A DNA stretch of 64,000 bases. Origin: Atopobium fossor DSM 15642 (lineage in GTDB: Bacteria > Actinomycetota > Coriobacteriia > Coriobacteriales > Atopobiaceae). The translations under genes were made by a program, and so were the position numbers. Location of the stretch: positions 186,001 through 250,000 of the forward strand of contig NZ_AXXR01000003.1 in the NCBI RefSeq assembly GCF_000483125.1, read 5' to 3'. This document shows positions 1-64,000 of this stretch, piece after piece. The notes under the pieces were generated by a model, which made no database searches, had not been told where the DNA came from, and worked only from the letters and a program-made list of their open reading frames with translations. The first letter of the stretch is position 1. Each line of letters begins with the position of its first letter.

Positions 1-612
1 ATGCGTCTTGAGCCTGTAGGTTGTACCTGCACCATTTTGTACAGTATTTATCAGGAGAAGGGTGTGGAAATTCCCGCCAACATTGCTGGTCTTATGATGA
101 GCGCCATTTTGTCCGACACACTCTGCTTCCGCTCTCCTACCTGTACTGCTCGTGATATTGAGGCGGGTCGTGCTCTAGCTGCCATTTGCGGTGAGGACGT
201 AGACACTTACTCCGATGCCATGTTTGATGCTGGCGCAGACCTAACAGGACGCACCGCAGAGGATGTTTTTGGTGGCGACTTCAAGGTGTTCTCGCGCGGT
301 AAGGTTCGTTTTGGCGTTGGTCAGGCAAGCTTTATGACCGAGAATAGCCGCAAGGCTGCAGAGGCTTTGGTTGGTCCCTACCTTAAGGAAGGTGCTGCTA
401 CCAACGATATTCCTCTAGTCTTCTATATGTTCACTGATGTTAAGTCTCAAACTTCTGAGCTGCTCTACTGGGGCGAAAATGCCGAGACTGTTATTGAGCA
501 TGCCTTTGGTGTAAAACCTGTTGATGGTATGGCTGTTTTGGAGGGCGTAGTAAGCCGTAAAAAGCAAGTCACGCCACCTCTGATGTCCACGCTTACTGAT
601 ATGCTGGATTAA
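1..612 (+). CDS. ppaC: Manganese-dependent (family II) inorganic pyrophosphatase, C-terminal part
   Basis: The enzyme hydrolyses cytosolic pyrophosphate to phosphate, driving biosynthetic reactions forward. The 203 visible residues begin with the PVGCTCTILY segment that precedes the DHHA2 domain of family II enzymes, continue with the AILSDTLCFRSPT motif and end with SRKKQVTPPL, which contains the Arg-Lys-Lys substrate-binding motif. Family members are about 310 residues or more, so the DHH metal-binding half lies upstream of the window and the ATG at position 1 is internal. A strong hairpin follows the stop codon. Identification is secure; whether a regulatory CBS insertion is present cannot be seen. 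Confidence 0.93.
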   Translation: MRLEPVGCTCTILYSIYQEKGVEIPANIAGLMMSAILSDTLCFRSPTCTARDIEAGRALAAICGEDVDTYSDAMFDAGADLTGRTAEDVFGGDFKVFSRGKVRFGVGQASFMTENSRKAAEALVGPYLKEGAATNDIPLVFYMFTDVKSQTSELLYWGENAETVIEHAFGVKPVDGMAVLEGVVSRKKQVTPPLMSTLTDMLD

Positions 613-640
613 GATTAACGCATACAATCTCAACGATAAG

Positions 641-680
641 GGGCTGATGCCAGAATGTTTCCGGCATCAGCCCTGATTTT
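641..680 (+). terminator. Rho-independent terminator of ppaC
   Basis: Perfect 11-bp stem, 641-651 pairing with 663-673, with an 11-nt loop, followed by TGATTTTT. It starts 28 nt after the ppaC stop. Confidence 0.85.
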
Positions 681-722
681 TAAATCCTCGCAAGGTTTTC
701 AAGATTTTCAAGATTTTTAATC

Positions 723-762
723 TCCAACAGTGTCTTTAGCTTTCCAACACTATTTTTAGCTT
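723..762. repeat. Two tandem imperfect 20-nt repeats
   Basis: TCCAACAGTGTCTTTAGCTT (723-742) is followed directly by TCCAACACTATTTTTAGCTT (743-762); 16 of 20 positions agree. The pair abuts the long palindrome at 764-809. No function is recognised. Confidence 0.7.
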
Positions 763-763
763 C

Positions 764-809
764 CATTGCGTCATGTCATTATTAATATTAATAATGACAT
801 GACGCAATG
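764..809. repeat. 46-bp perfect palindrome without a loop
   Basis: Bases 764-786 are the exact reverse complement of 787-809. The arms start CATTGCGTCATGTC and the centre is AT-only. It lies between the convergent ends of ppaC and pth2. Neither strand has a T-run after the structure, so it is not a normal intrinsic terminator. It could be a protein-binding dyad, a cruciform or a remnant of a mobile element. Confidence 0.8.
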
Positions 810-862
810 CGAAATAGTTATTACTCCACCTAGAGACACTACCTATAGCTCCTACTTCATGC

Positions 863-1291
863 CTAAAATAAGGGTAAATCCCCCGTTAGGGGGTCTACTT
901 GCTCGGGCAGCAGCGGTTCCAGCGCCAAACAAGTAAACGTTGCTTCACCATGAAACTCTGTAAGCCCTGCATCACGTACCAGCGCACACACAAAACCTTG
1001 CTCTTTAGCACGCGCTGCTAAATCCAGCAGTTCTTCTTCGGAATCCACATACACACAGATTTTGGCAACACCAGCCTCAAACCAGCCAGACAACGGCGTT
1101 GGCTCTTGGCTGCCCTCTTCTAGATACACCCAGTTATCATGGGCAACACGCACCTGATCCAAGCGCTTCTCGCGAGCAAGCGCCATAAGGATAGCTTCTA
1201 CACAGGCATGACTAGCCTGAGCCGCAATTTTTCCCTTGCGCATGTGAAGATCACGGCGCATGACAATCATTTGTTTAGACTTGTAAGCCAT
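863..1291 (-). CDS. pth2: Peptidyl-tRNA hydrolase, Pth2 (archaeal/eukaryotic-type) family
   Basis: Members release tRNA from peptidyl-tRNA that drops off the ribosome. The 142-residue protein carries the Pth2 N-terminal signature (KQMIVMRRDLHMRKGKIAAQ, then SHA at residues 27-29) and the C-terminal DAGLTEFHGEATFTCLAL motif with conserved Asp and Thr residues. Most bacteria rely on Pth1, so a Pth2 fold here is notable, though not unknown in actinobacteria. It lies 66 nt downstream of ettA on the same strand, grouping two ribosome-rescue or throttle functions. A small CCCCC/GGGGG hairpin (880-893) overlaps its 3' end and may help termination. Its Shine-Dalgarno (SD) sequence is weak. Confidence 0.85.
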   Translation of the reverse strand: MAYKSKQMIVMRRDLHMRKGKIAAQASHACVEAILMALAREKRLDQVRVAHDNWVYLEEGSQEPTPLSGWFEAGVAKICVYVDSEEELLDLAARAKEQGFVCALVRDAGLTEFHGEATFTCLALEPLLPEQVDPLTGDLPLF

Positions 1292-1357
1292 GGGCAGAAT
1301 TCTTTTCTCAATCGGTGATGCTCATTAAATTAATACTGGTCAAATATTCAACTTTTC

Positions 1358-3037
1358 TTAGTCGCGCGTAAGTTTACGATGCAGGCGGTGAGGGCGCGCA
1401 GCCTCTGCACCCAAACGAGCCACGCGGTCCTTTTGATAATCTGCAAAGTTACCCTCAAACCAATGCCACGTAGCGGGCGCATCATCTGTACCTTCCCAAG
1501 CAAGGATATGTGTACAAATGCGGTCCATAAACCAGCGATCATGGCTTGTAATGACCACACAACCTGGGAACTCAAGCAATGCCTCTTCTAGGCTTTCCAA
1601 GGTCTCGGTATCCAGGTCGTTGGTAGGCTCGTCCAAGAGCAGCAGATTGCCACCCTGCTTAAGTGTAAGCGCCAAATTCAGGCGATTGCGCTCACCACCA
1701 GAAAGCACACCAGAGCGTTTTTGCTGATCGGTACCCTTAAACCCAAAGGCACTTACATAAGCACGACTAGGAATTTCTGTTTCGCCCACACGAATGACAT
1801 CGTTACCATCAGATACTACTTCCCATACCGTTTTTTGAGCATCCAAGCCAACGCGACCCTGATCAACATAAGAAAGCTCCACGGTTTCACCCACTGTAAG
1901 TGAGCCAGATGTTGGCTGTTCAGAACCCGTAATCATCTTGAAGAGTGTAGACTTACCCACACCGTTGGGACCAATAACACCAACAATGCCATTACGCGGA
2001 AGGCTAAAACTCAAGTCTTCAATAAGCACACGGTCACCAAAAGCCTTATGCAAGTGCTCAACTTCCAAAACCTTGGTACCCAAACGTGGGCCAACAGGAA
2101 TGTGGATATCCGTAAAGTCTACCTTGGTGGCACGACGTGCCTCTGCTTCCATCTGCTCATATGCAGCTAAACGCGCTTTACTCTTTGCCTGGCGAGCTTT
2201 CTGAGAAGAGCGAACCCATGCAAGCTCGGACTTCATCTTGCGAGCGCGCTTCTCGTTTTGACGAGACTCCATTTCTAAGCGGTGAGCCTTGGTCTCCAGA
2301 TATGTAGAGTAATTACCCTCGTAGGGGTACAGCGTGCCGCGATCAACCTCACAAATCCACTGAGCCACGTTATCCAAAAAGTAGCGGTCGTGCGTTACGG
2401 CTAAAACAGCGCCAGAATAGTTTTTAAGGAACTGCTCCAGCCACAAAACGGACTCTGCATCCAAGTGGTTGGTAGGTTCATCCAAAAGCAATAAGTCAGG
2501 CGCTTCAAGTAACAGTTTGCACAGTGCCACACGACGACGTTCTCCGCCAGACAAATGAGCTACATTCTCATCCGCATCGGGGCACTGCAACGCATCCATA
2601 GCTTGGGACAGTTGACTGTCCAAATCCCAACCATTGGCTGCATCAATCTCATCTTGCAGCTTGCCCATTTCTGTCATAAGCGCATCAAAATCTGCATCGG
2701 GATCGGCCATAAGATTGCCAATCTCATTAAAGCGATCAATCTTTGCCAACAGGTCCGCAAAAGCAAGCTCAATATTTTCTTTAACGGTTTTGCTATCATC
2801 CAGAGGAGGTTCTTGCTGCAAAAGTCCAACGGTATAACCCGCAGCAAGACGAGCTTCTCCATTAGAAACGTCTTCCATGCCAGCCATAATCTTGAGTAGG
2901 GTAGACTTACCCATACCATTAGGACCCACTACACCAATTTTGGCTCCTGGGTAAAAACCCATGGTCACATCATCCAAAATGGTTTTGCCGTCGTAGGCCT
3001 TACGAACCTTATACATCTGATAAATAAACTCTGCCAT
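1358..3037 (-). CDS. ettA: Energy-dependent translational throttle protein EttA (ABC-F)
   Basis: ABC-F ATPase that binds the ribosomal E site and gates entry into elongation according to the ATP/ADP ratio. The 559 residues hold two ABC domains: Walker A GPNGMGKST (~39) and GPNGVGKST (~360), signatures LSGGERRRV and LSGGERNRL, and Walker B LLLLDEPTNHLD and LLLLDEPTNDLD. Between them lies the charged P-site tRNA interaction linker containing SELAWVR, typical of EttA. There are no membrane segments. Length matches the E. coli protein (555). The ATG has a GAGGAG SD. It sits downstream of a LysR gene and upstream of pth2. Confidence 0.95.
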   Translation of the reverse strand: MAEFIYQMYKVRKAYDGKTILDDVTMGFYPGAKIGVVGPNGMGKSTLLKIMAGMEDVSNGEARLAAGYTVGLLQQEPPLDDSKTVKENIELAFADLLAKIDRFNEIGNLMADPDADFDALMTEMGKLQDEIDAANGWDLDSQLSQAMDALQCPDADENVAHLSGGERRRVALCKLLLEAPDLLLLDEPTNHLDAESVLWLEQFLKNYSGAVLAVTHDRYFLDNVAQWICEVDRGTLYPYEGNYSTYLETKAHRLEMESRQNEKRARKMKSELAWVRSSQKARQAKSKARLAAYEQMEAEARRATKVDFTDIHIPVGPRLGTKVLEVEHLHKAFGDRVLIEDLSFSLPRNGIVGVIGPNGVGKSTLFKMITGSEQPTSGSLTVGETVELSYVDQGRVGLDAQKTVWEVVSDGNDVIRVGETEIPSRAYVSAFGFKGTDQQKRSGVLSGGERNRLNLALTLKQGGNLLLLDEPTNDLDTETLESLEEALLEFPGCVVITSHDRWFMDRICTHILAWEGTDDAPATWHWFEGNFADYQKDRVARLGAEAARPHRLHRKLTRD

Positions 3038-3067
3038 AGTGCACTCCTCATATATGTGAGCTTTGTT

Positions 3068-3955
3068 TTATTGACGTTTTACCTGGGGCGCACGACTCAA
3101 ATAGTCGCAAAAACGCAGGGCTGCCACACTTAGATTATCCTGGCCACGGTGAACCAAGCCTATTGTACGGTAGGCGCGGTCCGCCAGAGGGCGAATTGCC
3201 AGGCGGTATGGATTTCTCTTTAGAATAAGCGCAGGTAAGATAGATAGACCCAAACCAGATTCCACCATGGACATAATAGTGTAATCATCCCAGGTAGAAA
3301 GTGCGGCACGCAGTTCAATGCCGGCTTTCGAGAAAATCGGCGTAATCTCATCTACGCCTTTTCGTTCCAACAGCAAAAACGGCTCGCGCGTAAGATCTGC
3401 AATGTTAACAGTGGACTTATTTGCAAGACGATGCTTCTCGGGCAAAACCGCCATAAGCTCATCGGTACCCAGAGGTTCAAACATAAGCGATGGCTTTTGA
3501 GGTTCATACGCTAAAAAACCAATATCTACGCGACCTTCATCCACCCAGGCTTCAATTTCCGAATAGTCGCCCATCAACAACTCATAATCTATGCCGGGAT
3601 AGTCATCGCGAAAACGCTTAATACTGCGCGGCAGCCAGTGACTAGCTACACTCGAAAACGTACCAATACGAATACTGCCTGTAAGCATTCCTGTAATGTT
3701 ATCTACCTCTGCTTGCAATAGACGCTGCTCGGCACAGATTTGCTCAATGCGAGGCAAAATCCGCTGGCCATCTGGGGTAAGACGCGCGCCATGCTTACCA
3801 CGTTCCAGCAAGCGAATACCCCACTCTTGCTCTAAATCATTTACCATGCGGCTCACGCCCGACTGAGAGTATGCCAGTCTGCGCGCAGCACGTGTAAAAC
3901 TACCCTGACGCGCAGTTTCTATGAACGCCTGATATTTAGTAATGTTTTGCTCCAT
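3068..3955 (-). CDS. LysR-family transcriptional regulator
   Basis: The N-terminal winged HTH (residues 1-65) contains ITKYQAFIETARQGSFTRAARRL and the recognition helix SQSGVSRMVNDLE; residues ~90-295 form the periplasmic-binding-protein-like effector domain. 295 residues is the usual family length. The ATG is preceded by AAGGAG. It is divergent from an EamA transporter with a 223-nt shared control region, the classical arrangement in which the LysR protein controls the neighbour. The effector is unknown. ettA follows 30 nt downstream, so read-through is possible. Confidence 0.92.
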   Translation of the reverse strand: MEQNITKYQAFIETARQGSFTRAARRLAYSQSGVSRMVNDLEQEWGIRLLERGKHGARLTPDGQRILPRIEQICAEQRLLQAEVDNITGMLTGSIRIGTFSSVASHWLPRSIKRFRDDYPGIDYELLMGDYSEIEAWVDEGRVDIGFLAYEPQKPSLMFEPLGTDELMAVLPEKHRLANKSTVNIADLTREPFLLLERKGVDEITPIFSKAGIELRAALSTWDDYTIMSMVESGLGLSILPALILKRNPYRLAIRPLADRAYRTIGLVHRGQDNLSVAALRFCDYLSRAPQVKRQ

Positions 3956-4051
3956 GGCGTGAGGCTCCTTAGCACAACGTCAGCACAATTACATACGCAT
4001 TGCTTTTTTGATTGCACACGCTTATCAATGCTATTTTGTCATACAATCCAT

Positions 4052-4064
4052 GCGAAGTATTCGC
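4052..4064. promoter_or_regulatory. Candidate LysR-type operator dyad
   Basis: GCGAA-GTA-TTCGC dyad lying between the divergent LysR and EamA genes. The position and the short interrupted symmetry suit a LysR-type site; assignment is by inference only. Confidence 0.4.
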
Positions 4065-4178
4065 TTTTCTTGAACGTAAGAAGATACGACACTTAAAGTC
4101 CGTTGTTTTCTTGTTTGGCCTCTTGTCCAACTGCTGCTCATGCTCTTTGTGATGGCAACGAAAATACAAGGACTGCTT

Positions 4179-5072
4179 GTGAACAAGTCACTTACCAAAT
4201 ACCTGCTTTCTTTACTGCTATTTGGTTCTAATGGCATTATTGCCAGCGGCATTGCCTTACACAGTAGTGAGATCGTTTTGTTTCGCACGTTTTTTGGCGC
4301 TGCTAGCTTGCTCATTTTATTATTTGCGTCAAACCGTCACGCACTAGCCGGAGTTGCTCGCAAAGAAATAGCTATGCTCGCCATTTCTGGAGCTGCGTTA
4401 GGTATTAGTTGGCTCTTTTTGTTTGAAGCGTACACACTGGTAGGCGTAGGAATTGCGTCTTTAGCCTATTACTGCGGACCCGTCATAGTTATGGTGCTTT
4501 CTCCCCTGCTGTTTGGCGAGAAACTCACGTCAGCTCGTGTAATTGGTTTTTGTGCCGTGCTGGCAGGAGCTGTTCTGGTGGTATACACCAACGTAAGCTG
4601 CTTACTTAACCCTCTTGGCCTTATGTTGGGACTAGGTTCTGCCTGCATGTATGCCGTTATGATTATCTTTTCTCGCAGAGCACCCTCCATTACCGGACTT
4701 GCCAACTCCGCAATCCAAATGAGCGCAAGCTTTGTAGTAGTTGGCATATATAGCTTGGCTCAAATCATTGGTGGCATGCACTTTGAGCTGCCTCATGATT
4801 CGTCATCCATTGTTGGTATTGTTATTTTAGGCCTGCTAAACACTGGGCTTGGCTGCTACTGGTACTTCTCATCCATTGCAAAATTACCCGTACAACAGGT
4901 TGCAGTATTGGGATATATAGAGCCGTTATCTGCCGTAGTGCTTTCCGTACTTTTGCTGGGGGAAACCATGACGCCAGCCAAGGCCTTGGGTGCGCTACTT
5001 ATTGTAGGAGGAGCTGCCGCAAGTGAGCTATTGCACAAGCCAGCTCAAGCTACCACGCACATTGGCGAATGA
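4179..5072 (+). CDS. EamA/DMT-superfamily transporter
   Basis: Integral membrane exporter-type protein of the drug/metabolite transporter superfamily; substrate unknown. About ten hydrophobic helices form two EamA repeats, the second closing with VAVLGYIEPLSAVVLSVLLLGE, the hallmark of the family (Glu-Pro before the last helices, then GE). I chose the GTG at 4179 because AAGGA (4168-4172) lies 6 nt upstream; ATGs at 4140 and 4152 have no SD. The gene is divergent from a LysR regulator that probably controls it. Its end overlaps the convergent GNAT gene by 45 nt. Confidence 0.88.
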   Translation: MNKSLTKYLLSLLLFGSNGIIASGIALHSSEIVLFRTFFGAASLLILLFASNRHALAGVARKEIAMLAISGAALGISWLFLFEAYTLVGVGIASLAYYCGPVIVMVLSPLLFGEKLTSARVIGFCAVLAGAVLVVYTNVSCLLNPLGLMLGLGSACMYAVMIIFSRRAPSITGLANSAIQMSASFVVVGIYSLAQIIGGMHFELPHDSSSIVGIVILGLLNTGLGCYWYFSSIAKLPVQQVAVLGYIEPLSAVVLSVLLLGETMTPAKALGALLIVGGAAASELLHKPAQATTHIGE

Positions 5073-5711
5073 GTGTGGTGTGGACATATCATCTTGGTGA
5101 CTACCGAGCGTTTTTTGCATCCATACCGTGTTATACCAACGATTAAATTTGTATCCACATTTTTCAAACGTGCCAATAATGCGATACCCGCGCGAGGCAT
5201 GAAAGTGTACCGATGCTACTGGAACACGCGGATCCAAGGCATCATCGCTGGTAGTTATACAAGCATATACATTGAGAATGCCCATGCGACCAAGCGCATC
5301 TTCCAAGGTATCGTACAAAAGCGTGCCCACCTTTTGATGGCGTGCTTCTGGAGCCACGTAAATAGTAAGTTCCGCGCACCAACTGTATGCTGCATAGCCA
5401 TAGTAGGGATGTGCGTAGGCATAGCCAAGGATTTGTGTGGCAGGAGTGGTGGTGTTACCAGAAATGGAAGCGCTGCTAAAAGCAAAAGCGTCATGAGGAT
5501 TGGTTACAGTGACAGCCTCGATGGGTTTCTCGGCAACTAAAAACGGAAAATCAGAGCCAAAGCTAGAGATTCGACGCGCATATTCCTCAGTTGTCGGAAC
5601 CTCATACTCAAAGGTAATCGCTGTATTTTGCACGTAAGGAGCATAGATGTTTAGTAAAGCTGCTGCATCATTGGGTGTAGCCACCCTCATACGGATATCA
5701 TGCAAATTCAT
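5028..5711 (-). CDS. GNAT-family N-acetyltransferase (Pat/YncA-like)
   Basis: Acetyl-CoA-dependent N-acyltransferase. The N-terminus (MRVATPNDAAALLNIYAPYV, then TAITFEY and PTTEEYARRI) is typical of the phosphinothricin acetyltransferase/YncA group; the acetyl-CoA-binding region is near APEARHQKVGTLLYDTLEDA, and HFHASRGYRIIGTFEKCGYKF closes the fold. A linker of about 25 residues (~70-95, Ser/Thr-rich) and a C-terminal tail of about 25 residues are additions to the usual ~170-residue domain. An AGAAGGAT SD precedes the ATG. Substrate unknown; the 3' end overlaps that of the EamA gene. Confidence 0.87.
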   Translation of the reverse strand: MNLHDIRMRVATPNDAAALLNIYAPYVQNTAITFEYEVPTTEEYARRISSFGSDFPFLVAEKPIEAVTVTNPHDAFAFSSASISGNTTTPATQILGYAYAHPYYGYAAYSWCAELTIYVAPEARHQKVGTLLYDTLEDALGRMGILNVYACITTSDDALDPRVPVASVHFHASRGYRIIGTFEKCGYKFNRWYNTVWMQKTLGSHQDDMSTPHSFANVRGSLSWLVQ

Positions 5712-5827
5712 ATCCTTCTCCCCTTGTGCCTACGTCACTCCTGCAGACAGTATATGCTTATAGCACTGCGCCATATCCCCTATGCGCAGCTTGTAACACG
5801 TCCGATACGAACGCGCAGGAGAACCTC

Positions 5828-6451
5828 ATGGCGCAAACTCATAACCAGCAACAATCTCCCTTTTTAGCTATTTTATCTCGCATGAAGTACATTAATCGCT
5901 GGGCTCTTATGCGCAACTCACGCGAGGAAAATTTGTCCGAGCACTCACTTGATGTGGCCCTGATTGCTCACATGCTGGTCACCCTTGCTAACGTACGTCA
6001 TAGCCGTACCCTTAATGCGGATCGTGCGGCAATGATCGCACTGCTGCATGACTCATCAGAGATTATCACGGGCGATATGCCCACGCCCGTTAAATATGCC
6101 AACGGACACATCCAGGATGCCTACAAGGATATAGAGGTGCTTGCAGAAGAATCTTTGATCAAGACTCTTCCGGAGGACTTACGTGGTGTATATGCAGATT
6201 TGTATCACACGGATTGCCCGTCTGAGGATGAGCAGTATATACGCCGTTTAGTTAAAGCTGCCGATAAGATCTCTGCGCTTATTAAATGCATTGACGAAGC
6301 ACAGGCAGGCAATGCCGAGTTTGCTACTGCACAAAAAACCTGTCAGGCCACCGTTGACGTAATGGCCGCCCAGCTACCAGAAGTCGCTGACTTTGTGGCA
6401 GAATTTTTGCCTTCATATGGATCGACTCTCGACGAACTCTTAAGCCTGTAA
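5828..6451 (+). CDS. yfbR: YfbR-like HD-domain 5'-nucleotidase
   Basis: Metal-dependent 5'-deoxynucleotidase acting on dNMPs in nucleotide salvage. Close to E. coli YfbR throughout: FLAILSRMKYINRWALMRNS near the N-terminus, the first His in NLSEHSLDVALIAHM, the HD motif in ALLHDSSEIITGDMPTPVKY, and the distal Asp in KAADKISALIKCIDE. The ATG at 5828 follows AGGAG with 6 nt spacing and gives 207 residues; an upstream in-frame ATG at 5726 would add 34 unrelated residues. A trmB-like gene starts 10 nt after the stop, so the two are probably cotranscribed. Confidence 0.9.
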   Translation: MAQTHNQQQSPFLAILSRMKYINRWALMRNSREENLSEHSLDVALIAHMLVTLANVRHSRTLNADRAAMIALLHDSSEIITGDMPTPVKYANGHIQDAYKDIEVLAEESLIKTLPEDLRGVYADLYHTDCPSEDEQYIRRLVKAADKISALIKCIDEAQAGNAEFATAQKTCQATVDVMAAQLPEVADFVAEFLPSYGSTLDELLSL

Positions 6452-6461
6452 GGATAGTTGC

Positions 6462-7352
6462 ATGCATGCGCTTCACGCTCGCCTACCCAAAAACTTTATT
6501 CTTGAAGAGCGCCTTGAGCGCTTTGCTAACTTCATCGAACCCGCACCTTGGACACTTAAAGGCCGCTGGGCCGAAGCATGCTATCCTTCACTAGGCATTG
6601 TGAATGATTTTGAGGATGTTCTCAATAACACGGACAAATGCTCAAAAGAACACTCCGTCAAAAAACCAGCGCGCTTTGATGCTGTTCATTTGGATTTAGG
6701 GTGCGGTAAGGGTGTATTTACCTGTGATATTGCAGTCATGCACCCCAACATCCTCTTCATTGGCATGGACTCAGAACCCATTTGTATTGCATATGCTGCG
6801 CAACATGCCAGTAAGGCCAAGCTAGACAACGTCATTTTTGTCCCTGGTGATGCCGCAAAGCTTTCTCGGTATTTCTCTGCTAACGAAATTAGCTGTATAC
6901 ACCTTAACTTTCCCACACCATTCCCGCGCAAAAAAGAATGCACCAAGCGCCTCACACATGCCCACATGCTTAATTCCTATCGAGAAATTCTTGCACCCGA
7001 TGGCCTGGTGCGATTAAAGACCGACAGCATTCCGCTGTATCGCTTTAGTCTCACCCAAATTGAGTCTGCGGGCTATAAACTACGCTGGAAGAGTGACAAC
7101 GTTAGGGAAATGCTGCCAAATGACCCAGCGACAGGCTATGAGCTGCGTCTTACCGCTCAAGGCGCCACGGTACATGGCTATGAAATTACACCTGGTCCAC
7201 GCCCTCAATCCATTGAGCTTGATATGTCTATGAGCTTGATTGATTACCTACCCGAGGATTTATCTGAACTCGACTACATCCCTCATGGCATGCAGGGCAC
7301 GGTTACTAATCTGCGTAACAAGCGGCTTCGCTCCAAGAACAAACAAATTTGA
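6462..7352 (+). CDS. trmB: TrmB-like tRNA (guanine-N7)-methyltransferase
   Basis: Class I SAM methyltransferase; the family makes m7G46 in the tRNA variable loop. The SAM motif is HLDLGCGKGVFTCDIA (~77-92), followed by FIGMDSEP. The family's NFPDPWPKxRHxKRR segment reads NFPTPFPRKKECTKRLTHAHML here, retaining the overall pattern but replacing Asp-Pro-Trp with Thr-Pro-Phe. At 296 residues it is longer than E. coli TrmB (239), with extra sequence at the start and in the C-terminal third. AAGGA lies 7 nt before the ATG. The 3' end overlaps a convergent gene by 47 nt. Confidence 0.75.
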   Translation: MHALHARLPKNFILEERLERFANFIEPAPWTLKGRWAEACYPSLGIVNDFEDVLNNTDKCSKEHSVKKPARFDAVHLDLGCGKGVFTCDIAVMHPNILFIGMDSEPICIAYAAQHASKAKLDNVIFVPGDAAKLSRYFSANEISCIHLNFPTPFPRKKECTKRLTHAHMLNSYREILAPDGLVRLKTDSIPLYRFSLTQIESAGYKLRWKSDNVREMLPNDPATGYELRLTAQGATVHGYEITPGPRPQSIELDMSMSLIDYLPEDLSELDYIPHGMQGTVTNLRNKRLRSKNKQI

Positions 7353-7989
7353 TTGGGCGCTTAAATTTTGCTTTTTCAATTTCCTCACAATATTTATAGG
7401 TACGACCTACAGAAATTGATGTTGAGAGAGGCTTCAGTAGTATAGCGTCTCTTAATTTTTTTAATTTTTGCCCACGTTTTGTGCTCAACTTATAGGTAAA
7501 CTCCTTGTACACCTCAACCTGATTTGGTGCACCCCTAACACTTATAAGAAATCTATCCATAACACTTGGGGTAGATTCTGTTGAGTAGTAATACCATCCA
7601 GCAGGTATGATGTCAAAAAGAGTAGGAGGCATGAAAGGTATACGCATGCCGCTCTCTTGGGGGCAAAAAACTTCACCGGGACTAATAATAGTAAACCATT
7701 GAAACTTACAGGTAATATACAGGCGATCCCGAATAACCCCATCTTTATCTTTTCCTATAAAACGATAACGGGTATCACCGTTTTGATCTCTGTCAACATA
7801 CACCAGACTAAACGAATCGGAAAAACGAAAAGAGTTACGCGCTTCCTCAAGCGCAAGTTCCTCGCTAGGACCTTGTGCATATAAAAACGCTACGTAGACG
7901 CGCTCTATAACAAAACAACTAAGAAGTACTATTACTAAAGCTGCCATACCTATAAACAACTTTTTGAATATAGAACGTATGGAACTCAT
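7306..7989 (-). CDS. Hypothetical membrane-anchored protein
   Basis: Not recognised. The 227 residues start with a short basic segment (MSSIRSIFKK) and one strong hydrophobic helix (LFIGMAALVIVLLSCFVIERVYVAFLY), so the protein is probably anchored with the rest outside the cytoplasm. The remainder is mixed alpha/beta in character, with VYVDRDQNGDTRYRF and a basic C-terminal third. The gene is AT-richer than its neighbours. Its stop overlaps the convergent trmB-like gene. Its upstream region (8009-8048) carries two dyads. Confidence 0.6.
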   Translation of the reverse strand: MSSIRSIFKKLFIGMAALVIVLLSCFVIERVYVAFLYAQGPSEELALEEARNSFRFSDSFSLVYVDRDQNGDTRYRFIGKDKDGVIRDRLYITCKFQWFTIISPGEVFCPQESGMRIPFMPPTLFDIIPAGWYYYSTESTPSVMDRFLISVRGAPNQVEVYKEFTYKLSTKRGQKLKKLRDAILLKPLSTSISVGRTYKYCEEIEKAKFKRPIKFVCSWSEAACYAD

Positions 7990-8008
7990 ACATTTCCTTT
8001 TTCAGCAA

Positions 8009-8048
8009 CTTACATACGTGTAAGAAAATAATATAGTTATTATTTTCT
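8009..8048. promoter_or_regulatory. Two adjacent dyads upstream of the hypothetical membrane protein
   Basis: CTTACA-TACG-TGTAAG at 8009-8024 overlaps an AT-rich inverted repeat, AGAAAATAATA (8023-8033) with TATTATTTTCT (8038-8048). The site is 20-60 nt upstream of the minus-strand start at 7989, so operator or promoter function is plausible. No T-run after GC pairs is present, so this is not a terminator. Confidence 0.4.
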
Positions 8049-8121
8049 GGATAGCCGTATTTTAGAAGATAAGACTCGGCAAGTGGTTATATTTTTTAAC
8101 CAAGCGTTAAAACTGTACGAC

Positions 8122-10152
8122 TCACTTGACCTGCAACGTCCTTGATGCATTAAGCACGCATAGCACCATAACACCTACGTCGCCAAACACCGCCAGCCAA
8201 ATGGGAGCTAAGCCCAGTGTAGCTAGGTTAAGAATCAGCAGCTTAATAGCAATAGCAAACACAATATTCTGCCGAGCAATACGTACGGTACGACGAGATA
8301 ATTCAATAGCCTGTGCAATGCTACTTAAACTATCATCCATAAGCACTACATCAGCCGCTTCGATTGCAGCATCAGATCCCATGGCACCCATAGCAATACC
8401 TACATCTGCACGTGCTAACACCGGCGCATCGTTTATGCCATCACCTACAAACACAAGGGTTTTCTCGTCCGACGTAGTAGTAAGAAGCTCTTCTACCTGC
8501 ACCACTTTTTGGTCAGGCAGCAAGTTGGCATGATAATCATCCAAACCAAGTTCTTTTGCTACAGTAGCAGCCACATCTGCACGGTCACCAGAAAGCATAA
8601 TGGTTTTACGAACGCCCAACTTGCGAAGAGCCGCCAGATCATGTGCAGCATGAGGCTTTACCTCGTCAGAAATAACAAGATGTCCGGCATACGTGCCATC
8701 AATTGCCACGTGAATGGTTGTGCCGCCAAGACTGCACTCATGCCAGTGAGCTCCCACTTCATCCATAAGTTTGTTATTACCAACCGCTACAGTCTGGTTG
8801 TTAACCTGGGCAATAATGCCTTCGCCCGCACGCTCTTGGATATTGGAAATAACGCAATCGTCCTTCTCGTTAGGATACGCTTCGCGCAAAGCTGCTGCTA
8901 TAGGATGCGTAGAGTGACGTTCTACATGGGCTGCAAGGTGCAAAAGTTCATCGGGATTGATATTCTCGGGATGAACAACGCGCACCTTAAATACACCGCG
9001 TGTGAGAGTGCCCGTTTTATCAAACACAATGGTATCTGCCTGAGCCAGAGCCTCAAGATAATTTGACCCCTTAATAAGCACGCCTTTTTTGGATGCAGCG
9101 CCAATACCACCAAAGAAGGATAGCGGCACAGAAACAACCAGCGCACATGGGCATGACACAATAAGAAACGTAAGAGCGCGTAGCAGCCAAGTAGCAAAAT
9201 TGGCACTAAAATTGCCCGACAACAGAGGCGGCACAAAAGCAACTACGAATGCAGCACCTACAACTATAGGCGTGTACACACGCGCAAAACGTGTGATAAA
9301 GCGTTCAGAAGTAGACTTACCCCTAGAAGCACTTTCTACCAAATCAAGGATCCGAGATGCAGTAGATTCATCAAATTCCTTGGTTACCCGGATATGCAAT
9401 ACACCACTCAGGTTTACACAACCAGACAGCACGCTGTCTCCAGCAACAATACCACGAGGAACAGACTCTCCTGTTAGTGCAACGGTATCTAAACTGGATG
9501 TACCATCTACCACAACGCCATCCAATGCTACACGCTCGCCAGGACGAACTATCAGCGTATCACCAGGGTGAACCCGTGCAGGATGAACCTCGTGGATTTC
9601 TCCATCTACTAACAAGTTTGCTACATCGGGACGAATATCTACTAACGCAGAGACCGCATTACGACTTTTTCCTTGCGCAGCATCCTCAAATGCCTCCCCT
9701 ACCTGGAAAAATAACATAACAAATACTGCTTCTGCAAACTCTGGAGAACCACCTGGAATAAAACCGATGAGCAGTGCACCAATAGTTGCAATGGCCATAA
9801 GCAAAGATTCGTTAAAAGGCTTACGCTCAATAAGGGACTCGCCTGCCTCGTGCAATACATCATAGCCGGCTACCAAATACGCAGGTAAATAAGCTAATAG
9901 CTGTAGGGGTAGGGGCATCTCCACAAGCTTGGTAAGTATAACGGCAACTGCCAATAAAATTGCAGACGCAAGGATACGAGGTATCTTGTTTTCTTCTTCG
10001 CCGTGCGAGTGGTCATGACCACAGCCACAGCAACACTCATGAGCATGATTGTGGTCATGATCATGCATGCAATCATGATCATGATTATGTTCGCAGCAGG
10101 ACTGAGTACCTTCATCGTGGTTATGATGACCAGCATGGCAAGAGCAAGACAT
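8122..10152 (-). CDS. Heavy-metal P1B-type ATPase (Zn/Cd/Pb exporter type)
   Basis: ATP-driven efflux of soft divalent metals across the membrane. The first ~50 residues are extremely rich in His and Cys (a run of HDHDHNHAHECCCG type), replacing a folded HMA domain as the metal-collecting tail. Then follow TM helices, the actuator motif TGES, the metal-binding SCPCALV in the membrane, the phosphorylation site DKTGTLT, an HP motif (STHPIA) and GDGINDAPVL. CPC plus the His-rich tail points to Zn/Cd rather than Cu. 676 residues is typical. GGGGAT lies upstream of the ATG. A dyad resembling ArsR/SmtB operators lies 22-43 nt upstream. No regulator gene is adjacent. Confidence 0.93.
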   Translation of the reverse strand: MSCSCHAGHHNHDEGTQSCCEHNHDHDCMHDHDHNHAHECCCGCGHDHSHGEEENKIPRILASAILLAVAVILTKLVEMPLPLQLLAYLPAYLVAGYDVLHEAGESLIERKPFNESLLMAIATIGALLIGFIPGGSPEFAEAVFVMLFFQVGEAFEDAAQGKSRNAVSALVDIRPDVANLLVDGEIHEVHPARVHPGDTLIVRPGERVALDGVVVDGTSSLDTVALTGESVPRGIVAGDSVLSGCVNLSGVLHIRVTKEFDESTASRILDLVESASRGKSTSERFITRFARVYTPIVVGAAFVVAFVPPLLSGNFSANFATWLLRALTFLIVSCPCALVVSVPLSFFGGIGAASKKGVLIKGSNYLEALAQADTIVFDKTGTLTRGVFKVRVVHPENINPDELLHLAAHVERHSTHPIAAALREAYPNEKDDCVISNIQERAGEGIIAQVNNQTVAVGNNKLMDEVGAHWHECSLGGTTIHVAIDGTYAGHLVISDEVKPHAAHDLAALRKLGVRKTIMLSGDRADVAATVAKELGLDDYHANLLPDQKVVQVEELLTTTSDEKTLVFVGDGINDAPVLARADVGIAMGAMGSDAAIEAADVVLMDDSLSSIAQAIELSRRTVRIARQNIVFAIAIKLLILNLATLGLAPIWLAVFGDVGVMVLCVLNASRTLQVK

Positions 10153-10173
10153 CTTTATCCCCGTTCTTCTCTA

Positions 10174-10195
10174 TATATGAGTAACTGCTCATATA
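10174..10195. promoter_or_regulatory. ArsR/SmtB-like operator upstream of the metal ATPase
   Basis: TATATGAG-TAACTG-CTCATATA, an 8-6-8 perfect-arm dyad. Read on the minus strand its core TGAGCAGTTACTCA closely follows the SmtB-type core TGAACAGTTATTCA known for metal-sensing ArsR repressors. It sits directly 5' of the ATPase start, where a repressor would block transcription. Identification is from motif resemblance and position. Confidence 0.55.
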
Positions 10196-10329
10196 CTCAT
10201 GAATAATACTATTCCCAGAGAGTCTTTTCGTCAAGCATGCGGCATTGCAATAATTATGAAAAGTGGGCAGAGCAAGCAGCAAGGTACTTTATGCTTGAGA
10301 GGAACACATTTTTACGAAAGGTCATCAGT

Positions 10330-12165
10330 ATGACTATGATTCCTATAAATAATGCCCTTTACCTGTATAAGCTCCTTAAACAAGAGTTGGGGTATGGGAG
10401 ACAGATTCCTCTTTCAGACGTGGAAGCTGTGCTTTTGGCAGATGATATTACTCCTGCAGATCTTGATTGCACGGATATTGGCGCTCTCATGGAAGCACTT
10501 CCCGAGTTTGTAAAACTTACCGTATTTAAAAAAGGCCGTATCTTTGCCACCATCATGCCTCACGCAGATTTTGATCAAGCTCTTGAGAAAATCGATGAAC
10601 CCACAACTGCAGATAAAGCTGCCACAAAAGGCAAACCCTGGAAGCGCAAGCGTAGTTCAAAGCTGCTTCGTCCACAAAAGCCTCAACACAAGGAAGCACC
10701 TGCTCCTATACGTACGGAATCAAAATCTGAGACAGAGCAAGAGCCTGAACCAATACCAGTACAAGATTCTGAGCCTGAATTTGAAATAGCGCCCAAAGTC
10801 ATTGACGAGCCCACAAGCAAAAGCACGTCTGAAGTGGCACCCATAAGAGAAGCCGAAGCATTAGACGAGGCAGTATCAGAAACAGAACCAGAAACCAAGC
10901 CAGAGCCTGACTACTCATGGCACGACTACCCCATCCCCATGCCTGAAGCAATTCCTACGCCAAATATTTCTCTTAATATTACATATGCGCCTCAAACACC
11001 GCTTGAGGAACCCTCCGTTCCTGCGCAGACTTTTGCAGCCCCCTCACAGGTAGAAGCCTACATCCCCGTGGTTTTACAATCCACTTTGCCACAGGATTTT
11101 ATTAATGAAGTACTTTGCCCCAACAATCTTCTTAAGAAAATCTACGAACTTGCACCCATCAACACTAATGCCCTTGAACTTTTACGAAGCAGCTGGAACA
11201 CCGCGCGCACTACTGGTTCACTTTTTGGAACTCGTAGCAGCATCTCCTTTGCACTCATTAACTGCAATCAGACCACAGCTACCATCCAAAGAAGCAAAAT
11301 GCCTGGCCATGTAAAACCTTGGGAAGTTGTAAGCGTTGTTCAGTCCAATCAGCCAATACTGGGTAAAACTCCACAGACTTATTGTGCTTCTGATGAGCTG
11401 CTTATAACACGTGTCACAGCTCGTCCTCAAACAAGTGCACTTAATGAGCTGGCAACATTTGCCCTCATGGGCAGCTGGGAAAACATAGCAGCAACACTCA
11501 AGGATTTTGCTCCTACCACAACATTTTTACCTACCGAACTTTGCTCATATATAAGCGCTGTATTCTATCGGGCAAAGCAAAGTGGTACACTCATCCAAGC
11601 CTCTACTGGTGATTTTATCGCTTGCAATACAGGCTTGCTTACCCCATTTAACCAGGTAATCTACCTATGCTTTACTCCATCTGCAAAAAAATCGTCCGCA
11701 AAAATAACTCCTTGGCAATTCGCAGGCTTTGCCACTACCCAAACTCCTGGTTTGGGTGAAAAGCTCACCAACCTTCCACAGCTACCCCCAGCCCCCAATT
11801 TTGAACTGCATGCTAATGTGCTTAGTATTACTCCAGAAGCTACGCTGCAGCTTCCCACTAAACAAATTGCAGATATGCTGCCCGACTCCATACTAAACAC
11901 GCTACCCAAGCAAGACTTCATTGATGCTTGCAATAAGTCCCTCATTACCGCCCAGTACAACTACCGAACAGCAACTCCGGTTTACAGCACACAGCTCAAT
12001 CAAACACTTGTAGCACTTCCTGTTGATGCCACAGGCCTAGAAAATTATGCCCTTATTCTTAAGCCTAGCGAGAATACCTATGAGCTTGCCAATGTAGTTT
12101 CTCGCATTGTTGCACGTGGAGCCGCACAAGTCATAAGCCTTGAGCTTCCTAGCTGGTTAGTCTAA
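10330..12165 (+). CDS. LOTUS/OST-HTH-like plus DUF3825 domain protein
   Basis: Probable cytosolic, possibly RNA-binding protein of unknown role. Residues ~8-70 (LYKLLKQELGYGRQIPLSDV through LPEFVKLTVFKKGRIFATIM) fit a LOTUS/OST-HTH winged helix. A long Glu/Pro/Lys-rich linker follows (~75-235). The last ~240 residues fit DUF3825: an LNELATFAL start, TELCSYISAVFYRAKQSG, ACNTGLL, PWQFAGF, NYRTATPVYSTQLNQTLVAL and terminal LPSWL. LOTUS and DUF3825 are known to co-occur in bacterial proteins. ATG 10330 has AAAGG 8 nt upstream; ATG 10291 with AAGG is an alternative. It stands alone, divergent from the metal ATPase. Confidence 0.7.
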   Translation: MTMIPINNALYLYKLLKQELGYGRQIPLSDVEAVLLADDITPADLDCTDIGALMEALPEFVKLTVFKKGRIFATIMPHADFDQALEKIDEPTTADKAATKGKPWKRKRSSKLLRPQKPQHKEAPAPIRTESKSETEQEPEPIPVQDSEPEFEIAPKVIDEPTSKSTSEVAPIREAEALDEAVSETEPETKPEPDYSWHDYPIPMPEAIPTPNISLNITYAPQTPLEEPSVPAQTFAAPSQVEAYIPVVLQSTLPQDFINEVLCPNNLLKKIYELAPINTNALELLRSSWNTARTTGSLFGTRSSISFALINCNQTTATIQRSKMPGHVKPWEVVSVVQSNQPILGKTPQTYCASDELLITRVTARPQTSALNELATFALMGSWENIAATLKDFAPTTTFLPTELCSYISAVFYRAKQSGTLIQASTGDFIACNTGLLTPFNQVIYLCFTPSAKKSSAKITPWQFAGFATTQTPGLGEKLTNLPQLPPAPNFELHANVLSITPEATLQLPTKQIADMLPDSILNTLPKQDFIDACNKSLITAQYNYRTATPVYSTQLNQTLVALPVDATGLENYALILKPSENTYELANVVSRIVARGAAQVISLELPSWLV

Positions 12166-12204
12166 GGAATTGCAGTTTAACAATCCGTGTCTCCTTCGTG
12201 GAAT

Positions 12205-12323
12205 ACAGTAAAAGGTGTCTACCATGTCAACTCGACAGATAACACTTTGCTTGACAAACAGTAAAAAACAGTAAAGGATATATAAGACAGTAAAGAACAG
12301 TAAAGAATCTGTAAAACAGTAAA
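12205..12323. repeat. ACAGTAAA direct-repeat array in front of an AAA ATPase gene
   Basis: Copies of ACAGTAAA start at 12205, 12258, 12268, 12287, 12297 and 12316; a weaker CTGTAAAA is at 12309. From 12258 on the steps are 10, 19, 10 and 19 nt, about one or two helical turns, so all lie on one face of the DNA. A consensus -35 hexamer TTGACA is at 12251-12256; the matching -10 is unclear. Probable regulator-binding repeats. Confidence 0.75.
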
Positions 12324-12335
12324 AGAGGCATTGGC

Positions 12336-13370
12336 ATGTCGGCTAATCCATACACCCTTTCCTTTGGAAAAGAGCCTACGCAACTTATTTCTCGTCTTTT
12401 TTCTCAACACGAAATCTTAGATAACTTCGCTCAAAAAGAACCGCAACAACAGGTATATGTAATAACAGGGGTTCGTGGTGTTGGAAAGACTGTCTTTCTT
12501 ACTGAAGTCACTACACGCATCTCAGAGCAAGGCAGATGGATAACAGTCGAACTTAATCCTAATAGAAATCTCCTTGAATCGTTAGTAGCCAAGCTATCCA
12601 GCGAAAATACTCTGGCGCAGATTTTCCAAAAGGCAAAAATTAACCTATCGTTCTTTGGTTTTGGACTTGAAGTTTCGGGAGTCACTCCCATTACGGATGT
12701 AGAAGTCGCTCTTGAACAAATGCTAAAGAGCATTAAGAAACATGGAAAGCATCTACTTATAACCATAGATGAAGCCTCAAATACCAAAGAAATGCGTGAG
12801 TTTGTAAGTGCGTTTCAAATCCTTATCCGTAAAGAATTACCAGTATATTTGTTGGTAACAGGTCTTTATGAAAACATCCGTGAGCTACAGAATACGAAGA
12901 ATCTTACGTTTTTGTATCGTGCACCACGCATTGATTTGGGGCCCTTGAATCAAGGTGCCATCATTGCAAACTATAAGAAGACATTTGGATTGCAGGATGA
13001 TCAAGCTCGTCAAATGGCTAAGCTTACTTCTGGTTACTCTTTTGCATTTCAAGTGCTAGGGTATCTCACATGGCAAGCTCATGGAGATTATCAGTCTATT
13101 TTAGATACCTATAAGCAGTATCTCGAAGAGTACGTATACGAGAAAATTTGGTCTGAGCTTTCTGAGAAAGACCGCTTTGTCGTGCGAGGAATTGCAGATG
13201 CTGAAGGTGGCAAAGTTGCGGAAGTTCGTAAAAAGCTGCATATGGAAAGCAATGAATTTAATCCCTATAGACAGCGCTTAATACGCAAAGGTGTTATCAA
13301 CGGAGATAAGCGCGGATACGTTTACTTCACGCTACCCTTCTTTGGAGAGTTTGCAAAAACTGCACTTTAA
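12336..13370 (+). CDS. AAA-family ATP-binding protein (ORC/STAND-like)
   Basis: 344-residue P-loop ATPase with a C-terminal winged-helix-like region. Walker A is GVRGVGKT (~46-53), Walker B LLITIDEAS (~145), sensor-1-like LLVTGLY follows, then a helical lid with GPLNQGAI and a C-terminal DNA-binding-like segment (LRKKLHMESNEFNPYRQRLIRKGVI). This architecture is that of the archaeal-ATPase/ORC-CDC6-like families common in Firmicutes and Coriobacteriia, whose function is mostly unknown; the C-terminal part is likely to contact DNA. GAGG lies 7 nt upstream of the ATG. The gene stands alone behind an iterated promoter element, suggesting autoregulation. Lower GC than its neighbours may mean acquisition. 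Confidence 0.75.
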   Translation: MSANPYTLSFGKEPTQLISRLFSQHEILDNFAQKEPQQQVYVITGVRGVGKTVFLTEVTTRISEQGRWITVELNPNRNLLESLVAKLSSENTLAQIFQKAKINLSFFGFGLEVSGVTPITDVEVALEQMLKSIKKHGKHLLITIDEASNTKEMREFVSAFQILIRKELPVYLLVTGLYENIRELQNTKNLTFLYRAPRIDLGPLNQGAIIANYKKTFGLQDDQARQMAKLTSGYSFAFQVLGYLTWQAHGDYQSILDTYKQYLEEYVYEKIWSELSEKDRFVVRGIADAEGGKVAEVRKKLHMESNEFNPYRQRLIRKGVINGDKRGYVYFTLPFFGEFAKTAL

Positions 13371-13387
13371 CAAATATTTACGTAGAC

Positions 13388-14356
13388 TTACACCAAAGCA
13401 AAGTATGCAACCACTGCAAGACCCAGCACAATGCGATACATACCAAAGGGCTGGAAATCATGGCGCTTTACAAAGCTCATCAAAAAGCGAACCGTTAGCA
13501 AGGAAAGTACAAACGCTACTAAACAGCCCACTCCTAAAATCATAAGCTCATGGTTAGTAAATGCATTTCCCTTAAGGAAAAACTTAACCAAACGCAACAA
13601 GCTCGCACCAAACATAACAGGGATGGCCAAAAAGAACGTAAATTCGGCAGCAACTGCACGAGAACATCCCAACAATAGACCACCAATAATGGTAGAGCCA
13701 GAACGAGAAGTACCTGGAATCATAGACAGAACCTGAAATGCACCAATACCTAAAGCCACCGGCCAGGTCATCTCAAACACATCGGTAATTTTGGCATCAC
13801 TATCGGCAAGCTCAGATACGCTCAATGTACTTATGTCAGGAGCTGCCATATGCTTAGGGGCAGTAAGACCGGCCTCCACACCAGCAAGTGCTGCCACAAC
13901 AGCATTTTTACCTTGGTCAAGCAGTGATTTTGCACGCGCTTCTCGGCGTTTCTCGATAACAAGAAAAGCTATGCCATATACGATTAGAGCAGCTGCAATG
14001 ACAAAAGGACTGCCCAGATGGTCCTCCATCCAATTATCGAGAGGGATGCCAATAACAGCAGCTGGAATGCACGCAACAATAATTTTTGCCCAAAGCTTCC
14101 AGGTATTGCTGCGCTCGGCAGTATTCTTGGTGCAAGACAGTGGATTGAGTTTGCTAAAGAACAAAATTACAACAGCAAGGATGGCCCCCAGTTGAATGAC
14201 CACTAAAAACATATCCCAAAAATCCTTGCTCACATCCAGCTTTACAAACTGGTCTAGCAACAACATATGGCCCGTAGAAGAAACAGGTAGCCATTCGGTA
14301 ATGCCCTCCACAATGCCAAACAAAATGGATTTAAGGATTTCTATAAGCAGATCCAC
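13388..14356 (-). CDS. uppP: Undecaprenyl-diphosphatase UppP (BacA)
   Basis: Integral membrane phosphatase recycling undecaprenyl pyrophosphate to the lipid carrier used for peptidoglycan; overexpression gives bacitracin resistance. Motif 1 is GIVEGITEWLPVSSTGH (residues 14-30) and motif 2 is IPGTSRSGSTI, holding the catalytic Glu and Arg/Ser residues. 322 residues exceeds the usual ~270 because of a hydrophilic, Ala-rich insert of about 45 residues (~138-190) between the two halves. The start is GTG with AGGAG upstream. It is convergent with the AAA ATPase gene, 17 nt apart. Confidence 0.95.
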   Translation of the reverse strand: MDLLIEILKSILFGIVEGITEWLPVSSTGHMLLLDQFVKLDVSKDFWDMFLVVIQLGAILAVVILFFSKLNPLSCTKNTAERSNTWKLWAKIIVACIPAAVIGIPLDNWMEDHLGSPFVIAAALIVYGIAFLVIEKRREARAKSLLDQGKNAVVAALAGVEAGLTAPKHMAAPDISTLSVSELADSDAKITDVFEMTWPVALGIGAFQVLSMIPGTSRSGSTIIGGLLLGCSRAVAAEFTFFLAIPVMFGASLLRLVKFFLKGNAFTNHELMILGVGCLVAFVLSLLTVRFLMSFVKRHDFQPFGMYRIVLGLAVVAYFALV

Positions 14357-14451
14357 GAACTTCTCTCCTTGCCGGGGTACGATTTTGCGTCACACTGCCA
14401 CACAATGACATATGCAAATGCACATGTTTTTACATAACACATTTTTATGTA

Positions 14452-15462
14452 TCAATAAATTTTTAAGTCTTTATTGTTTAGCATTCCACTAAACATCATA
14501 TGGTACATATCCTTAGATGATTCTTCTATTTTGGTAATGCTCGATATTTTATTTCCTGCATCCTTTGATGATGCCCCACAAAGATAAAAGGCTTCATTTT
14601 CCGTTCCATAGTCTATTGCAACATATCTATCGTGGTATTTTTTACCGGCTATCTTTAGCTTCAGGTCTATATTAGGATAATCTTTTCTAAAATCATCTAA
14701 GATATTTTTTGTGAGCATATCTTTATTTTTTACATTATCACTAAAGACTATGATTTGGGTTTTACCTCTTGCAGCTCTTAAAAGTTCTAATGTTTTAAGC
14801 CCTATATAGTTGTCTATCACATAAATACTTTTCTTTGCTGACTTATATATTTTTGTATAGGCAATATCTGCTTCTATCTTATCTCCGTTCATCAAAAGAA
14901 AGTGCTTGTATGTTTCCGGATCTATAAAATTATCCATTACCTTTTTCAAATCTTCTTTTGTGGCTAAGGTGTATATCTTTCTATCTAGCCTTGCTATATC
15001 TTTTGTATTTTGATTTGTTTGAATAGCTATTTGAGCTAATTCCTTCGCCCCTATAAAATCTTGGTTTTCAATGACAAAGTCTTTCATCTGCTTAAACATT
15101 CGTATTAAAGCCTTGCTCTGTTTAACTGCAAGCTCTCCCCTTAATACAGTCATAAGCATATAAATACCCTGCTCTGTAAAAGCAAAAGGCAAATACCTTC
15201 TTCCACCGGAGCCGGCTTCAGGTTTTGAGGTTAAAAATTTTGACCTCAAAAATTACCATTCATCTTTTGTAAGTTGAAATCTAAAATCATCATCAAATTT
15301 TTCTATGTTATTTTTGACTTGCTGATTAAAAGCTCTTGTCTCATATCCATAAATTTCAGCAAGTTCAAAATCAAGCATAACTTTTTGATTTCGTATATAG
15401 TGAATCTTATCCTTAATCGTATCTTCATTGATTACTATGATTTCTTTATCTTGCTCTGCCAT
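14452..15462 (-). pseudogene. ORF6N-domain phage-type protein broken by an in-frame stop
   Basis: Two same-frame pieces, 15253-15462 (69 aa) and 14452-15249 (265 aa), read as one protein across a TAA at 15253-15255. The first holds the ORF6N start (NQKVMLDFELAEIYGYETRAFNQQV, then FDDDFRFQLTKDEW); the second continues with LRSKFLTS, GGRRYLPFAFTEQGIYML and a PLD-like C-terminal part (HDRYVAIDYG ... YLCGASSKDAGNK). One base change, for example GAA to TAA, explains the break. AT-rich composition and phage-type family point to horizontal origin. A good SD (GGAAGG) precedes the first ATG. Read-through or re-initiation at TTG 15249 is possible but not shown. Confidence 0.8.
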
Positions 15463-15763
15463 AAAACATACCTTCCGATATATTCTTTTAAATATTCGTT
15501 CTAGTATCTTTTAGTTATCAAACAGTTTTCTTATAAGTAATCTAAAATCTTAATGTAATGCCTTAACAGCATTTTAAGTTTTCACGGCTACTATAACGGT
15601 ATTTTAAAAATCTATCTTGATTTTTATACGACCCTTGAACTATATCTACTCACCTTATTTTGTTTATGCTGTATTAAAAGTACTGAAGGTAGAATTGAAC
15701 ATATCAAAAGCACAACAAGGGTACGATAAATATGACAACAGCTTCGTGGATGAAGGAGGCATT
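15463..15763. other. AT-rich non-coding interval between ORF6N remnant and uspA
   Basis: About 300 nt separating two divergent genes. It carries the SD of the ORF6N gene at 15471-15476 and that of uspA (AAGGAGG, 15753-15759). Composition is strongly AT-rich like the ORF6N remnant. No RNA gene or clear -35/-10 pair was recognised. Confidence 0.5.
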
Positions 15764-16213
15764 ATGGCGCATTACAAAAACCTAGGCTATAAAAAGATCT
15801 TTGTTGCATTGGATGGCACTGAGGAACAGGATGCTGTGCTCAATCGCGCTATTGCCGTAGCAAAAAACAACCACGCCAAGCTGTATGTTGGACACGTTAT
15901 GGATTCTACTGCGCTTGAAACTGCAGGTACTTATCCTGTGGATCTCATCCCTAAGCTGGAAGCCCTCTTCCGCAAGTCTATAGAAAAGACCATTGAAACT
16001 ATTCAGAATGACCCCGAAATAGACGGCGTTGAGGTTGTTGTAAAGTATGGACGTGTGCGCGAGACACTTAAAGAAGAGCTGCTTGATCAGATTGAGCCTG
16101 ACCTGGTAATTTGTGGCGCCCGTGGTTTGTCTCCCATTAAGTATGCGTTGCTGGGTTCTATTTCTACCTTCTTGCTGCGTGCTACACCCTGTGACATTTT
16201 GGTGGTTAAGTAA
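15764..16213 (+). CDS. Universal stress protein (UspA family)
   Basis: Small alpha/beta nucleotide-binding stress protein. IFVALDGTEEQDAVLNRAIAVAKN opens the fold and the ATP-binding-type motif G-2X-G-9X-G-S appears near the end as GARGLSPIKYALLGSIS, followed by CDILVVK. 149 residues is normal. The start at 15764 has AAGGAGG 4 nt upstream; the 49 residues that could be read upstream lack family resemblance. It stands alone; role in this organism unknown. Confidence 0.9.
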   Translation: MAHYKNLGYKKIFVALDGTEEQDAVLNRAIAVAKNNHAKLYVGHVMDSTALETAGTYPVDLIPKLEALFRKSIEKTIETIQNDPEIDGVEVVVKYGRVRETLKEELLDQIEPDLVICGARGLSPIKYALLGSISTFLLRATPCDILVVK

Positions 16214-16252
16214 CTCTTTGCGTGCTACACCAAATACAACCAAATATATAAG

Positions 16253-17287
16253 CTATGCCGTTAGATACACCATCACAATAATCATGGCAAAGGCAATGAG
16301 GTCAGTTACCGAGAAGGCCGTACCCATAAGCAACACCGAAGAAATCATGGCTACTAAAGGCTCGGATGTTGTAAGCATGCTTGCACGAACTGCGCCAACC
16401 TCACGCAAGCCCTGCAAGAACAGTGCATAGGCACCGTACGTGCCAACAACAATAGCAAATATAATCAAAATCCAGCCAACCGCATCTATGTTTGGTAGGT
16501 AATTCCAAGGCTGTACATACAGTGCAAGCATCAAGCCAGAGATGAGCATGGCATAGCCATTAACCACAAAACTACCCCACTTATTAAGAAGGTCGTTGGG
16601 CAGGATTGCTAATGCTGCAGCAGAAAGTGCGCACATACCACCCCAAGCCAATCCTAAGGCTGGAATAGCAAGCTCAGAAGGATTACCACCCGTAGCCAAT
16701 AAATACGTGCCACCAATTGCCAACACAATACCAATCAACTCACGACGGCGTGGCTGACGACGATTATGTACACATACGTAAAACAGCACCATAACCACAC
16801 TGAGTGTTTGTAATACTGTGGCTGTTGCTGAGTTGGTATAACTAATGGTCATAACGTAAGAAATGTTAGACATCAAAATAGATGCAACAGAAATCCACGT
16901 TAAATTAAGCATGTCACGCTTATTTTTGAGAATACCAGTAAGACCACTACGGTTAACAACGTATGCCGTGGCCAAGAACAACACGCTAGCACCCAGCTCG
17001 CGTATGCACACTAACCACAGTTCTGGGATGTTATACACCTCAAGCAAAATCTTTACAAAGGTACCGTTAATGCCCCAGCAAGCACCACCTGCAAGCGAAA
17101 TAAGTACACCGCGCAATAGACGTGACTGCGCAGTTTTATTTGAGTCCAAAACTACCTCTGCACCATCAACGGTCTTCTCGGCAGGTTCCTTAACAGCTTG
17201 AGCTTTTGTACAATCTTGTGGCAGCTTATTGGTCACACTATCACCAGTCCAGTGAAACGATTTTAAATACCCAAAAGAGGGTACCAT
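16253..17287 (-). CDS. EamA/DMT-superfamily transporter with hydrophilic N-terminal extension
   Basis: Integral membrane transporter of unknown substrate. Residues 1-58 are hydrophilic; ten hydrophobic segments follow, starting RGVLISLAGGACWGINGTFVKILL. The second EamA repeat ends with LREVGAVRASMLTTSEPLVAMISSVLLMG, where the TSEP motif is characteristic of the group. No SD is evident before the ATG at 17287, so the exact start within the extension is uncertain. It is divergent from the M16 protease gene. Confidence 0.85.
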   Translation of the reverse strand: MVPSFGYLKSFHWTGDSVTNKLPQDCTKAQAVKEPAEKTVDGAEVVLDSNKTAQSRLLRGVLISLAGGACWGINGTFVKILLEVYNIPELWLVCIRELGASVLFLATAYVVNRSGLTGILKNKRDMLNLTWISVASILMSNISYVMTISYTNSATATVLQTLSVVMVLFYVCVHNRRQPRRRELIGIVLAIGGTYLLATGGNPSELAIPALGLAWGGMCALSAAALAILPNDLLNKWGSFVVNGYAMLISGLMLALYVQPWNYLPNIDAVGWILIIFAIVVGTYGAYALFLQGLREVGAVRASMLTTSEPLVAMISSVLLMGTAFSVTDLIAFAMIIVMVYLTA

Positions 17288-17328
17288 CTAGCCAGACAAA
17301 AAATAAGCGTCAACGTGCCCAAACCCGC

Positions 17329-17350
17329 ACGTGGCACATCTTTGCCACGT
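17329..17350 (+). promoter_or_regulatory. Hairpin just upstream of the M16 peptidase SD
   Basis: 8-bp perfect stem, ACGTGGCA (17329-17336) with TGCCACGT (17343-17350), a 6-nt loop, ending 4 nt before the AAAGGA SD. Could be an operator dyad or an mRNA structure affecting initiation. Confidence 0.4.
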
Positions 17351-17364
17351 ATTGAAAGGAACAC

Positions 17365-20334
17365 ATGGATACCACAACGCCTAACTTCGCCACACAGCTT
17401 CCCGAGCTTGCAAACGGCACCACCATTGCAAACTTTACTATCGAGCGCTTTGAGCAGATTGAAGAAATAGCAGGTGGTGCCTATATTATGCGTCATAATC
17501 CCACAGGCGCTCGCACCATGTGGCTTGCATGTGCAGACAATAATAAGGCGTTTAGCATTGCCTTTAAGACCCCTCCTGCAAATGACACGGGCGTTTTTCA
17601 CATCTTGGAGCACTCGGTGCTTTGTGGCTCGGACAAGTTTCCGGTAAAAGAGCCATTTACCAACCTACTTAAGACCTCCATGCAAACCTTCCTTAACGCC
17701 ATGACCTTCCCCGATAAGACCATGTATCCCGTTGCATCTACCAATGAGCAAGACCTGCTCAATCTTATGGATGTATACATTGATGCAGTACTACATCCTG
17801 CTATCTACCACCGTCCTCGTATTTTGGAGCAGGAAGGTTGGCACTATGAATTAGCAGAAGACGGAAAAACACTTACGTACAACGGTGTTGTTTTTAACGA
17901 GATGAAGGGCGCTCTATCTGACCCCGAAGAAATCATGATGGGCGAGATGAGCCGTCAGCTTTTCCCTGATACACCATATCGTTTTGAATCTGGTGGCAAT
18001 CCTCGTGCCATCCCTCAGTTGTCCTACAAAGAGTTTATAGATACACATGCCCGCCACTACACGCTACCCAACAGCTATACGGTGCTTTACGGTAACTTAG
18101 ACATCCAGCACGTACTGAGCTTTTTGGATGAGCGTTATAGTGCAGCTCCTATACGTAATGCTGGGGCACCAAATGCTCTTCCCATGCAGCAGCCTCTTAT
18201 AGCAGCTCCCGCACAAATAACCATGGCTACCACACCAGACAATGCAAGTATTACCTTGGGCTTTGTTATTGGTAAAGCACATGACCGCACACGCGTACTT
18301 GGCGCAGATATCCTTATGGATGCACTTATGGGCTCCAACGAGGCTCCTCTCAAGCGCACAATTCTGGACGCTCACTTGGGTGATGACGTGGTTAGTTACC
18401 TTATGGACAGCGTTGCTCAGCCCTTTATTCTTATCGAACTTAAAGGCGCCAAGCCAAATGTAGCAGACCGCTTCCGAGAGCTCGTATTTAGCACTTGTCG
18501 CGATCTTGTTAAAAATGGAATTGCTAGACAGCTCATTGATGCAGCATTGGCTCAAGCAGAGTTTAATCTGCGCGAGAGTGAGTGGGGATACACTCCTGAT
18601 GGAGTAGCTCTAGCCATGCAATCCCTTAACAGCTGGCTCTATAATGACGATGACCCCACCAGTTATCTACATTATGAAAACTCCCTTTTGTTCTTGCATG
18701 ATGCACTTACCACCTCATGGTACGAAGATCTCTTAGATGAAGTTATTTGCTCTTCTGTTCACTTTGCCCAAGTGGAGCTCATACCTACCGATAAGGGCGA
18801 TGCAGATGCCGAGATTAAAGAATTGGCAGACTATGCGGGCACATTGAGCAACGAACAACTTACAGCCATCTCCCATGAGACAGATGCTCTACGTGCAGAA
18901 CAAGATGCTCCCGATAGTCCCGAAGCTCTTGCAACACTGCCCATGCTTGGTATAGGTGACATTGGCCCTGCTGTCCCCAACCCCGGCATGCACCTCGTAA
19001 AAAGGTATCCTGCACCCAGCTACGTGCACGAAATACCCACCAAACACATCAACTACATTTACAACTATTTTGATTTGCAAAACATTACCTGGGATGACTT
19101 GCCCTACGTAACCATTCTCACAGATCTACTAGGTAAGCTGAACACAGCCACGCATAATGCAGCTGAGCTGGATACCTTGGTGGAAACCAACCTAGGCCAC
19201 CTCTCATTTTTTGTAGAGACCAATAGTAATTTTAACGATGCCAACGACGTTCACCCAAAACTTGTAGTAGGCATTGCAACACTCAGCGAAAACCTTTCTT
19301 ACGCTGCACAAATTCCTATAGAGATTTGGTCTTCCACTCAGTTTGATGATAGGTCACGTATCCTTAACGCTCTCCAGCAACATCGCATTGGTATGGAACA
19401 ATCTTTCATTGGTGCTGGTCACCTTTGCGCTAGCAACCGTCTGATGTCCTATTTCCGCAAAGCCGCGCTTACCACTGATAAACTCAATGGTATTGACTTC
19501 TATCAATTCCTCTGTGAGCTTATCGATCACTTTGATGAACGTGCAGACGAACTTATTTCCACTCTTAAACGCATTTCTCGCGATATATTTTCTGCCAGCA
19601 ATATGGAGCTTAGCTTTACCGGCTCCGACGAAGAACTTGCACAGTGGTGGGCAGCAGCAGACAATCTGGTACTCACGTCCACAAATAACAATACATGCAA
19701 GCTGCAAATCCCCGAGCCAAGCATCAAAAATGAAGCATTTATCGTTCCTGGTAATGTAGTATTTGTTGCCGAAAGCAAGGACGGACAGGCAGATAACTGC
19801 ACCTCTGACGGTGTTTGGAACGTTGCTAGTAGAGCTATCTCACTTGATTATTTGTGGAACGAGGTTCGCGTACGCGGTGGTGCATACGGCTGCGGCTTTA
19901 ATGTTACCGCTACAGGCATTGTACGCTTTTTCTCCTACCGCGATCCTAGCGTGGATGCCACCATCCAACGCTTTGAAAATACGGGTGAATGGCTTAAAAA
20001 TTGGAATCCCACAAAAGACGAGTTTACTGGCTATGTAGTAAGCACGGTTTCCAACTTTGATGCCCCCATTAAACCCCGAGCTCTTGCACGCAGACAAGAC
20101 ATCACACGCTTGAATGGCCAAGATCCTCAGTTACGCCTGCTGCATCGTAATGAAGCACTTCACGCTACAGTCGAGAAGGTCCGCGAACGCGCAGCCGGCC
20201 TTGAAAACCTCAAGGCCGAGCGTGGTATCTGTGTCTTTGGCAGCAAAGCTCTCATTGATGCTTCTCAGCTTGACCTGACCATCATTCCTCTTATGGGTGG
20301 CGATTTGGCCGCTACATCAGTCCACAGAGCATAA
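17365..20334 (+). CDS. PreP-like M16C zinc metallopeptidase
   Basis: Large single-chain M16 (pitrilysin/insulinase) peptidase that degrades oligopeptides inside a closed chamber. The inverted zinc motif HILEH appears in GVFHILEHSVLCGSDKFPVK (~residues 79-83) with the distal Glu within NEMKGALSDPEE. Four M16-type domains plus the M16C-associated linker account for 989 residues, the usual size. The second-half active-chamber Arg/Tyr region is RVRGGAYGCGF. There is no signal peptide, so it is presumably cytosolic. AAAGGA precedes the ATG. Its 3' end overlaps the convergent DUF554 gene by 23 nt. Confidence 0.93.
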   Translation: MDTTTPNFATQLPELANGTTIANFTIERFEQIEEIAGGAYIMRHNPTGARTMWLACADNNKAFSIAFKTPPANDTGVFHILEHSVLCGSDKFPVKEPFTNLLKTSMQTFLNAMTFPDKTMYPVASTNEQDLLNLMDVYIDAVLHPAIYHRPRILEQEGWHYELAEDGKTLTYNGVVFNEMKGALSDPEEIMMGEMSRQLFPDTPYRFESGGNPRAIPQLSYKEFIDTHARHYTLPNSYTVLYGNLDIQHVLSFLDERYSAAPIRNAGAPNALPMQQPLIAAPAQITMATTPDNASITLGFVIGKAHDRTRVLGADILMDALMGSNEAPLKRTILDAHLGDDVVSYLMDSVAQPFILIELKGAKPNVADRFRELVFSTCRDLVKNGIARQLIDAALAQAEFNLRESEWGYTPDGVALAMQSLNSWLYNDDDPTSYLHYENSLLFLHDALTTSWYEDLLDEVICSSVHFAQVELIPTDKGDADAEIKELADYAGTLSNEQLTAISHETDALRAEQDAPDSPEALATLPMLGIGDIGPAVPNPGMHLVKRYPAPSYVHEIPTKHINYIYNYFDLQNITWDDLPYVTILTDLLGKLNTATHNAAELDTLVETNLGHLSFFVETNSNFNDANDVHPKLVVGIATLSENLSYAAQIPIEIWSSTQFDDRSRILNALQQHRIGMEQSFIGAGHLCASNRLMSYFRKAALTTDKLNGIDFYQFLCELIDHFDERADELISTLKRISRDIFSASNMELSFTGSDEELAQWWAAADNLVLTSTNNNTCKLQIPEPSIKNEAFIVPGNVVFVAESKDGQADNCTSDGVWNVASRAISLDYLWNEVRVRGGAYGCGFNVTATGIVRFFSYRDPSVDATIQRFENTGEWLKNWNPTKDEFTGYVVSTVSNFDAPIKPRALARRQDITRLNGQDPQLRLLHRNEALHATVEKVRERAAGLENLKAERGICVFGSKALIDASQLDLTIIPLMGGDLAATSVHRA

Positions 20335-21028
20335 GCAGTGGCACCAGCACAATGGGCAAGAAGCAAGCCGGAAGGAAATTAGCCACCTTAATATCTGTGA
20401 TTTTTGCCAGGTTAAGACCAACAGCAAACAGTAGTAAAGAACCCGTAGCAAGCATTTGTGTAATTACAGCCTGTGTAAGATAGGGCGCAATAAAACTTGC
20501 GCCCAAACTTAGCAGCGCCTCGTATGCAAATACCACCAAGCTAGAAAGCATAACACCAGCACCCATAGTGGTAGCCAGTAGCATAGTAATGATCATATCC
20601 ATTAAAGACTTAGCAAATAAGGTGGAATGATCCAAGGTCAGGCCGCTTTGTAATGAACCAACAATGGCCATCGAACCAATACAAATAACTAGCGTTGCAT
20701 TAACAAATCCCGCCGACATGTTAGCAAATGCAGGATTACCCGCGGCAAACGCCTGCATACGATCCTGAATACGATCGCCAAAATGATGAATAATACCGTC
20801 TAGGTTTATCAAATGACCAATAATGCCACCTAGGGTAATAGCAAGTGTTACCTGCAACACCGAACCACCAGCAGCCATACCCTGCACACCAGCCAATACA
20901 ACACACAGGCCCATACCCACCATAAGAAAGTTGCCCATGTCTTGTTTGAGTTTTGTACCCACTATCATACCCAGCGCACCGCCCACAAGAGCCGCTATGC
21001 CATTAACTAATGCACCTAAGATAACCAT
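20312..21028 (-). CDS. DUF554 family membrane protein
   Basis: Integral membrane protein of about seven helices with the DUF554 (YqgA/YdfK-like) pattern: MVILGALVNGIAALVGGALGMIVG at the N-terminus, GLCVVLAGVQGM, and KSLMDMIITMLLATTMGAGVMLS in the middle. Function is unknown, possibly transport. 238 residues is the family length. It is the last gene of a minus-strand run starting at the GNAT gene at 22999, 12 nt downstream of the HAD phosphatase gene. Confidence 0.85.
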   Translation of the reverse strand: MVILGALVNGIAALVGGALGMIVGTKLKQDMGNFLMVGMGLCVVLAGVQGMAAGGSVLQVTLAITLGGIIGHLINLDGIIHHFGDRIQDRMQAFAAGNPAFANMSAGFVNATLVICIGSMAIVGSLQSGLTLDHSTLFAKSLMDMIITMLLATTMGAGVMLSSLVVFAYEALLSLGASFIAPYLTQAVITQMLATGSLLLFAVGLNLAKITDIKVANFLPACFLPIVLVPLLMLCGLM

Positions 21029-21040
21029 ACAAACCTTCTG

Positions 21041-21820
21041 TTATGCATCGATAAGACCAAGTCGAACGCAAGCATTATAGATGCCGTCATGATCCACATC
21101 ATCGGTAACTATGTTAGCGGCAGCCTTTACTTCGTCAGACGCGTTACCCATAGCTATAGCCGTGCCAACTAACTCAAACATAGACAAATCGTTGCCGCCA
21201 TCACCAAATGCAATAGCTTCTTCAGGCGCAATACCCACATGCTCTAACGTTTGGGAAACTGCAGCAGCCTTGCCACCCTCTTTGGGAAAAACATCTGCAA
21301 ACAAATCTGTCCAGCGCGTAATAGTAACACTGGATGTGCAATCTAAAATCTCTTGGTCATATGAAGGATCCTGATAGATATTAAACTGATAAATATCACT
21401 TCCCAGTGCCCAAGAGGCATTTCCTGTGGGGAAGCTAACACCCACCAACTTCTCTACTGCACGAACACGATCCGTATATGCAGAGGTATAAAATCTCTCG
21501 CGCTCCATAAACAATGTAGAATGTAGGCCTGCCAAGGAACGATCAACAATGGTCTGCACATCTTCTGAACTTACGGTTATATTGCGGTACACACCAGCAG
21601 GCGAAAAACACAACTGTCCATTAAGCGTAATAAAAGTCTCAAACGGCTCAAGATCTAAGCCTTCAAACTGATAGGTTGGACGTCCCGTTGCCAAAATTGG
21701 CATGATGCCTGCGGCACGCAACTTACGTATCGCTTGACGTGTAGACTCGGGCTCTGTATGGCTTTTAAAAGAAAACAGAGTACCATCTACATCAAAAAAC
21801 GCAGCTTTAATTTTTGTCAT
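21041..21820 (-). CDS. Cof-type HAD-superfamily hydrolase
   Basis: Haloacid-dehalogenase-type phosphatase with a C2 cap. Motif I is FFDVDGTLFSF (nucleophile Asp), motif II ILATGRP, and motif IV GDGGNDLSMFELVGTAIAMGNA. 259 residues fits the Cof group, which dephosphorylates sugar phosphates, flavin or PLP precursors; the substrate here cannot be told. It lies between an msrA remnant (11 nt upstream) and DUF554 (12 nt downstream), so it is in one operon. Confidence 0.9.
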   Translation of the reverse strand: MTKIKAAFFDVDGTLFSFKSHTEPESTRQAIRKLRAAGIMPILATGRPTYQFEGLDLEPFETFITLNGQLCFSPAGVYRNITVSSEDVQTIVDRSLAGLHSTLFMERERFYTSAYTDRVRAVEKLVGVSFPTGNASWALGSDIYQFNIYQDPSYDQEILDCTSSVTITRWTDLFADVFPKEGGKAAAVSQTLEHVGIAPEEAIAFGDGGNDLSMFELVGTAIAMGNASDEVKAAANIVTDDVDHDGIYNACVRLGLIDA

Positions 21821-21831
21821 TACCTGCTCAC

Positions 21832-22137
21832 TTACTTGTAATAGTTCTCGTCAAATGTCAATTGGGAAAGCTGCTTAATAACACCTAAAGGCACATGACA
21901 GTAGCCATCAGGATTTTTATCCAGATAATCTTGGTGATACTGCTCTGCCTCAAAAAAGTTTTCCAGCTCTTTGGACTCCACTGCAAAATGAGGATGCCGC
22001 GCACGCTCATAGGTTGCATCTGAAGCACTTGAACCGTTTGCATAGCCCGTTGCGGTCTCTAAAACACCAGGCAACGCTTTCATGAGGTGCTCAATGCCCC
22101 AAAAGCATCCACCCGCTAAATAAATTGTAGAAATCAA
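21832..22137 (-). pseudogene. msrA: Peptide-methionine (S)-S-oxide reductase with large internal deletion
   Basis: Intact MsrA proteins (~160-210 aa) repair methionine sulfoxide. This ORF keeps the N-terminal catalytic segment (IYLAGGCFWGIEHLMKALPG, TGYANG, ATYE) and the C-terminal segment (FFEAEQYHQDYLDKNPDGYCHV) but jumps from ATYE straight to RARHPHFAVES, losing roughly 80 residues including the region normally carrying NRQGND and GTQYRS. The frame is kept, so a 101-residue product could be made, but the fold would be incomplete and activity is unlikely. The start is TTG with AGGAAGG 7 nt upstream. It sits inside the GNAT-HAD-DUF554 operon. Confidence 0.8.
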
Positions 22138-22174
22138 AACAATACCTTCCTATGTGCAATGGGTTATACCCCAT

Positions 22175-22999
22175 TTATCGCAACATAGCGTATTGTGCCA
22201 CCCCTTCAAAGCCAATGCGCTTGTAAATATGCCCAGCCGTGGGATTGTCATAAAACAGCGTTAAAAATTTTTTGCCTGCCGCAAGCTCATCCGCACAGAG
22301 CCGAGCCACAACCGCGGTAGCCAAACCATAATTACGCATATCTTTACGAGTACATACGCCAACAATCATAGATGACTGTGAATTATTTGCACTGGTAGAC
22401 GCCGTGGAAACAAGCTTGCCCTCGTAAAAAGCACCATAGGTTAAGCAACCATGAGCAGCGTCTGCTGCCTTTTGCTGTTTAGCCATTGCCACCGAACGAG
22501 CATCACAATATAGCTCGTGGTATTCATCTGTGCTTGCAAGAAGTGCAAACAAATCATCGTAATCCTCTGCTGAAAGCGGACGAATGATCGTACCATCTGG
22601 AGCAGGTGCGATTTTCTCGGTATTGATGGCAGTAAGACGTGCAAGATTGGATGACGTTACCGAAAGATCATCAAAATAAGGTGCAATAGCTGCAATGACT
22701 TCATACGGCCCATTAATAGAACCATAGAGCATTTCGCTCGTTTCTTCCTTAATAAGCTGCGCCATACCAAGAGCATCAAAGAGCTGGTTTTGGCTATAGC
22801 AAACAAAGTTAGCATAGAACTTAAGCACAATGCTATCCCAGCTGCCGTCTTCATTTGTAAGGGCAAAAACACTTACGGGATCACTCATGCCAAATTGCTC
22901 GATATCACCCATGATAAAGGTAGTTACCTCGGGATCTTTTGAAATATATTCCAAAACTTTAGCGCGATCGCTCTTGGTACAACGGCGTGGCATGGACAT
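22175..22999 (-). CDS. GNAT-family acetyltransferase
   Basis: 274-residue acetyltransferase with a divergent N-terminal half (MPRRCTKSDRAKVLEYISKDP) and a clear C-terminal GNAT fold: IIRPLSAEDYDDLFALLAST, then IVGVCTRKDMRNYGLATAVVARLCADEL holding the acetyl-CoA motif A, and LFYDNPTAGHIYKRIGFEGV. Such two-part proteins acetylate small amines; substrate unknown. AGGAG lies 6 nt before the ATG. It is the first gene of the minus-strand run ending with DUF554. Confidence 0.87.
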   Translation of the reverse strand: MSMPRRCTKSDRAKVLEYISKDPEVTTFIMGDIEQFGMSDPVSVFALTNEDGSWDSIVLKFYANFVCYSQNQLFDALGMAQLIKEETSEMLYGSINGPYEVIAAIAPYFDDLSVTSSNLARLTAINTEKIAPAPDGTIIRPLSAEDYDDLFALLASTDEYHELYCDARSVAMAKQQKAADAAHGCLTYGAFYEGKLVSTASTSANNSQSSMIVGVCTRKDMRNYGLATAVVARLCADELAAGKKFLTLFYDNPTAGHIYKRIGFEGVAQYAMLR

Positions 23000-23267
23000 A
23001 ATTGCTCCTGTATAAACCTCAAATTACGCATATATGCTAATAGTACTATTAGTTTATGCACAAAAAGACCGATTGTGTTTTTAATTCATGTATAGACTTG
23101 TTAAATTACACAGCCAAATGATAATTTATCTAAACTAATTCTTAACTTTGAATAGAGAAGGAAGCTTGTATACTGTTTCTGTAACTCTTTAAACGCTATC
23201 AATATTTCGCTTAACGCAACAATAGTTGTGATTTTGCAATTCCTATCCCACTTTTAAGGAGCACAAC
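23000..23267. other. Divergent AT-rich intergenic region
   Basis: 268 nt between the GNAT gene and the B3/B4 gene. TATACT at 23169-23174 is the best -10 candidate for the plus-strand gene, with a poor -35 around TTTGAA (23147-23152). No RNA gene or repeat recognised. Confidence 0.35.
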
Positions 23268-23990
23268 GTGCAACAGTTTATTGCAGACGAATCATTTTGG
23301 AAGCTTTTTCCCAATGCCCGGCTGGGTGTTGTCGTAGCAACTGGACTCAAACTCCCCTCCGAAGTTTCAGAAGAAGACAAGAAGGCTATCCACAACCTGC
23401 TTATTCACGCAAATCTTGCAGCAGATAAATGGCTGGAAGACCCTCAGCTGTCAAAAAACAAAGTCATAGCTGTTTGGCGTGAAGCCTACCAAAAGTTCAA
23501 GACTAAAAAAGGTGCCCGTGTCTCCATTGAGAACCTCCTTAAACGCGCATCAAAGGGTAACCCCGTAGGCGACATTGCTCCGCTGGTAGACATCTACAAC
23601 GCCTTATCCTTGCGCTATGCTCTGCCTTTTGGTGCCGAAGATGTAGATAGCTTTGTAGGAAACCTGGTGCTTAAGATAACCGATGGTGGAGATGAGTTTG
23701 ATCCTTTGGGAGAAGGCTCTGATCCCACCTTAGCTGGCGAGCTGGCTTACATAGATAATGCAGGAGCCGTATGTCGTTGCTTTAACTGGCGAGACGGACA
23801 GCGCACTGCCATTACCAATACAACCCGCAATGTATTTATCGTTACCGAATGTATAGATCCTGAACGCACAGAGGAAATGGCAGAGGCTCTTGCTACCATG
23901 GCCGCGCTTATCGAGAAGCACTTGGGTGGCACAATTCTTACCCAAACTTGTATAAGCTCAGATAATCGTAGCTGCATAATTGCTGAGTAA
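23268..23990 (+). CDS. B3/B4 (PheRS beta-like) domain protein
   Basis: Stand-alone copy of the B3/B4 editing-type domain found in phenylalanyl-tRNA synthetase beta chains; such proteins are thought to bind tRNA or hydrolyse mischarged tRNA. Diagnostic stretches are FPNARLGVVVATGL, VSIENLLKRASKGN, PLVDIYNALSLRYALPFGAEDVD and YIDNAGAVCRCFNWRDGQRTAITNTT. 240 residues is standard. The start is GTG with AAGGAG 6 nt upstream. The gene is monocistronic and followed by a hairpin. Confidence 0.88.
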   Translation: MQQFIADESFWKLFPNARLGVVVATGLKLPSEVSEEDKKAIHNLLIHANLAADKWLEDPQLSKNKVIAVWREAYQKFKTKKGARVSIENLLKRASKGNPVGDIAPLVDIYNALSLRYALPFGAEDVDSFVGNLVLKITDGGDEFDPLGEGSDPTLAGELAYIDNAGAVCRCFNWRDGQRTAITNTTRNVFIVTECIDPERTEEMAEALATMAALIEKHLGGTILTQTCISSDNRSCIIAE

Positions 23991-24044
23991 AAACAGTATC
24001 CGTTCTACAATGCCTTTTTCGATGCTCATGGGCACGTAACAACA

Positions 24045-24085
24045 ATCGACCTACACCTTATAAGAGATGTAGGTCGATGTATTTT
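24045..24085. terminator. Terminator hairpin between convergent genes
   Basis: 11-bp perfect stem, ATCGACCTACA (24045-24055) with TGTAGGTCGAT (24068-24078), 12-nt loop, followed on the plus strand by GTATTTT. It serves the B3/B4 gene and possibly the permease gene from the other side. Confidence 0.65.
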
Positions 24086-24107
24086 GCATTACCTGTAACT
24101 CTGTATC

Positions 24108-26228
24108 TTAGAGACTGTGACGCTTTGTTCCAAGTGCATTCAATACCATGCGACGCGACATGCCATAAGTAAGCCCCATATAGCTGCCATAGATTACTAC
24201 AAAGATAGCCACCATAAGTAGCGAATCAGTAGCAATATTCACTCCACCCAACACGCGAACAATTTCGATAAGAACACTAAGAGCACATACAGAATGAGCC
24301 ATACCTACCAATAAAGGAGCCACGAAGGAGAGGCTGGTTTGGAATAAAAGTGAATGCAGCATGTCCTTCTCGGAAGCACCCAAATCATTGAGCGTACGAT
24401 ATCGTGCTGCAGAGTCTGAGGTAGCACTCAGGCGCTGAATAGCTAAAATAGCAGCGCAAATAACTACCAAAACAAAACCAATATACAAAGCAAGATAGGT
24501 TACCAGACCACGCAAACCTTGGCTGGCATTAGCCATTTCGGTACGAGTAAGCACCTGAATACCAGCCGTACCAAAGTCAGAGTTGCCATACATCAGCTGG
24601 GACATTGTTTGATCATCCAGATCATCAATTTGTTTGAGAAGCTCATCGCCAGCAGCTTGCTTACCTTGATCATAGGTGAGGTTGAGAAGAAACTTGCGAG
24701 GCACGAGCTTCTTAGCAACTTCATTAGGAACAACCAAGGTACCCGTATTGCTTGCCATGGTGAAGTTCATGAGGTTGGCAGAAGTATCCGTAACAACACC
24801 AAAACTCGAGGGCTTGAGTGTGACACCTGCAATATCAATGTTGTGATTCTCTTTTACCGCGGCCTTATAAATAGGAATTATGGCCTCCATGTTGGAAGTA
24901 ACAATATACTCATCTGAAGCCAGCGATACGGCGTCCAAACCTACCATTTTGCGCAAAGCATTGTAATCATCAATGCTCATAGATTCCAATGCGTACGCAG
25001 CAGCGTCTGAACTTTCAAAGCCAGCAGGCATTTTACTATGACCAGCCTGAACAAAACCACCTAAAGAAAGTGATTGATTGCTTGTATTTTGGCTGTCCCA
25101 ATCCTGAGGTAGTCGCAACAGCATGGTGGAGGTTTGACCAAGTGAAGCAAGGTCATACCCTGCAGCCTTAAGACGCTCGGGAGCAGTTGCTAAAACTTCC
25201 GCACTGTCTTCTGATCCTGCATAAACCTGGATGGTTACATCAAATGGAAGCGCTACCTTTTGTGCAGCCTTAAGCGCATTTGTAATGCTCATACCTGTAG
25301 TAACAGAAGTAATAGCCAAAAACAAAATGAGGGAAACAAAGCCCATCGAAATGGCATTAGTGTTTACCTGACTGGACACCTCACGCACACTAAAGCTGTG
25401 TAAACCAGAAAAATAGAATTTCTTGGATCGTTGTGCAAGAGCAACCAGCGCGCCAGCTAAACCATAAAACAAAACGAGCGTACCAACTGACACAAGCACT
25501 GTAGTAATAAGAAAGTCCACTCCAGTTCCGGTGCCACCAAATCCAGGAAAGCCCAATGTGACCAAACGCCAATAGGCAACACCCACGCACACCACGCCAA
25601 TAAGAAACACCATGCTAGAAAAAAACAAGCTCTTTACGCGTGTTTTCTCGGCCTTTTTTTGAGCGCTCATGAGTTCTACCAGTGCAACCTTGCGCAAAGA
25701 ACGCAGGTTAAAGAGCACCATAATAAAGAAAATGACAGCAAAACAACCAAGGGTAATTGCAAAAGCAGTGGACGAGAAGAAGAATTTAAATTCGTCAACC
25801 TTAGAACCAAAAAGTGCTGCTGTCACAAAAAGAAGAATCTGAGAAAGTAAAGCGCCCACAGCAAAGCCAATGACCAATGCCGCAAAGGCCACAAGCATGG
25901 TCTCGAGGGTGATGGTACGAGCAACCATAGAGCGCGGCATACCAAGAACCTGATACAATCCAAGTTCTTTTTTGCGATGACGCATAAGAAAGTTATTAGC
26001 ATACACCATCAAAAAGCCTGTAATGATTGCCAGAAAGATGGTAAGCCCTGTAACAATGCCATGGATTTCTCTGACCATCTCACGCACGTCATTTTTAAGA
26101 AAATCTGCCTGAACGGCAATGGTGTTAAAGGCATAAAACACAGCAACACCAATGGTAAGGGTAAAGAAATACACCAAGTAGTCACGCGCGGAGCGGCGTA
26201 CGTTACGAAACGCTAGCTTAGCAAGCAT
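24108..26228 (-). CDS. FtsX-type ABC permease, BceB-like
   Basis: Membrane subunit of a peptide-antibiotic sensing/detoxification ABC transporter. 706 residues with about ten hydrophobic helices, starting MLAKLAFRNVRRSARDYLVYF, an arrangement shared with BceB/VraG. FtsX-like blocks appear around residues 50-180 and at the C-terminus; a large hydrophilic domain (~residues 325-560) lies between helices VII and VIII, the region that recognises peptide or lipid-II-bound targets in BceB. Its start overlaps the end of the ATPase gene by 11 nt. The histidine kinase and response regulator genes lie upstream. Confidence 0.9.
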   Translation of the reverse strand: MLAKLAFRNVRRSARDYLVYFFTLTIGVAVFYAFNTIAVQADFLKNDVREMVREIHGIVTGLTIFLAIITGFLMVYANNFLMRHRKKELGLYQVLGMPRSMVARTITLETMLVAFAALVIGFAVGALLSQILLFVTAALFGSKVDEFKFFFSSTAFAITLGCFAVIFFIMVLFNLRSLRKVALVELMSAQKKAEKTRVKSLFFSSMVFLIGVVCVGVAYWRLVTLGFPGFGGTGTGVDFLITTVLVSVGTLVLFYGLAGALVALAQRSKKFYFSGLHSFSVREVSSQVNTNAISMGFVSLILFLAITSVTTGMSITNALKAAQKVALPFDVTIQVYAGSEDSAEVLATAPERLKAAGYDLASLGQTSTMLLRLPQDWDSQNTSNQSLSLGGFVQAGHSKMPAGFESSDAAAYALESMSIDDYNALRKMVGLDAVSLASDEYIVTSNMEAIIPIYKAAVKENHNIDIAGVTLKPSSFGVVTDTSANLMNFTMASNTGTLVVPNEVAKKLVPRKFLLNLTYDQGKQAAGDELLKQIDDLDDQTMSQLMYGNSDFGTAGIQVLTRTEMANASQGLRGLVTYLALYIGFVLVVICAAILAIQRLSATSDSAARYRTLNDLGASEKDMLHSLLFQTSLSFVAPLLVGMAHSVCALSVLIEIVRVLGGVNIATDSLLMVAIFVVIYGSYMGLTYGMSRRMVLNALGTKRHSL

Positions 26229-27024
26229 CTACGTCACCACCAATCGTGGCGACAACCTCAATAATACGATCAAAGAACTCACGACGGGATTTTTGTCCAC
26301 GAACTATCTCGGTAAACAGCTTGCCATCACGGATAAAAATAACACGCTGGCACCAACTGGCCGCATACTCATCATGCGTAACCATGAGCACCGTAGCATT
26401 ATGCGTAGTATTGAGCCTCTCAAAGCACTCAAGAAGCACGCGGGCGTTTTTAGAGTCCAATGCACCAGTGGGTTCGTCTGCCAAGATGAGTGTAGGATTG
26501 GTAACAATGGCACGAGCTGCAGCAACACGCTGACGCTGACCACCACTCATCTGATGGGGGTATTTTTCAAGCACTTCCGTTACGCCTAACATAGTAGCCA
26601 CATGGGTAACGCTCTGCTGGATTTGCGCTGCAGGCACACGACCAATGGACAGCGGAAGTGCAATGTTCTCACGAGCGGTTAGCGTATCCAACAAATTAGA
26701 GTCTTGGAAGACAAATCCTAAGCTCTCGCGACGAAATGCGGCTAACTGTTTTTGAGAAAGTGTTGCCGTGCTCTGGCCACCAATAGTAATGGAGCCAGCC
26801 GTTGGCGTATCAATAGTGGAAATACAATTAAGTAAGGTAGACTTACCAGAACCGGAAGGTCCCATGATGGCCACCATCTCGCCCGTTTGCACGGTGAGGC
26901 TTACCCCAGCCAGAGCACGGGTGGTGGTATCTGCACCTCCGTAGATTTTCTCGACATTAGAAGCAACAAGCGCAGGCTGCGCCGTAGTATAGCTTTTTGG
27001 GGTAGTACTCATATGCTTATTCAT
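26218..27024 (-). CDS. ABC transporter ATP-binding protein, BceA-like
   Basis: ATPase partner of the FtsX-type permease. Walker A GPSGSGKST, Q-loop FVFQDSNLLD, signature MSGGQRQRVAAARA, Walker B LILADEPTGALD and switch His in VTHDEYAA. 268 residues from the ATG at 27024, chosen because TTGGAGGA lies 7 nt upstream; an in-frame ATG at 27054 lacks an SD. The ATPase belongs to the MacB/LolD/BceA group. It is separated from the kinase gene by a 102-nt gap, enough for a separate regulated promoter. Confidence 0.93.
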   Translation of the reverse strand: MNKHMSTTPKSYTTAQPALVASNVEKIYGGADTTTRALAGVSLTVQTGEMVAIMGPSGSGKSTLLNCISTIDTPTAGSITIGGQSTATLSQKQLAAFRRESLGFVFQDSNLLDTLTARENIALPLSIGRVPAAQIQQSVTHVATMLGVTEVLEKYPHQMSGGQRQRVAAARAIVTNPTLILADEPTGALDSKNARVLLECFERLNTTHNATVLMVTHDEYAASWCQRVIFIRDGKLFTEIVRGQKSRREFFDRIIEVVATIGGDVDAC

Positions 27025-27112
27025 AAAGCGTCCTCCAACAATAGGTTGTGCCAAATGGCTTTGTTGACACTACTATCATCGGATGTTGGCGAGCGTGGTG
27101 CCATCGAACTAG

Positions 27113-27139
27113 CTTACACTTGGCTTTCACTTTTGTAAG
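27113..27139. promoter_or_regulatory. Candidate inverted repeat before the bceA-like gene
   Basis: CTTACA (27113-27118) and TGTAAG (27134-27139), arms of 6 bp spaced by 15 nt, overlapping the kinase stop codon and about 90 nt upstream of the ATPase start. BceR-type regulators bind inverted repeats upstream of their transporter genes, so this is a candidate site; similarity is weak. Confidence 0.3.
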
Positions 27140-28179
27140 TTAGGCAATCCAATGCACACATCAGTCCATGCATATTGCTGACTACTTATCGTAACCATCA
27201 AACCCATCTTGTGACATAGCTCCGCTACCAAATACAGACCTATACCGGTGCTACGCGTGTGAGTACGTCCGTTTTGACCCGTAAACCCGCGGTCAAATAC
27301 ACGCTCTATATCCTCTGATGCAATGCCACAACCGTTGTCCCATATGTGCAGGTCTACCCGTTCGTGTGCGGTGCAAGGCTTTTGTATAACTGCCGAGAAG
27401 CGCAGCATAGGAGGCTCATCATCGCTCTTGTGATGGTCCGTGCGATAGCGTACTGCATTGTCTATGAGCTGTCCCAAGATAAATACCAGCCACTTAGAGT
27501 CACAAACTACTTCCAAGTCCTTGTCAACAATGTCTGAAGTATCTACATGTATACCAACTGCAATAAGCGTATGAGCACGCGATTTAATTGCCGTGTTTAC
27601 CAGACTGGTAAGGGGGGTCTTACGAATGACATAGTCCTTCTCGACAGAGGTACTGCGCGCTAGATACAGTGCTTGCTCCGCCAGCTCCTCTGTGCGAGAA
27701 AGCTCTACCTGCAATTCACGAGCATTGCTTGTGGGCTCATTTTGTAGCATGAGCCGTGCTGCTGCCAGAGGAGTCTTGATTTCGTGAACCCAGGTCTCAA
27801 TATAGTCACGATACTGATTCATCTGTGCCTGAGCCTCTGTTGTCTGTCGCTGTGACTCGAGCATTACCTTATGTAGTGCATCATACGAAAGTCTGCCCTC
27901 ATAAAATGTAGGCTTTTCTAACAACTCAACCGCAGCATACGATATGGGTGAACCAGTAGTATCTTGAGAAATACACTCAAGCGCACGTAAGAAACGTGCT
28001 TCACGCACAAAGGTAAATACTCCTGCAGCCAACAGTGGCATGGCAGACAACAAAAAACATAGGATACAGAAATCCAGGCTCATTCCTGCTAAGCGCGATA
28101 AAGCTGCAGGTATACATGCAGCCAACAAGCAACAAGCTGCAGGAATGGAATGTGATTTAAGGTATGAAAACATCATCAT
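27127..28179 (-). CDS. Intramembrane-sensing histidine kinase, BceS-like
   Basis: 350-residue sensor kinase. Two N-terminal helices (~12-32 and ~35-56) with almost no extracellular loop mark the intramembrane-sensing class, which takes its signal from the partner ABC transporter. The H box is YIETWVHEIKTPLAAARL (phospho-His), N box LGQLIDNAVRY, G1 IWDNGCGI and G2 TGIGLYL. It is 11 nt downstream of the response regulator and upstream of the transporter genes, matching the bceRSAB order. Confidence 0.92.
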   Translation of the reverse strand: MMMFSYLKSHSIPAACCLLAACIPAALSRLAGMSLDFCILCFLLSAMPLLAAGVFTFVREARFLRALECISQDTTGSPISYAAVELLEKPTFYEGRLSYDALHKVMLESQRQTTEAQAQMNQYRDYIETWVHEIKTPLAAARLMLQNEPTSNARELQVELSRTEELAEQALYLARSTSVEKDYVIRKTPLTSLVNTAIKSRAHTLIAVGIHVDTSDIVDKDLEVVCDSKWLVFILGQLIDNAVRYRTDHHKSDDEPPMLRFSAVIQKPCTAHERVDLHIWDNGCGIASEDIERVFDRGFTGQNGRTHTRSTGIGLYLVAELCHKMGLMVTISSQQYAWTDVCIGLPNLQK

Positions 28180-28190
28180 GTATACCTACG

Positions 28191-28871
28191 CTACGAGCGT
28201 GCCAAAATGGAGTAGCCCTGTCCACGATGAGTAATGATCACTTCATCCGCACCAATTTTGGCCAGCGTACGGCGTAGGCGATTCATATTAACTGTCAATG
28301 TATTGTCATCTACAAATTCATCGGAGTTCCAAAGGGCTTCCATAATGTCCTCGCGCGGGACAATGGCACCTTTACCCTGCAATAACGTCTCTAAAATACG
28401 CAGCTCATTTTTAGTAAGCTCTACGCTCTTCTCGCCCAGAGAAACAAAGGAACGAGACAAATCCAACGTTATCCCCGCAAAACTCAGAGTCCTTGAATTA
28501 GCGTCTGCGGACTGTGTGCGACGCATAATAGCATCAATATGGGCCAACAAAATCTGACCGTTATATGGCTTGGCGAGAAAATCATCTGCACCCAAGCTCA
28601 TGCTCATGAGCTCATCAAGTTCCGAAGTTCTACTGGTAAGCACCATAGCAGGTACATTAGATTTTTGGCGTAACTCACGAAGCACATATTGGCCATCAGT
28701 GCCTGGAAGTCCAAGATCCAACAGTACAATATCGGGCGATGCCGCACAAATATCCCTTACTATAGTTTCAAGATTTGTAGGCAATACAGGAGTGTGACCA
28801 GCATTTTTGAGCAACGTACACAGCTGCTTGCGAACCGATGCATCATCCTCTACAACAAAAATACGTGCCAT
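28191..28871 (-). CDS. OmpR-family response regulator, BceR-like
   Basis: 226 residues: receiver domain (VEDDASVRKQL acidic pair, phospho-acceptor Asp in IVLLDLGLPGTDG, Thr/Ser in MVLTSRT, Lys in LAKPYN) followed by a winged-helix trans_reg_C domain (LTKNELRILETLLQGKGAIVPR, VDDNTLTVNMNRLRRTL, RGQGYSI). It pairs with the kinase 11 nt downstream and presumably activates the permease/ATPase genes. Only 3 nt separate it from the stop of the upstream glycosyltransferase gene, so the two may be cotranscribed. Confidence 0.93.
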   Translation of the reverse strand: MARIFVVEDDASVRKQLCTLLKNAGHTPVLPTNLETIVRDICAASPDIVLLDLGLPGTDGQYVLRELRQKSNVPAMVLTSRTSELDELMSMSLGADDFLAKPYNGQILLAHIDAIMRRTQSADANSRTLSFAGITLDLSRSFVSLGEKSVELTKNELRILETLLQGKGAIVPREDIMEALWNSDEFVDDNTLTVNMNRLRRTLAKIGADEVIITHRGQGYSILARS

Positions 28872-28874
28872 AAG

Positions 28875-29948
28875 CTACCTACGTGCCTTGAGCGTAGCAA
28901 AAATACGCGTATTGCGACGTTTAACAAATGAGATAAACGAACCTTCAATATATGCCTGAGCTGCATTTTTACGAGCAATAGGCTTTACCAATGTGCGCAT
29001 AACTCTAGAGCGCGGGCGGGCAAGCTGTACTGCTTCTTGCGCATGCGGCGTGCTAATCATATGACGAATAGCTTCTATTTTTTGCGCGCGCGATAATTTT
29101 GCTGAAGGATTGCAAACATTTTCTATGCAGCCTATAAGGCGTTCGACATAACGGCGCATAACCATCTCTTTACTTGCTACATCATCCAACAAACCCCAGT
29201 GCTCAAGTAAATCGAGCATCCAGCCATGCTCTTCCTCGCGTTTCTCGTACATGTTGGGACGCCAGCGAGCCGTCTCCGATTCCGCACGAGAACGAATAAA
29301 GTGATAATACGCTTTTTCCGTCACAACAACCTTGTGTGCATCGCGAATAAAATCCAACACATAGGGAAAATCATCCCAAAACGTAGGACGAAAGCGTAGA
29401 CCAAGCTCTTCAATACGAGAACGCAAAAAGAGCTTGTTCCAGGGGGTATACAGCAAATTCTCGTCAAAAAGCTTATAGGCATTTGCTCGAAATTCTGCCT
29501 GATTTGCATATACCTTTGAGGGCTGTGCCTTAAGTTCACTCAAATGCTCATTGCTCTTTTTAGAATAAAATGTATCGATGTAAAAACCAGCAACTACCAG
29601 CTCTGCATTGTACTCGTCTGCTAGAGCAACCATATCTGCAAGCATGCTTGGTTCTGCCCAATCATCTGCATCCATGAAGTACACGTACTGACCACGCGCA
29701 TGATCTAGTGCCAAGTTGCGCGCAGCCGGTGCTCCGCCATTAGATGTATGAAAAACATCTATACGAATGTCCTTCTCGGCCATGCGATCACAAATATCAC
29801 CAGAGCGATCTTTTGATCCATCATCAACAACCAACAGCTCAAAGTCGCCCATGGTTTGAGCCTGCAAACTCTCAATTGCACGACCTACATAAGCTGCAAC
29901 GTTGTACACCGGCATAACTACCGAGACTTTTGGATTGTTCCGCGCCAT
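28875..29948 (-). CDS. Family 2 glycosyltransferase
   Basis: GT-A fold transferase: KVSVVMPVYNVAAYVGRAIESL start, VVDDGSKDRSGDI, NGGAPAARNLAL, and the metal-binding DXD region FMDADDWAE. The C-terminal ~200 residues (FWDDFPYVLDFI, KAYYHFIRSRAESETARW) match the EpsJ/WaaB-like family members that build capsule, wall glycopolymer or glycolipid. There are no membrane helices. I chose ATG 29948, preceded by GGGGG, over 29996 because the conserved fold starts at residue 7. The acceptor is unknown. Tight linkage with the BceR-like gene suggests envelope remodelling under the same transcript. Confidence 0.9.
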   Translation of the reverse strand: MARNNPKVSVVMPVYNVAAYVGRAIESLQAQTMGDFELLVVDDGSKDRSGDICDRMAEKDIRIDVFHTSNGGAPAARNLALDHARGQYVYFMDADDWAEPSMLADMVALADEYNAELVVAGFYIDTFYSKKSNEHLSELKAQPSKVYANQAEFRANAYKLFDENLLYTPWNKLFLRSRIEELGLRFRPTFWDDFPYVLDFIRDAHKVVVTEKAYYHFIRSRAESETARWRPNMYEKREEEHGWMLDLLEHWGLLDDVASKEMVMRRYVERLIGCIENVCNPSAKLSRAQKIEAIRHMISTPHAQEAVQLARPRSRVMRTLVKPIARKNAAQAYIEGSFISFVKRRNTRIFATLKARR

Positions 29949-30077
29949 AAAACCCCCGGATTCTGTGACGTCTTTGCGGTCGCTACACCGCATCACTCTT
30001 GCTCTATTTTACCTAGACTATGACGTATCACGAGAACCCAACAGTTGATCGTAAGAAATGCAAGAGCTTTTACCTGT

Positions 30078-30836
30078 TTATTGCTTTTCCACCAATGTCC
30101 CTAGGGTAAGCCCCAGCTGCTCAGGATCCACTACAGTTTGCGTTGCACCGTCTGTGCCAGCAATGCTCGTGCAGGGAGCCTCTACTACACTAAGATTTTT
30201 TCTACCAATACCATGTGTCGTCTCTGCCAGATTGAGTAATTCTGGTGCAGACATATCTGTATGAAGTATGCTCAGCAACTCCGTTGCCTGGTGCGCCAAC
30301 TGTGTTGCACCAACGTTAGAAAGCCCCAACACTTTTTCCCAACCGTACGAATTAACCACCATAACGTGTGAAATTTGTACGCCCGTTGCAGCCGAAACAA
30401 CACCAATGCTGCCCTGCGATTGTTGTTTCTTAAAAACATTTGCCAGTGTTGACTGCGCCTCATCTAAGCTTACTGCCATATCGATAGGCAGATTTACAAT
30501 AAAGCCTTTACCTGCGCTTTGATCCAAACTCAGCAATTTAGCCGAACTCAACACCGATTCATCTTTATCTGCATGAATAAACACAAGCACTGTTGTAATT
30601 ACATGATCCGAAACCTGTGTATTTATTGTCGCGGTATTCTTACCGCCGTTTTTCTCTACAGATGCCGATAAACCCGTATCGCCTAGCTGAGAATGTGCTT
30701 GCGCAAGATTCCATAGCGCTAAAACACCACCAGCCAGCATAATTACTATTGCCGCCAGCGCAATCAGAGCGTTGCGTGTCTTGTGCGCACTGGGCGCCAT
30801 CACATCACTTCGTTCATATCGCTTGCGCTGCTTCAT
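30078..30836 (-). CDS. LCP (LytR-CpsA-Psr)-like membrane protein, divergent
   Basis: 252 residues: basic N-terminus, one membrane helix (~23-46), then an extracellular domain. VLVFIHADKDESVLSSAKLLSLD, NLPIDMAVSL and GVQISHVMVVNSYGWEKVLGL follow the order of LCP proteins (DTIMVV, LPRDTYV, I-DHYV-VDF-GF). LCP enzymes attach wall teichoic acid or polysaccharide to peptidoglycan, but the catalytic Arg of the LPRD motif is Ile here and the domain is short, so catalysis is doubtful. Not certain; an unrelated anchored protein remains possible. It lies just downstream of truA on the same strand. Confidence 0.5.
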   Translation of the reverse strand: MKQRKRYERSDVMAPSAHKTRNALIALAAIVIMLAGGVLALWNLAQAHSQLGDTGLSASVEKNGGKNTATINTQVSDHVITTVLVFIHADKDESVLSSAKLLSLDQSAGKGFIVNLPIDMAVSLDEAQSTLANVFKKQQSQGSIGVVSAATGVQISHVMVVNSYGWEKVLGLSNVGATQLAHQATELLSILHTDMSAPELLNLAETTHGIGRKNLSVVEAPCTSIAGTDGATQTVVDPEQLGLTLGTLVEKQ

Positions 30837-30860
30837 ACCCTGCTACCTTCTTATCTACTG

Positions 30861-31706
30861 CTATAACCAAGGTTCAAATGACTTTGTTGGATACCTCACT
30901 GCCGCAAACACTAAGCCTTTTGCTGGGGCACACTGACCAGCAGCTCTCCGATCACAGGCAGCCAATACTTCAGAAATCCACTGCTCTTCTCTGCGACCGC
31001 ACCCCACCTCAACCAAACTGCCCACAATAGTGCGCACCATGGAATGTAAAAACGCATTGCCTGTAATATCTACGGTAATAAGCTGCTCTCCCGCCTCTTC
31101 TATGCGCGCTACTCCCACCGACATTACCTGTCGATGCGTTGGCTTATCCACCGCCGAAGCTGCCTTACAAAAACTCTTAAAATCATGTTCTCCCACAAGA
31201 CTCTGAGCTGCACGGTCCATGGCCTCTACATCCACCTGAGCGCGCAACCACCATGCATGATCCCACGCCATAATGGGACGGGTCCAACCATCTGCAATGC
31301 GATACCTATAGCTGCGCGCTTCCGCATCAAATCTTGCCGAGAAGCCCGCACGAGCTTTATATACTTCTGAAACCGAAATGTCATCTCCTACCAGCGCATT
31401 AAGTGCGCGCTTGATAGTAGCTCCCTTTAGTTCCAGCTCCTTTTTGTAGACTGGAAAACTAACATGCTGTGCCAGTGCATGAACCCCCGCATCGGTACGA
31501 CCAGCACAAGTAATTTCTACAGGTCTGTGCAGATACGTGGACAATGCACGATTAAGCTCTCCAGCTACCGTACGCACATCACCTGGCTGAGCCGCAAAAC
31601 CGGAAAAAGACGCTCCGCGATAACCAAGTTTGAGCACCATAGTTGCCACTTCAAGGGGCTTCTCGATAGCCTGCTTTATGGAGTTGTTTTCATCCATCAT
31701 GCACAT
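30861..31706 (-). CDS. truA: tRNA pseudouridine synthase A
   Basis: Converts U38-U40 of the tRNA anticodon arm to pseudouridine. Catalytic Asp lies in CAGRTDAGVHALAQHVSF; SARFDAEARSYRYRI, HDFKSFCKA and ITGNAFLHSMVRTIVGSLVEVG are the remaining family motifs. The ATG at 31706 is preferred (AAGGA 6 nt upstream), giving 281 residues; an ATG at 31739 has a poorer context. It follows ecfT, the order rplQ-ecfAA-ecfT-truA being common in Gram-positive bacteria. Confidence 0.95.
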   Translation of the reverse strand: MCMMDENNSIKQAIEKPLEVATMVLKLGYRGASFSGFAAQPGDVRTVAGELNRALSTYLHRPVEITCAGRTDAGVHALAQHVSFPVYKKELELKGATIKRALNALVGDDISVSEVYKARAGFSARFDAEARSYRYRIADGWTRPIMAWDHAWWLRAQVDVEAMDRAAQSLVGEHDFKSFCKAASAVDKPTHRQVMSVGVARIEEAGEQLITVDITGNAFLHSMVRTIVGSLVEVGCGRREEQWISEVLAACDRRAAGQCAPAKGLVFAAVRYPTKSFEPWL

Positions 31707-31726
31707 TGCTGTTCCTTCTTCTTTTG

Positions 31727-32512
31727 TTACATCATACAAGCAAGTATGCTAGCCAAGACAACTATTGTAAGCACTGTCATATCCCGCGCATGCATTGGCT
31801 TGGACTCATATCTTCTACCAGCACTTGAATAACAACGATCTTGCATGGATATTGCCAATTCATCCGCCTTACGGAATAATCCCACCACCACAGGCACCAA
31901 GACCGATAACCACTTCTTTAAACGCTGCTTTATACTGCCTTTGTCGAATCTAACACCACGGATTTTTTGTGCCATCATGATGCGTTCAAATTCTTCTGCA
32001 CAGATAGGAACAAAACGCAATGCTAACGATAAGACCATAGAAGCATCCCCTACCGGAATACCAAATCGAGCAAGGGGTTGTAAAAATCGACCACACGCAT
32101 GAGCAATTTGTGGCGCAGTTGTTGTAGCGGATACCACCAAGAAGAAGCCCAAGAGCAGATATACCCGTGCCAAAGCTTGAGCACTACGCGCAAGTCCTGT
32201 TGAAGTAAGTCCAACAGGTCCTATAAGATCAATCGTGCCTGTCCCGTCAAGCACAAGACCATTTACCAGCAAGCTTACTAAGGTAATAACCAGCAACGGT
32301 TTTATCGCCAGCTGCAATGCGCGCACATCTGCACGCGAGACTACCCAGGCAACCGCTAACAAACCCGCAATCAGGCATAATCCCCATACAGAATGGATCA
32401 TACATGTTGTCACAAGCAGGATGATGAGCATAATCAATTTTGCTCGAGCATCAACAAGATGCAGCCAGGTTTGCTTTGAGTTGTAGGAGCCCAAAATTGC
32501 AACATTTTTCAT
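31727..32512 (-). CDS. ecfT: Energy-coupling factor transporter transmembrane protein EcfT
   Basis: Membrane scaffold of the ECF vitamin-uptake module, linking ATPases to interchangeable substrate-binding S components. 261 residues with about five helices and two cytoplasmic coupling helices: FERIMMAQKIRGVRF (first Ala-Arg-Gly-type motif, here KIRG) and ELAISMQDRCYSS (second, here degenerate as DRC). Its ATG overlaps the stop of the fused EcfA gene as ATGA. Translation is thus coupled. Confidence 0.92.
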   Translation of the reverse strand: MKNVAILGSYNSKQTWLHLVDARAKLIMLIILLVTTCMIHSVWGLCLIAGLLAVAWVVSRADVRALQLAIKPLLVITLVSLLVNGLVLDGTGTIDLIGPVGLTSTGLARSAQALARVYLLLGFFLVVSATTTAPQIAHACGRFLQPLARFGIPVGDASMVLSLALRFVPICAEEFERIMMAQKIRGVRFDKGSIKQRLKKWLSVLVPVVVGLFRKADELAISMQDRCYSSAGRRYESKPMHARDMTVLTIVVLASILACMM

Positions 32513-33978
32513 GAGCGTTCACCCAAAATAAGACCTGATTGACTCAATATGTGACGGGCTTTACATGCAGCTCCCGACCAGATAACACATCCGTCATCAA
32601 GCAGCATTACTTTTGTTGCTTGAGTCAACCATTCCTCAATATCATGAGTAACTACGATTACCGCATGCCCTTTGTTGCACAACTCAGATACCACACATCG
32701 AAGCTCTTCTCGACCACGTGCATCAAGGCCGGCAGTTGGCTCATCAAAGATAAACACTTCCGTCTGCAAGGCAAGTATCCCCGCCAACGCTACACGGCGC
32801 GCCTGTCCACCAGATACATCAAAAGGGCTTCGCTCAAATAACGTTGCATCAATACTCAAAAGCTGCAATGCATCTATTGCACACTTGTGAGCCTCTGATT
32901 CTGACAAACCCTGTTGCAGCGGTCCAAACATCACATCTTCCAACACGGTGTCACAAAACAGTTGCTCTGCAGTTCGCTGAAATGCCAAGCCCACATCACC
33001 TGGTTTTACTTCAGCATGGACATATGTTACTTCGCCTGCATCAGGTTCTATTAGCCCCGCAAGTACTTGAGCAAGTGTTGACTTACCTGCCCCCGATTTA
33101 CCAGCGATAAGCTGCATATCTCCTTTGTAAATTTCAAGCGAAGCATTATGTATTACGCCGTCCACACCCACCTGTTTAGCCTGTAAAACAGGGGTGGACA
33201 AAGGCCTTGCAGCAACAACCGATTTTAAGGACGACTCATCACCATGTATGGATAACGTAGACGCCCCCACCAAACACGAGCGCTGCAAGAGCTCTGAAGA
33301 TTGCAGCAGCTCATAGGGCATCCCTTGCCAAGTCACACAACCATGCTCCAGCAATACAACCTTATCGGCCTTTTGTATGTCCTGAACATAGTGAGATACC
33401 TCAACTACGCCCATCCCAGAATGCACCAAACCATCGATAATTTCTCGTACACTCTGTCGAGAAACCAGATCAAGGTGCGTGGTAATTTCATCCAAAAGCA
33501 TATACTCTGGCTGCATAGCCAGCACGGATGCAAGCGCCAATCGCTGCTGCTCGCCACCAGAAAGACTGTAAGTACTTCTCTGCTTATATTGTGCCAATCC
33601 CACGCAGATTAAAGCATCTGTACACCTTTGAGAAATCTCCTCAGCATCAAGACCAATATTTTGTGGTCCAAAGCATACTTCATCCCAAACAAGAGAAGAC
33701 ACAATTTGCAAGGTAGGATCTTGTCTAACCAATCCCACATGCCTATGCAGTTCCACAGAGCCAAGATCTAAAATAGGCTGTTCGTTGAGCAAAACATATC
33801 CGGACGAAGGCCTTATTGTTCCGTTTGCCAAGCGAAGCAAAGTGGATTTTCCTGAACCATTTGCGCCAACTATACAAACACGCTCTCCCGGAGCTACGGT
33901 CAAGTTAACACCATGTAGTACATTAGCATTCTCGTAAGCTTTCTTGTATGAATAACTTACATCCTTAAAGTCGAGCAT
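32509..33978 (-). CDS. ecfA: Fused EcfA-EcfA' ATPase (two ABC domains in one chain)
   Basis: ATPase of the ECF importer. 489 residues hold two complete ABC domains: Walker A GANGSGKST and GKSGAGKST; signatures LSGGEQQRLALA and VSGGQARRVALA; Walker B YMLLDEITTHLD and FIFDEPTAGLD. In many Gram-positive bacteria these are two genes, ecfA1 and ecfA2; the fusion gives a covalent heterodimer. The first Walker B has Ile-Thr instead of Pro-Thr after the Glu. ATG 33978 follows AAAGGAGGA. A terminator separates it from rplQ, so it has its own promoter. Confidence 0.92.
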   Translation of the reverse strand: MLDFKDVSYSYKKAYENANVLHGVNLTVAPGERVCIVGANGSGKSTLLRLANGTIRPSSGYVLLNEQPILDLGSVELHRHVGLVRQDPTLQIVSSLVWDEVCFGPQNIGLDAEEISQRCTDALICVGLAQYKQRSTYSLSGGEQQRLALASVLAMQPEYMLLDEITTHLDLVSRQSVREIIDGLVHSGMGVVEVSHYVQDIQKADKVVLLEHGCVTWQGMPYELLQSSELLQRSCLVGASTLSIHGDESSLKSVVAARPLSTPVLQAKQVGVDGVIHNASLEIYKGDMQLIAGKSGAGKSTLAQVLAGLIEPDAGEVTYVHAEVKPGDVGLAFQRTAEQLFCDTVLEDVMFGPLQQGLSESEAHKCAIDALQLLSIDATLFERSPFDVSGGQARRVALAGILALQTEVFIFDEPTAGLDARGREELRCVVSELCNKGHAVIVVTHDIEEWLTQATKVMLLDDGCVIWSGAACKARHILSQSGLILGERS

Positions 33979-34077
33979 TCGTCCTCCTTTCTTGCTCAAT
34001 ACATATCTACAGCACTCTCTATCCTGTACACACGGTACAGGCGTCAATCCATGCTACTACAAACAAAACTGCCTCGA

Positions 34078-34111
34078 TATAAGAAAAGAGGCCCACCTCA
34101 GTGGACCTCTT
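34078..34111 (-). terminator. Terminator of the rplE...rplQ operon
   Basis: On the minus strand AAGAGGTCCAC-TGAG-GTGGGCCTCTT (34111-34086) forms an 11-position stem with one mismatch, followed by TTTCTTATAT. It lies 21 nt after the rplQ stop. Confidence 0.85.
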
Positions 34112-34131
34112 ACACTACAATTGAGTAAAAA

Positions 34132-34647
34132 CTACTCAGCGTCAGTAGCCTCAGGTTCAGCGGCTTCAACAGTCTCAGACTCGGCAGCCTCTGCCTGAGT
34201 CTCTACTGCAGGCTCCTCTACCTTCTCCTCAACCTTAGCAACCTTCTTTACCGTTGCTGCAGGCTTGGCAGCCTTCTTAGCTACTGGCTCGTTTACGAGC
34301 TCGATAATAACAACTTCAGCGTTGTCACCCTTACGAGCACCAAGCTTCATGATGCGGGTGTAACCACCATTGCGGTCTGCCCACATACCCTGAGCAGCCT
34401 TATCAAAGACTTCAGAAACGAGAGCTGCATCGCCAAGCTTAGCAATAGCGTTACGACGAGCAGCAAGGTCGCCCCTCTTAGCCCAGGTAATTACGCGGTC
34501 CACGTCAGGGCGGATAGCCTTGGCGCGCTCCTGTGTAGTCTTGATGCGGTCATTAGCCAGCAAAGCGCAAACCAGGCCCTTCTTAATGGCCTTGGTGTGA
34601 CTTGCGTCGGTGCCAAGCTTCATGCCGCGCTTCTTGTTGTGCCTCAT
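34132..34647 (-). CDS. rplQ: 50S ribosomal protein L17
   Basis: Large-subunit protein at the tunnel exit side. The conserved core is MRHNKKRGMKLGTDASHTKA, NDRIKTTQERAKAIRPDVDR and TRIMKLGARKGDNAEVVIIEL (residues 1-120). The final ~50 residues form an Ala/Glu/Lys/Val-rich, increasingly acidic tail (ending EATDAE) absent from E. coli L17 (127 aa) but common in actinobacteria. It is the last gene of the alpha operon, 35 nt after rpoA, and a terminator follows. Confidence 0.97.
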   Translation of the reverse strand: MRHNKKRGMKLGTDASHTKAIKKGLVCALLANDRIKTTQERAKAIRPDVDRVITWAKRGDLAARRNAIAKLGDAALVSEVFDKAAQGMWADRNGGYTRIMKLGARKGDNAEVVIIELVNEPVAKKAAKPAATVKKVAKVEEKVEEPAVETQAEAAESETVEAAEPEATDAE

Positions 34648-34682
34648 TCTTACTACTCCTCTAAGCGTGTAAGTGGCGGGGT

Positions 34683-35624
34683 TTAAGCTTTAAGGCCAAG
34701 ACCCATCGATTCGAGCTTATCCTTAACCTCTTCGATGGACTTGACGCCGAAGTTACGGATGTTGAGAAGATCATTCTCGGAGAACTCAACCAGCTGACGT
34801 ACAGAATGAATTGCTGCACGCTTGAGGCAGTTGTAAGAACGTACGGAAAGATCCAAGTCCTCAATCTGCTTGTCAAGATCGCTGTTGTCATCCGTCTCTT
34901 CAGTTGCGAAGATAGACTGCTCTTCGGGTTCCTCGGTCTGCTCAGCAAGAGCCATAAAGGCACCCATATGCTGATTAATAATGTTAGAGGCCTCAACCAC
35001 AGCATCGCGAGGTGCGATGGAACCATCGGTCTCTACCTCGAGGATCAAACGATCGTAGTCGGTGTGCTGACCTACGCGGCAAGGCTCAACAGCCTTAGCG
35101 CAGCGGCGCACAGGAGAGAAACGAGAATCAATGTGAATGATGCCGATAGGATCGGAATCACGCTTATTATCTTCGCCACTCACGTAACCACGGCCAGTGC
35201 CAATGCGTAAAGACATTGACAAATGAGCACCCTCGCCAAGGTGGCAAATTACGTGCTCGGGGTTAATAAGATTAAACTCTGCTGGTACAGAGAAATCGCC
35301 ACCGGTAACCGTTGCGGGACCATCAATATTGATGCTTGCCTCAGCTTCGTCACCTGTACCCATTGCCTGGAATACAAGTTCCTTAACATTCAGAACGATA
35401 TCGGTAACGTCCTCATAAACGCCCTCTACCGAAGTGAACTCATGCTGAATACCATCAATTCTGATTGCCTCAACAGCCGCACCTTCCAGTGAGGAAAGAA
35501 GTACGCGACGCAGGGAATTACCCAACGTATCACCGTAACCGCGCTCCAAAGGTTCCACAATGACGCGGGAAAGGGTATCGCTAATCTCCTCAACAGAGAC
35601 GGTAGGGCGGATGAATTCGGACAT
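34683..35624 (-). CDS. rpoA: DNA-directed RNA polymerase alpha subunit
   Basis: Assembles the polymerase core and contacts UP elements and regulators. The N-terminal domain shows VEPLERGYGDTLGNSLRRVLLSSLEG; an acidic linker follows (~225-250); the C-terminal domain carries DLSVRSYNCLKRAAIH, LLNIRNFGVKSIEEV, retaining the DNA-contact Arg-Ser-x-Asn-Cys and the Gly-x-Lys-Ser. 313 residues from ATG 35624, chosen for GGAGG 5 nt upstream over an upstream TTG. It lies between rpsD and rplQ. Confidence 0.98.
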   Translation of the reverse strand: MSEFIRPTVSVEEISDTLSRVIVEPLERGYGDTLGNSLRRVLLSSLEGAAVEAIRIDGIQHEFTSVEGVYEDVTDIVLNVKELVFQAMGTGDEAEASINIDGPATVTGGDFSVPAEFNLINPEHVICHLGEGAHLSMSLRIGTGRGYVSGEDNKRDSDPIGIIHIDSRFSPVRRCAKAVEPCRVGQHTDYDRLILEVETDGSIAPRDAVVEASNIINQHMGAFMALAEQTEEPEEQSIFATEETDDNSDLDKQIEDLDLSVRSYNCLKRAAIHSVRQLVEFSENDLLNIRNFGVKSIEEVKDKLESMGLGLKA

Positions 35625-35647
35625 GTATACCTCCAACCAGAGCTGGA

Positions 35648-36241
35648 CTACTTGGAGTAGAGCTCGACGATGAGCTGAGCGTCAATATCGAGATCAATCT
35701 GATCACGAGAAGGAAGCTGCAGTACAGAACCCTGGAGCTTCTCAATATCAACCTCAAGCCATGCGGGTACAGCCATGTGCTCGGTGGAAATCAAAGCTTC
35801 CTTAATGGGAAGCAGATCCTTGGCCTTAGCAGCTACAGCAACAACGTCGCCAGCCTTTACACGATAAGAAGGAATATCAACGCGGTGACCGTTTACGGTG
35901 ATATGACCGTGACGTACAGTCTGGCGTGCCTCCTTACGAGTGCGTGCAAAACCAAGACGGAAAACAACATTGTCAAGACGAGTCTCAAGAATCGTCATCA
36001 GGTTGTCACCGGTAATGCCCTCAATCTTAATTGCCTTGGCATAGTAGCCACGGAATTGCTTCTCGAGAACACCATAAATAAACTTAGCCTTTTGCTTCTC
36101 GCGCAGCTGACGACCGTACTCGGACTCGTTGCGGCGCGTACGCTTAGGCGTACGATTGGACTTCTTATTGATGCCCATAACGATGGGATCAATGTCAAGA
36201 GACCTGCACCTCTTCAGAACAGGCGTCCTATCCACTGCCAT
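35648..36241 (-). CDS. rpsD: 30S ribosomal protein S4
   Basis: Primary 16S rRNA 5'-domain assembly protein. The S4 RNA-binding domain is LETRLDNVVFRLGFARTRKEARQTVRHGHITVNG (~87-120), preceded by SEYGRQLREKQKAKFIYGVLEKQFRGYY. The N-terminus has a single Cys, so it is a zinc-free (C-minus) form. 197 residues. It lies 18 nt after rpsK and 23 nt before rpoA in the alpha operon. Confidence 0.98.
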   Translation of the reverse strand: MAVDRTPVLKRCRSLDIDPIVMGINKKSNRTPKRTRRNESEYGRQLREKQKAKFIYGVLEKQFRGYYAKAIKIEGITGDNLMTILETRLDNVVFRLGFARTRKEARQTVRHGHITVNGHRVDIPSYRVKAGDVVAVAAKAKDLLPIKEALISTEHMAVPAWLEVDIEKLQGSVLQLPSRDQIDLDIDAQLIVELYSK

Positions 36242-36259
36242 GTTAGTGATCCTTCCTTA

Positions 36260-36661
36260 CTACACGCGACGACGCTTGCACGGACGGCAACCGTTGTGCG
36301 GAATGGGGGTCTTGTCCTGAATGCTCGAAACCTCAAGGCCAGCAGCCTGGAGGGAACGAATGGCGGTCTCACGACCAGAGCCGGGGCCCTTTACAAACAC
36401 GGAAACCTTGTGCAGACCGTGCTCCATAGCTGCCTTGGCGCATGCCTCTGCTGCCATCTGTGCAGCAAAAGGAGTGGACTTACGAGAGCCCTTAAAGCCA
36501 ACAGTACCGGCAGACTGCCATGCAATTACATTACCCTGAGGGTCAGTAATCGAAATAATTGTGTTGTTAAAGGTGCTCTTGATGTGAGCCTGTCCAACAG
36601 CAATGTTCTTACGCTCAGAGCGCTTTACGCGTGCGCGAGCGTTCTTCTTCTGTGTAGCCAT
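36260..36661 (-). CDS. rpsK: 30S ribosomal protein S11
   Basis: Small-subunit platform protein near the mRNA exit. 133 residues with [41 protein letters not shown] and the closing [20 protein letters not shown]. It is 12 nt downstream of rpsM in the alpha operon. Confidence 0.98.
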
Positions 36662-36673
36662 TGTCTAGTCTCC

Positions 36674-37042
36674 CTACTTCTTCTTGCCGCCGACCTGACG
36701 ACGCTTACCCTTACGGGTACGAGCGTTCGTGTGGGTGCGCTGACCATGGACAGGAAGACCCTTGCGATGACGAAGGCCGCGGTAGCAACCAATCTCCATC
36801 AAACGGGCTACGTTCTGACGAACTTCACGACGCAAATCGCCTTCGACAGTATAGTTAGCATCGATGGCGTCACGAAGCTTGGTTACTTCGTCCTCAGTGA
36901 GGTCACGTACGTGAGTACCTGGATTTACTCCAGCTGCTTCACAAATCTTGGAAGCGCTGGTGCGGCCAATGCCGTAGATATAAGTTAGACCGATCTCGAC
37001 ACGCTTCTCGCGTGGGAGGTCGACACCGTTAATACGGGCCAA
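36674..37042 (-). CDS. rpsM: 30S ribosomal protein S13
   Basis: Small-subunit head protein forming the B1 bridges to the 50S. 122 residues: [20 protein letters not shown], the helix-two-turn-helix [19 protein letters not shown], and the basic [20 protein letters not shown] tail. The start codon is TTG (37040-37042) with GAGGAG 7 nt upstream; no ATG or GTG is available at the conserved N-terminus. Confidence 0.97.
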
Positions 37043-37057
37043 CTTCGTGCTCCTCTC

Positions 37058-37171
37058 TTAGCCCTGGCGCTGCTTATGGCGCGGGTTCTCGCAAATCACG
37101 TATACCTTACCGTGACGGCGAATGACTTTGCACTTATCGCACATCTTTTTAACGGAAGGACGTACCTTCAT
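37058..37171 (-). CDS. rpmJ: 50S ribosomal protein L36 (zinc-binding)
   Basis: 37-residue protein [20 protein letters not shown] followed by [17 protein letters not shown]. The zinc ligands Cys11, Cys14, Cys27 and His32 are all present, i.e. the C-plus form. It lies 15 nt before rpsM; spacing and order infA-rpmJ-rpsM are the bacterial norm. The upstream gap (37172-37311) contains hairpins. Confidence 0.97.
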
Positions 37172-37221
37172 TTTCAATTCCTCTCGATAGTTCTATTACG
37201 AACCCTCGTGCTATGGTGGCT

Positions 37222-37239
37222 GATCAGGTGGAGCTGATC
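37222..37239 (-). promoter_or_regulatory. Small hairpin in the infA-rpmJ spacer
   Basis: GATCAG (37222-37227) pairs with CTGATC (37234-37239). It lies in a 140-nt spacer that also carries a TGTCC/GGACA hairpin near 37290. The spacer is longer than usual and may modulate rpmJ/rpsM expression. Confidence 0.3.
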
Positions 37240-37311
37240 TAGCGCTATCTACTCGCCCAGCCGCAGGCGTGAATAACCGTTTGCTGTCCCTTACAAGGAC
37301 AAAGCGCTTAC

Positions 37312-37530
37312 TTACTTGTAACGGTAAGTAATGCGTCCACGAGTCAAGTCATAGGGAGAAATCTCCACTACAACTTTGTCACCAGGAAGAATACGAATGT
37401 AGTTCATTCGAATCTTGCCCGAGATAGTGCACAAAATAGTGCTTCCGTTTTCGAGCTCAACATTGAACATCGCATTTGGCAGTGGCTCGAGTACTTTTCC
37501 CTCAAGCTCGATTGCGTCCTGTTTGCTCAC
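37312..37530 (-). CDS. infA: Translation initiation factor IF-1
   Basis: S1-like OB-fold protein occupying the ribosomal A site during initiation. 72 residues from a GTG at 37530: [20 protein letters not shown], then [28 protein letters not shown] and [15 protein letters not shown]. The GTG gives the canonical N-terminus and has GAGAGG 7 nt upstream; reading eight codons further upstream would add unrelated residues. Confidence 0.97.
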
Positions 37531-37623
37531 TGGTGTATACCTCTCCTCGCACAATATCGGCGATTAGACATCATACCTAAACAATTGGTATTTTGTCCAA
37601 ACGTCACCAATTGAACATAGATT

Positions 37624-38412
37624 CTAAAGCTGACCACCATACAAGGAGCACCATGCACCGTTGTCATCGGCGGAAACAATTACCGGACCATCTTCTGTAA
37701 TCGCAACAGTATTCTCATAATGCGCTGCCAAAGAATGATCGATAGTGGAAACTGTCCAACCATTGGGAGCTACATCAACCGTAGGATTACCAAAGGTAAT
37801 CATGGGTTCGATTGCAATTACCATACCAACCTGCAGGCGAACACCACGACCGCGCTTACCATAGTTAGGAACATTTGGCTCTTCGTGCATGTCACGGCCA
37901 ACACCATGGCCTACATACTCACGAAGAACTCCAAAACCGTTCTTCTCGGCAAGCTCTTGACAGGCATTTCCAATATCACCTACATGATTACCAGGAAGAG
38001 CCTGAGTAATTGCTGCTTTAAGACAATCACGCGTTACCTCGCATAATGCCTTAGCCTCACGGGAAGGCTCACCAACAAAGAAGGTCCAAGCGTTGTCGCC
38101 AGCCCAACCATTTACTGTTGCTCCCGTATCAATAGAAATGATATCGCCTTCGGAAAGACGAACGTCAGCAGAAGGAATACCATGGACTACTTGCTCATTT
38201 ACACTTGCGCAAATAGAGCCAGGAAAGCCGCCGTATCCCTTAAAGGTGGGAGTTCCGCCGTGCATGCGGATTACACTCTCGGCAATCTGATCAAGTTCCA
38301 ACGTACTTACGCCAGGCTTGATCGCAGCACCAACGCGGCGGAGCGCCATCTTAGACAGCGCTCCGGAGACTTTCATTTCTTCAATCTGCTGCGGTGTTTT
38401 GATAATAATCAT
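37624..38412 (-). CDS. map: Methionine aminopeptidase, type I
   Basis: Removes initiator Met cotranslationally. 262 residues with the five metal ligands of the pita-bread fold: Asp in SIDTGATVNGWAGDNAWTF (two Asp), His in YVGHGVGRDMHEEPNVPN, Glu in AIEPMITFG and Glu near the C-terminus (VAITEDGPVIV). It lacks the N-terminal zinc-finger extension of some actinobacterial isoforms. Its ATG overlaps the adk stop (ATGA), so translation is coupled. Confidence 0.97.
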   Translation of the reverse strand: MIIIKTPQQIEEMKVSGALSKMALRRVGAAIKPGVSTLELDQIAESVIRMHGGTPTFKGYGGFPGSICASVNEQVVHGIPSADVRLSEGDIISIDTGATVNGWAGDNAWTFFVGEPSREAKALCEVTRDCLKAAITQALPGNHVGDIGNACQELAEKNGFGVLREYVGHGVGRDMHEEPNVPNYGKRGRGVRLQVGMVIAIEPMITFGNPTVDVAPNGWTVSTIDHSLAAHYENTVAITEDGPVIVSADDNGAWCSLYGGQL

Positions 38413-39035
38413 AGACCGAGCTGATCCTTTACATCTAGGTAGACAACATCAACAGGGCGATCGCCATCAACCTTGTTGAGAAGACCACGCTGCTGGTAAT
38501 ATTCAACAAGTGGCGAAGTCTGCTGCTCGTAGACATCAAGGCGATGCTTAATAGTCTCGGGCTTGTCGTCATCACGCTGATACATTTCTCCATCGCACCT
38601 TGGGCAAACCTCGTTTGCGGCAGTACCGGTATAACCACATACCTTGCAAGTACGACGTCCGCTTAAGCGTGCAACAATAACATCGGCTGCTACATCTACA
38701 AGCAGTGCAGAGTCGATGGACTTACCCATAGTTTCTAACGCATCATCAAGAGCAACTGCTTGAGCCGTATTACGAGGGAAGCCGTCTAGAATAAAACCCT
38801 TCTGTGCATCTTCTGCATCAAGACGTTCTTTTACCAAGTCAATAATAAGTTCATCAGGTACCAAGGTACCAGCATCCATAAAAGACTTAGCTTTTACGCC
38901 TAGAGAGCTTTGAGCCTTAACAGCTGCACGAAGCATATCTCCAGTAGAAATATGAGCCACTCCGAATTCAGCTACAAGCTTCTGAGCCTGAGTTCCCTTA
39001 CCTGCGCCAGGAGCGCCGAGCAATACGATGTTCAT
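38409..39035 (-). CDS. adk: Adenylate kinase (zinc-LID type)
   Basis: Interconverts ATP+AMP and 2 ADP. P-loop GAPGAGKGTQ (7-16), HISTGDMLRAAV, DGFPRNTAQA and the LID with four Cys (CKVCGYTG ... CPRCDGE), which bind structural zinc as in Gram-positive enzymes. 208 residues from ATG 39035; GTG 39044, closer to the SD (GTAGGAG), would add three residues. It sits between secY and map. Confidence 0.96.
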   Translation of the reverse strand: MNIVLLGAPGAGKGTQAQKLVAEFGVAHISTGDMLRAAVKAQSSLGVKAKSFMDAGTLVPDELIIDLVKERLDAEDAQKGFILDGFPRNTAQAVALDDALETMGKSIDSALLVDVAADVIVARLSGRRTCKVCGYTGTAANEVCPRCDGEMYQRDDDKPETIKHRLDVYEQQTSPLVEYYQQRGLLNKVDGDRPVDVVYLDVKDQLGL

Positions 39036-39051
39036 GTACGTCACTCTTCTC

Positions 39052-40338
39052 CTACTTAAAGAAGCCCTCGTAGTTATGCATCTTCAGCTGTGCCTCAAGT
39101 TGGGAGATGGTGTCCATTGCAACACCAACCATAATCAAAATCGAGGTACCGCCAAACGTCCTAATAAGCGCATTGGACGTAAAGGTAAATGCAATAGAAG
39201 GAACCACTGCAATGAGTGCCATAAAGATAGCACCGGGCAGCGTAATATGATCAAGCGTGCTCTTAATGTAAGCAGCGGTAGCAGAACCTGGACGTACACC
39301 AGGAATGAAGCCACCTTGCTTCTTGAGGTTATCTGCTGTCTCCTCTGGATTAAACACCATTGAAGTGTAGAAGTAAGCAAAGAAGACAATGAGCAAAACA
39401 GAGAGAGTCCAGTTTACCCAGCCCGAAGAAACAGCATTCGCAACACTGTTAATCCAATCAACACCTGGGAAGAACACAGCAATCTGTGCAGGGAAGTAGA
39501 GAATTGCAGAAGCAAAAATGATGGGAACTACGCCTGCAGTATTTACCTTAATTGGTAGATACGTAGACTGACCACCCATAATCCTACGGCCTACAACACG
39601 CTTTGCATACTGAATAGGAATACGACGCTGACCACGCTCAATGTAAACAATGAACGGAATAACAAGCGCAATTACCAAAACAGTAAGGATTGCGTACAGA
39701 ATACCCTTATCAGAAGACTGGATAGTGCCCTGGATTGCTGAAGGAAGACCACTCATGATATTGGTAAAGATAATCAGAGACATACCATTACCTACACCAC
39801 GCTGAGTGATAACCTCACCGAGCCACATAATCATGATTGCGCCTGTAACCATAGTTACAACAACCACTGCATCCATGAGAAACTCGGGTGCGCCACTGTT
39901 TGCAAAGCTAATACCAAAAGCAGGACTCTTAAACAAGAAGAGATAGCCAACGGCGCTGATAAACGCAAGCACAATCGTAATATAGCGGTTATATTGCGTA
40001 ATCTTGCGCTGACCAGACTCGCCTTCCTTGGCAAGCTCACTCAAAGAAGGAACAACAGTCTGCATCATCTGCATAATAATTTCTGCAGTGATGTACGGCA
40101 TGATACCTAGGCTAAACAGCGACACACGAGAGAGTGCACCACCCGAAAATAGGTCGAGCACTGAAATAAAACTTGCATTAGAAGATGCGCTCTTGTAAGC
40201 AGCAAGCATGCCTGCAAAGGGAATGCCCGGTACAGGAAGGTGTGAACCAATCCTGTACAGGAACAAAATACCCAACGTAAGCAAAATCTTGTTACGAAGC
40301 TCTTTAATGCGGAATGCGTTGGCGATTCCCTTTAGCAC
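39052..40338 (-). CDS. secY: Preprotein translocase subunit SecY
   Basis: Channel of the Sec translocon. 428 residues, ten TM helices: RNKILLTLGILFLYRIGSHL, PYITAEIIMQMM, the cytosolic loop YIERGQRRIPIQYAKRVVGR with the ribosome-contact basic residues, and PEETADNLKKQGGFIPGVRPG. The start is GTG and overlaps the rplO stop by 7 nt, implying coupled translation. Confidence 0.97.
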   Translation of the reverse strand: MLKGIANAFRIKELRNKILLTLGILFLYRIGSHLPVPGIPFAGMLAAYKSASSNASFISVLDLFSGGALSRVSLFSLGIMPYITAEIIMQMMQTVVPSLSELAKEGESGQRKITQYNRYITIVLAFISAVGYLFLFKSPAFGISFANSGAPEFLMDAVVVVTMVTGAIMIMWLGEVITQRGVGNGMSLIIFTNIMSGLPSAIQGTIQSSDKGILYAILTVLVIALVIPFIVYIERGQRRIPIQYAKRVVGRRIMGGQSTYLPIKVNTAGVVPIIFASAILYFPAQIAVFFPGVDWINSVANAVSSGWVNWTLSVLLIVFFAYFYTSMVFNPEETADNLKKQGGFIPGVRPGSATAAYIKSTLDHITLPGAIFMALIAVVPSIAFTFTSNALIRTFGGTSILIMVGVAMDTISQLEAQLKMHNYEGFFK

Positions 40339-40781
40339 GGGAGATCAACCTTTCCTCCAGCCGCCTCAATCTTAGCCTTAGCAGAAGCGGAAACTTTATC
40401 CACCTTGACGGTAAGCTTCTTAGTAATCTCGCCGTCACCGAGGACCTTAACGGGAACGAGCTCGGACTTAATTACGCCCTTCTCTACCAAAGCAGCACCA
40501 TCTACCGTGTCGCCATCGGAGAAAAGACCATCGAGACGAGCAACGTTTACAGGAGCATACTCGACACGATTAATGTTGCGGAAGCCTGGGAGCTTAGGAA
40601 GGCGCATAGCTAAAGGCTGCTGACCGCCCTCGAAACCTGAACCCTTGCCGCCACCTGCGCGGGAAAGCTGACCGTTTTGACCGCGGCCAGCGGTAGTACC
40701 ATGACCAGAGGAGTTACCGCGACCCACGCGCTTGCGGGCCTTCTTGGCACCCTCTGCGGGACGAAGATCATTGAGCTGCAT
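40332..40781 (-). CDS. rplO: 50S ribosomal protein L15
   Basis: 149 residues with the Gly-rich N-terminal extension RVGRGNSSGHGTTAGRGQNG that threads into 23S rRNA, GFEGGQQPLAMRLPK, and the C-terminal globular part ending AAGGKVDLPC. It lies between rpmD and secY. Confidence 0.98.
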   Translation of the reverse strand: MQLNDLRPAEGAKKARKRVGRGNSSGHGTTAGRGQNGQLSRAGGGKGSGFEGGQQPLAMRLPKLPGFRNINRVEYAPVNVARLDGLFSDGDTVDGAALVEKGVIKSELVPVKVLGDGEITKKLTVKVDKVSASAKAKIEAAGGKVDLPC

Positions 40782-40794
40782 AGTAGGCTAACTC

Positions 40795-40983
40795 CTAGTT
40801 CTCTTCTACAGTCACGAGGTGCTTGACCTTAAAGATCATACCTCGGACACTGGGATTATCGGGAAGTACGGCTACGTCGTTAATCTTACGAAGGCCCATT
40901 GCACGGCATGTTGCCGTCTGATCCTTCTTTACAGAAGCTACGGCGCTACGAACGAGCGTAACCTTAAGAGTCTTGTCTGCCAT
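40795..40983 (-). CDS. rpmD: 50S ribosomal protein L30
   Basis: 62 residues: LKVTLVRSAVASVKKDQTAT, MGLRKINDVAVLPDNPSVRG and MIFKVKHLVTVEE, the bacterial short L30. It is flanked by rpsE (2 nt) and rplO (13 nt). Confidence 0.97.
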   Translation of the reverse strand: MADKTLKVTLVRSAVASVKKDQTATCRAMGLRKINDVAVLPDNPSVRGMIFKVKHLVTVEEN

Positions 40984-40985
40984 TA

Positions 40986-41507
40986 TTAGTTCTCCTTACC
41001 GACGAACATCTCGCCGACGGTCAGGCCACGACGCTCAGCGGTCTGCTCGGGGCTCTCAAGCTCCTTGAGACCCTCTGCGGCTGCCTTAATCATGTTAAGT
41101 GCATTGTCGGTACCTAGAGAGTTTGCAAGTACATTGGTGATGCCAGCAAGCTCAAAGAGGGGGCGTACAGGACCGCCGGCAATAACACCGGTACCCTCTA
41201 CTGCAGGCTGAATAAGAACGCGGCCTGCGCCATAATGACCCTCTACTGCATGAGGTACAGAACCAGACTCGGTAATAGGTACCTTAAACATGTTCTTCTT
41301 GGCGTCGTCAACTGCCTTCTGAATTGCCAGAGGCACCTCGGCGGAACGACCAGAACCAAGACCTACGTTGCCCTTACCATCGCCCACTACTACCAGTGCG
41401 ACCAAAGACATACGGCGACCGCCCTTAACAGTCTTGGAAACACGGCGGATGAATACTACGCGCTCCTGAAGATCAGTCTCTTGCTGGCGCTTACGATCAC
41501 GTGCCAT
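40986..41507 (-). CDS. rpsE: 30S ribosomal protein S5
   Basis: 173 residues: double-stranded RNA-binding-like domain LQERVVFIRRVSKTVKGGRR, VVVGDGKGNVGLGSGRSAEV, then VLIQPAVEGTGVIAGGPVRP and LFELAGITNVLANSLGT. The loop VSKTVKGGRRMS is where spectinomycin-resistance changes are known in other bacteria; it looks wild type. Confidence 0.98.
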   Translation of the reverse strand: MARDRKRQQETDLQERVVFIRRVSKTVKGGRRMSLVALVVVGDGKGNVGLGSGRSAEVPLAIQKAVDDAKKNMFKVPITESGSVPHAVEGHYGAGRVLIQPAVEGTGVIAGGPVRPLFELAGITNVLANSLGTDNALNMIKAAAEGLKELESPEQTAERRGLTVGEMFVGKEN

Positions 41508-41518
41508 CTAAATTCCTC

Positions 41519-41887
41519 CTAGAACTTCAGGCCCGCGTTGCGGGCGCCATCTGCGAGTGCCTGGATACGACCATGGTACACACGGCCACCACGATCGAAC
41601 GTAACCTCAGTTACGCCCTTCTCGACAGCGCGCTTTGCAACGAGCTCGCCTACGAACGCAGCAGCCTCCTTATTGGAAGCCACCTTGCCTGTTGCCTTGA
41701 ACTCAGGGTCGAGTGTGGAGGCAGCACAAATGGTTTTGGCAGCGACATCGTCGATTACCTGTGCATAAATGTTGGCATTGGTACGGTGTACGCTCAAGCG
41801 AGGACGCTCGGGGGTACCCGAAATCTTGGCGCGGACACGGCGCTGGCGGCGCTTAAGTCCGAGCAACTTTGCCTTAAACTTGTTCAT
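41519..41887 (-). CDS. rplR: 50S ribosomal protein L18
   Basis: 5S rRNA-binding protein. 122 residues: [55 protein letters not shown] and terminal NAGLKF. ATG 41887 is preferred (AGGAG 5 nt upstream) over the GTG two codons earlier. Confidence 0.97.
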
Positions 41888-41949
41888 TAACACTCCTTTT
41901 TATGCCGCCACCTAACGGGGTGACGGTCTTTTATATTCGCAAGGCGAGG

Positions 41950-42486
41950 TTACTTAGCAGCCTTACCAAGCTTACGACGGATGTGCTCACCAACGTAGTG
42001 AATACCCTTGCCCTTGTAGGGCTCTGGAGCACGCTTAGCGCGAATCTCGGCGGCAACCTGACCAACCTGCTCCTTAGAAATGCCCTTTACGTTGATGTGA
42101 GTGTTATCGGGTACCTCGAAAGTAATACCTTCGGGTGCGGGATAAGGTACTGGATGAGAATAACCAAGAGAAAGCTCGAGATCTTTGCCCTTAAGAGCTG
42201 CACGGTAACCAACACCAGTGAGCTCAAGTTGCTTCTCAAAACCAGCAGAAACACCAATAACCATGTTGTTAATAAGGGTGCGTACAAGACCCTGCTGTGC
42301 GTTGGACTCGGTGGAGTCATCTACGCGAGAAACCAGAATCTCCTCGCCCTCCTGAGCAATGTTTACAAGCTCAGAGAAGGTGCGCTCGAGCTCACCTTTG
42401 GAGCCCTTTACGCTTACCTTAGAACCATCTACTGTCACGGTGACTCCAGAAGGAATCTGGACAGGCTTCTTACCGATACGAGACAC
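41950..42486 (-). CDS. rplF: 50S ribosomal protein L6
   Basis: 178 residues forming two related RNA-binding halves: MSRIGKKPVQIPSGVTVTVD, NNMVIGVSAGFEKQLELTGV, GYRAALKGKDLELSLGYSHP and EPYKGKGIHYVGEHIRRKLG. The start codon is GTG with AAAGGAG upstream. Confidence 0.98.
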   Translation of the reverse strand: MSRIGKKPVQIPSGVTVTVDGSKVSVKGSKGELERTFSELVNIAQEGEEILVSRVDDSTESNAQQGLVRTLINNMVIGVSAGFEKQLELTGVGYRAALKGKDLELSLGYSHPVPYPAPEGITFEVPDNTHINVKGISKEQVGQVAAEIRAKRAPEPYKGKGIHYVGEHIRRKLGKAAK

Positions 42487-42515
42487 GGTGTCTCCTTTCC
42501 TAATTCCTTAGAGTC

Positions 42516-42914
42516 TTACCAAATGTAAGCGATGACCTCGCCGCCAACGCCGTTCTTACGTGCATCGCGGTCGCACATCATGCCCTTAGAAGTGGAAATA
42601 ATTGCAGTACCAAGACCACCAAGTACACGAGGCAAATCCTCTACTGCAGAGTAAATACGCAGACCGGGCTTAGAGATACGACGGATGCCCTTGATGGTCT
42701 TTGCGCGACGCTCACCATACTTAAGTGTGATGGTCAGAGTCTTTTGGGGCTTAGTGTCCTCTACAACATAGCCCTCTACATAGCCCTCTTCGCTAATAAC
42801 GCGAGCGACCTCAACAAGAACCTTAGTGGAAGGCATAGATACGGTTGCCTTACCAGCAGAGTTCGCATTGCGGATGCGCGTAAGCATATCAGCAATAGGA
42901 TCGGTAACGTTCAT
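42516..42914 (-). CDS. rpsH: 30S ribosomal protein S8
   Basis: 132 residues: DPIADMLTRIRNANSAGKAT, ISKPGLRIYSAVEDLPRVLG and GLGTAIISTSKGMMCDRDARK. In E. coli S8 is the repressor of the spc operon and binds mRNA at the start of rplE; here rplE is preceded by an unusual structured leader, which makes that control worth testing. Confidence 0.98.
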   Translation of the reverse strand: MNVTDPIADMLTRIRNANSAGKATVSMPSTKVLVEVARVISEEGYVEGYVVEDTKPQKTLTITLKYGERRAKTIKGIRRISKPGLRIYSAVEDLPRVLGGLGTAIISTSKGMMCDRDARKNGVGGEVIAYIW

Positions 42915-43012
42915 GTAGTTTTCTCCTTTGTTAGAGATGAATTTCCATGTCTGGTTCGCTTAAACCCATGGTAAAAGCGCCTTTACATGGCTGCTTCCTC
43001 AGCAGCAGCTGT

Positions 43013-43198
43013 TTACCAGCTGGCCTTCTTTACGCCAGGAAGCTCGCCCTTGCTTGCAAGCTCACGGAAGCAAACACGGCACAAACCGAACTTGCGATAT
43101 ACGGAGTGGGGACGACCACAACGCTGGCAACGGTTCTGAGTGCGCGTAGAGTACTTCGGCTCACGCGAAGCCTTGACGATCATCGATGTCTTAGCCAC
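43013..43198 (-). CDS. rpsN: 30S ribosomal protein S14, type Z (zinc-binding)
   Basis: 61 residues, the short form with a Cys4 zinc knuckle: [20 protein letters not shown], then [18 protein letters not shown]. The start is GTG with AAGGAGG 4 nt upstream. It is positioned between rplE and rpsH. Confidence 0.98.
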
Positions 43199-43262
43199 AA
43201 ATCCTCCTTCATAAAGTCGTCTTGGCGTATACCAAGCCGCGACTTACCAAATAATAAATGCC

Positions 43263-43829
43263 TTAGTTCTTCTTAAAGGGGAAGTTAAAGGCGGCGAGAA
43301 GTGCCTTACCCTCTTCGTCGGTACCAGCAGTGGTAACAATGGTGATATCCATACCACGCGTGTGGTCCATCTTATCGAAGTCAATCTCGGGGAAGATGAG
43401 CTGCTCGGTTACGCCCATGGAGAAATTACCACGGCCATCGAAGCTCTTATCGGAAATACCACGGAAATCGCGAATGCGAGGAATTGCAACAGCAATCAAA
43501 CGATCGAGGAATTCCCACATACGATCACCGCGAAGGGTAACCTTAGCGCCAATGGGCATACCAGCGCGCAGGTGGAAGGTTGCAATAGACTTACGAGCGC
43601 GGGTAATAATGGGCTGCTGACCCGTAATAACACGAAGGTCTGCTACAGCACCATCAATTGCCTTAGCATCGGTTGCAGCCTCGCCAACACCCATGTTAAC
43701 CACGATCTTCTCAAACTTAGGGATCATGTTTACATTGGCGTAGCCAAACTGCTTCTGGAGCTCGTCACGAACGGTGGCGAAGTACTGCTCCTTCAAGCGA
43801 GGGACTACTTTGTCCTTCTGATCTGCCAT
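43263..43829 (-). CDS. rplE: 50S ribosomal protein L5
   Basis: 5S rRNA-binding protein of the central protuberance. 188 residues: [57 protein letters not shown] and [20 protein letters not shown]. Unlike the usual arrangement, it is 274 nt away from rplX, behind a terminator and a structured leader, so it probably begins an independently controlled unit. Confidence 0.98.
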
Positions 43830-43855
43830 GTTGTCTCCTTAACTCATGGTGGCTT

Positions 43856-43900
43856 ACGCGCGGGGATCGCCTCGCGCCCCTTTGTTTGGCATGCAAAGGG
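43856..43900 (-). promoter_or_regulatory. Structured 5' leader of rplE
   Basis: Two potential stems close to the rplE start: CCCTTTG (43878-43884) with CAAAGGG (43894-43900), and a GC-rich CGCG/GGGG...CCCC/CGCG structure around 43856-43880. The position matches where S8 represses rplE translation in E. coli; assignment as an r-protein binding site is inference. Confidence 0.4.
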
Positions 43901-44035
43901 CCATAGCACGCCCATTACGCATAGACATGCATCGATACAGTTTAGTGATTTGCGCGACGCATTACCACTGTTTAGTAGATTATCTTGAGATTTTCACACG
44001 TAGCCTGCACATTTATGACGTTCTCAAGGCCATAA

Positions 44036-44072
44036 AGACAAGAAAAGACCCTGCTCCTTAGAACAGGGTCTT
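44036..44072 (-). terminator. Intrinsic terminator between rplX and rplE
   Basis: On the minus strand AAGACCCTG ... CAGGGTCTT (44072-44064 with 44053-44045) forms a perfect 9-bp stem with a 10-nt loop, followed by TTCTTGTCTTTATG. It lies 32 nt after the rplX stop, inside what is normally a continuous spc operon. Confidence 0.75.
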
Positions 44073-44103
44073 GTACATGCTACCGAGAAATTCTAGCTGT
44101 TGC

Positions 44104-44412
44104 TTAAATTTCCTCACCGGAACGCTTTGCATAGCGAACCTTGGTGCCATCCTCGGATACGCGGTAGCCTACGCGGGTAGGCTTGCCATCCTTAGGATCT
44201 ACGAGGGCAACATTGGAAACGTCGATAGGAGCTTCCTTGGATACGATGCCGCCCTGCTGGTTAGCCTGGGTAGGACGCATTGCCTTCTTAATGATTGCAA
44301 CGCCTTCTACAACAACCTTATTCTTGGAAGGAAGCGCACGCAAAACCTTGCCCTGCTTGCCCTTGTCCTTACCAGAAATTACTACTACGAGGTCGTCCTT
44401 CTTAATTTTCAT
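44104..44412 (-). CDS. rplX: 50S ribosomal protein L24
   Basis: 102 residues starting [20 protein letters not shown] (KOW motif) with [18 protein letters not shown] and [20 protein letters not shown]. It is 14 nt downstream of rplN and followed by an intrinsic terminator. Confidence 0.98.
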
Positions 44413-44426
44413 ATTCGCTCCCTTGC

Positions 44427-44795
44427 CTACAGCGTCTCAGGTGCGAGAGAGACGATCTTCATGTACTTGCGATCACGCAACTCACGGGCAACAGGCCCAA
44501 AGATGCGGGTACCGATAGGATTACCATCCTTGTTGATTACAACGCAAGCGTTTTGATCAAAGCGGATGTAGCTACCGTCTTTACGACGGGTCTCCTTAAC
44601 GGTACGAACGATAACGCAACGTACGATATCGCCCTTCTTTACATTGCCACCAGGGGTAGCCTCCTGAACAGCACCAATAACGACGTCGCCAATACCGGCA
44701 TAACGACGCTTGGAACCACCCAGAATCTTGATGCACTTCACGCGTCGCGCGCCGGAGTTATCGGCAACTGCGAGCATGGTCTCCATTTGAATCAT
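44427..44795 (-). CDS. rplN: 50S ribosomal protein L14
   Basis: 122 residues from ATG 44795 (GGAGG upstream): [60 protein letters not shown] and [20 protein letters not shown]. The longer upstream reading frame is not coding in the family. An 82-nt gap with a hairpin precedes it. Confidence 0.98.
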
Positions 44796-44823
44796 CAGAT
44801 CCTCCGAACATATCCTGCCAGAG

Positions 44824-44845
44824 GTGTGTCCATCGAGCGACACAC
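44824..44845 (-). promoter_or_regulatory. Hairpin between rpsQ and rplN
   Basis: GTGTGTC (44824-44830) pairs with GACACAC (44839-44845), 8-nt loop, with GCCA/TGGC pairing outside it. No T-run, so probably an mRNA structure in the rplN leader rather than a terminator. Confidence 0.4.
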
Positions 44846-44877
44846 ATGGCATGGAGTGGAATACTTAAAGATCGTGC

Positions 44878-45144
44878 TTACTTGGCCTTCTCAACGACCT
44901 CAACGACACGCCACCTCTTGGTCTTAGACAGAGGACGAGTCTCCATTACACGGATGGTATCACCCAAACCGGCAACACCCTCCTCGTCATGGCAGTGAAG
45001 CTTCTTGGTGATGGTCATCATCTTGCCGTACTTAGGATGACGCTTGCGGTCCACAATCTGGATGGTCACGGTCTTCTCGCCAGAGATAGACGTAACGACG
45101 CCAGTGCGGAGCTTGCGCGAATTCCTGGTTTCGATATCGCTCAT
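44878..45144 (-). CDS. rpsQ: 30S ribosomal protein S17
   Basis: 88 residues, OB fold: RKLRTGVVTSISGEKTVTIQ, VDRKRHPKYGKMMTITKKLH, then DTIRVMETRPLSKTKRWRVV. 17 nt downstream of rpmC; the canonical S10/spc order is kept. Confidence 0.98.
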   Translation of the reverse strand: MSDIETRNSRKLRTGVVTSISGEKTVTIQIVDRKRHPKYGKMMTITKKLHCHDEEGVAGLGDTIRVMETRPLSKTKRWRVVEVVEKAK

Positions 45145-45161
45145 ATTTTATCTCCTGCGAT

Positions 45162-45365
45162 CTACTTAGACTGTGCTGCGATTTGACGAGCACGCATCTC
45201 GGTCTGGACGCGGGCAATGTCACGCTTGACGGTGGTTACACGCGCTGTATTGTCCAACTGGCTGGTAGCCATCTGGAAGCGGAGGTTAAACAGCTCGGCA
45301 CGGCCGTCCTCTAGCTTTTGAGTGAGCTCCTCATCAGAGAGCTCGCGGAGTTCAGTCGACTTCAT
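45162..45365 (-). CDS. rpmC: 50S ribosomal protein L29
   Basis: 67 residues: LRELSDEELTQKLEDGRAEL, FNLRFQMATSQLDNTARVTT, VKRDIARVQTEMRAR. It starts 2 nt after rplP. The tunnel-exit location makes it a chaperone and SRP docking neighbour. Confidence 0.98.
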   Translation of the reverse strand: MKSTELRELSDEELTQKLEDGRAELFNLRFQMATSQLDNTARVTTVKRDIARVQTEMRARQIAAQSK

Positions 45366-45367
45366 GG

Positions 45368-45796
45368 TTACTTATCCTCCCCGTCCTGATCGGCGCGGGT
45401 AACAATCTTGGTCTTAATAGGAAGTTTGTGCTGTGCAAGACGAAGTGCCTCACGAGCAACGTCATCAGCAACGCCGGTAATCTCAAACATGATACGACCG
45501 GGCTTTACTACAGCTACCCACTCCTCGGGGTTACCCTTACCCTTACCCATGCGGGTCTCGGCAGGCTTCTTAGAGATTGGCTTGTCAGGGAAGATGGTAA
45601 TCCAAACCTTACCACCACGACGCATGCGACGGGTGATAGCAATACGGGCAGCCTCAATCTGACGATTGGTAATCCAGTGGGCTTCCTCAGCACGGATACC
45701 ATAGGTACCAAAGTTGAGCTTGGTGTGCCCCTTGGCAGCACCCTTCATGGAGCCACGCTGAACCTTGCGGTGCAGTACGCGCTTAGGAGCTAGCAT
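45368..45796 (-). CDS. rplP: 50S ribosomal protein L16
   Basis: 142 residues: [80 protein letters not shown]. The start codon overlaps the rpsC stop (TAATG), so translation is coupled. The evernimicin-associated arginines look normal. Confidence 0.98.
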
Positions 45797-46506
45797 TATT
45801 TGCTCCTCCTTTCGCCACGACGGCGAGGACGGCTGGTGCCTTCAAGTGCAGGATTAGGTGCAGGCTGACCAGGAAGCTTCTCGCCAAGATAAATCCAGAC
45901 CTTTACACCACAAGCACCCATGGTGGTGCGAGCAGTGTTGGTGCCATAGTCAATCTTTGCGCGCAAGGTGTGCAGAGGTACGCGACCCTCGCGGTACCAC
46001 TCACGACGACCCATCTCGGCGCCACCAAGACGACCGGAGCACTGAATACGAATGCCCTTTGCGCCGGCCTTGCGTGCAGACTGAACAGCCTTACGCATAG
46101 CACGACGGAAAGCAATACGCTGCTCAAGCTGCTCAGCAATAGACTGAGCAACGAGGTTTGCGTCAAGCTCAGGACGCTTTACCTCTACAACATCAACGGA
46201 AACCTGGCCTTTTTTGGCCTGGCAGAGCTTCTCAAGATCGCCGCGCAATACGTCAATCTCGGAACCCTTCTTGCCGATGACAATACCAGGACGAGCGGTA
46301 AAGATGATGATCTTTACCTTATCGCCAGCACGCTCGACCTCCACGCGGGAGAGAGCAGCACGAGCGAGGCGCTTCTCGAGGAAGCGACGAATCTCGAGGT
46401 CGTTACCAAGGTTTTGGGCATAGTTCTTGTTGCCTGCAAACCAGCGGGAACGCCAGTTCTCGGTAATACCGAGACGGAAGCCAGTAGGTTGAACTTTCTG
46501 ACCCAT
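45796..46506 (-). CDS. rpsC: 30S ribosomal protein S3
   Basis: Small-subunit head protein with an mRNA-helicase role at the entry channel. 236 residues from ATG 46506 (AAAGGAGG upstream): [22 protein letters not shown] domain [20 protein letters not shown], and [20 protein letters not shown]. The tail is short and Arg-rich ([10 protein letters not shown]). Confidence 0.98.
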
Positions 46507-46510
46507 GCTC

Positions 46511-46873
46511 TTATGCCTCCTTTCGTGGAGCAACAACTACAGTGATATGGCTCGTACGCTTGTTAATGCGTGATGCGGAGCCTTTGGCACGAGGACGAAT
46601 GCGTTTAAGCGTAGGACCCTCGTCTACAAATGCTGCCTTAACAACAAGGTTCTCACGACGAAGACCGTTGTTATTCTCGGCGTTAGCAATAGCAGAGCGT
46701 AGTACCTTCTCTACATCAACAGCAACGGCACGCTCGGTGAAGGCGAGCTTCTCCAATGCGCGGTCAATAGACAAGTTGCGAATAGTACCAACCACGAGAC
46801 GAGCCTTGCGGGGGGCGACGCGGACGTACTTGGCGGTTGCGCGAACCTCGTTAGAGGTGGTGTTGTTTGCCAT
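46511..46873 (-). CDS. rplV: 50S ribosomal protein L22
   Basis: 120 residues: [39 protein letters not shown] and the tunnel-lining hairpin [20 protein letters not shown]. This loop, where macrolide-resistance changes occur elsewhere, appears ordinary. Confidence 0.98.
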
Positions 46874-46888
46874 TTGTCGTTACCTCCC

Positions 46889-47149
46889 CTACTTAACCTT
46901 ATGACCGCGGAATGTGCGGCTTGGTGCGAACTCGCCCAATTTGTGACCAACCATAGATTCGGTCACATATACAGGTACATGCTTGCGGCCATCGTGAACA
47001 GCGATGGTATGACCAACCATCTCGGGGAAGATGGTAGAAGAACGCGACCAGGTCTTGATTACGTCCTTGGTGCCAGCCTCGTTTTGTGCAGCAACACGCG
47101 CAAGGAGGCGAGTCTCCACAAACGGGCCCTTCTTGAGACTTCTGCTCAT
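46889..47149 (-). CDS. rpsS: 30S ribosomal protein S19
   Basis: 86 residues: [71 protein letters not shown]. It lies between rplB and rplV as in other bacteria. Confidence 0.98.
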
Positions 47150-47172
47150 TTAATATCTCCTACTACTCGTGT

Positions 47173-48006
47173 TTACTTCGTCTTACGACGACGAATGATC
47201 AGACGGTTGGAAGCCTTCTTCGGGTCACGCGTCTTTGCACCCTTGGATGGCTTGCCCCAAGGAGATACAGAAGGACGACCAGAAGTATGGTTCTTGCCCT
47301 CGCCGCCGCCGTGTGGGTGGTCAACAGGGTTCATGACCGTACCACGAACGGTAGGACGAATACCGCGCCAACGGCTACGACCGGCCTTGCCGCCCGTAAT
47401 GTTGGAGTGATCAGCATTGCCAACCTCGCCAACGGTTGCGCGGCAGGTGAGAAGAACACGACGAAGCTCGGAAGATGGCATACGAAGAACTGCGTAGCCG
47501 TTGTCCTTACCCATGAGCTGAATGGAGGTACCAGCAGAGCGTGCAATAGCAGCACCCTTACCAGGCTGGAACTCTACAGCGTGTACCAAAGTACCTACAG
47601 GAATATCAGCCAAAGGAAGGCAGTTGCCAGGCTTAATGTCTGCATCGGAACCAGAAACTACCGTGTCGCCTACATTGAGACCCTTAGGTGCAAGGATGTA
47701 TGCCTTTGCACCATCCACATAGTGAAGAAGCGCAATACGAGCAGAACGATTAGGATCGTACTCGATAGTGGCAACCTTAGCAGGAATGCCATCCTTGTTA
47801 CGCTTGAAATCAATGATGCGGTACTGACGCTTGTGGCCGCCACCCTGGTGACGGGTGGTAATGCGACCATTGTTGTTGCGACCTGCATGCTTAGAAAGCG
47901 GGGCGAGAAGGGACTTCTCTGGCTTATCCGTCGTAATCTCGGCAAAGTCCGAAATCGTCTGGAAGCGACGGCCCGCGCTCGTGGGCTTAAGGTGCTTAAC
48001 TCCCAT
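47173..48006 (-). CDS. rplB: 50S ribosomal protein L2
   Basis: 277 residues; close to the peptidyl-transferase centre. Core motifs are [28 protein letters not shown]-type [20 protein letters not shown], and the functional His in [12 protein letters not shown]. It is separated from rplW by an unusual 159-nt spacer holding a GC-rich hairpin, the shared GGATACGC motif and a bulged hairpin just upstream of its SD, suggesting separate control. Confidence 0.98.
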
Positions 48007-48036
48007 AAATCTTTCCCTTTCTATATCCGTTAGCTA

Positions 48037-48074
48037 CTTCGTTTAAGGGATTGAGGCCTATGCCTCAAACGAAG
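48037..48074 (-). promoter_or_regulatory. Two-tier hairpin in the rplB leader
   Basis: CTTCGTTT (48037-48044) pairs with AAACGAAG (48067-48074), and inside it GAGGC (48053-48057) pairs with GCCTC (48062-48066); an 8-nt one-sided bulge separates the two stems. It ends about 30 nt before the rplB ATG, so it would fold in the mRNA leader. Confidence 0.55.
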
Positions 48075-48086
48075 CAACACCGGAAT

Positions 48087-48107
48087 ACCACGGTGCCGAG
48101 CGTATCC
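48087..48107 (-). promoter_or_regulatory. GGATACGC motif, copy B (upstream of rplB)
   Basis: Minus strand reads GGATACGCTCGGCACCGTGG. The same motif occurs upstream of rpsL (54313-54334) and rplC (49951-49972). All three are oriented towards the r-protein gene. Confidence 0.6.
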
Positions 48108-48132
48108 ATATAACGCACAGCACACTACGTAC

Positions 48133-48152
48133 GCCCCCGCTAGTGCGGGGGC
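48133..48152. promoter_or_regulatory. GC-rich hairpin after rplW
   Basis: GCCCCCGC (48133-48140) with GCGGGGGC (48145-48152), loop TAGT. It is 14 nt after the rplW stop. The downstream T-run (TTTAGT) is on the plus-strand side only, so for the r-protein transcript it is a stable stem rather than a classical terminator; it may protect a processed 3' end. Confidence 0.5.
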
Positions 48153-48165
48153 TTTAGTACCAAAC

Positions 48166-48468
48166 TTAAGCCTCGGCTACCTGCTGGTTGCCGAAGATCT
48201 CGATGGAATCGCCCTCAGCGAGGGTAACGATTGCCTTCTTCCAGCTGCGAGTTTTGCCGGTAACATAGCGGACACGCTTGTTCTTAGGCTTTACCGACAT
48301 AGTATTAACCTTTACAACACGAACGTTGAAAAGCTTCTCAACTGCAGCGGCAATCTCTTCCTTAGCAGCACCTTGTGCAACCTCAAAGGTGTACTTGTGC
48401 TGGCTCATAAGGTCAAAAGAACGCTCAGAAACTACTGGGCGGATAATTACGTTATAAACAGAGTTCAT
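48166..48468 (-). CDS. rplW: 50S ribosomal protein L23
   Basis: 100 residues: NVIIRPVVSERSFDLMSQHK, YTFEVAQGAAKEEIAAAVEK, LFNVRVVKVNTMSVKPKNKR. It sits at the tunnel exit. Its ATG overlaps the end of rplD by 1 nt. It is the last gene before the spacer that isolates rplB. Confidence 0.98.
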   Translation of the reverse strand: MNSVYNVIIRPVVSERSFDLMSQHKYTFEVAQGAAKEEIAAAVEKLFNVRVVKVNTMSVKPKNKRVRYVTGKTRSWKKAIVTLAEGDSIEIFGNQQVAEA

Positions 48469-49097
48469 TATGCGAGCACCTCCCCAAAGTACTTAGCAAC
48501 ATCAGCGCTCATGATAAGTGCCTTGTTGTCAATGAGGGATGCAGCGGTTGCTTCAGAAGCACCAATTACATTGACCTTCTCAACATTGCGGAAGGACAAG
48601 AAAGTGTTTACGTCCTCGTCAGAAACAACGACAGTAACACGCTTACCAGCAAGCTCAAGGTTCTTGAGAAGAGCAACGGCCTGCTTAGTAGAAGGAGCAT
48701 CAAAGTTGAGACTATCTACAACTACGAGCTCACCATCTGCAAGCTTGCCAGAAAGCACAGAGCGAAGTGCAAGCTTTACCTCTTTAGCATTGGTACGACG
48801 TGCATGAGAGCGAGGGGTAGGTCCGAAGACTACGCCACCGCCTGCCCACTGTGGAGCACGGATGGTACCCTGACGAGCGCGACCAGTGCCCTTCTGACGC
48901 CAAGGCTTAACGCCGCCGCCAGAAACAGCAGAACGATTCTTGGTTGCATGAGTGCCCTGGCGCATAGAAGCAGCCTGGCAAACAACAACCTGGTGTACTA
49001 CAGGAATGTTTGGCTCAATGCCATAAACGTCAGAGGAGAGCTCGACTGTATCTACAGCCTTCCCCTCAGCGTTTTTGATTTCAATCTTGGACATCAT
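48468..49097 (-). CDS. rplD: 50S ribosomal protein L4
   Basis: 209 residues: GTHATKNRSAVSGGGVKPWR and QKGTGRARQGTIRAPQWAGG (tunnel loop), FGPTPRSHARRTNAKEVKLA, and NTFLSFRNVEKVNVIGASEA. In E. coli L4 autoregulates the S10 operon by attenuation. AAGGAG precedes the ATG; a second ATG follows immediately. Confidence 0.98.
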   Translation of the reverse strand: MMSKIEIKNAEGKAVDTVELSSDVYGIEPNIPVVHQVVVCQAASMRQGTHATKNRSAVSGGGVKPWRQKGTGRARQGTIRAPQWAGGGVVFGPTPRSHARRTNAKEVKLALRSVLSGKLADGELVVVDSLNFDAPSTKQAVALLKNLELAGKRVTVVVSDEDVNTFLSFRNVEKVNVIGASEATAASLIDNKALIMSADVAKYFGEVLA

Positions 49098-49136
49098 GTT
49101 CTCCTTGTTAGCCTAAAGACTTGGTACTGTGTGGCC

Positions 49137-49757
49137 TTAGGCCATGCGGATAGAGACGATAGCGTTCTTACCGCCAGGGACAGCACCCTTTACGAGCATG
49201 ATGTTCTGCTCGGCGTCAACCTGAACCAGCTTAAGGTTCTTAACGGTTACACGCTCATCGCCCATGTGACCTGCCATGTGGAGGCCCTTACGGACTCGTG
49301 CAGGATATGCACACTGGCCAATAGAACCGGGCTTGCGCTGGTTACGAGAACCATGAGTCATAGGTCCACGGTGGAAGTTCCAACGCTTGATGGTGCCCTG
49401 GAAACCCTTACCCTTAGAGGTACCAGTAACGTCTACAGAAGCAACCTCAGCAAAATCGGCCACAGAAACTACGTCGCCTGTGTTGAACTGAGAACCATCC
49501 TCAACGCGAACCTCGCGCAGCGTACGCATAGGCTCAACGCTAGCCTTAGCAAAGTGACCTGCCATAGGCTTGTTTACGTGCTTGGACTTGATGTCACCAA
49601 AGCCAATCTGTACAGCATCATAGCCGTCAGTTGCCTTCGTCTTTACCTGCGAAATAACGCAGGGGCCTGCTTGGATTACGGTTACAGGTACGACGTTGTC
49701 ATTCTCGTCAAATACCTGCGTCATCCCAAGCTTGCGGCCGAGAATCGTGCTGACCAT
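49137..49757 (-). CDS. rplC: 50S ribosomal protein L3
   Basis: 206 residues: [60 protein letters not shown] and [20 protein letters not shown]. It begins its own transcription unit: a promoter is visible at 49880-49908 and rpsJ is separated from it by another gene and a terminator. Confidence 0.98.
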
Positions 49758-49879
49758 ACTAATCCTTACCTTCGGTGGTCATAGGACCTAAAGAGCGCAC
49801 CCTACGCCCTTCCCCAGCGGACCACAACTTGTGTGATTGCATCCTTGAGACACAATTGCCCCAGTGATGCAGCCTATCT

Positions 49880-49908
49880 ATTGTAGACGGATTTTGCTCA
49901 CTTCACAA
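49880..49908 (-). promoter_or_regulatory. Sigma-70-type promoter of the rplC operon
   Basis: Minus strand: -35 TTGTGA (49908-49903), 17-nt spacer, -10 TACAAT (49885-49880). The leader to the rplC ATG is about 115 nt. Confidence 0.6.
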
Positions 49909-49950
49909 TGTCTACGTATAAAAAGTTTGGCATCTAGCTGGGAATTAAAC

Positions 49951-49972
49951 ACCCACGTACTCGGGCGTATCC
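49951..49972 (-). promoter_or_regulatory. GGATACGC motif, copy C (upstream of rplC)
   Basis: Minus strand reads GGATACGCCCGAGTACGTGG. It lies about 45 nt upstream of the -35 of the rplC promoter and matches the motif copies before rpsL and rplB. Confidence 0.6.
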
Positions 49973-49986
49973 ATAAGTTTAAAGTT

Positions 49987-50661
49987 TTAATTTGGTATGG
50001 TATTACCATACTTTTTCCAGTCTTTATAGAGCAAATAGGTTGCAGCCGCAAAAGCACCTACGCCAACAACCAAAAAGTAATATCCAATCCCATGGCTAAA
50101 AAACATACCTATCTTTGGATCATTAATAGTGAGATTTATATCCCAGATATTGGCAAGGCCCCATACAGCAGTAATGCCACTAAAAATTGCAGCATACTGA
50201 TCTGTGCGCTTGTTGTAAGCAATGAGGGCAGCAACCGCATTAAGAACAAGAATCGCACCATTTGTACTTTGGATAAGCACTGTATTGTGGAAGAGGCTAA
50301 AAGCGCTGACAGAGACAAACGGCGTAAGACAGCCAAGAATACAGGCAATAGTGCCCACAAGCACACATATATTCTTTTTAGTTTTAAGCTCTTGGAACAT
50401 GCGATAGCGCTTCTTTGCAAAGTTTTCTGTTACCTGATGAACGCTCTTCTCGGCAGCATCAAACATCTGATTTGCTGATGTCTTTTCTTGCTGTGTGGCG
50501 CTAGGAGCAGCGTTTTGCATGACGGGATTGCCTTGGTACGCTGAGCCTGGCTGAGACGTAGAGGCATCTGACTGGATTTTTGTTAAGTCAAGAGAGGCCC
50601 CACAGCTTGTGCAAAACTTTGCATTATCAGAATTTTGGGCACCACAGTGCGAACAAAACAT
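49987..50661 (-). CDS. Zinc-ribbon membrane protein of unknown function
   Basis: 224 residues. The N-terminus MFCSHCGAQNSDNAKFCTSC is a Cys4 zinc ribbon. A low-complexity Ser/Gln/Ala-rich linker follows to ~residue 60, then four hydrophobic segments (about 95-120, 132-148, 155-172, 190-212). Such zinc_ribbon_2 plus membrane proteins are widespread in Firmicutes and Coriobacteriia and uncharacterised. I chose ATG 50661 (AAAGGAG upstream); the upstream codons lack an SD. It sits between rpsJ and rplC, where no extra gene is normally found, and is flanked by a terminator on one side and the rplC promoter on the other. Confidence 0.75.
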   Translation of the reverse strand: MFCSHCGAQNSDNAKFCTSCGASLDLTKIQSDASTSQPGSAYQGNPVMQNAAPSATQQEKTSANQMFDAAEKSVHQVTENFAKKRYRMFQELKTKKNICVLVGTIACILGCLTPFVSVSAFSLFHNTVLIQSTNGAILVLNAVAALIAYNKRTDQYAAIFSGITAVWGLANIWDINLTINDPKIGMFFSHGIGYYFLVVGVGAFAAATYLLYKDWKKYGNTIPN

Positions 50662-50762
50662 AGCCACTCCTTTTAGAGTTGCATGAGTATAATCTTTGAA
50701 CTTGAGTATACCTAACCACATAAAGTGTAGAAATGTTCTTGTTCCAACGCATGGTCTATACA

Positions 50763-50798
50763 TACAACAAGAGCCCCTAGCTTCCCAAGGGCTCTTGT
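50763..50798 (-). terminator. Hairpin terminator after rpsJ
   Basis: ACAAGAGCCC (50767-50776) pairs with GGGCTCTTGT (50789-50798), a perfect 10-bp stem with a 12-nt loop; on the minus strand TGTATG follows, giving a weak T-run. It probably ends the rpsL-rpsG-fusA-rpsJ transcript. Confidence 0.65.
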
Positions 50799-50831
50799 AC
50801 TATAAGCTATTGCTAAGCTGTGATGTATTGC

Positions 50832-51140
50832 TTAGAGCTTAATCTGGATATCTACGCCTGCAGGCAAATCAAGACGCATAAGCGAATCAACAGTAGAGGA
50901 CGTAGGCTCTAGAATGTCGATAAGACGCTTGTGAGTACGCATTTCAAACTGCTCACGGCTGTCCTTATCCTTGTGTGGTGAGCGAATAACGGTATACAGA
51001 TTGCGCTCGGTAGGCAGAGGAATGGGACCGGAAACACGGGCACCAGTCTTCTGTGCGGTATCAACGATAAGCTTCGAGGACTGATCTACTACCTCGTGAT
51101 CGTAGCCCTTGAGGCGAATCCTAATCTTCTGGCTTGACAC
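50832..51140 (-). CDS. rpsJ: 30S ribosomal protein S10 (NusE)
   Basis: Ribosomal protein and antitermination partner of NusB/NusG. 102 residues from GTG 51140 (GGAGG 8 nt upstream): [60 protein letters not shown] and [20 protein letters not shown]. The in-frame ATG six codons earlier would add residues not seen in the family. It is attached to fusA (47 nt) rather than to rplC, and no tuf gene intervenes. Confidence 0.97.
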
Positions 51141-51187
51141 TTTAAGTACCTCCATCATTGAGCTATGAGCTCGTAAGGGTTTGTCTC

Positions 51188-53284
51188 TTAGGCGTTACCG
51201 CCGGCTTTGCTTACAATCTCCTCGGCAACAGCCTTGGGGACTGCCTCATAAGAGCCGAACTGCATGGTATAGCTAGCACGACCCTGCGTCTGAGAGCGAA
51301 GATCGGTTGCATAACCAAACATCTCACCCAGAGGAACCTTAGCGCGGATAATCTTGGTATCCTTGCGATCCTCCATGCCCTCAATCTTGCCGCGACGGCT
51401 GGACAGGTTGCCCATTACATCGCCCATGTACTGCTCGGGAGTCTCGACAACTACGTCCTCGATAGGCTCAAGCAAAACGGGATCGGACTTCTTAAGAGCA
51501 TCCTTGATTGCCATAGAACCAGCAATCTTAAATGCTGCCTCAGAGGAGTCAACCTCGTGGTAAGAACCATCAACCAGGGTTACCTTAATGTCTACTACTG
51601 GGTAGCCAGCAACTACACCGCTATCCAAAGCTTCCTGGATGCCTTTGTCGATGGAAGGAATGTACTCCTTAGGAATAACACCACCAACAATTGCGTTAAC
51701 AAACTCGTAGCCGGTACCAGGCTCTGCTGGCTCCATGTCGATAACAGCGTGACCATACTGACCACGACCGCCGGACTGACGTACGAACTTGCCCTCAGCA
51801 TGCTGTACTGCATGACCTGCAGTCTCGCGGTATGCAACCTGAGGCTTACCAACGTTTGCATCAACCTTAAACTCACGACGCAGACGATCAACAATGATCT
51901 CTAGGTGAAGCTCGCCCATACCAGCAATGATGGTCTGGCCGGTCTCGTGATCGGTATGAACCTGGAAGGTTGGATCCTCTTCTGCAAGCTTAGCAAGACC
52001 AACGGACATCTTGTCCTGCTCTGCCTTGGTCTTGGGCTCTACTGCAACGTCAATTACGGGGTCAGAGAACTCAATGGACTCAAGAATAATCTTGTGGTGC
52101 TCGTCGCACAGGGTGTCACCAGTAGTGGTGTTCTTTAGACCAACAGCGGCAACAATGTCACCTGCAGAGCACTCTTCACGGTCTACTCGATCATTGGCGT
52201 TCATCTCGAGGATGCGGCCAAGACGCTCGCGACCATCCTTAACAGAGTTGTAGACATAGCTACCAGCCTCTGCCTGGCCAGAGTAAACGCGGAAGTAGGT
52301 AAGCTTACCTACGAATGGGTCAGTCATAACCTTAAAGGCAAGAGCAGAGAAAGGCTCCTTGGTGTCTGCCTTACGGGTAAGCGTATCACCAGACTTGGGA
52401 TCGGTGCCCTCAACATCAGGAATGTCCAAAGGACTGGGCAAGTAGTCGATAACTGCGTCGAGCAACTCCTGAACGCCCTTATTCTTGTATGCAGAACCAA
52501 CGCATACAGGGTTGAGATCATTGGCAAGAACGCCCGCACGAATTGCATTCTTGAGCTTCTCGGCAGGAATCTCCTGCTCCTCAAGAATCATCTCCATGAG
52601 CTCATCATCATAGGTAGCTGCTGCCTCAAGAAGCTCCTCGCGCTTCTCTTCTACGATGTCTGTAAACTCCTCAGGAATGGCATCCATCTTCTCGGGGAAA
52701 ATCATGCCCTTAGCATCCTCTTTGAAGTCCCATGCTTCCATGGTTACTAGGTCAACAAGACCCCAGAACTGATCCTCGGCACCCATGGGAACCTGGATTG
52801 CAACTGCATTAGCAGACAGGCGCTCCTTCATGGTCTCGATTGCATGGAAGAAGTCTGCACCAATGCGGTCATACTTGTTGATAAACGCAATACGAGGGAC
52901 GTTGTAATTGGAAGCCTGACGCCAAACGGTCTCGGACTGAGGCTGTACACCTGCAACAGCATCGAAGACTGCTACTGCACCATCCAAAACACGCAAGCAA
53001 CGCTCTACCTCAGCGGTAAAGTCTACGTGACCTGGGGTATCGATAATCTGAATTACGTGATCCTTCCAGAAGCACGTAGTTGCAGCGGAGGTAATGGTTA
53101 CGCCACGCTCCTGCTCCTGAACCATCCAGTCCATGGTAGCTGCGCCATCGTGAACCTCACCAATTTTGTGGGTCTTACCCGTGTAGTAAAGAATACGCTC
53201 GGTAGTTGTCGTTTTACCTGCATCGATGTGAGCCATGATGCCGATATTACGAAGATCTTCGAGTTTATACTTAACCTTTGCCAT
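51188..53284 (-). CDS. fusA: Elongation factor G
   Basis: GTPase driving translocation and, with RRF, ribosome recycling. 698 residues. G1 [11 protein letters not shown]2 with [13 protein letters not shown]3 [21 protein letters not shown]4 NKYD, domain [17 protein letters not shown] and domain [20 protein letters not shown]. No fusidic-acid-type change was noticed. It lies between rpsG and rpsJ. Confidence 0.98.
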
Positions 53285-53305
53285 AAATTACTCCAGACCT
53301 TCCAA

Positions 53306-53776
53306 TTAGAAGCGGTAGTGAGAGAAGGCGCGGTTGGCCTCTGCCATCTTGAATACGTCCTCACGCTTCTTGATGGATGCACCTACGCCATTGGAAGCAT
53401 CTACAATCTCATTTGCAAGACGCTCTGCCATGCTCTTCTCCTTGCGAGAACGAGAAAAACCAACGAGCCAACGAATTGCAAGAGTGGTAGCACGACGGGA
53501 GTTAACCTCCATAGGTACCTGATAGGTAGCGCCACCAACACGCTTGGGCTTAACCTCAAGAGTAGGACGTACATTGTCCATAGCCTTCTTAAATACGGTA
53601 AGAGCATCCTCACCAGTCTTAGAAGCTACGAGGTCAAAAGCGGTATATACAATGCGCTCAGCGGTAGATTTCTTACCGTCAAGCAAAATCTTGTTAATGA
53701 GCTGGGTTACAAGCCTGTTGTTGTAAACGGCGTCAGGCTGAACCTCACGACGAACTGCTGCTGCACGACGCGGCAT
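53306..53776 (-). CDS. rpsG: 30S ribosomal protein S7
   Basis: 156 residues: [80 protein letters not shown] and the C-terminal FSHYRF. In E. coli S7 represses the str operon. Between rpsL (48 nt) and fusA (21 nt). Confidence 0.98.
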
Positions 53777-53824
53777 TATTTTCTCCTCAGAACTTTAGGG
53801 AACGAACGTTTAATCCTTGGTTAA

Positions 53825-54193
53825 TTAGCCACGCTTAGCACCATAGCGGGAACGACCCTGCTTACGGTTTTGAACTGCTGCGCAGTCAAAAGCACCACGG
53901 ACAATCTTGTAACGAACACCAGGAAGGTCACGAACACGGCCACCGCGGATAAGAACGATGGAGTGCTCCTGAAGGTTGTGGCCCTCACCAGGAATATAGG
54001 CGGTTACCTCAATGCCATTTACAAGGCGTACACGAGCAACCTTACGAAGAGCCGAGTTAGGCTTCTTAGGGGTGGTGGTGAATACACGAGTGCATACGCC
54101 ACGCTTCTGTGGGTTGTGCTGGAGAGCAGCGTTCTTGGACTTGGCCTTAACGCTCACACGGCCCTGACGGACGAGCTGATTAATTGTAGGCAA
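53825..54193 (-). CDS. rpsL: 30S ribosomal protein S12, with Arg88
   Basis: Decoding-centre protein. 122 residues: [60 protein letters not shown], then [13 protein letters not shown]. The start is TTG (AGGAG 5 nt upstream), the only possibility at the conserved N-terminus. Lys43 is present, but the residue usually Lys88 (GRVKDLPG) is Arg88, encoded at 53930-53932. The same K88R exchange confers streptomycin resistance in M. tuberculosis and E. coli. Confidence 0.98.
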
Positions 54194-54281
54194 AGCTTTC
54201 TCCTTCTTACCTATTGATAAACAAATATGCTAACCCTCAAAGGCGACGCAGCACCATCACCTAGAATTGTCGCAATGTGGA

Positions 54282-54310
54282 ACAATACAACGCTCAAGCT
54301 TGAGCGTCAA
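54282..54310 (-). promoter_or_regulatory. Promoter of the rpsL operon with an internal palindrome
   Basis: Minus strand: -35 TTGACG (54310-54305), 17-nt spacer, -10 TATTGT (54287-54282). The perfect 18-bp palindrome ACGCTCAAGCTTGAGCGT (54290-54307) fills the spacer and overlaps the -35 box, an ideal operator position. The leader to the TTG start would be about 80-85 nt. Confidence 0.6.
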
Positions 54311-54312
54311 CA

Positions 54313-54334
54313 CACCACGGTACCGGGCGTATCC
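54313..54334 (-). promoter_or_regulatory. GGATACGC motif, copy A (upstream of rpsL)
   Basis: Minus strand reads GGATACGCCCGGTACCGTGG. It ends 2 nt upstream of the -35 box. Same motif as before rplC and rplB. Confidence 0.6.
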
Positions 54335-54510
54335 TTACTTCACATCACATGCACATTTACTACAGACTTACTATGTTGATTGCTACTTATTTTGCTTAAG
54401 ACATACAGGTCAGCATTTCCATAACTTGATATTTTCAATAGTTTTGTCAATGTAAACTTATTGTATGGGAAAGAAGCAGGCTGCAAGATAACCAGAGAGG
54501 CCGTTAGTGC
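54335..54510. other. Remaining rpsL-methyltransferase intergenic DNA
   Basis: Together with 54194-54334 this forms a 317-nt divergent gap. This half is AT-rich and should hold the plus-strand methyltransferase promoter; TTGTCA near 54440 and TATGGG are weak candidates with poor spacing. GAGAGG lies 10 nt before the methyltransferase ATG. No RNA gene recognised. Confidence 0.4.
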
Positions 54511-55278
54511 ATGAACAAGAAAGAGCTAGAAAAGATCTGGAAAAAAGAAGAAAAACTCGCTCATATTCATGGATGGGACTTCTCTCATATTCACGATAGA
54601 TACATGGAAGAAGACCTCTTACCGTGGGACTTTGGAAAGGTTATTCAGAGCTATCGAAAAGATAGTATGAAACTATTAGATATGGAAACCGGTGGCGGTG
54701 AGTTTTTACTTACCCTCAATCATCCTAGCAAAAATACAGCAGCAATCGAGGGTTACCCTCCCAACGTAAAACTCTGTAAAGATGTTTTATTACCGCTGGG
54801 GATTAACTTTAAGGAAGCGGACGGAAATGACACATTGCCTTTTTCTGACAAGTGTTTTGATATCATTACAAATCGTCACGGCGACTATCGTGTTGCTGAG
54901 TTACAGCGCACCTTAAAACCAAGAGGACTTTTTCTTACCCAGCAAGTTGGAGCAAAAAATGACCGTGAATTAGTCCGACTTTTACTCCCCCATATCACGG
55001 AAGATCCTTATCCAAAACAATATCTTGATGTGAGAAAAGAAGAGTTTCTTGAACATAATTTTGAAGTGCTAGAGAGTGGAGAAGTGTACCAGCCAATCCG
55101 ATTCTTTGACGTTGGTGCCCTTGTTTGGTTTGCGAAAATTATTGAGTGGGAATTTCCTGGTTTCTCTGTTGATAGTTGTCTTGAACAGCTACATAAAGCG
55201 CAGAAAGTACTTGAAAAGAATGGCGTAATTGAAGGAAATATTCACAGATTTTATCTAGTAGCAAGAAAAATGGCCTGA
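54511..55278 (+). CDS. Class I SAM-dependent methyltransferase
   Basis: 255 residues. SAM motif I is KLLDMETGGGEFLLTL (~55-70), motif II NTAAIEGYPPN, then DTLPFSDKCFDIITNRHGD and ELQRTLKPRGLFLTQQVG (motifs IV-VI). This matches small-molecule Methyltransf_11-type proteins frequent in Firmicutes; substrate unknown. It is the only plus-strand gene among the r-protein/RNAP genes, is AT-richer than they are, and may have been acquired. Its stop codon lies inside a bidirectional terminator hairpin shared with rpoC. Confidence 0.85.
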   Translation: MNKKELEKIWKKEEKLAHIHGWDFSHIHDRYMEEDLLPWDFGKVIQSYRKDSMKLLDMETGGGEFLLTLNHPSKNTAAIEGYPPNVKLCKDVLLPLGINFKEADGNDTLPFSDKCFDIITNRHGDYRVAELQRTLKPRGLFLTQQVGAKNDRELVRLLLPHITEDPYPKQYLDVRKEEFLEHNFEVLESGEVYQPIRFFDVGALVWFAKIIEWEFPGFSVDSCLEQLHKAQKVLEKNGVIEGNIHRFYLVARKMA

Positions 55279-55310
55279 CCGAAATAAATCGGACAGGCCA
55301 TTAACGTTTT
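55262..55310. terminator. Bidirectional terminator between the methyltransferase gene and rpoC
   Basis: AATGGCCTGACCGA (55269-55282) pairs with TCGGACAGGCCATT (55289-55302) with one A.A mismatch. Plus strand continues AACGTTTT; minus strand continues TTTCTTGC. It includes the methyltransferase stop codon. Confidence 0.85.
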
Positions 55311-55333
55311 ATAACCAGTAACGGTTACAACAG

Positions 55334-58300
55334 TTACTCTTCTTCGTCAGCTGCAGCAGCTGCATCTTCCTGACGAACTACCTGGCTGAGAAGGTCATCA
55401 AGAGAATCAAGATCCTCGTTAATAGCCTCCATACCAGAAGGGGCAGCGCTGGTGGAAGGGGCGCCAATCAACTCATCGGTATAGTGGTGAGTTGCGGGAG
55501 CTGCAGTGCCAAGCATAATGTCACCGTCATCGTCGGGACTAAATACCATGTTAAGCAGCTGTGCCAAATCCTCGTCATCTGCTACATCATCCTCAGGCTC
55601 AAGGATGTAAAGCAGGTTACGAGCCTCAAGACCATCACGAAGCTCCTCAATGGCCTTTGCGCCAATACCATCAATACGCAGCAACTCATCCTCAGACTTG
55701 CCGATAAGATCGCCTACGGTCTCGATGCCTACCTCGCTAAACTTATTGGTCCAACGCTGAGATACTCCCAAATCGTCAAATAAGTAGAGCTTCGCTTCTT
55801 CACTGGAAAGCGTACGACCATTCTTGGAGTAAACGCCACCCATGGGGTACTCATCGCCAACCCAATCAAGCTGCTGAGGAAGCTTCTCTTCAAGGTCCTT
55901 AAGCATATCTGGTGCCCATTCAGGCAAGGTCTTCTCGTTAGAAGCCTTGGTAATAGGCATACCGTGATACGTAAGCTCAACATCGTTGTAGGCGGAAAGA
56001 CCAGTACCTGCAGGAATCTGCTTACCAACAATAACGTTGGACTTGAGATCGAGCAGGTTATCAACCTCGCCCCTAATAGCACCGTCCGTAAGAACGCCAG
56101 CGGTACGGATGAACGAAGCGCTGGACAACCAAGAATCAATGGAGCTTGCAACGCGCAAAGTACCCAGAATAACAGGGGTTGCCTCGGGAGGCGTGCCACC
56201 AGCAAGCTGGATTTCCTTAACGGTATCCGCAAACTCATAACGATCAACGTACTGGTTGAGCAAATAGCGAGAAGAGCCGGGGTTTGTAATCTGAACACGA
56301 CGCAGCATCTGACGAGCAATTACCTCGATGTGCTTATCGTCCAAATCTACACCCTGACTGGTGTAAACATCCTTAACAGATTCTACGAAGATGTGCATCG
56401 TAGACTCAATATCCGTAAGCGTACGCAAACGACGGAAGTTTACAAAGCCCTTAGTAATCTGGTCACCAGCACGAACGACGCAACCATCCTCAATACCAGG
56501 CATGAAACGGACGGATACGGGAACCTTTTTCTCGACAATAACGCGAGTGGTATCCTCGGGATCCACAATCTGCAAGACATAATCGGTAGTCTCGGGCGTA
56601 ATCTTAAGGATGCCGGAGTTCTCTGCCAAATCTGCCTCGCGACCCAAGATCTTCTCGTTAACGTTGCCTACAACGTCAAACATACGAGCAACAGTAGGAA
56701 GACCCTGCGTAATATCGTCTGCACCTGCTACACCACCAGAGTGAATGGTACGCATCGTAAGCTGAGTACCAGGCTCACCAATGGACTGAGCTGCAATAAT
56801 ACCAACTGCTGTACCAATGTTAACGGGACGACGGGTGGAAAGATCCCAGCCATAGCACTTCTGGCATACACCGTACTTAGAGCGACAGGTAAGCAGAGCA
56901 CGAAGCTCAACCTTCTTAAGACCAGCATCAACAAGCTTCTGGATGTCCTGAGCGGACTCAAGGTATGCATCCTTAGCAAGAAGCACACTACCCTGCTCGT
57001 CCACAATGTCATTGAGCGCACAGCGACCGATAAGATCGGTGTTGAGCTCAGTAGTACCAGGCTTAATGAGGTTGTAGGTTACACCCTCATCAGTACCACA
57101 GTCTTCCTCACGAACAATAACGTCCTGAGCTACGTCTACCAGACGACGGGTCAAATAACCGGAGTCGGAGGTATGGGACGCAGTATCTACCAGGCCCTTA
57201 CGAGCGCCATAGGTGGAGATGAAGTACTCCAGAGGCTCAAGGCCCTCACGGAAGTTAGCCTTAATAGGAAGGTCGATGGTATCACCAGACATGTCTGCCA
57301 TCAAACCACGCATACCAGCAAGCTGACGCAACTGCGTCTTAGAACCACGGGCACCAGAGTCGGCCATCATGTAGATGGGGTTATCCTCAGCAAAGCCATC
57401 GAGCATCTTGGAGCCCAGCTCTTCGGTGCAAGAGGTCCAAGCCTGAATTACCTCGGCATGACGCTCGCGCTCGGACAAAAGGCCGTCCTCGTAGTTCTCG
57501 TTAATTTCATTAACAGCAGCCTGTGCCTCTTCGAGCATCTGCTCCTTATCGTCAGGAATAACAGCATCCCATACAGAAACAGTAAGGCCAGCGCGGGTTG
57601 CAAAGTGGAAACCAGCGTACTTAATGCTGTCGAGAATATCCTCTACCTGCGTAAGCGAGTAGCGATCACAGCAATCGTTAACCAACTTGCCCATATCGCT
57701 CTTTACCATCTTGTAGTTGATAAAGGGATAATCTGCGGGAAGACACTGACGGTTAAAGATAATGCGACCAACGGTGGTCTCGAAACGAGCGGCGCTATTG
57801 GTAACATCGTAATCTACGGTTTCACCACGGCCAGTACGCACGCGGAAGAACTTCTTGCCATCCTGCTCTACATTGGCATCAGCAGCAGATACACGAACGG
57901 TAATCTTTGCCTGGATGTCAAGCTCGCTACGAGAGTCGTAGGCGCTCATGGCATCGTTGAAGTTGGAGAATACACGACCCTGACCTGCTACATCATCCTT
58001 AGCAGTTGTAAGGAAGTACACGCCAAAGACCATATCCTGAGAAGGAACGGTAAGAACCTTACCAGAGGCTGGGCTTCGAACATTGTTGGACGAAAGCATA
58101 AGAACGCGAGCTTCGGTCTGAGCCTGCGTAGAAAGAGGTACGTGTACAGACATTTGGTCACCGTCGAAGTCTGCGTTGAATGGTGCGCAGACCAGAGGAT
58201 GCAGGTGAATTGCCTTACCCTCTACTAGGACGGGCTCAAATGCCTGGATGGACAAACGGTGCAGCGTTGGTGCGCGGTTGAGAAGTACGAGGCGATCCTG

Positions 58301-59770
58301 AATGACCTCCTCCAACACATCCCATACTGCGGGGATGGCACGATCGATGGCACGCTTAGCACCCTTGATGTTCTCGACCTTGTTGAGTTCAACAAGACGG
58401 CGCATAACAAAGGGCTTAAACAGCTCGAGCGCCATAGCCTTAGGAAGGCCGCACTGGTGCAGTTTAAGCTGGGGATCTACTACGATTACCGAACGACCAG
58501 AGTAGTCTACACGCTTACCCAAAAGGTTTTGACGGAAACGACCTTGCTTACCCTTTAGGGCCTCGGCAAGAGACTTCAGAGGACGTCCACCACGGCCGGT
58601 GACAGGACGACCACGACGACCATTATCAAACAGTGCGTCTACGGCTTCCTGCAGCATGCGCTTCTCGTTATTAACAATGATTGCGGGAGCATCAAGGTCA
58701 AGCAAGCGCTTAAGACGGTTGTTGCGGTTAATAACACGACGGTACAAATCATTGAGGTCAGACGCAGCAAAACGACCACCGTCAAGCTGAACCATAGGAC
58801 GAAGATCTGGTGGAATAACAGGGATTACATCCAAAATCATGTCCGCTGGATCGTTGTGACCCTCAAGGAAGGCATCAACAATCTCCAGACGCTTTACGGC
58901 CTTCTCGCGTTTTGCCTTCTGGCCTTCTACGTCTGCTACAATCTCGCGCAGCTCCTTGGATTCTTTCTCCAGGTCAATAGAGCGAAGAAGGTCACGTACG
59001 GCCTCGGCACCCATGCCGCCCTTAAAGTAGATGGAGTAGTAGCGCTTCATCTCACGGAACAAAGACTCATCAGAAATAAGATCACGCTTGGAAAGCTGCA
59101 TGAACTTCTCGTAAGCCTCACGACGAAGCGTCTTCTCTTCCTCGTACTCTTCCTCGATGTCTGCTACTTCTGCACGAACCTCATCTGCAGTAAGAGGCTC
59201 AACATCATCAAAGGTGTTGCCGGAGTCCTCGCCCTGCTCACGTACACGAGCAATCTGCTCGTCGCGCTCTGCATCGAGTTCCTCAATGTCTGCAGCAAGC
59301 TCCTCGCGCAAATCGTCCTTATCGGCCTCACGAGCCTCGGTATCTACCTCGGTAATAACATAGCTCGCAAAATACAGAATCTTCTCGAGGTCCTTGCCCT
59401 TAACGTCAAGCAAGCGAGCCAGAGGGAAGCTGTTGGGAGACTTGAAGTACCAAATATGGCTTACAGGAGCAGCCAGCTCAATGTGACCCATGCGGTCACG
59501 ACGAACCTTAGCACTGGTTACCTCTACGCCACAGCGCTCGCAGACAATGCCCTTAAAACGAATACCTTTGTACTTACCGCAAGAGCACTCCCAGTCCTTT
59601 ACAGGTCCAAAGATTTTCTCGCAAAACAAGCCGTCTTTTTCGGGCTTAAGCGTGCGGTAGTTAATCGTCTCGGGCTTCTTTACCTCGCCAAAAGACCAGC
59701 TACGGATCTGATCGGCAGAAGCAAGCGAGATCTTAATGGCATCGAAGTCGGTGGTATCGAAATCTGCCAC
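55334..59770 (-). CDS. rpoC: DNA-directed RNA polymerase beta' subunit, with alphaCTD-like C-terminal extension
   Basis: 1478 residues, start GTG. The N-terminal zinc ribbon is [20 protein letters not shown], the catalytic triad is in NADFDGDQM, and the bridge/trigger region includes [16 protein letters not shown]. An acidic coiled-coil insert (~150-230) is of actinobacterial type. The usual beta' ends shortly after [13 protein letters not shown] (IPAGTG starts at residue 1252); here ~220 further residues follow. Residues ~1330-1388 form a helix-hairpin-helix module ([20 protein letters not shown], then [20 protein letters not shown]) strikingly similar to the RpoA C-terminal domain, followed by an acidic Ala/Asp/Glu tail. 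It starts 5 nt after rpoB. Confidence 0.97.
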
Positions 59771-59775
59771 GTTCG

Positions 59776-62700
59776 TTACTCCTTATCGTCCTGGACGTCG
59801 CCGACAAGAACTTCGACGTCTGCGGTGTTAGACAAATCCTCTACCAAATTGGCAGCCTCATCTACTGCAGAAAAAACGTCGTCGACGGAATGGTTAGATG
59901 CAGCGGGAGCTGCGACGTTCTTAGGAGCCTTCTTATAGTTGATAGGCTCAACAGAAAGTGCAAGGGAACGCATTTCCTTAACAAGAACCTTGAAGGACTC
60001 AGGTGTACCTGCTGCAGGTACGTTCTCGTCCTTAACGATGGACTCATAAGTCTTAACACGACCAACGGTATCATCGGACTTGACGGTCAAAATCTCCTGG
60101 AGGACGTTAGCTGCACCGTATGCGTACAGTGCCCAAACTTCCATCTCACCAAAACGCTGACCACCAAACTGTGCCTTACCGCCCAAAGGCTGCTGAGTTA
60201 CCAGACTGTAAGGGCCAGTGGAGCGAGCGTGGATCTTATCGTCAACCATGTGACCCAGCTTTAAGATGTAGCTGGTGCCCACGGTAATCTGATCACGGAA
60301 AGGCTCGCCAGTACGGCCATCGTACAAAGTAGTCTTACCCATCTCGTTGAGCTGAGGAATAAATGCCTCGTTTACATGCTCGCCATACTCCTGCTTGGCC
60401 TTGTTAACCAGGTTTACGTTAGTGCGGCGTAGTACCTCTGACACTTCCTCGTCGTTAGCGCCGTCAAAGACGGGCGTCGAGACAAACATGGGGCCTGGTA
60501 CATAAGCGTCAGATTTGTCCGAGGTAATGTCCCAGCCGTGGCTTGCAGCCCAACCAAGGTGACACTCGAGCAGCTGACCAACATTCATACGAGAAGGAAC
60601 GCCCAGTGGGTCAAGCAGTACGTCGATTGGCGTACCATCTGCCATATAAGGCATATCCTCAACAGGAAGAACGCGGCATACAACACCCTTGTTACCATGA
60701 CGGCCAGAAATCTTATCGCCCTGCTGAATCTTACGACGCTGAGCAACAAAGACGCGAACCAAGTCGTTTACTCCTGGGGGCAGATCATCGCCAGCTTCGC
60801 GACTAAAGCGAACTACCTCTACAACACGGCCATAGGAGCCATGAGGCATCTTGAGTGAAGTATCACGCACATCGTGAGCCTTGGCACCAAAGATGGCGCG
60901 CAGCAAGCGCTCCTCTGCAGTTAGAGCAGTCTCTCCCTTAGGAGTGACCTTACCAACCAGAATGTCGCCAGGACCAACTTCTGCACCCACACGGATAATG
61001 CCGTCCTCATCAAGGTTGGCAATCATGTCCTCGGACATGTTAGGAATCTCGCGAGTGATTTCCTCGGCACCAAGCTTGGTATCACGAGCGTCAATCTCAT
61101 GGCGAGAAATGTTAATGGAGGTAAGAAGGTCTTCCTCTACCACACGCTCGGAAACAACGATACCATCCTCGTAGTTGAAACCCTCCCATGGCATATACGC
61201 CACAAGCAGGTTCTTACCCAAAGCAAGCTCGCCCTTATCGATAGACGTACCGTCTGCCAAAGGCTGACCAGCTACTACATCGTCACCAACCTTAACAACG
61301 GGACGATGATTAATGCAGGTAGATTGGTTGGAGCGCTCAAACTTAGGGAACTCATAGGTAATATCGCCACTTGCGCCCTTAACAACTGCATGAAGAGCAT
61401 CTACCTCTACAACGCGACCATCCTCGCTGGCGCATACCATCTCGCCAGAGTCCAAAGCCGCACGTGCTTCCATACCGGTACCCACCAAAGGTGCGGAAGC
61501 TTTAATCAGAGGCACTGCTTGACGCTGCATGTTTGCGCCCATGAGGGTACGCTTAGCATCGTCATGCTCAAGGAATGGAATGAGCGTTGCTGCTACCGAC
61601 AAAAGCTGACGGGCAGAAACGTCCATGAGGTCAATGTCTTCTACAGGAACCTGTGCAGGAGCACCAAAGGAACCGTCAAAGTCACGGGTACGAGCTACAA
61701 CACGAGTGGGCTTAGTAAGCTTACCGGTTGCAGGGTCTACCTCAACAAACTCACCAGTTTTAGGATCGGTAGGAGTATTAGCAGGGGCAATGTTGTGCTG
61801 CTCCTCCTCGTCCGCTGTCATCCATACAACCTCGCCTGTAAGCTTGCCATCCTTTACGCGACGGTAGGGAGACTCAATAAAGCCATACTCATTTACATGT
61901 GCATACAGTGCCAAGGAACCAATAAGACCAATGTTGGGGCCTTCTGGCGTCTCGATAGGACACATACGCGCATAGTGAGAGTTATGAACGTCACGAACTG
62001 CGGTAGGAACATTGGTACGACGGCTCGAGCCAGACTTGTGACCCGCAAGACCACCAGGTCCCAGAGCAGAAAGACGACGCTTGTTGGTAAGACCAGCAAG
62101 CGGGTTGGACTGATCCATAAACTGAGACAGCTGAGAAGATCCGTAGAACTCCTTAATTGCTGCCACAATGGGACGGATGTTGATAAGAGACTGTGGAGTG
62201 ATGTCGTCAGCATCCTGAGAAGCCATGCGCTCACGGATGACGCGCTCCATGCGGCTCATACCAATACGGAATTGGTTTTGTACCAACTCGCCTACCGTAC
62301 GAACACGACGGTTACCAAAGTGGTCAATATCATCAACCTTCTTGGTGGTATCGCCAGCATGAAGAGCAAGCAAGTAGCGAAGGGCAACAACGATGTCTTC
62401 CTCAGTAAGAGTAACAATATCTGCCTCGGTATCGAGCTCAAGCTTCTTGTTAATCTTGTAACGGCCAACCTTAGCAAGGTCATAGCGCGCAGGGTTGAAG
62501 AAAAGACCATCGAGCAAAGAACGTGCGGAGTCTGCCGTAACAGGCTCACCGGGACGCTGACGACGATAAATCTCTTCCAAAGCACCCTGACGGGTCTGTA
62601 CAGAGTCACGCTCGATGGTTGAGCGGACAACGTCAGAATCACCCAAAAGGTTAAGAATCTCGTCATCGGACTCTGCAATACCCAGCGCACGAAGCAGCAA

Positions 62701-63285
62701 AGTTGCAGACTGACGACGCTTACGATCGATAGATACGACAAGCTGACCGCGCTTATCGACCTCAAACTCCAGCCATGCACCACGAGCAGGGATGAACTGG
62801 ACACGGTGTACCAAAACGCCACTGTCCGTCTCCGCAGAGAAGTAGACGCCTGGGGAACGAACGAGCTGAGAAACCACAACGCGCTCGGAGCCATTGATAA
62901 TAAAAGTACCGCGCTCGGTCATGAGTGGGAAATCACCCATAAATACGAGCTGCTCCTTAATCTCGCCCGTCTCTTTGTTGACAAAGCGAACCTCTACGAG
63001 CATAGGAGCCTGATAAGAAATATCCTTTGCTCGGCACTCAGCTATCGTGTGTGCAGGATCTCCAAACTGATGCTCGCCAAACGAAACCTCCATGGTTCCA
63101 GCAGCATTCTCGATAGGAGATGCTTCTGCGAAGGCCTCGTCCAAACCAGTCGTCATAAAACGATGGAAGGACTCCTTCTGAACTTCAATGAGGTTGGGTG
63201 GCTCGACGTTAGAGCGAATTTTGCTAAAGCTCACGCGCTCACGTGCATTTGCGGAGGTAGTAGTGGAAATCTTTGTGGTAGGCAC
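59776..63285 (-). CDS. rpoB: DNA-directed RNA polymerase beta subunit with altered rifamycin region
   Basis: 1169 residues from GTG 63285, chosen because AGGAGG lies 9 nt upstream and the protein then starts like relatives (MPTTKIS ... [20 protein letters not shown]); ATG 63312 is a less likely alternative. Catalytic regions ([46 protein letters not shown]) are intact. In the rifamycin pocket [20 protein letters not shown], the position of E. coli His526 is Asn401. After SALGPGGL the normal 8-residue RERAGFE stretch is replaced by 16 residues (414-429: [16 protein letters not shown]) before VRDVH. Own promoter; rpoC follows at 5 nt. Confidence 0.97.
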
Positions 63286-63337
63286 CAGGTGTTTCCTCCT
63301 TCGGAACGACATAATGCGACAAATATCGCAATGTAAC

Positions 63338-63366
63338 AATCTACCTAAAAAAGGAGGCTTGGTCAA
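63338..63366 (-). promoter_or_regulatory. Candidate rpoB promoter
   Basis: Minus strand: -35 TTGACC (63366-63361), 17-nt spacer, -10 TAGATT (63343-63338), giving a leader of about 45 nt to the GTG. The rest of the 332-nt rplL-rpoB gap (63286-63617) holds the rplL terminator and a small ACTGT/ACAGT dyad at 63385-63399; no gene seen. Confidence 0.5.
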
Positions 63367-63523
63367 TTAAAATACTTGACTTTGACTGTTTTTTACAGTA
63401 AAGAAAGCTATCTACCCTATTTACCTGGTGAAATCCGAAAATAGAATATGTAGGGAACATGTGGACCTATTAGTATCCAATAAACCAAGCAAATTGGGAA
63501 GGGTTTTACATCCAAAAACGTAG

Positions 63524-63565
63524 GTAAAACAAAAAAAGGACTCCTGGCATATAACCAGGAGTCCT
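63524..63565 (-). terminator. Terminator between rplL and rpoB
   Basis: Perfect 11-bp stem AGGACTCCTGG (63537-63547) with CCAGGAGTCCT (63555-63565), 7-nt loop, followed on the minus strand by TTTTTTGTTTT. It separates rplL from rpoBC, or attenuates read-through as in the E. coli rplJL-rpoBC operon. Confidence 0.92.
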
Positions 63566-63617
63566 CATAACTCTAAACAGTTGTTAAGAGTACTTAAGTA
63601 AATACCTTACAGGGAAT

Positions 63618-63989
63618 TTACTTAAGGGTTACAGCAGCGCCTGCCTCTTCGAGCTTAGCCTTAGCAGCCTCAGCGTCGTCCTTCTTAGCGCCCTCGAGGA
63701 TTGCCTTAGGAGCACCCTCGACCATCTCCTTGGCCTCCTTAAGACCAGCAGAGGTGAGCTCACGAACTACCTTAATAACAGCAATCTTGTTCTCGCCAAA
63801 GCCCTCGAGAACTACGTCGAAGTTGGTCTTCTCCTCAGCAGCCTCAGCAGCAGCAGGAGCAGCAGCAACTGCTACAGGAGCAGCAGCGGATACGCCAAAT
63901 ACGTCCTCAAGCTCGTGTACAAGCTCGGAAAGCTCGAGTGCTGGCATCTCCTTGAGAGCCTCAATAATTTCATCCTTGGTGACAGCCAT
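63618..63989 (-). CDS. rplL: 50S ribosomal protein L7/L12
   Basis: Stalk protein recruiting translational GTPases. 123 residues: N-terminal dimerisation domain ([20 protein letters not shown]), Ala-rich hinge ([20 protein letters not shown]) and C-terminal factor-binding domain ([41 protein letters not shown]). GGAGA precedes the ATG. rplJ should lie just beyond the window end. Confidence 0.98.
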
Positions 63990-64000
63990 GTCAATTCTCC

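Follow-up and report, generated by a model that had tools for sequence, protein, structure and literature searches.

The 64 kb stretch of DNA analysed here (the window) carries a gene for an AAA ATPase that is directly preceded by an array of short direct repeats, each a copy of the 8-bp word ACAGTAAA. Arrays of this kind also precede most homologues of the gene, and their spelling varies together with residues in the recognition helix of the encoded protein, so that the ATPase very probably reads the word of its own array, as judged from sequence. We consider it likely that the gene and its array form a self-addressed module, in which the ATPase would dock cooperatively on its own promoter array and shut or damp the promoter. 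Computation directly shows the array and that it is conserved together with the gene, as well as its placement on homologue promoters, the intact ATPase motifs and the covariation of the recognition helix. The coordinates of the features are collected in Table 1.

Table 1. Features of the ATPase gene and of the DNA preceding it, in window coordinates.
Feature	Position	Strand	Basis
Outlying ACAGTAAA copy	12205..12212	+	Exact match; upstream of TTGACA, 53 bp before first array copy
TTGACA, -35-like element directly before array	12251..12256	+	Read from sequence
Array copy 1, ACAGTAAA	12258..12265	+	Exact match
Array copy 2, ACAGTAAA	12268..12275	+	Exact match
TATATA, possible alternative -10, weak	12279..12284	+	22 nt from TTGACA; absent from promoter-prediction list
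Array copy 3, ACAGTAAA	12287..12294	+	Exact match
Array copy 4, ACAGTAAA	12297..12304	+	Exact match
Degenerate copy TCTGTAAA	12308..12315	+	Read from sequence
Array copy 5, ACAGTAAA	12316..12323	+	Exact match
AGAGG, likely ribosome binding site	12324..12328	+	7 nt before ATG
ATPase gene, 344 aa, AAA domain, lid and C-terminal winged helix	12336..13370	+	ORF, Pfam, model
Walker A, residues 45-52	12468..12491	+	G45, G48, G50, K51, T52 invariant
Walker B, residues 141-146, ending D145 E146	12756..12773	+	D145, E146 invariant
Winged helix-turn-helix, residues about 277-331	13164..13328	+	Structure model
Recognition helix, residues 305-318	13248..13289	+	Model; N309 codon 13260-13262

Six exact copies of ACAGTAAA lie ahead of the ATPase gene at the starts given in the original prediction, and five of them are packed into 66 bp immediately 3' of the TTGACA that the prediction had placed in front of the array; only its degenerate copy is displaced, as TCTGTAAA starts at 12308 and not at 12309. 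The steps between the five packed copies are 10, 19, 10 and 19 bp, and two of three helical positions are thus filled in each 29-bp period (10 + 19). Tandem Repeats Finder reports the same period for 12256-12324, which receives the top score (103) among 28 rows in the window. When the 170 bp preceding the gene are shuffled with dinucleotides preserved (n = 5000), the top mixed-letter 8-mer never exceeds three copies, as compared with six in the actual DNA. Over both strands of the 64 kb, ACAGTAAA occurs 8 times, against a mean of 2.56 and a largest value of 7 in 100 shuffles. Within the window's own genome, exact pairs of the word no more than 25 bp apart are confined to this site.

The encoded protein passes the gathering cutoff of Pfam PF01637 (ATPase_2; 39.4 bits against 33.2), and its Walker A and Walker B residues are invariant across 29 and across 53 aligned sequences. 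The gene is single-copy in its genome. The structure model (mean pLDDT 92.8) ends in a winged helix at the C-terminus, composed of helices 277-288, 294-301 and 305-318 followed by short strands. A sequence search of the PDB with the ATPase gives a best match of only E 0.47. Among the fold matches listed, the best are the archaeal PF01637 proteins PABY2304 (2QEN; Z 22.6, rmsd 3.7, 312 aligned residues, 12% identity) and SSO1545 (2FNA; Z 21.1, rmsd 4.5, 312 aligned), which resemble the window's ATPase over nearly the whole chain; the window's protein, for its part, is bacterial and its gene carries a promoter array. The ORC/CDC6-like shape proposed originally is right as a fold, but these archaeal ATPases are nearer.

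Structures of NLR proteins, CED-4 and ORC2 follow at Z 17-19. The Orc1/Cdc6 initiators share the AAA domain and the winged helix (1W5T, Z 19.1; 2QBY, Z 15.6), whereas the repeats in the window are short direct copies before the protein's own gene, with no origin role indicated. Identity with Orc1/Cdc6 is rejected by NCBIfam TIGR02928, for which the ATPase scores 13.8 bits against a cutoff of 181.3. The likeness to NLR and apoptotic NB-ARC ATPases (CED-4, Apaf-1 and plant NLRs) extends over roughly 285-300 residues at Z about 17-19, but the window's ATPase has no attached sensor or effector domain and falls below the gathering cutoff of PF00931 (14.8 bits against 23.5). Additionally, a distantly related P-loop is found in the candidate defence proteins PDC-S01 of PADLOC (8.3e-6 over residues 20-66), and 8 of 29 aligned ATPase members match one of these models at 0.001. 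PDC-S01 joins an ATPase to a PD-(D/E)XK domain (PMC12988326). The window's ATPase matches the P-loop stretch only and ends with a winged helix; the two best models cover just residues 20-66 and 26-83 and no Pfam nuclease domain is present, and the protein is not assigned to PDC-S01.

A search for close relatives yields 548 stretches encoding a relative, the best 80 of which (52-64% identical) come from Lachnospiraceae, other Clostridia, Coriobacteriia and two records labelled Spirochaetales; by eye, arrays precede nearly all of these 80. With paralogues from 27 genomes and further Coriobacteriia members added, the total set comprises 179 distinct proteins, a few of them fragments, from which 160 representatives below 90% identity were chosen by protein (Coriobacteriia, Clostridia and others). 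For 144 of the 160 homologues, the 150-nt upstream region contains at least three copies of a 7-mer, as compared with 3 of 159 downstream controls of the same length. The absence of repeats upstream of orthologues, which the original prediction had named as grounds against itself, is thus not what is observed. When each upstream region is compared with 100 shuffles of the same DNA, 116 of the 160 reach p<=0.01 and 133 reach p<=0.05, leaving 27 that fail to beat their own shuffles at 0.05. By source, arrays are found in 66/66 members of L031-L110, in 62/68 of the later-fetched paralogues and others, and in 16/26 from the first family search; L066, a record labelled Spirochaetales within the 160, has seven copies.

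Spacing is kept in these arrays while spelling is not. Among successive copies in the 144 homologues, 559 of 583 steps measure 9-11, 18-20 or 28-30 bp; the 10, 19, 10, 19 bp pattern of the window thus holds as a rule of the family. The words vary by gene and include CAG-, CTA-, TGA-, TAG-, CTG-, TTG- and TCG-TAAA, among others; CAG is the commonest variable trimer (50 of 110 members), and the remoter members have very different words, such as GCGTCTTAT, TTCTAAG or GGCGAACAA. This change of word from gene to gene is a feature that lies beyond the single-sequence view of the original prediction. In one case (L274, G156:C8, 1400-1700), a single ATPase gene is preceded by two separate arrays in a row. 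Inspection by eye of 12 distant PF01637 relatives from Actinomycetota (L260-L271) reveals no such array, and the rule therefore seems confined to a clade. By eye, a 13-bp tandem repeat is present before the gene of L261, and inverted repeats take the place of direct arrays upstream of L263 and L264.

The arrays of most homologues with a recognisable promoter overlap it. A promoter pair was defined as a TTGACA-like hexamer (<=1 mismatch) and a TATAAT-like hexamer (<=2 mismatches) 16-18 nt apart; such a sigma-70-like pair is recognised in 95 of the 154 homologue upstream regions with at least three copies, against 14.5 expected, and not in the other 59. The spacer is 17 nt in 77 of the 95 pairs, and the array overlaps the pair in 81 of the 95, which is the arrangement expected of an autoregulated operator array. 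The first copy most commonly starts 2 or 4 nt past the -35 hexamer, and the commonest -10 is TAAAAT (52), which, in the examples read by eye, consists of the TAAA of the second copy and the next two bases. With a median span of 76 bp and a median gap of 19.5 nt between the last copy and the start codon, a protein sitting on such an array would occupy the polymerase footprint. In the window itself the promoter geometry is blurred: only AAGGAT sits 17 nt from the TTGACA, and promoter prediction lists no + strand promoter. Because this promoter is off-consensus, repression at the window's gene is argued from the family.

The residues that may read the word were sought in 110 members with in-register xxxTAAA copies, over 301 alignment columns. 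Residue 309, in the recognition helix, ranks first of the 301 in shuffle-corrected, entropy-normalised mutual information with the three variable bases, followed by residue 298 in second place, 310 in fifth, 305 in fourteenth and 306 in fifteenth; in raw mutual information, residue 305 is slightly above 309 (1.49 vs 1.43). Of 61 members with N309, 59 have A as the middle base, as compared with 9 of 49 members with other residues at this position. The contact of an asparagine with an adenine is well known. With N309-P310 and ACAG-TAAA, the window's gene fits this rule.

Shared ancestry was considered by means of a tree built from residues 1-270, with the DNA-binding domain left out (218 branches, 280 columns compared). 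On this tree 12 changes of N309 and 17 of the middle base are counted, and 7 of the 12 share a branch with a middle-base change (p=3e-6 uncorrected, about 8e-4 corrected for 280 columns), which places the column first of 280. The well supported branches alone contain 4 independent pairs, of which on average 2.8 agree and 0.0 disagree, too few for significance. In a cruder count over 49 disjoint neighbour pairs, residue 309 is seventh, after 229, 247, 86, 210, 305 and 119; in this count the pairs with differing words are also less alike as proteins (63 vs 72% identity). Starting from the array in place of the protein, three proteins were found through CAGTAAA arrays alone. Two of them, L278 and L281, are new, with 79% and 66% identity to the nearest proteins used, and both have N309-P310; the third, L279, is identical to a protein already in the set. 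The covariation of word and recognition helix strongly argues for physical binding of the ATPase to its repeats, as the original prediction had suggested.

Spacing and covariation also bear on the least probable of the explanations considered, namely that the repeats function at the RNA level, or that they are a promoter repeat prone to slippage and have no dedicated binder. The later copies would indeed be transcribed, and the words differ freely between genes, as such an explanation would have it. However, neither slippage nor an RNA role is expected to keep helical spacing in 559 of 583 steps or to produce covariation with the recognition helix above that of other columns.

In the self-addressed module that we favour, the recognition helix of the winged-helix ATPase would read the 8-bp word, here ACAGTAAA, and several protomers would line up along the array, docked on neighbouring copies roughly a helical turn from each other, with a 10-bp step followed by a vacant position and a period of 29 bp. 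The docked protomers would cover the stretch from just past the -35 through the -10 and the early transcript, and this coverage would shut or damp the gene's own promoter. Binding or hydrolysis of ATP, or an undefined ligand, would set the state of assembly and release. Cooperativity, repression in preference to activation, and control by nucleotide are the steps that we infer. Alternatively, the ATPase might bind the array as an activator or switch that opens or remodels its own promoter, with positive feedback and a bistable on-state, in the manner of STAND activators of the MalT type on their targets. The covariation evidence for binding applies equally here, Walker A and B are invariant in the aligned members, and the fold relatives include signal-transduction ATPases and NLRs. 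The copies mostly occupy the spacer, the -10 and the 5' transcript, a position that makes activation unlikely: a protein bound there usually blocks polymerase, whereas activators usually bind upstream of the -35.

The promoter overlap and the covariation of word and recognition helix also support the second half of the original description of the repeats as "iterons or a cooperative operator". The first half is unsupported, since the gene next to the array encodes an ATPase_2 protein and no Pfam replication initiator, and is located on a contig of 345 kb in a genome of 1.65 Mb; a plasmid iteron replicon is rejected on these grounds. In the plasmid systems parC/ParR, omega (heptads) and KfrA, autoregulators likewise act on short direct repeats in the promoter of their own gene. 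The present arrangement differs from these in that binder and ATPase are one protein, no partner gene is conserved, and the words differ between paralogues. No account of such ATPase-promoter arrays was found among titles and the opening parts of abstracts, which leave subscription papers mostly uncovered.

Paralogues within one genome would read differently spelled or spaced arrays, and this would allow many copies to live in one genome. In one genome with ten paralogues the best 8-mers are all different, some only slightly. For proteins of 45-70% identity, the trimer is shared by 5 of 36 same-genome pairs and by 1259 of 4240 between-genome pairs (Fisher p=0.04), and the 4-mer by 2 of 36 and 674 of 4240, respectively (p=0.11; identity-matched p=0.13). 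At 55-65% identity, the 4-mer is shared by 0 of 13 same-genome pairs and by 416 of 1637 between-genome pairs (p=0.05; matched 0.03). Both same-genome pairs that share the 4-mer (L033/L155 and L159/L168) differ in spacing by eye, 10 vs 11 bp. By matrix score at matched protein identity, same-genome pairs are not significantly less alike in word (51 pairs, p=0.26). Taken from sequence counts, orthogonality of co-resident paralogues is suggested only.

The gene has no fixed surroundings. In the flanks of the window's gene and of the best 80 of 548 relatives, no ORF cluster spans more than 6 loci; no Pfam family has more than 3 members at 1e-5 (113 of 121 computed neighbours), and PADLOC gives at most 2 per model at 1e-15. 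A conserved partner gene is thus rejected after flank clustering, Pfam and PADLOC, and the flanks of close homologues include housekeeping genes. A homologue is present in 85 of 140 genomes of the family, many of them remote, and in a wider draw of the phylum 55 of 396 genomes have one at E<=1e-20 (five candidates scored per genome). The homologue is missing from the two other genomes of the genus, which have instead a low-molecular-weight phosphatase gene, on the opposite strand, between a DUF3825-type gene and uppP; this assignment is based on Pfam in G001 (2.9e-33, adjoining a 589-residue ORF) and on ORF likeness in G002. The patchy distribution suggests that the gene may travel horizontally as a module of its own; neither a boundary nor a means of transfer was found. 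Directly upstream of the ATPase in the window, 10237-12165 encodes a protein with a C-terminal DUF3825 domain (4.3e-19), and frames related to it precede uppP in both other genomes of the genus. On the other side, two neighbouring minus-strand ORFs at 14452-15462 resemble one broken gene in AT-rich DNA (GC 0.354 over 14001-16000), perhaps a second foreign insert near the ATPase.

These surroundings bear on a further alternative, in which the array would be an anchoring or maintenance site, centromere- or iteron-like, for ATPase assembled on DNA, and promoter control would arise as a side effect. The repeat geometry of plasmid parC and heptad arrays resembles that of the window's array, the repeats of plasmid partition loci double as operators, and 105 plasmid records contain a homologue covering at least 80% of the query at below 60% identity. 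However, clear arrays are seen by eye in only 3 of 8 plasmid copies, and the window's copy is in the large contig described above. The absence of a common partner gene and the housekeeping genes in the flanks of close homologues also argue against anchoring, as do ten co-resident paralogues with different best words, which partition does not need. We regard it as very improbable.

Arrays also occur without the gene. In a set of 30 genomes, mostly picked because they contain the ATPase, all but one of the 34 pattern matches have an ATPase match no more than about 310 bp away. When 397 genomes of one family are drawn regardless of the ATPase, 7 loci match, 4 at ATPase promoters and 3 elsewhere, and these three CAGTAAA-array loci without an adjacent ATPase contradict the notion that arrays exist only beside the gene and weigh against the self-addressed module. 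The first (L273, G153:C28, 2966-3010) is an orphan ACAGTAAACG array that immediately precedes an operon with an AbiEii toxin gene in second place (2.3e-28). G153 holds several ATPases, one of which, L284, has the related word CCAGTAAA with 11-bp spacing and might read the orphan array. The second (L277, G845:C34, 1482-1546) has a TetR-family gene downstream of it and, after that gene, an ORF resembling an ABC exporter; the single ATPase of this genome carries another word, TTATGGTAAG. The third (L276, G945:C216, 187-265) consists of TTGACA and an array cut off mid-copy with no ATPase behind it, and looks like the scar of a lost gene; elsewhere G945 has a 67-residue open frame matching 30 positions of the ATPase family.

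Carriage of this word by phages, or its use as a phage decoy, is rejected, as the viral evidence is negative within a scan confined to this word. The one viral contig with a four-copy pattern is a plain 10-bp tandem repeat, and the ORF list for its first 6 kb shows no ATPase. None of 27 viral stretches matching a peptide pattern encodes a relative, and a phage collection gives a single match, over 70 residues.

A broader reading, which we put forward tentatively as less than an even chance, is that of a fast-evolving word code: a large and patchy family of AAA ATPases of gut bacteria, without fixed neighbours, in which each member assembles on a phased array in its own promoter and co-resident paralogues are kept apart by word or spacing, in the way that incompatibility separates plasmid replicons. 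The DNA-bound assembly might then itself serve as the sensing device of a perhaps defensive or selfish response. For the self-addressed module, an abundant annotation, "ATP-binding protein", becomes a testable system in which the likely site, the apparent reading residues and the promoter are named. For the recognition code of winged helices, dozens of natural protein-word pairs are available in this family, which may also be a source of naturally orthogonal regulators.
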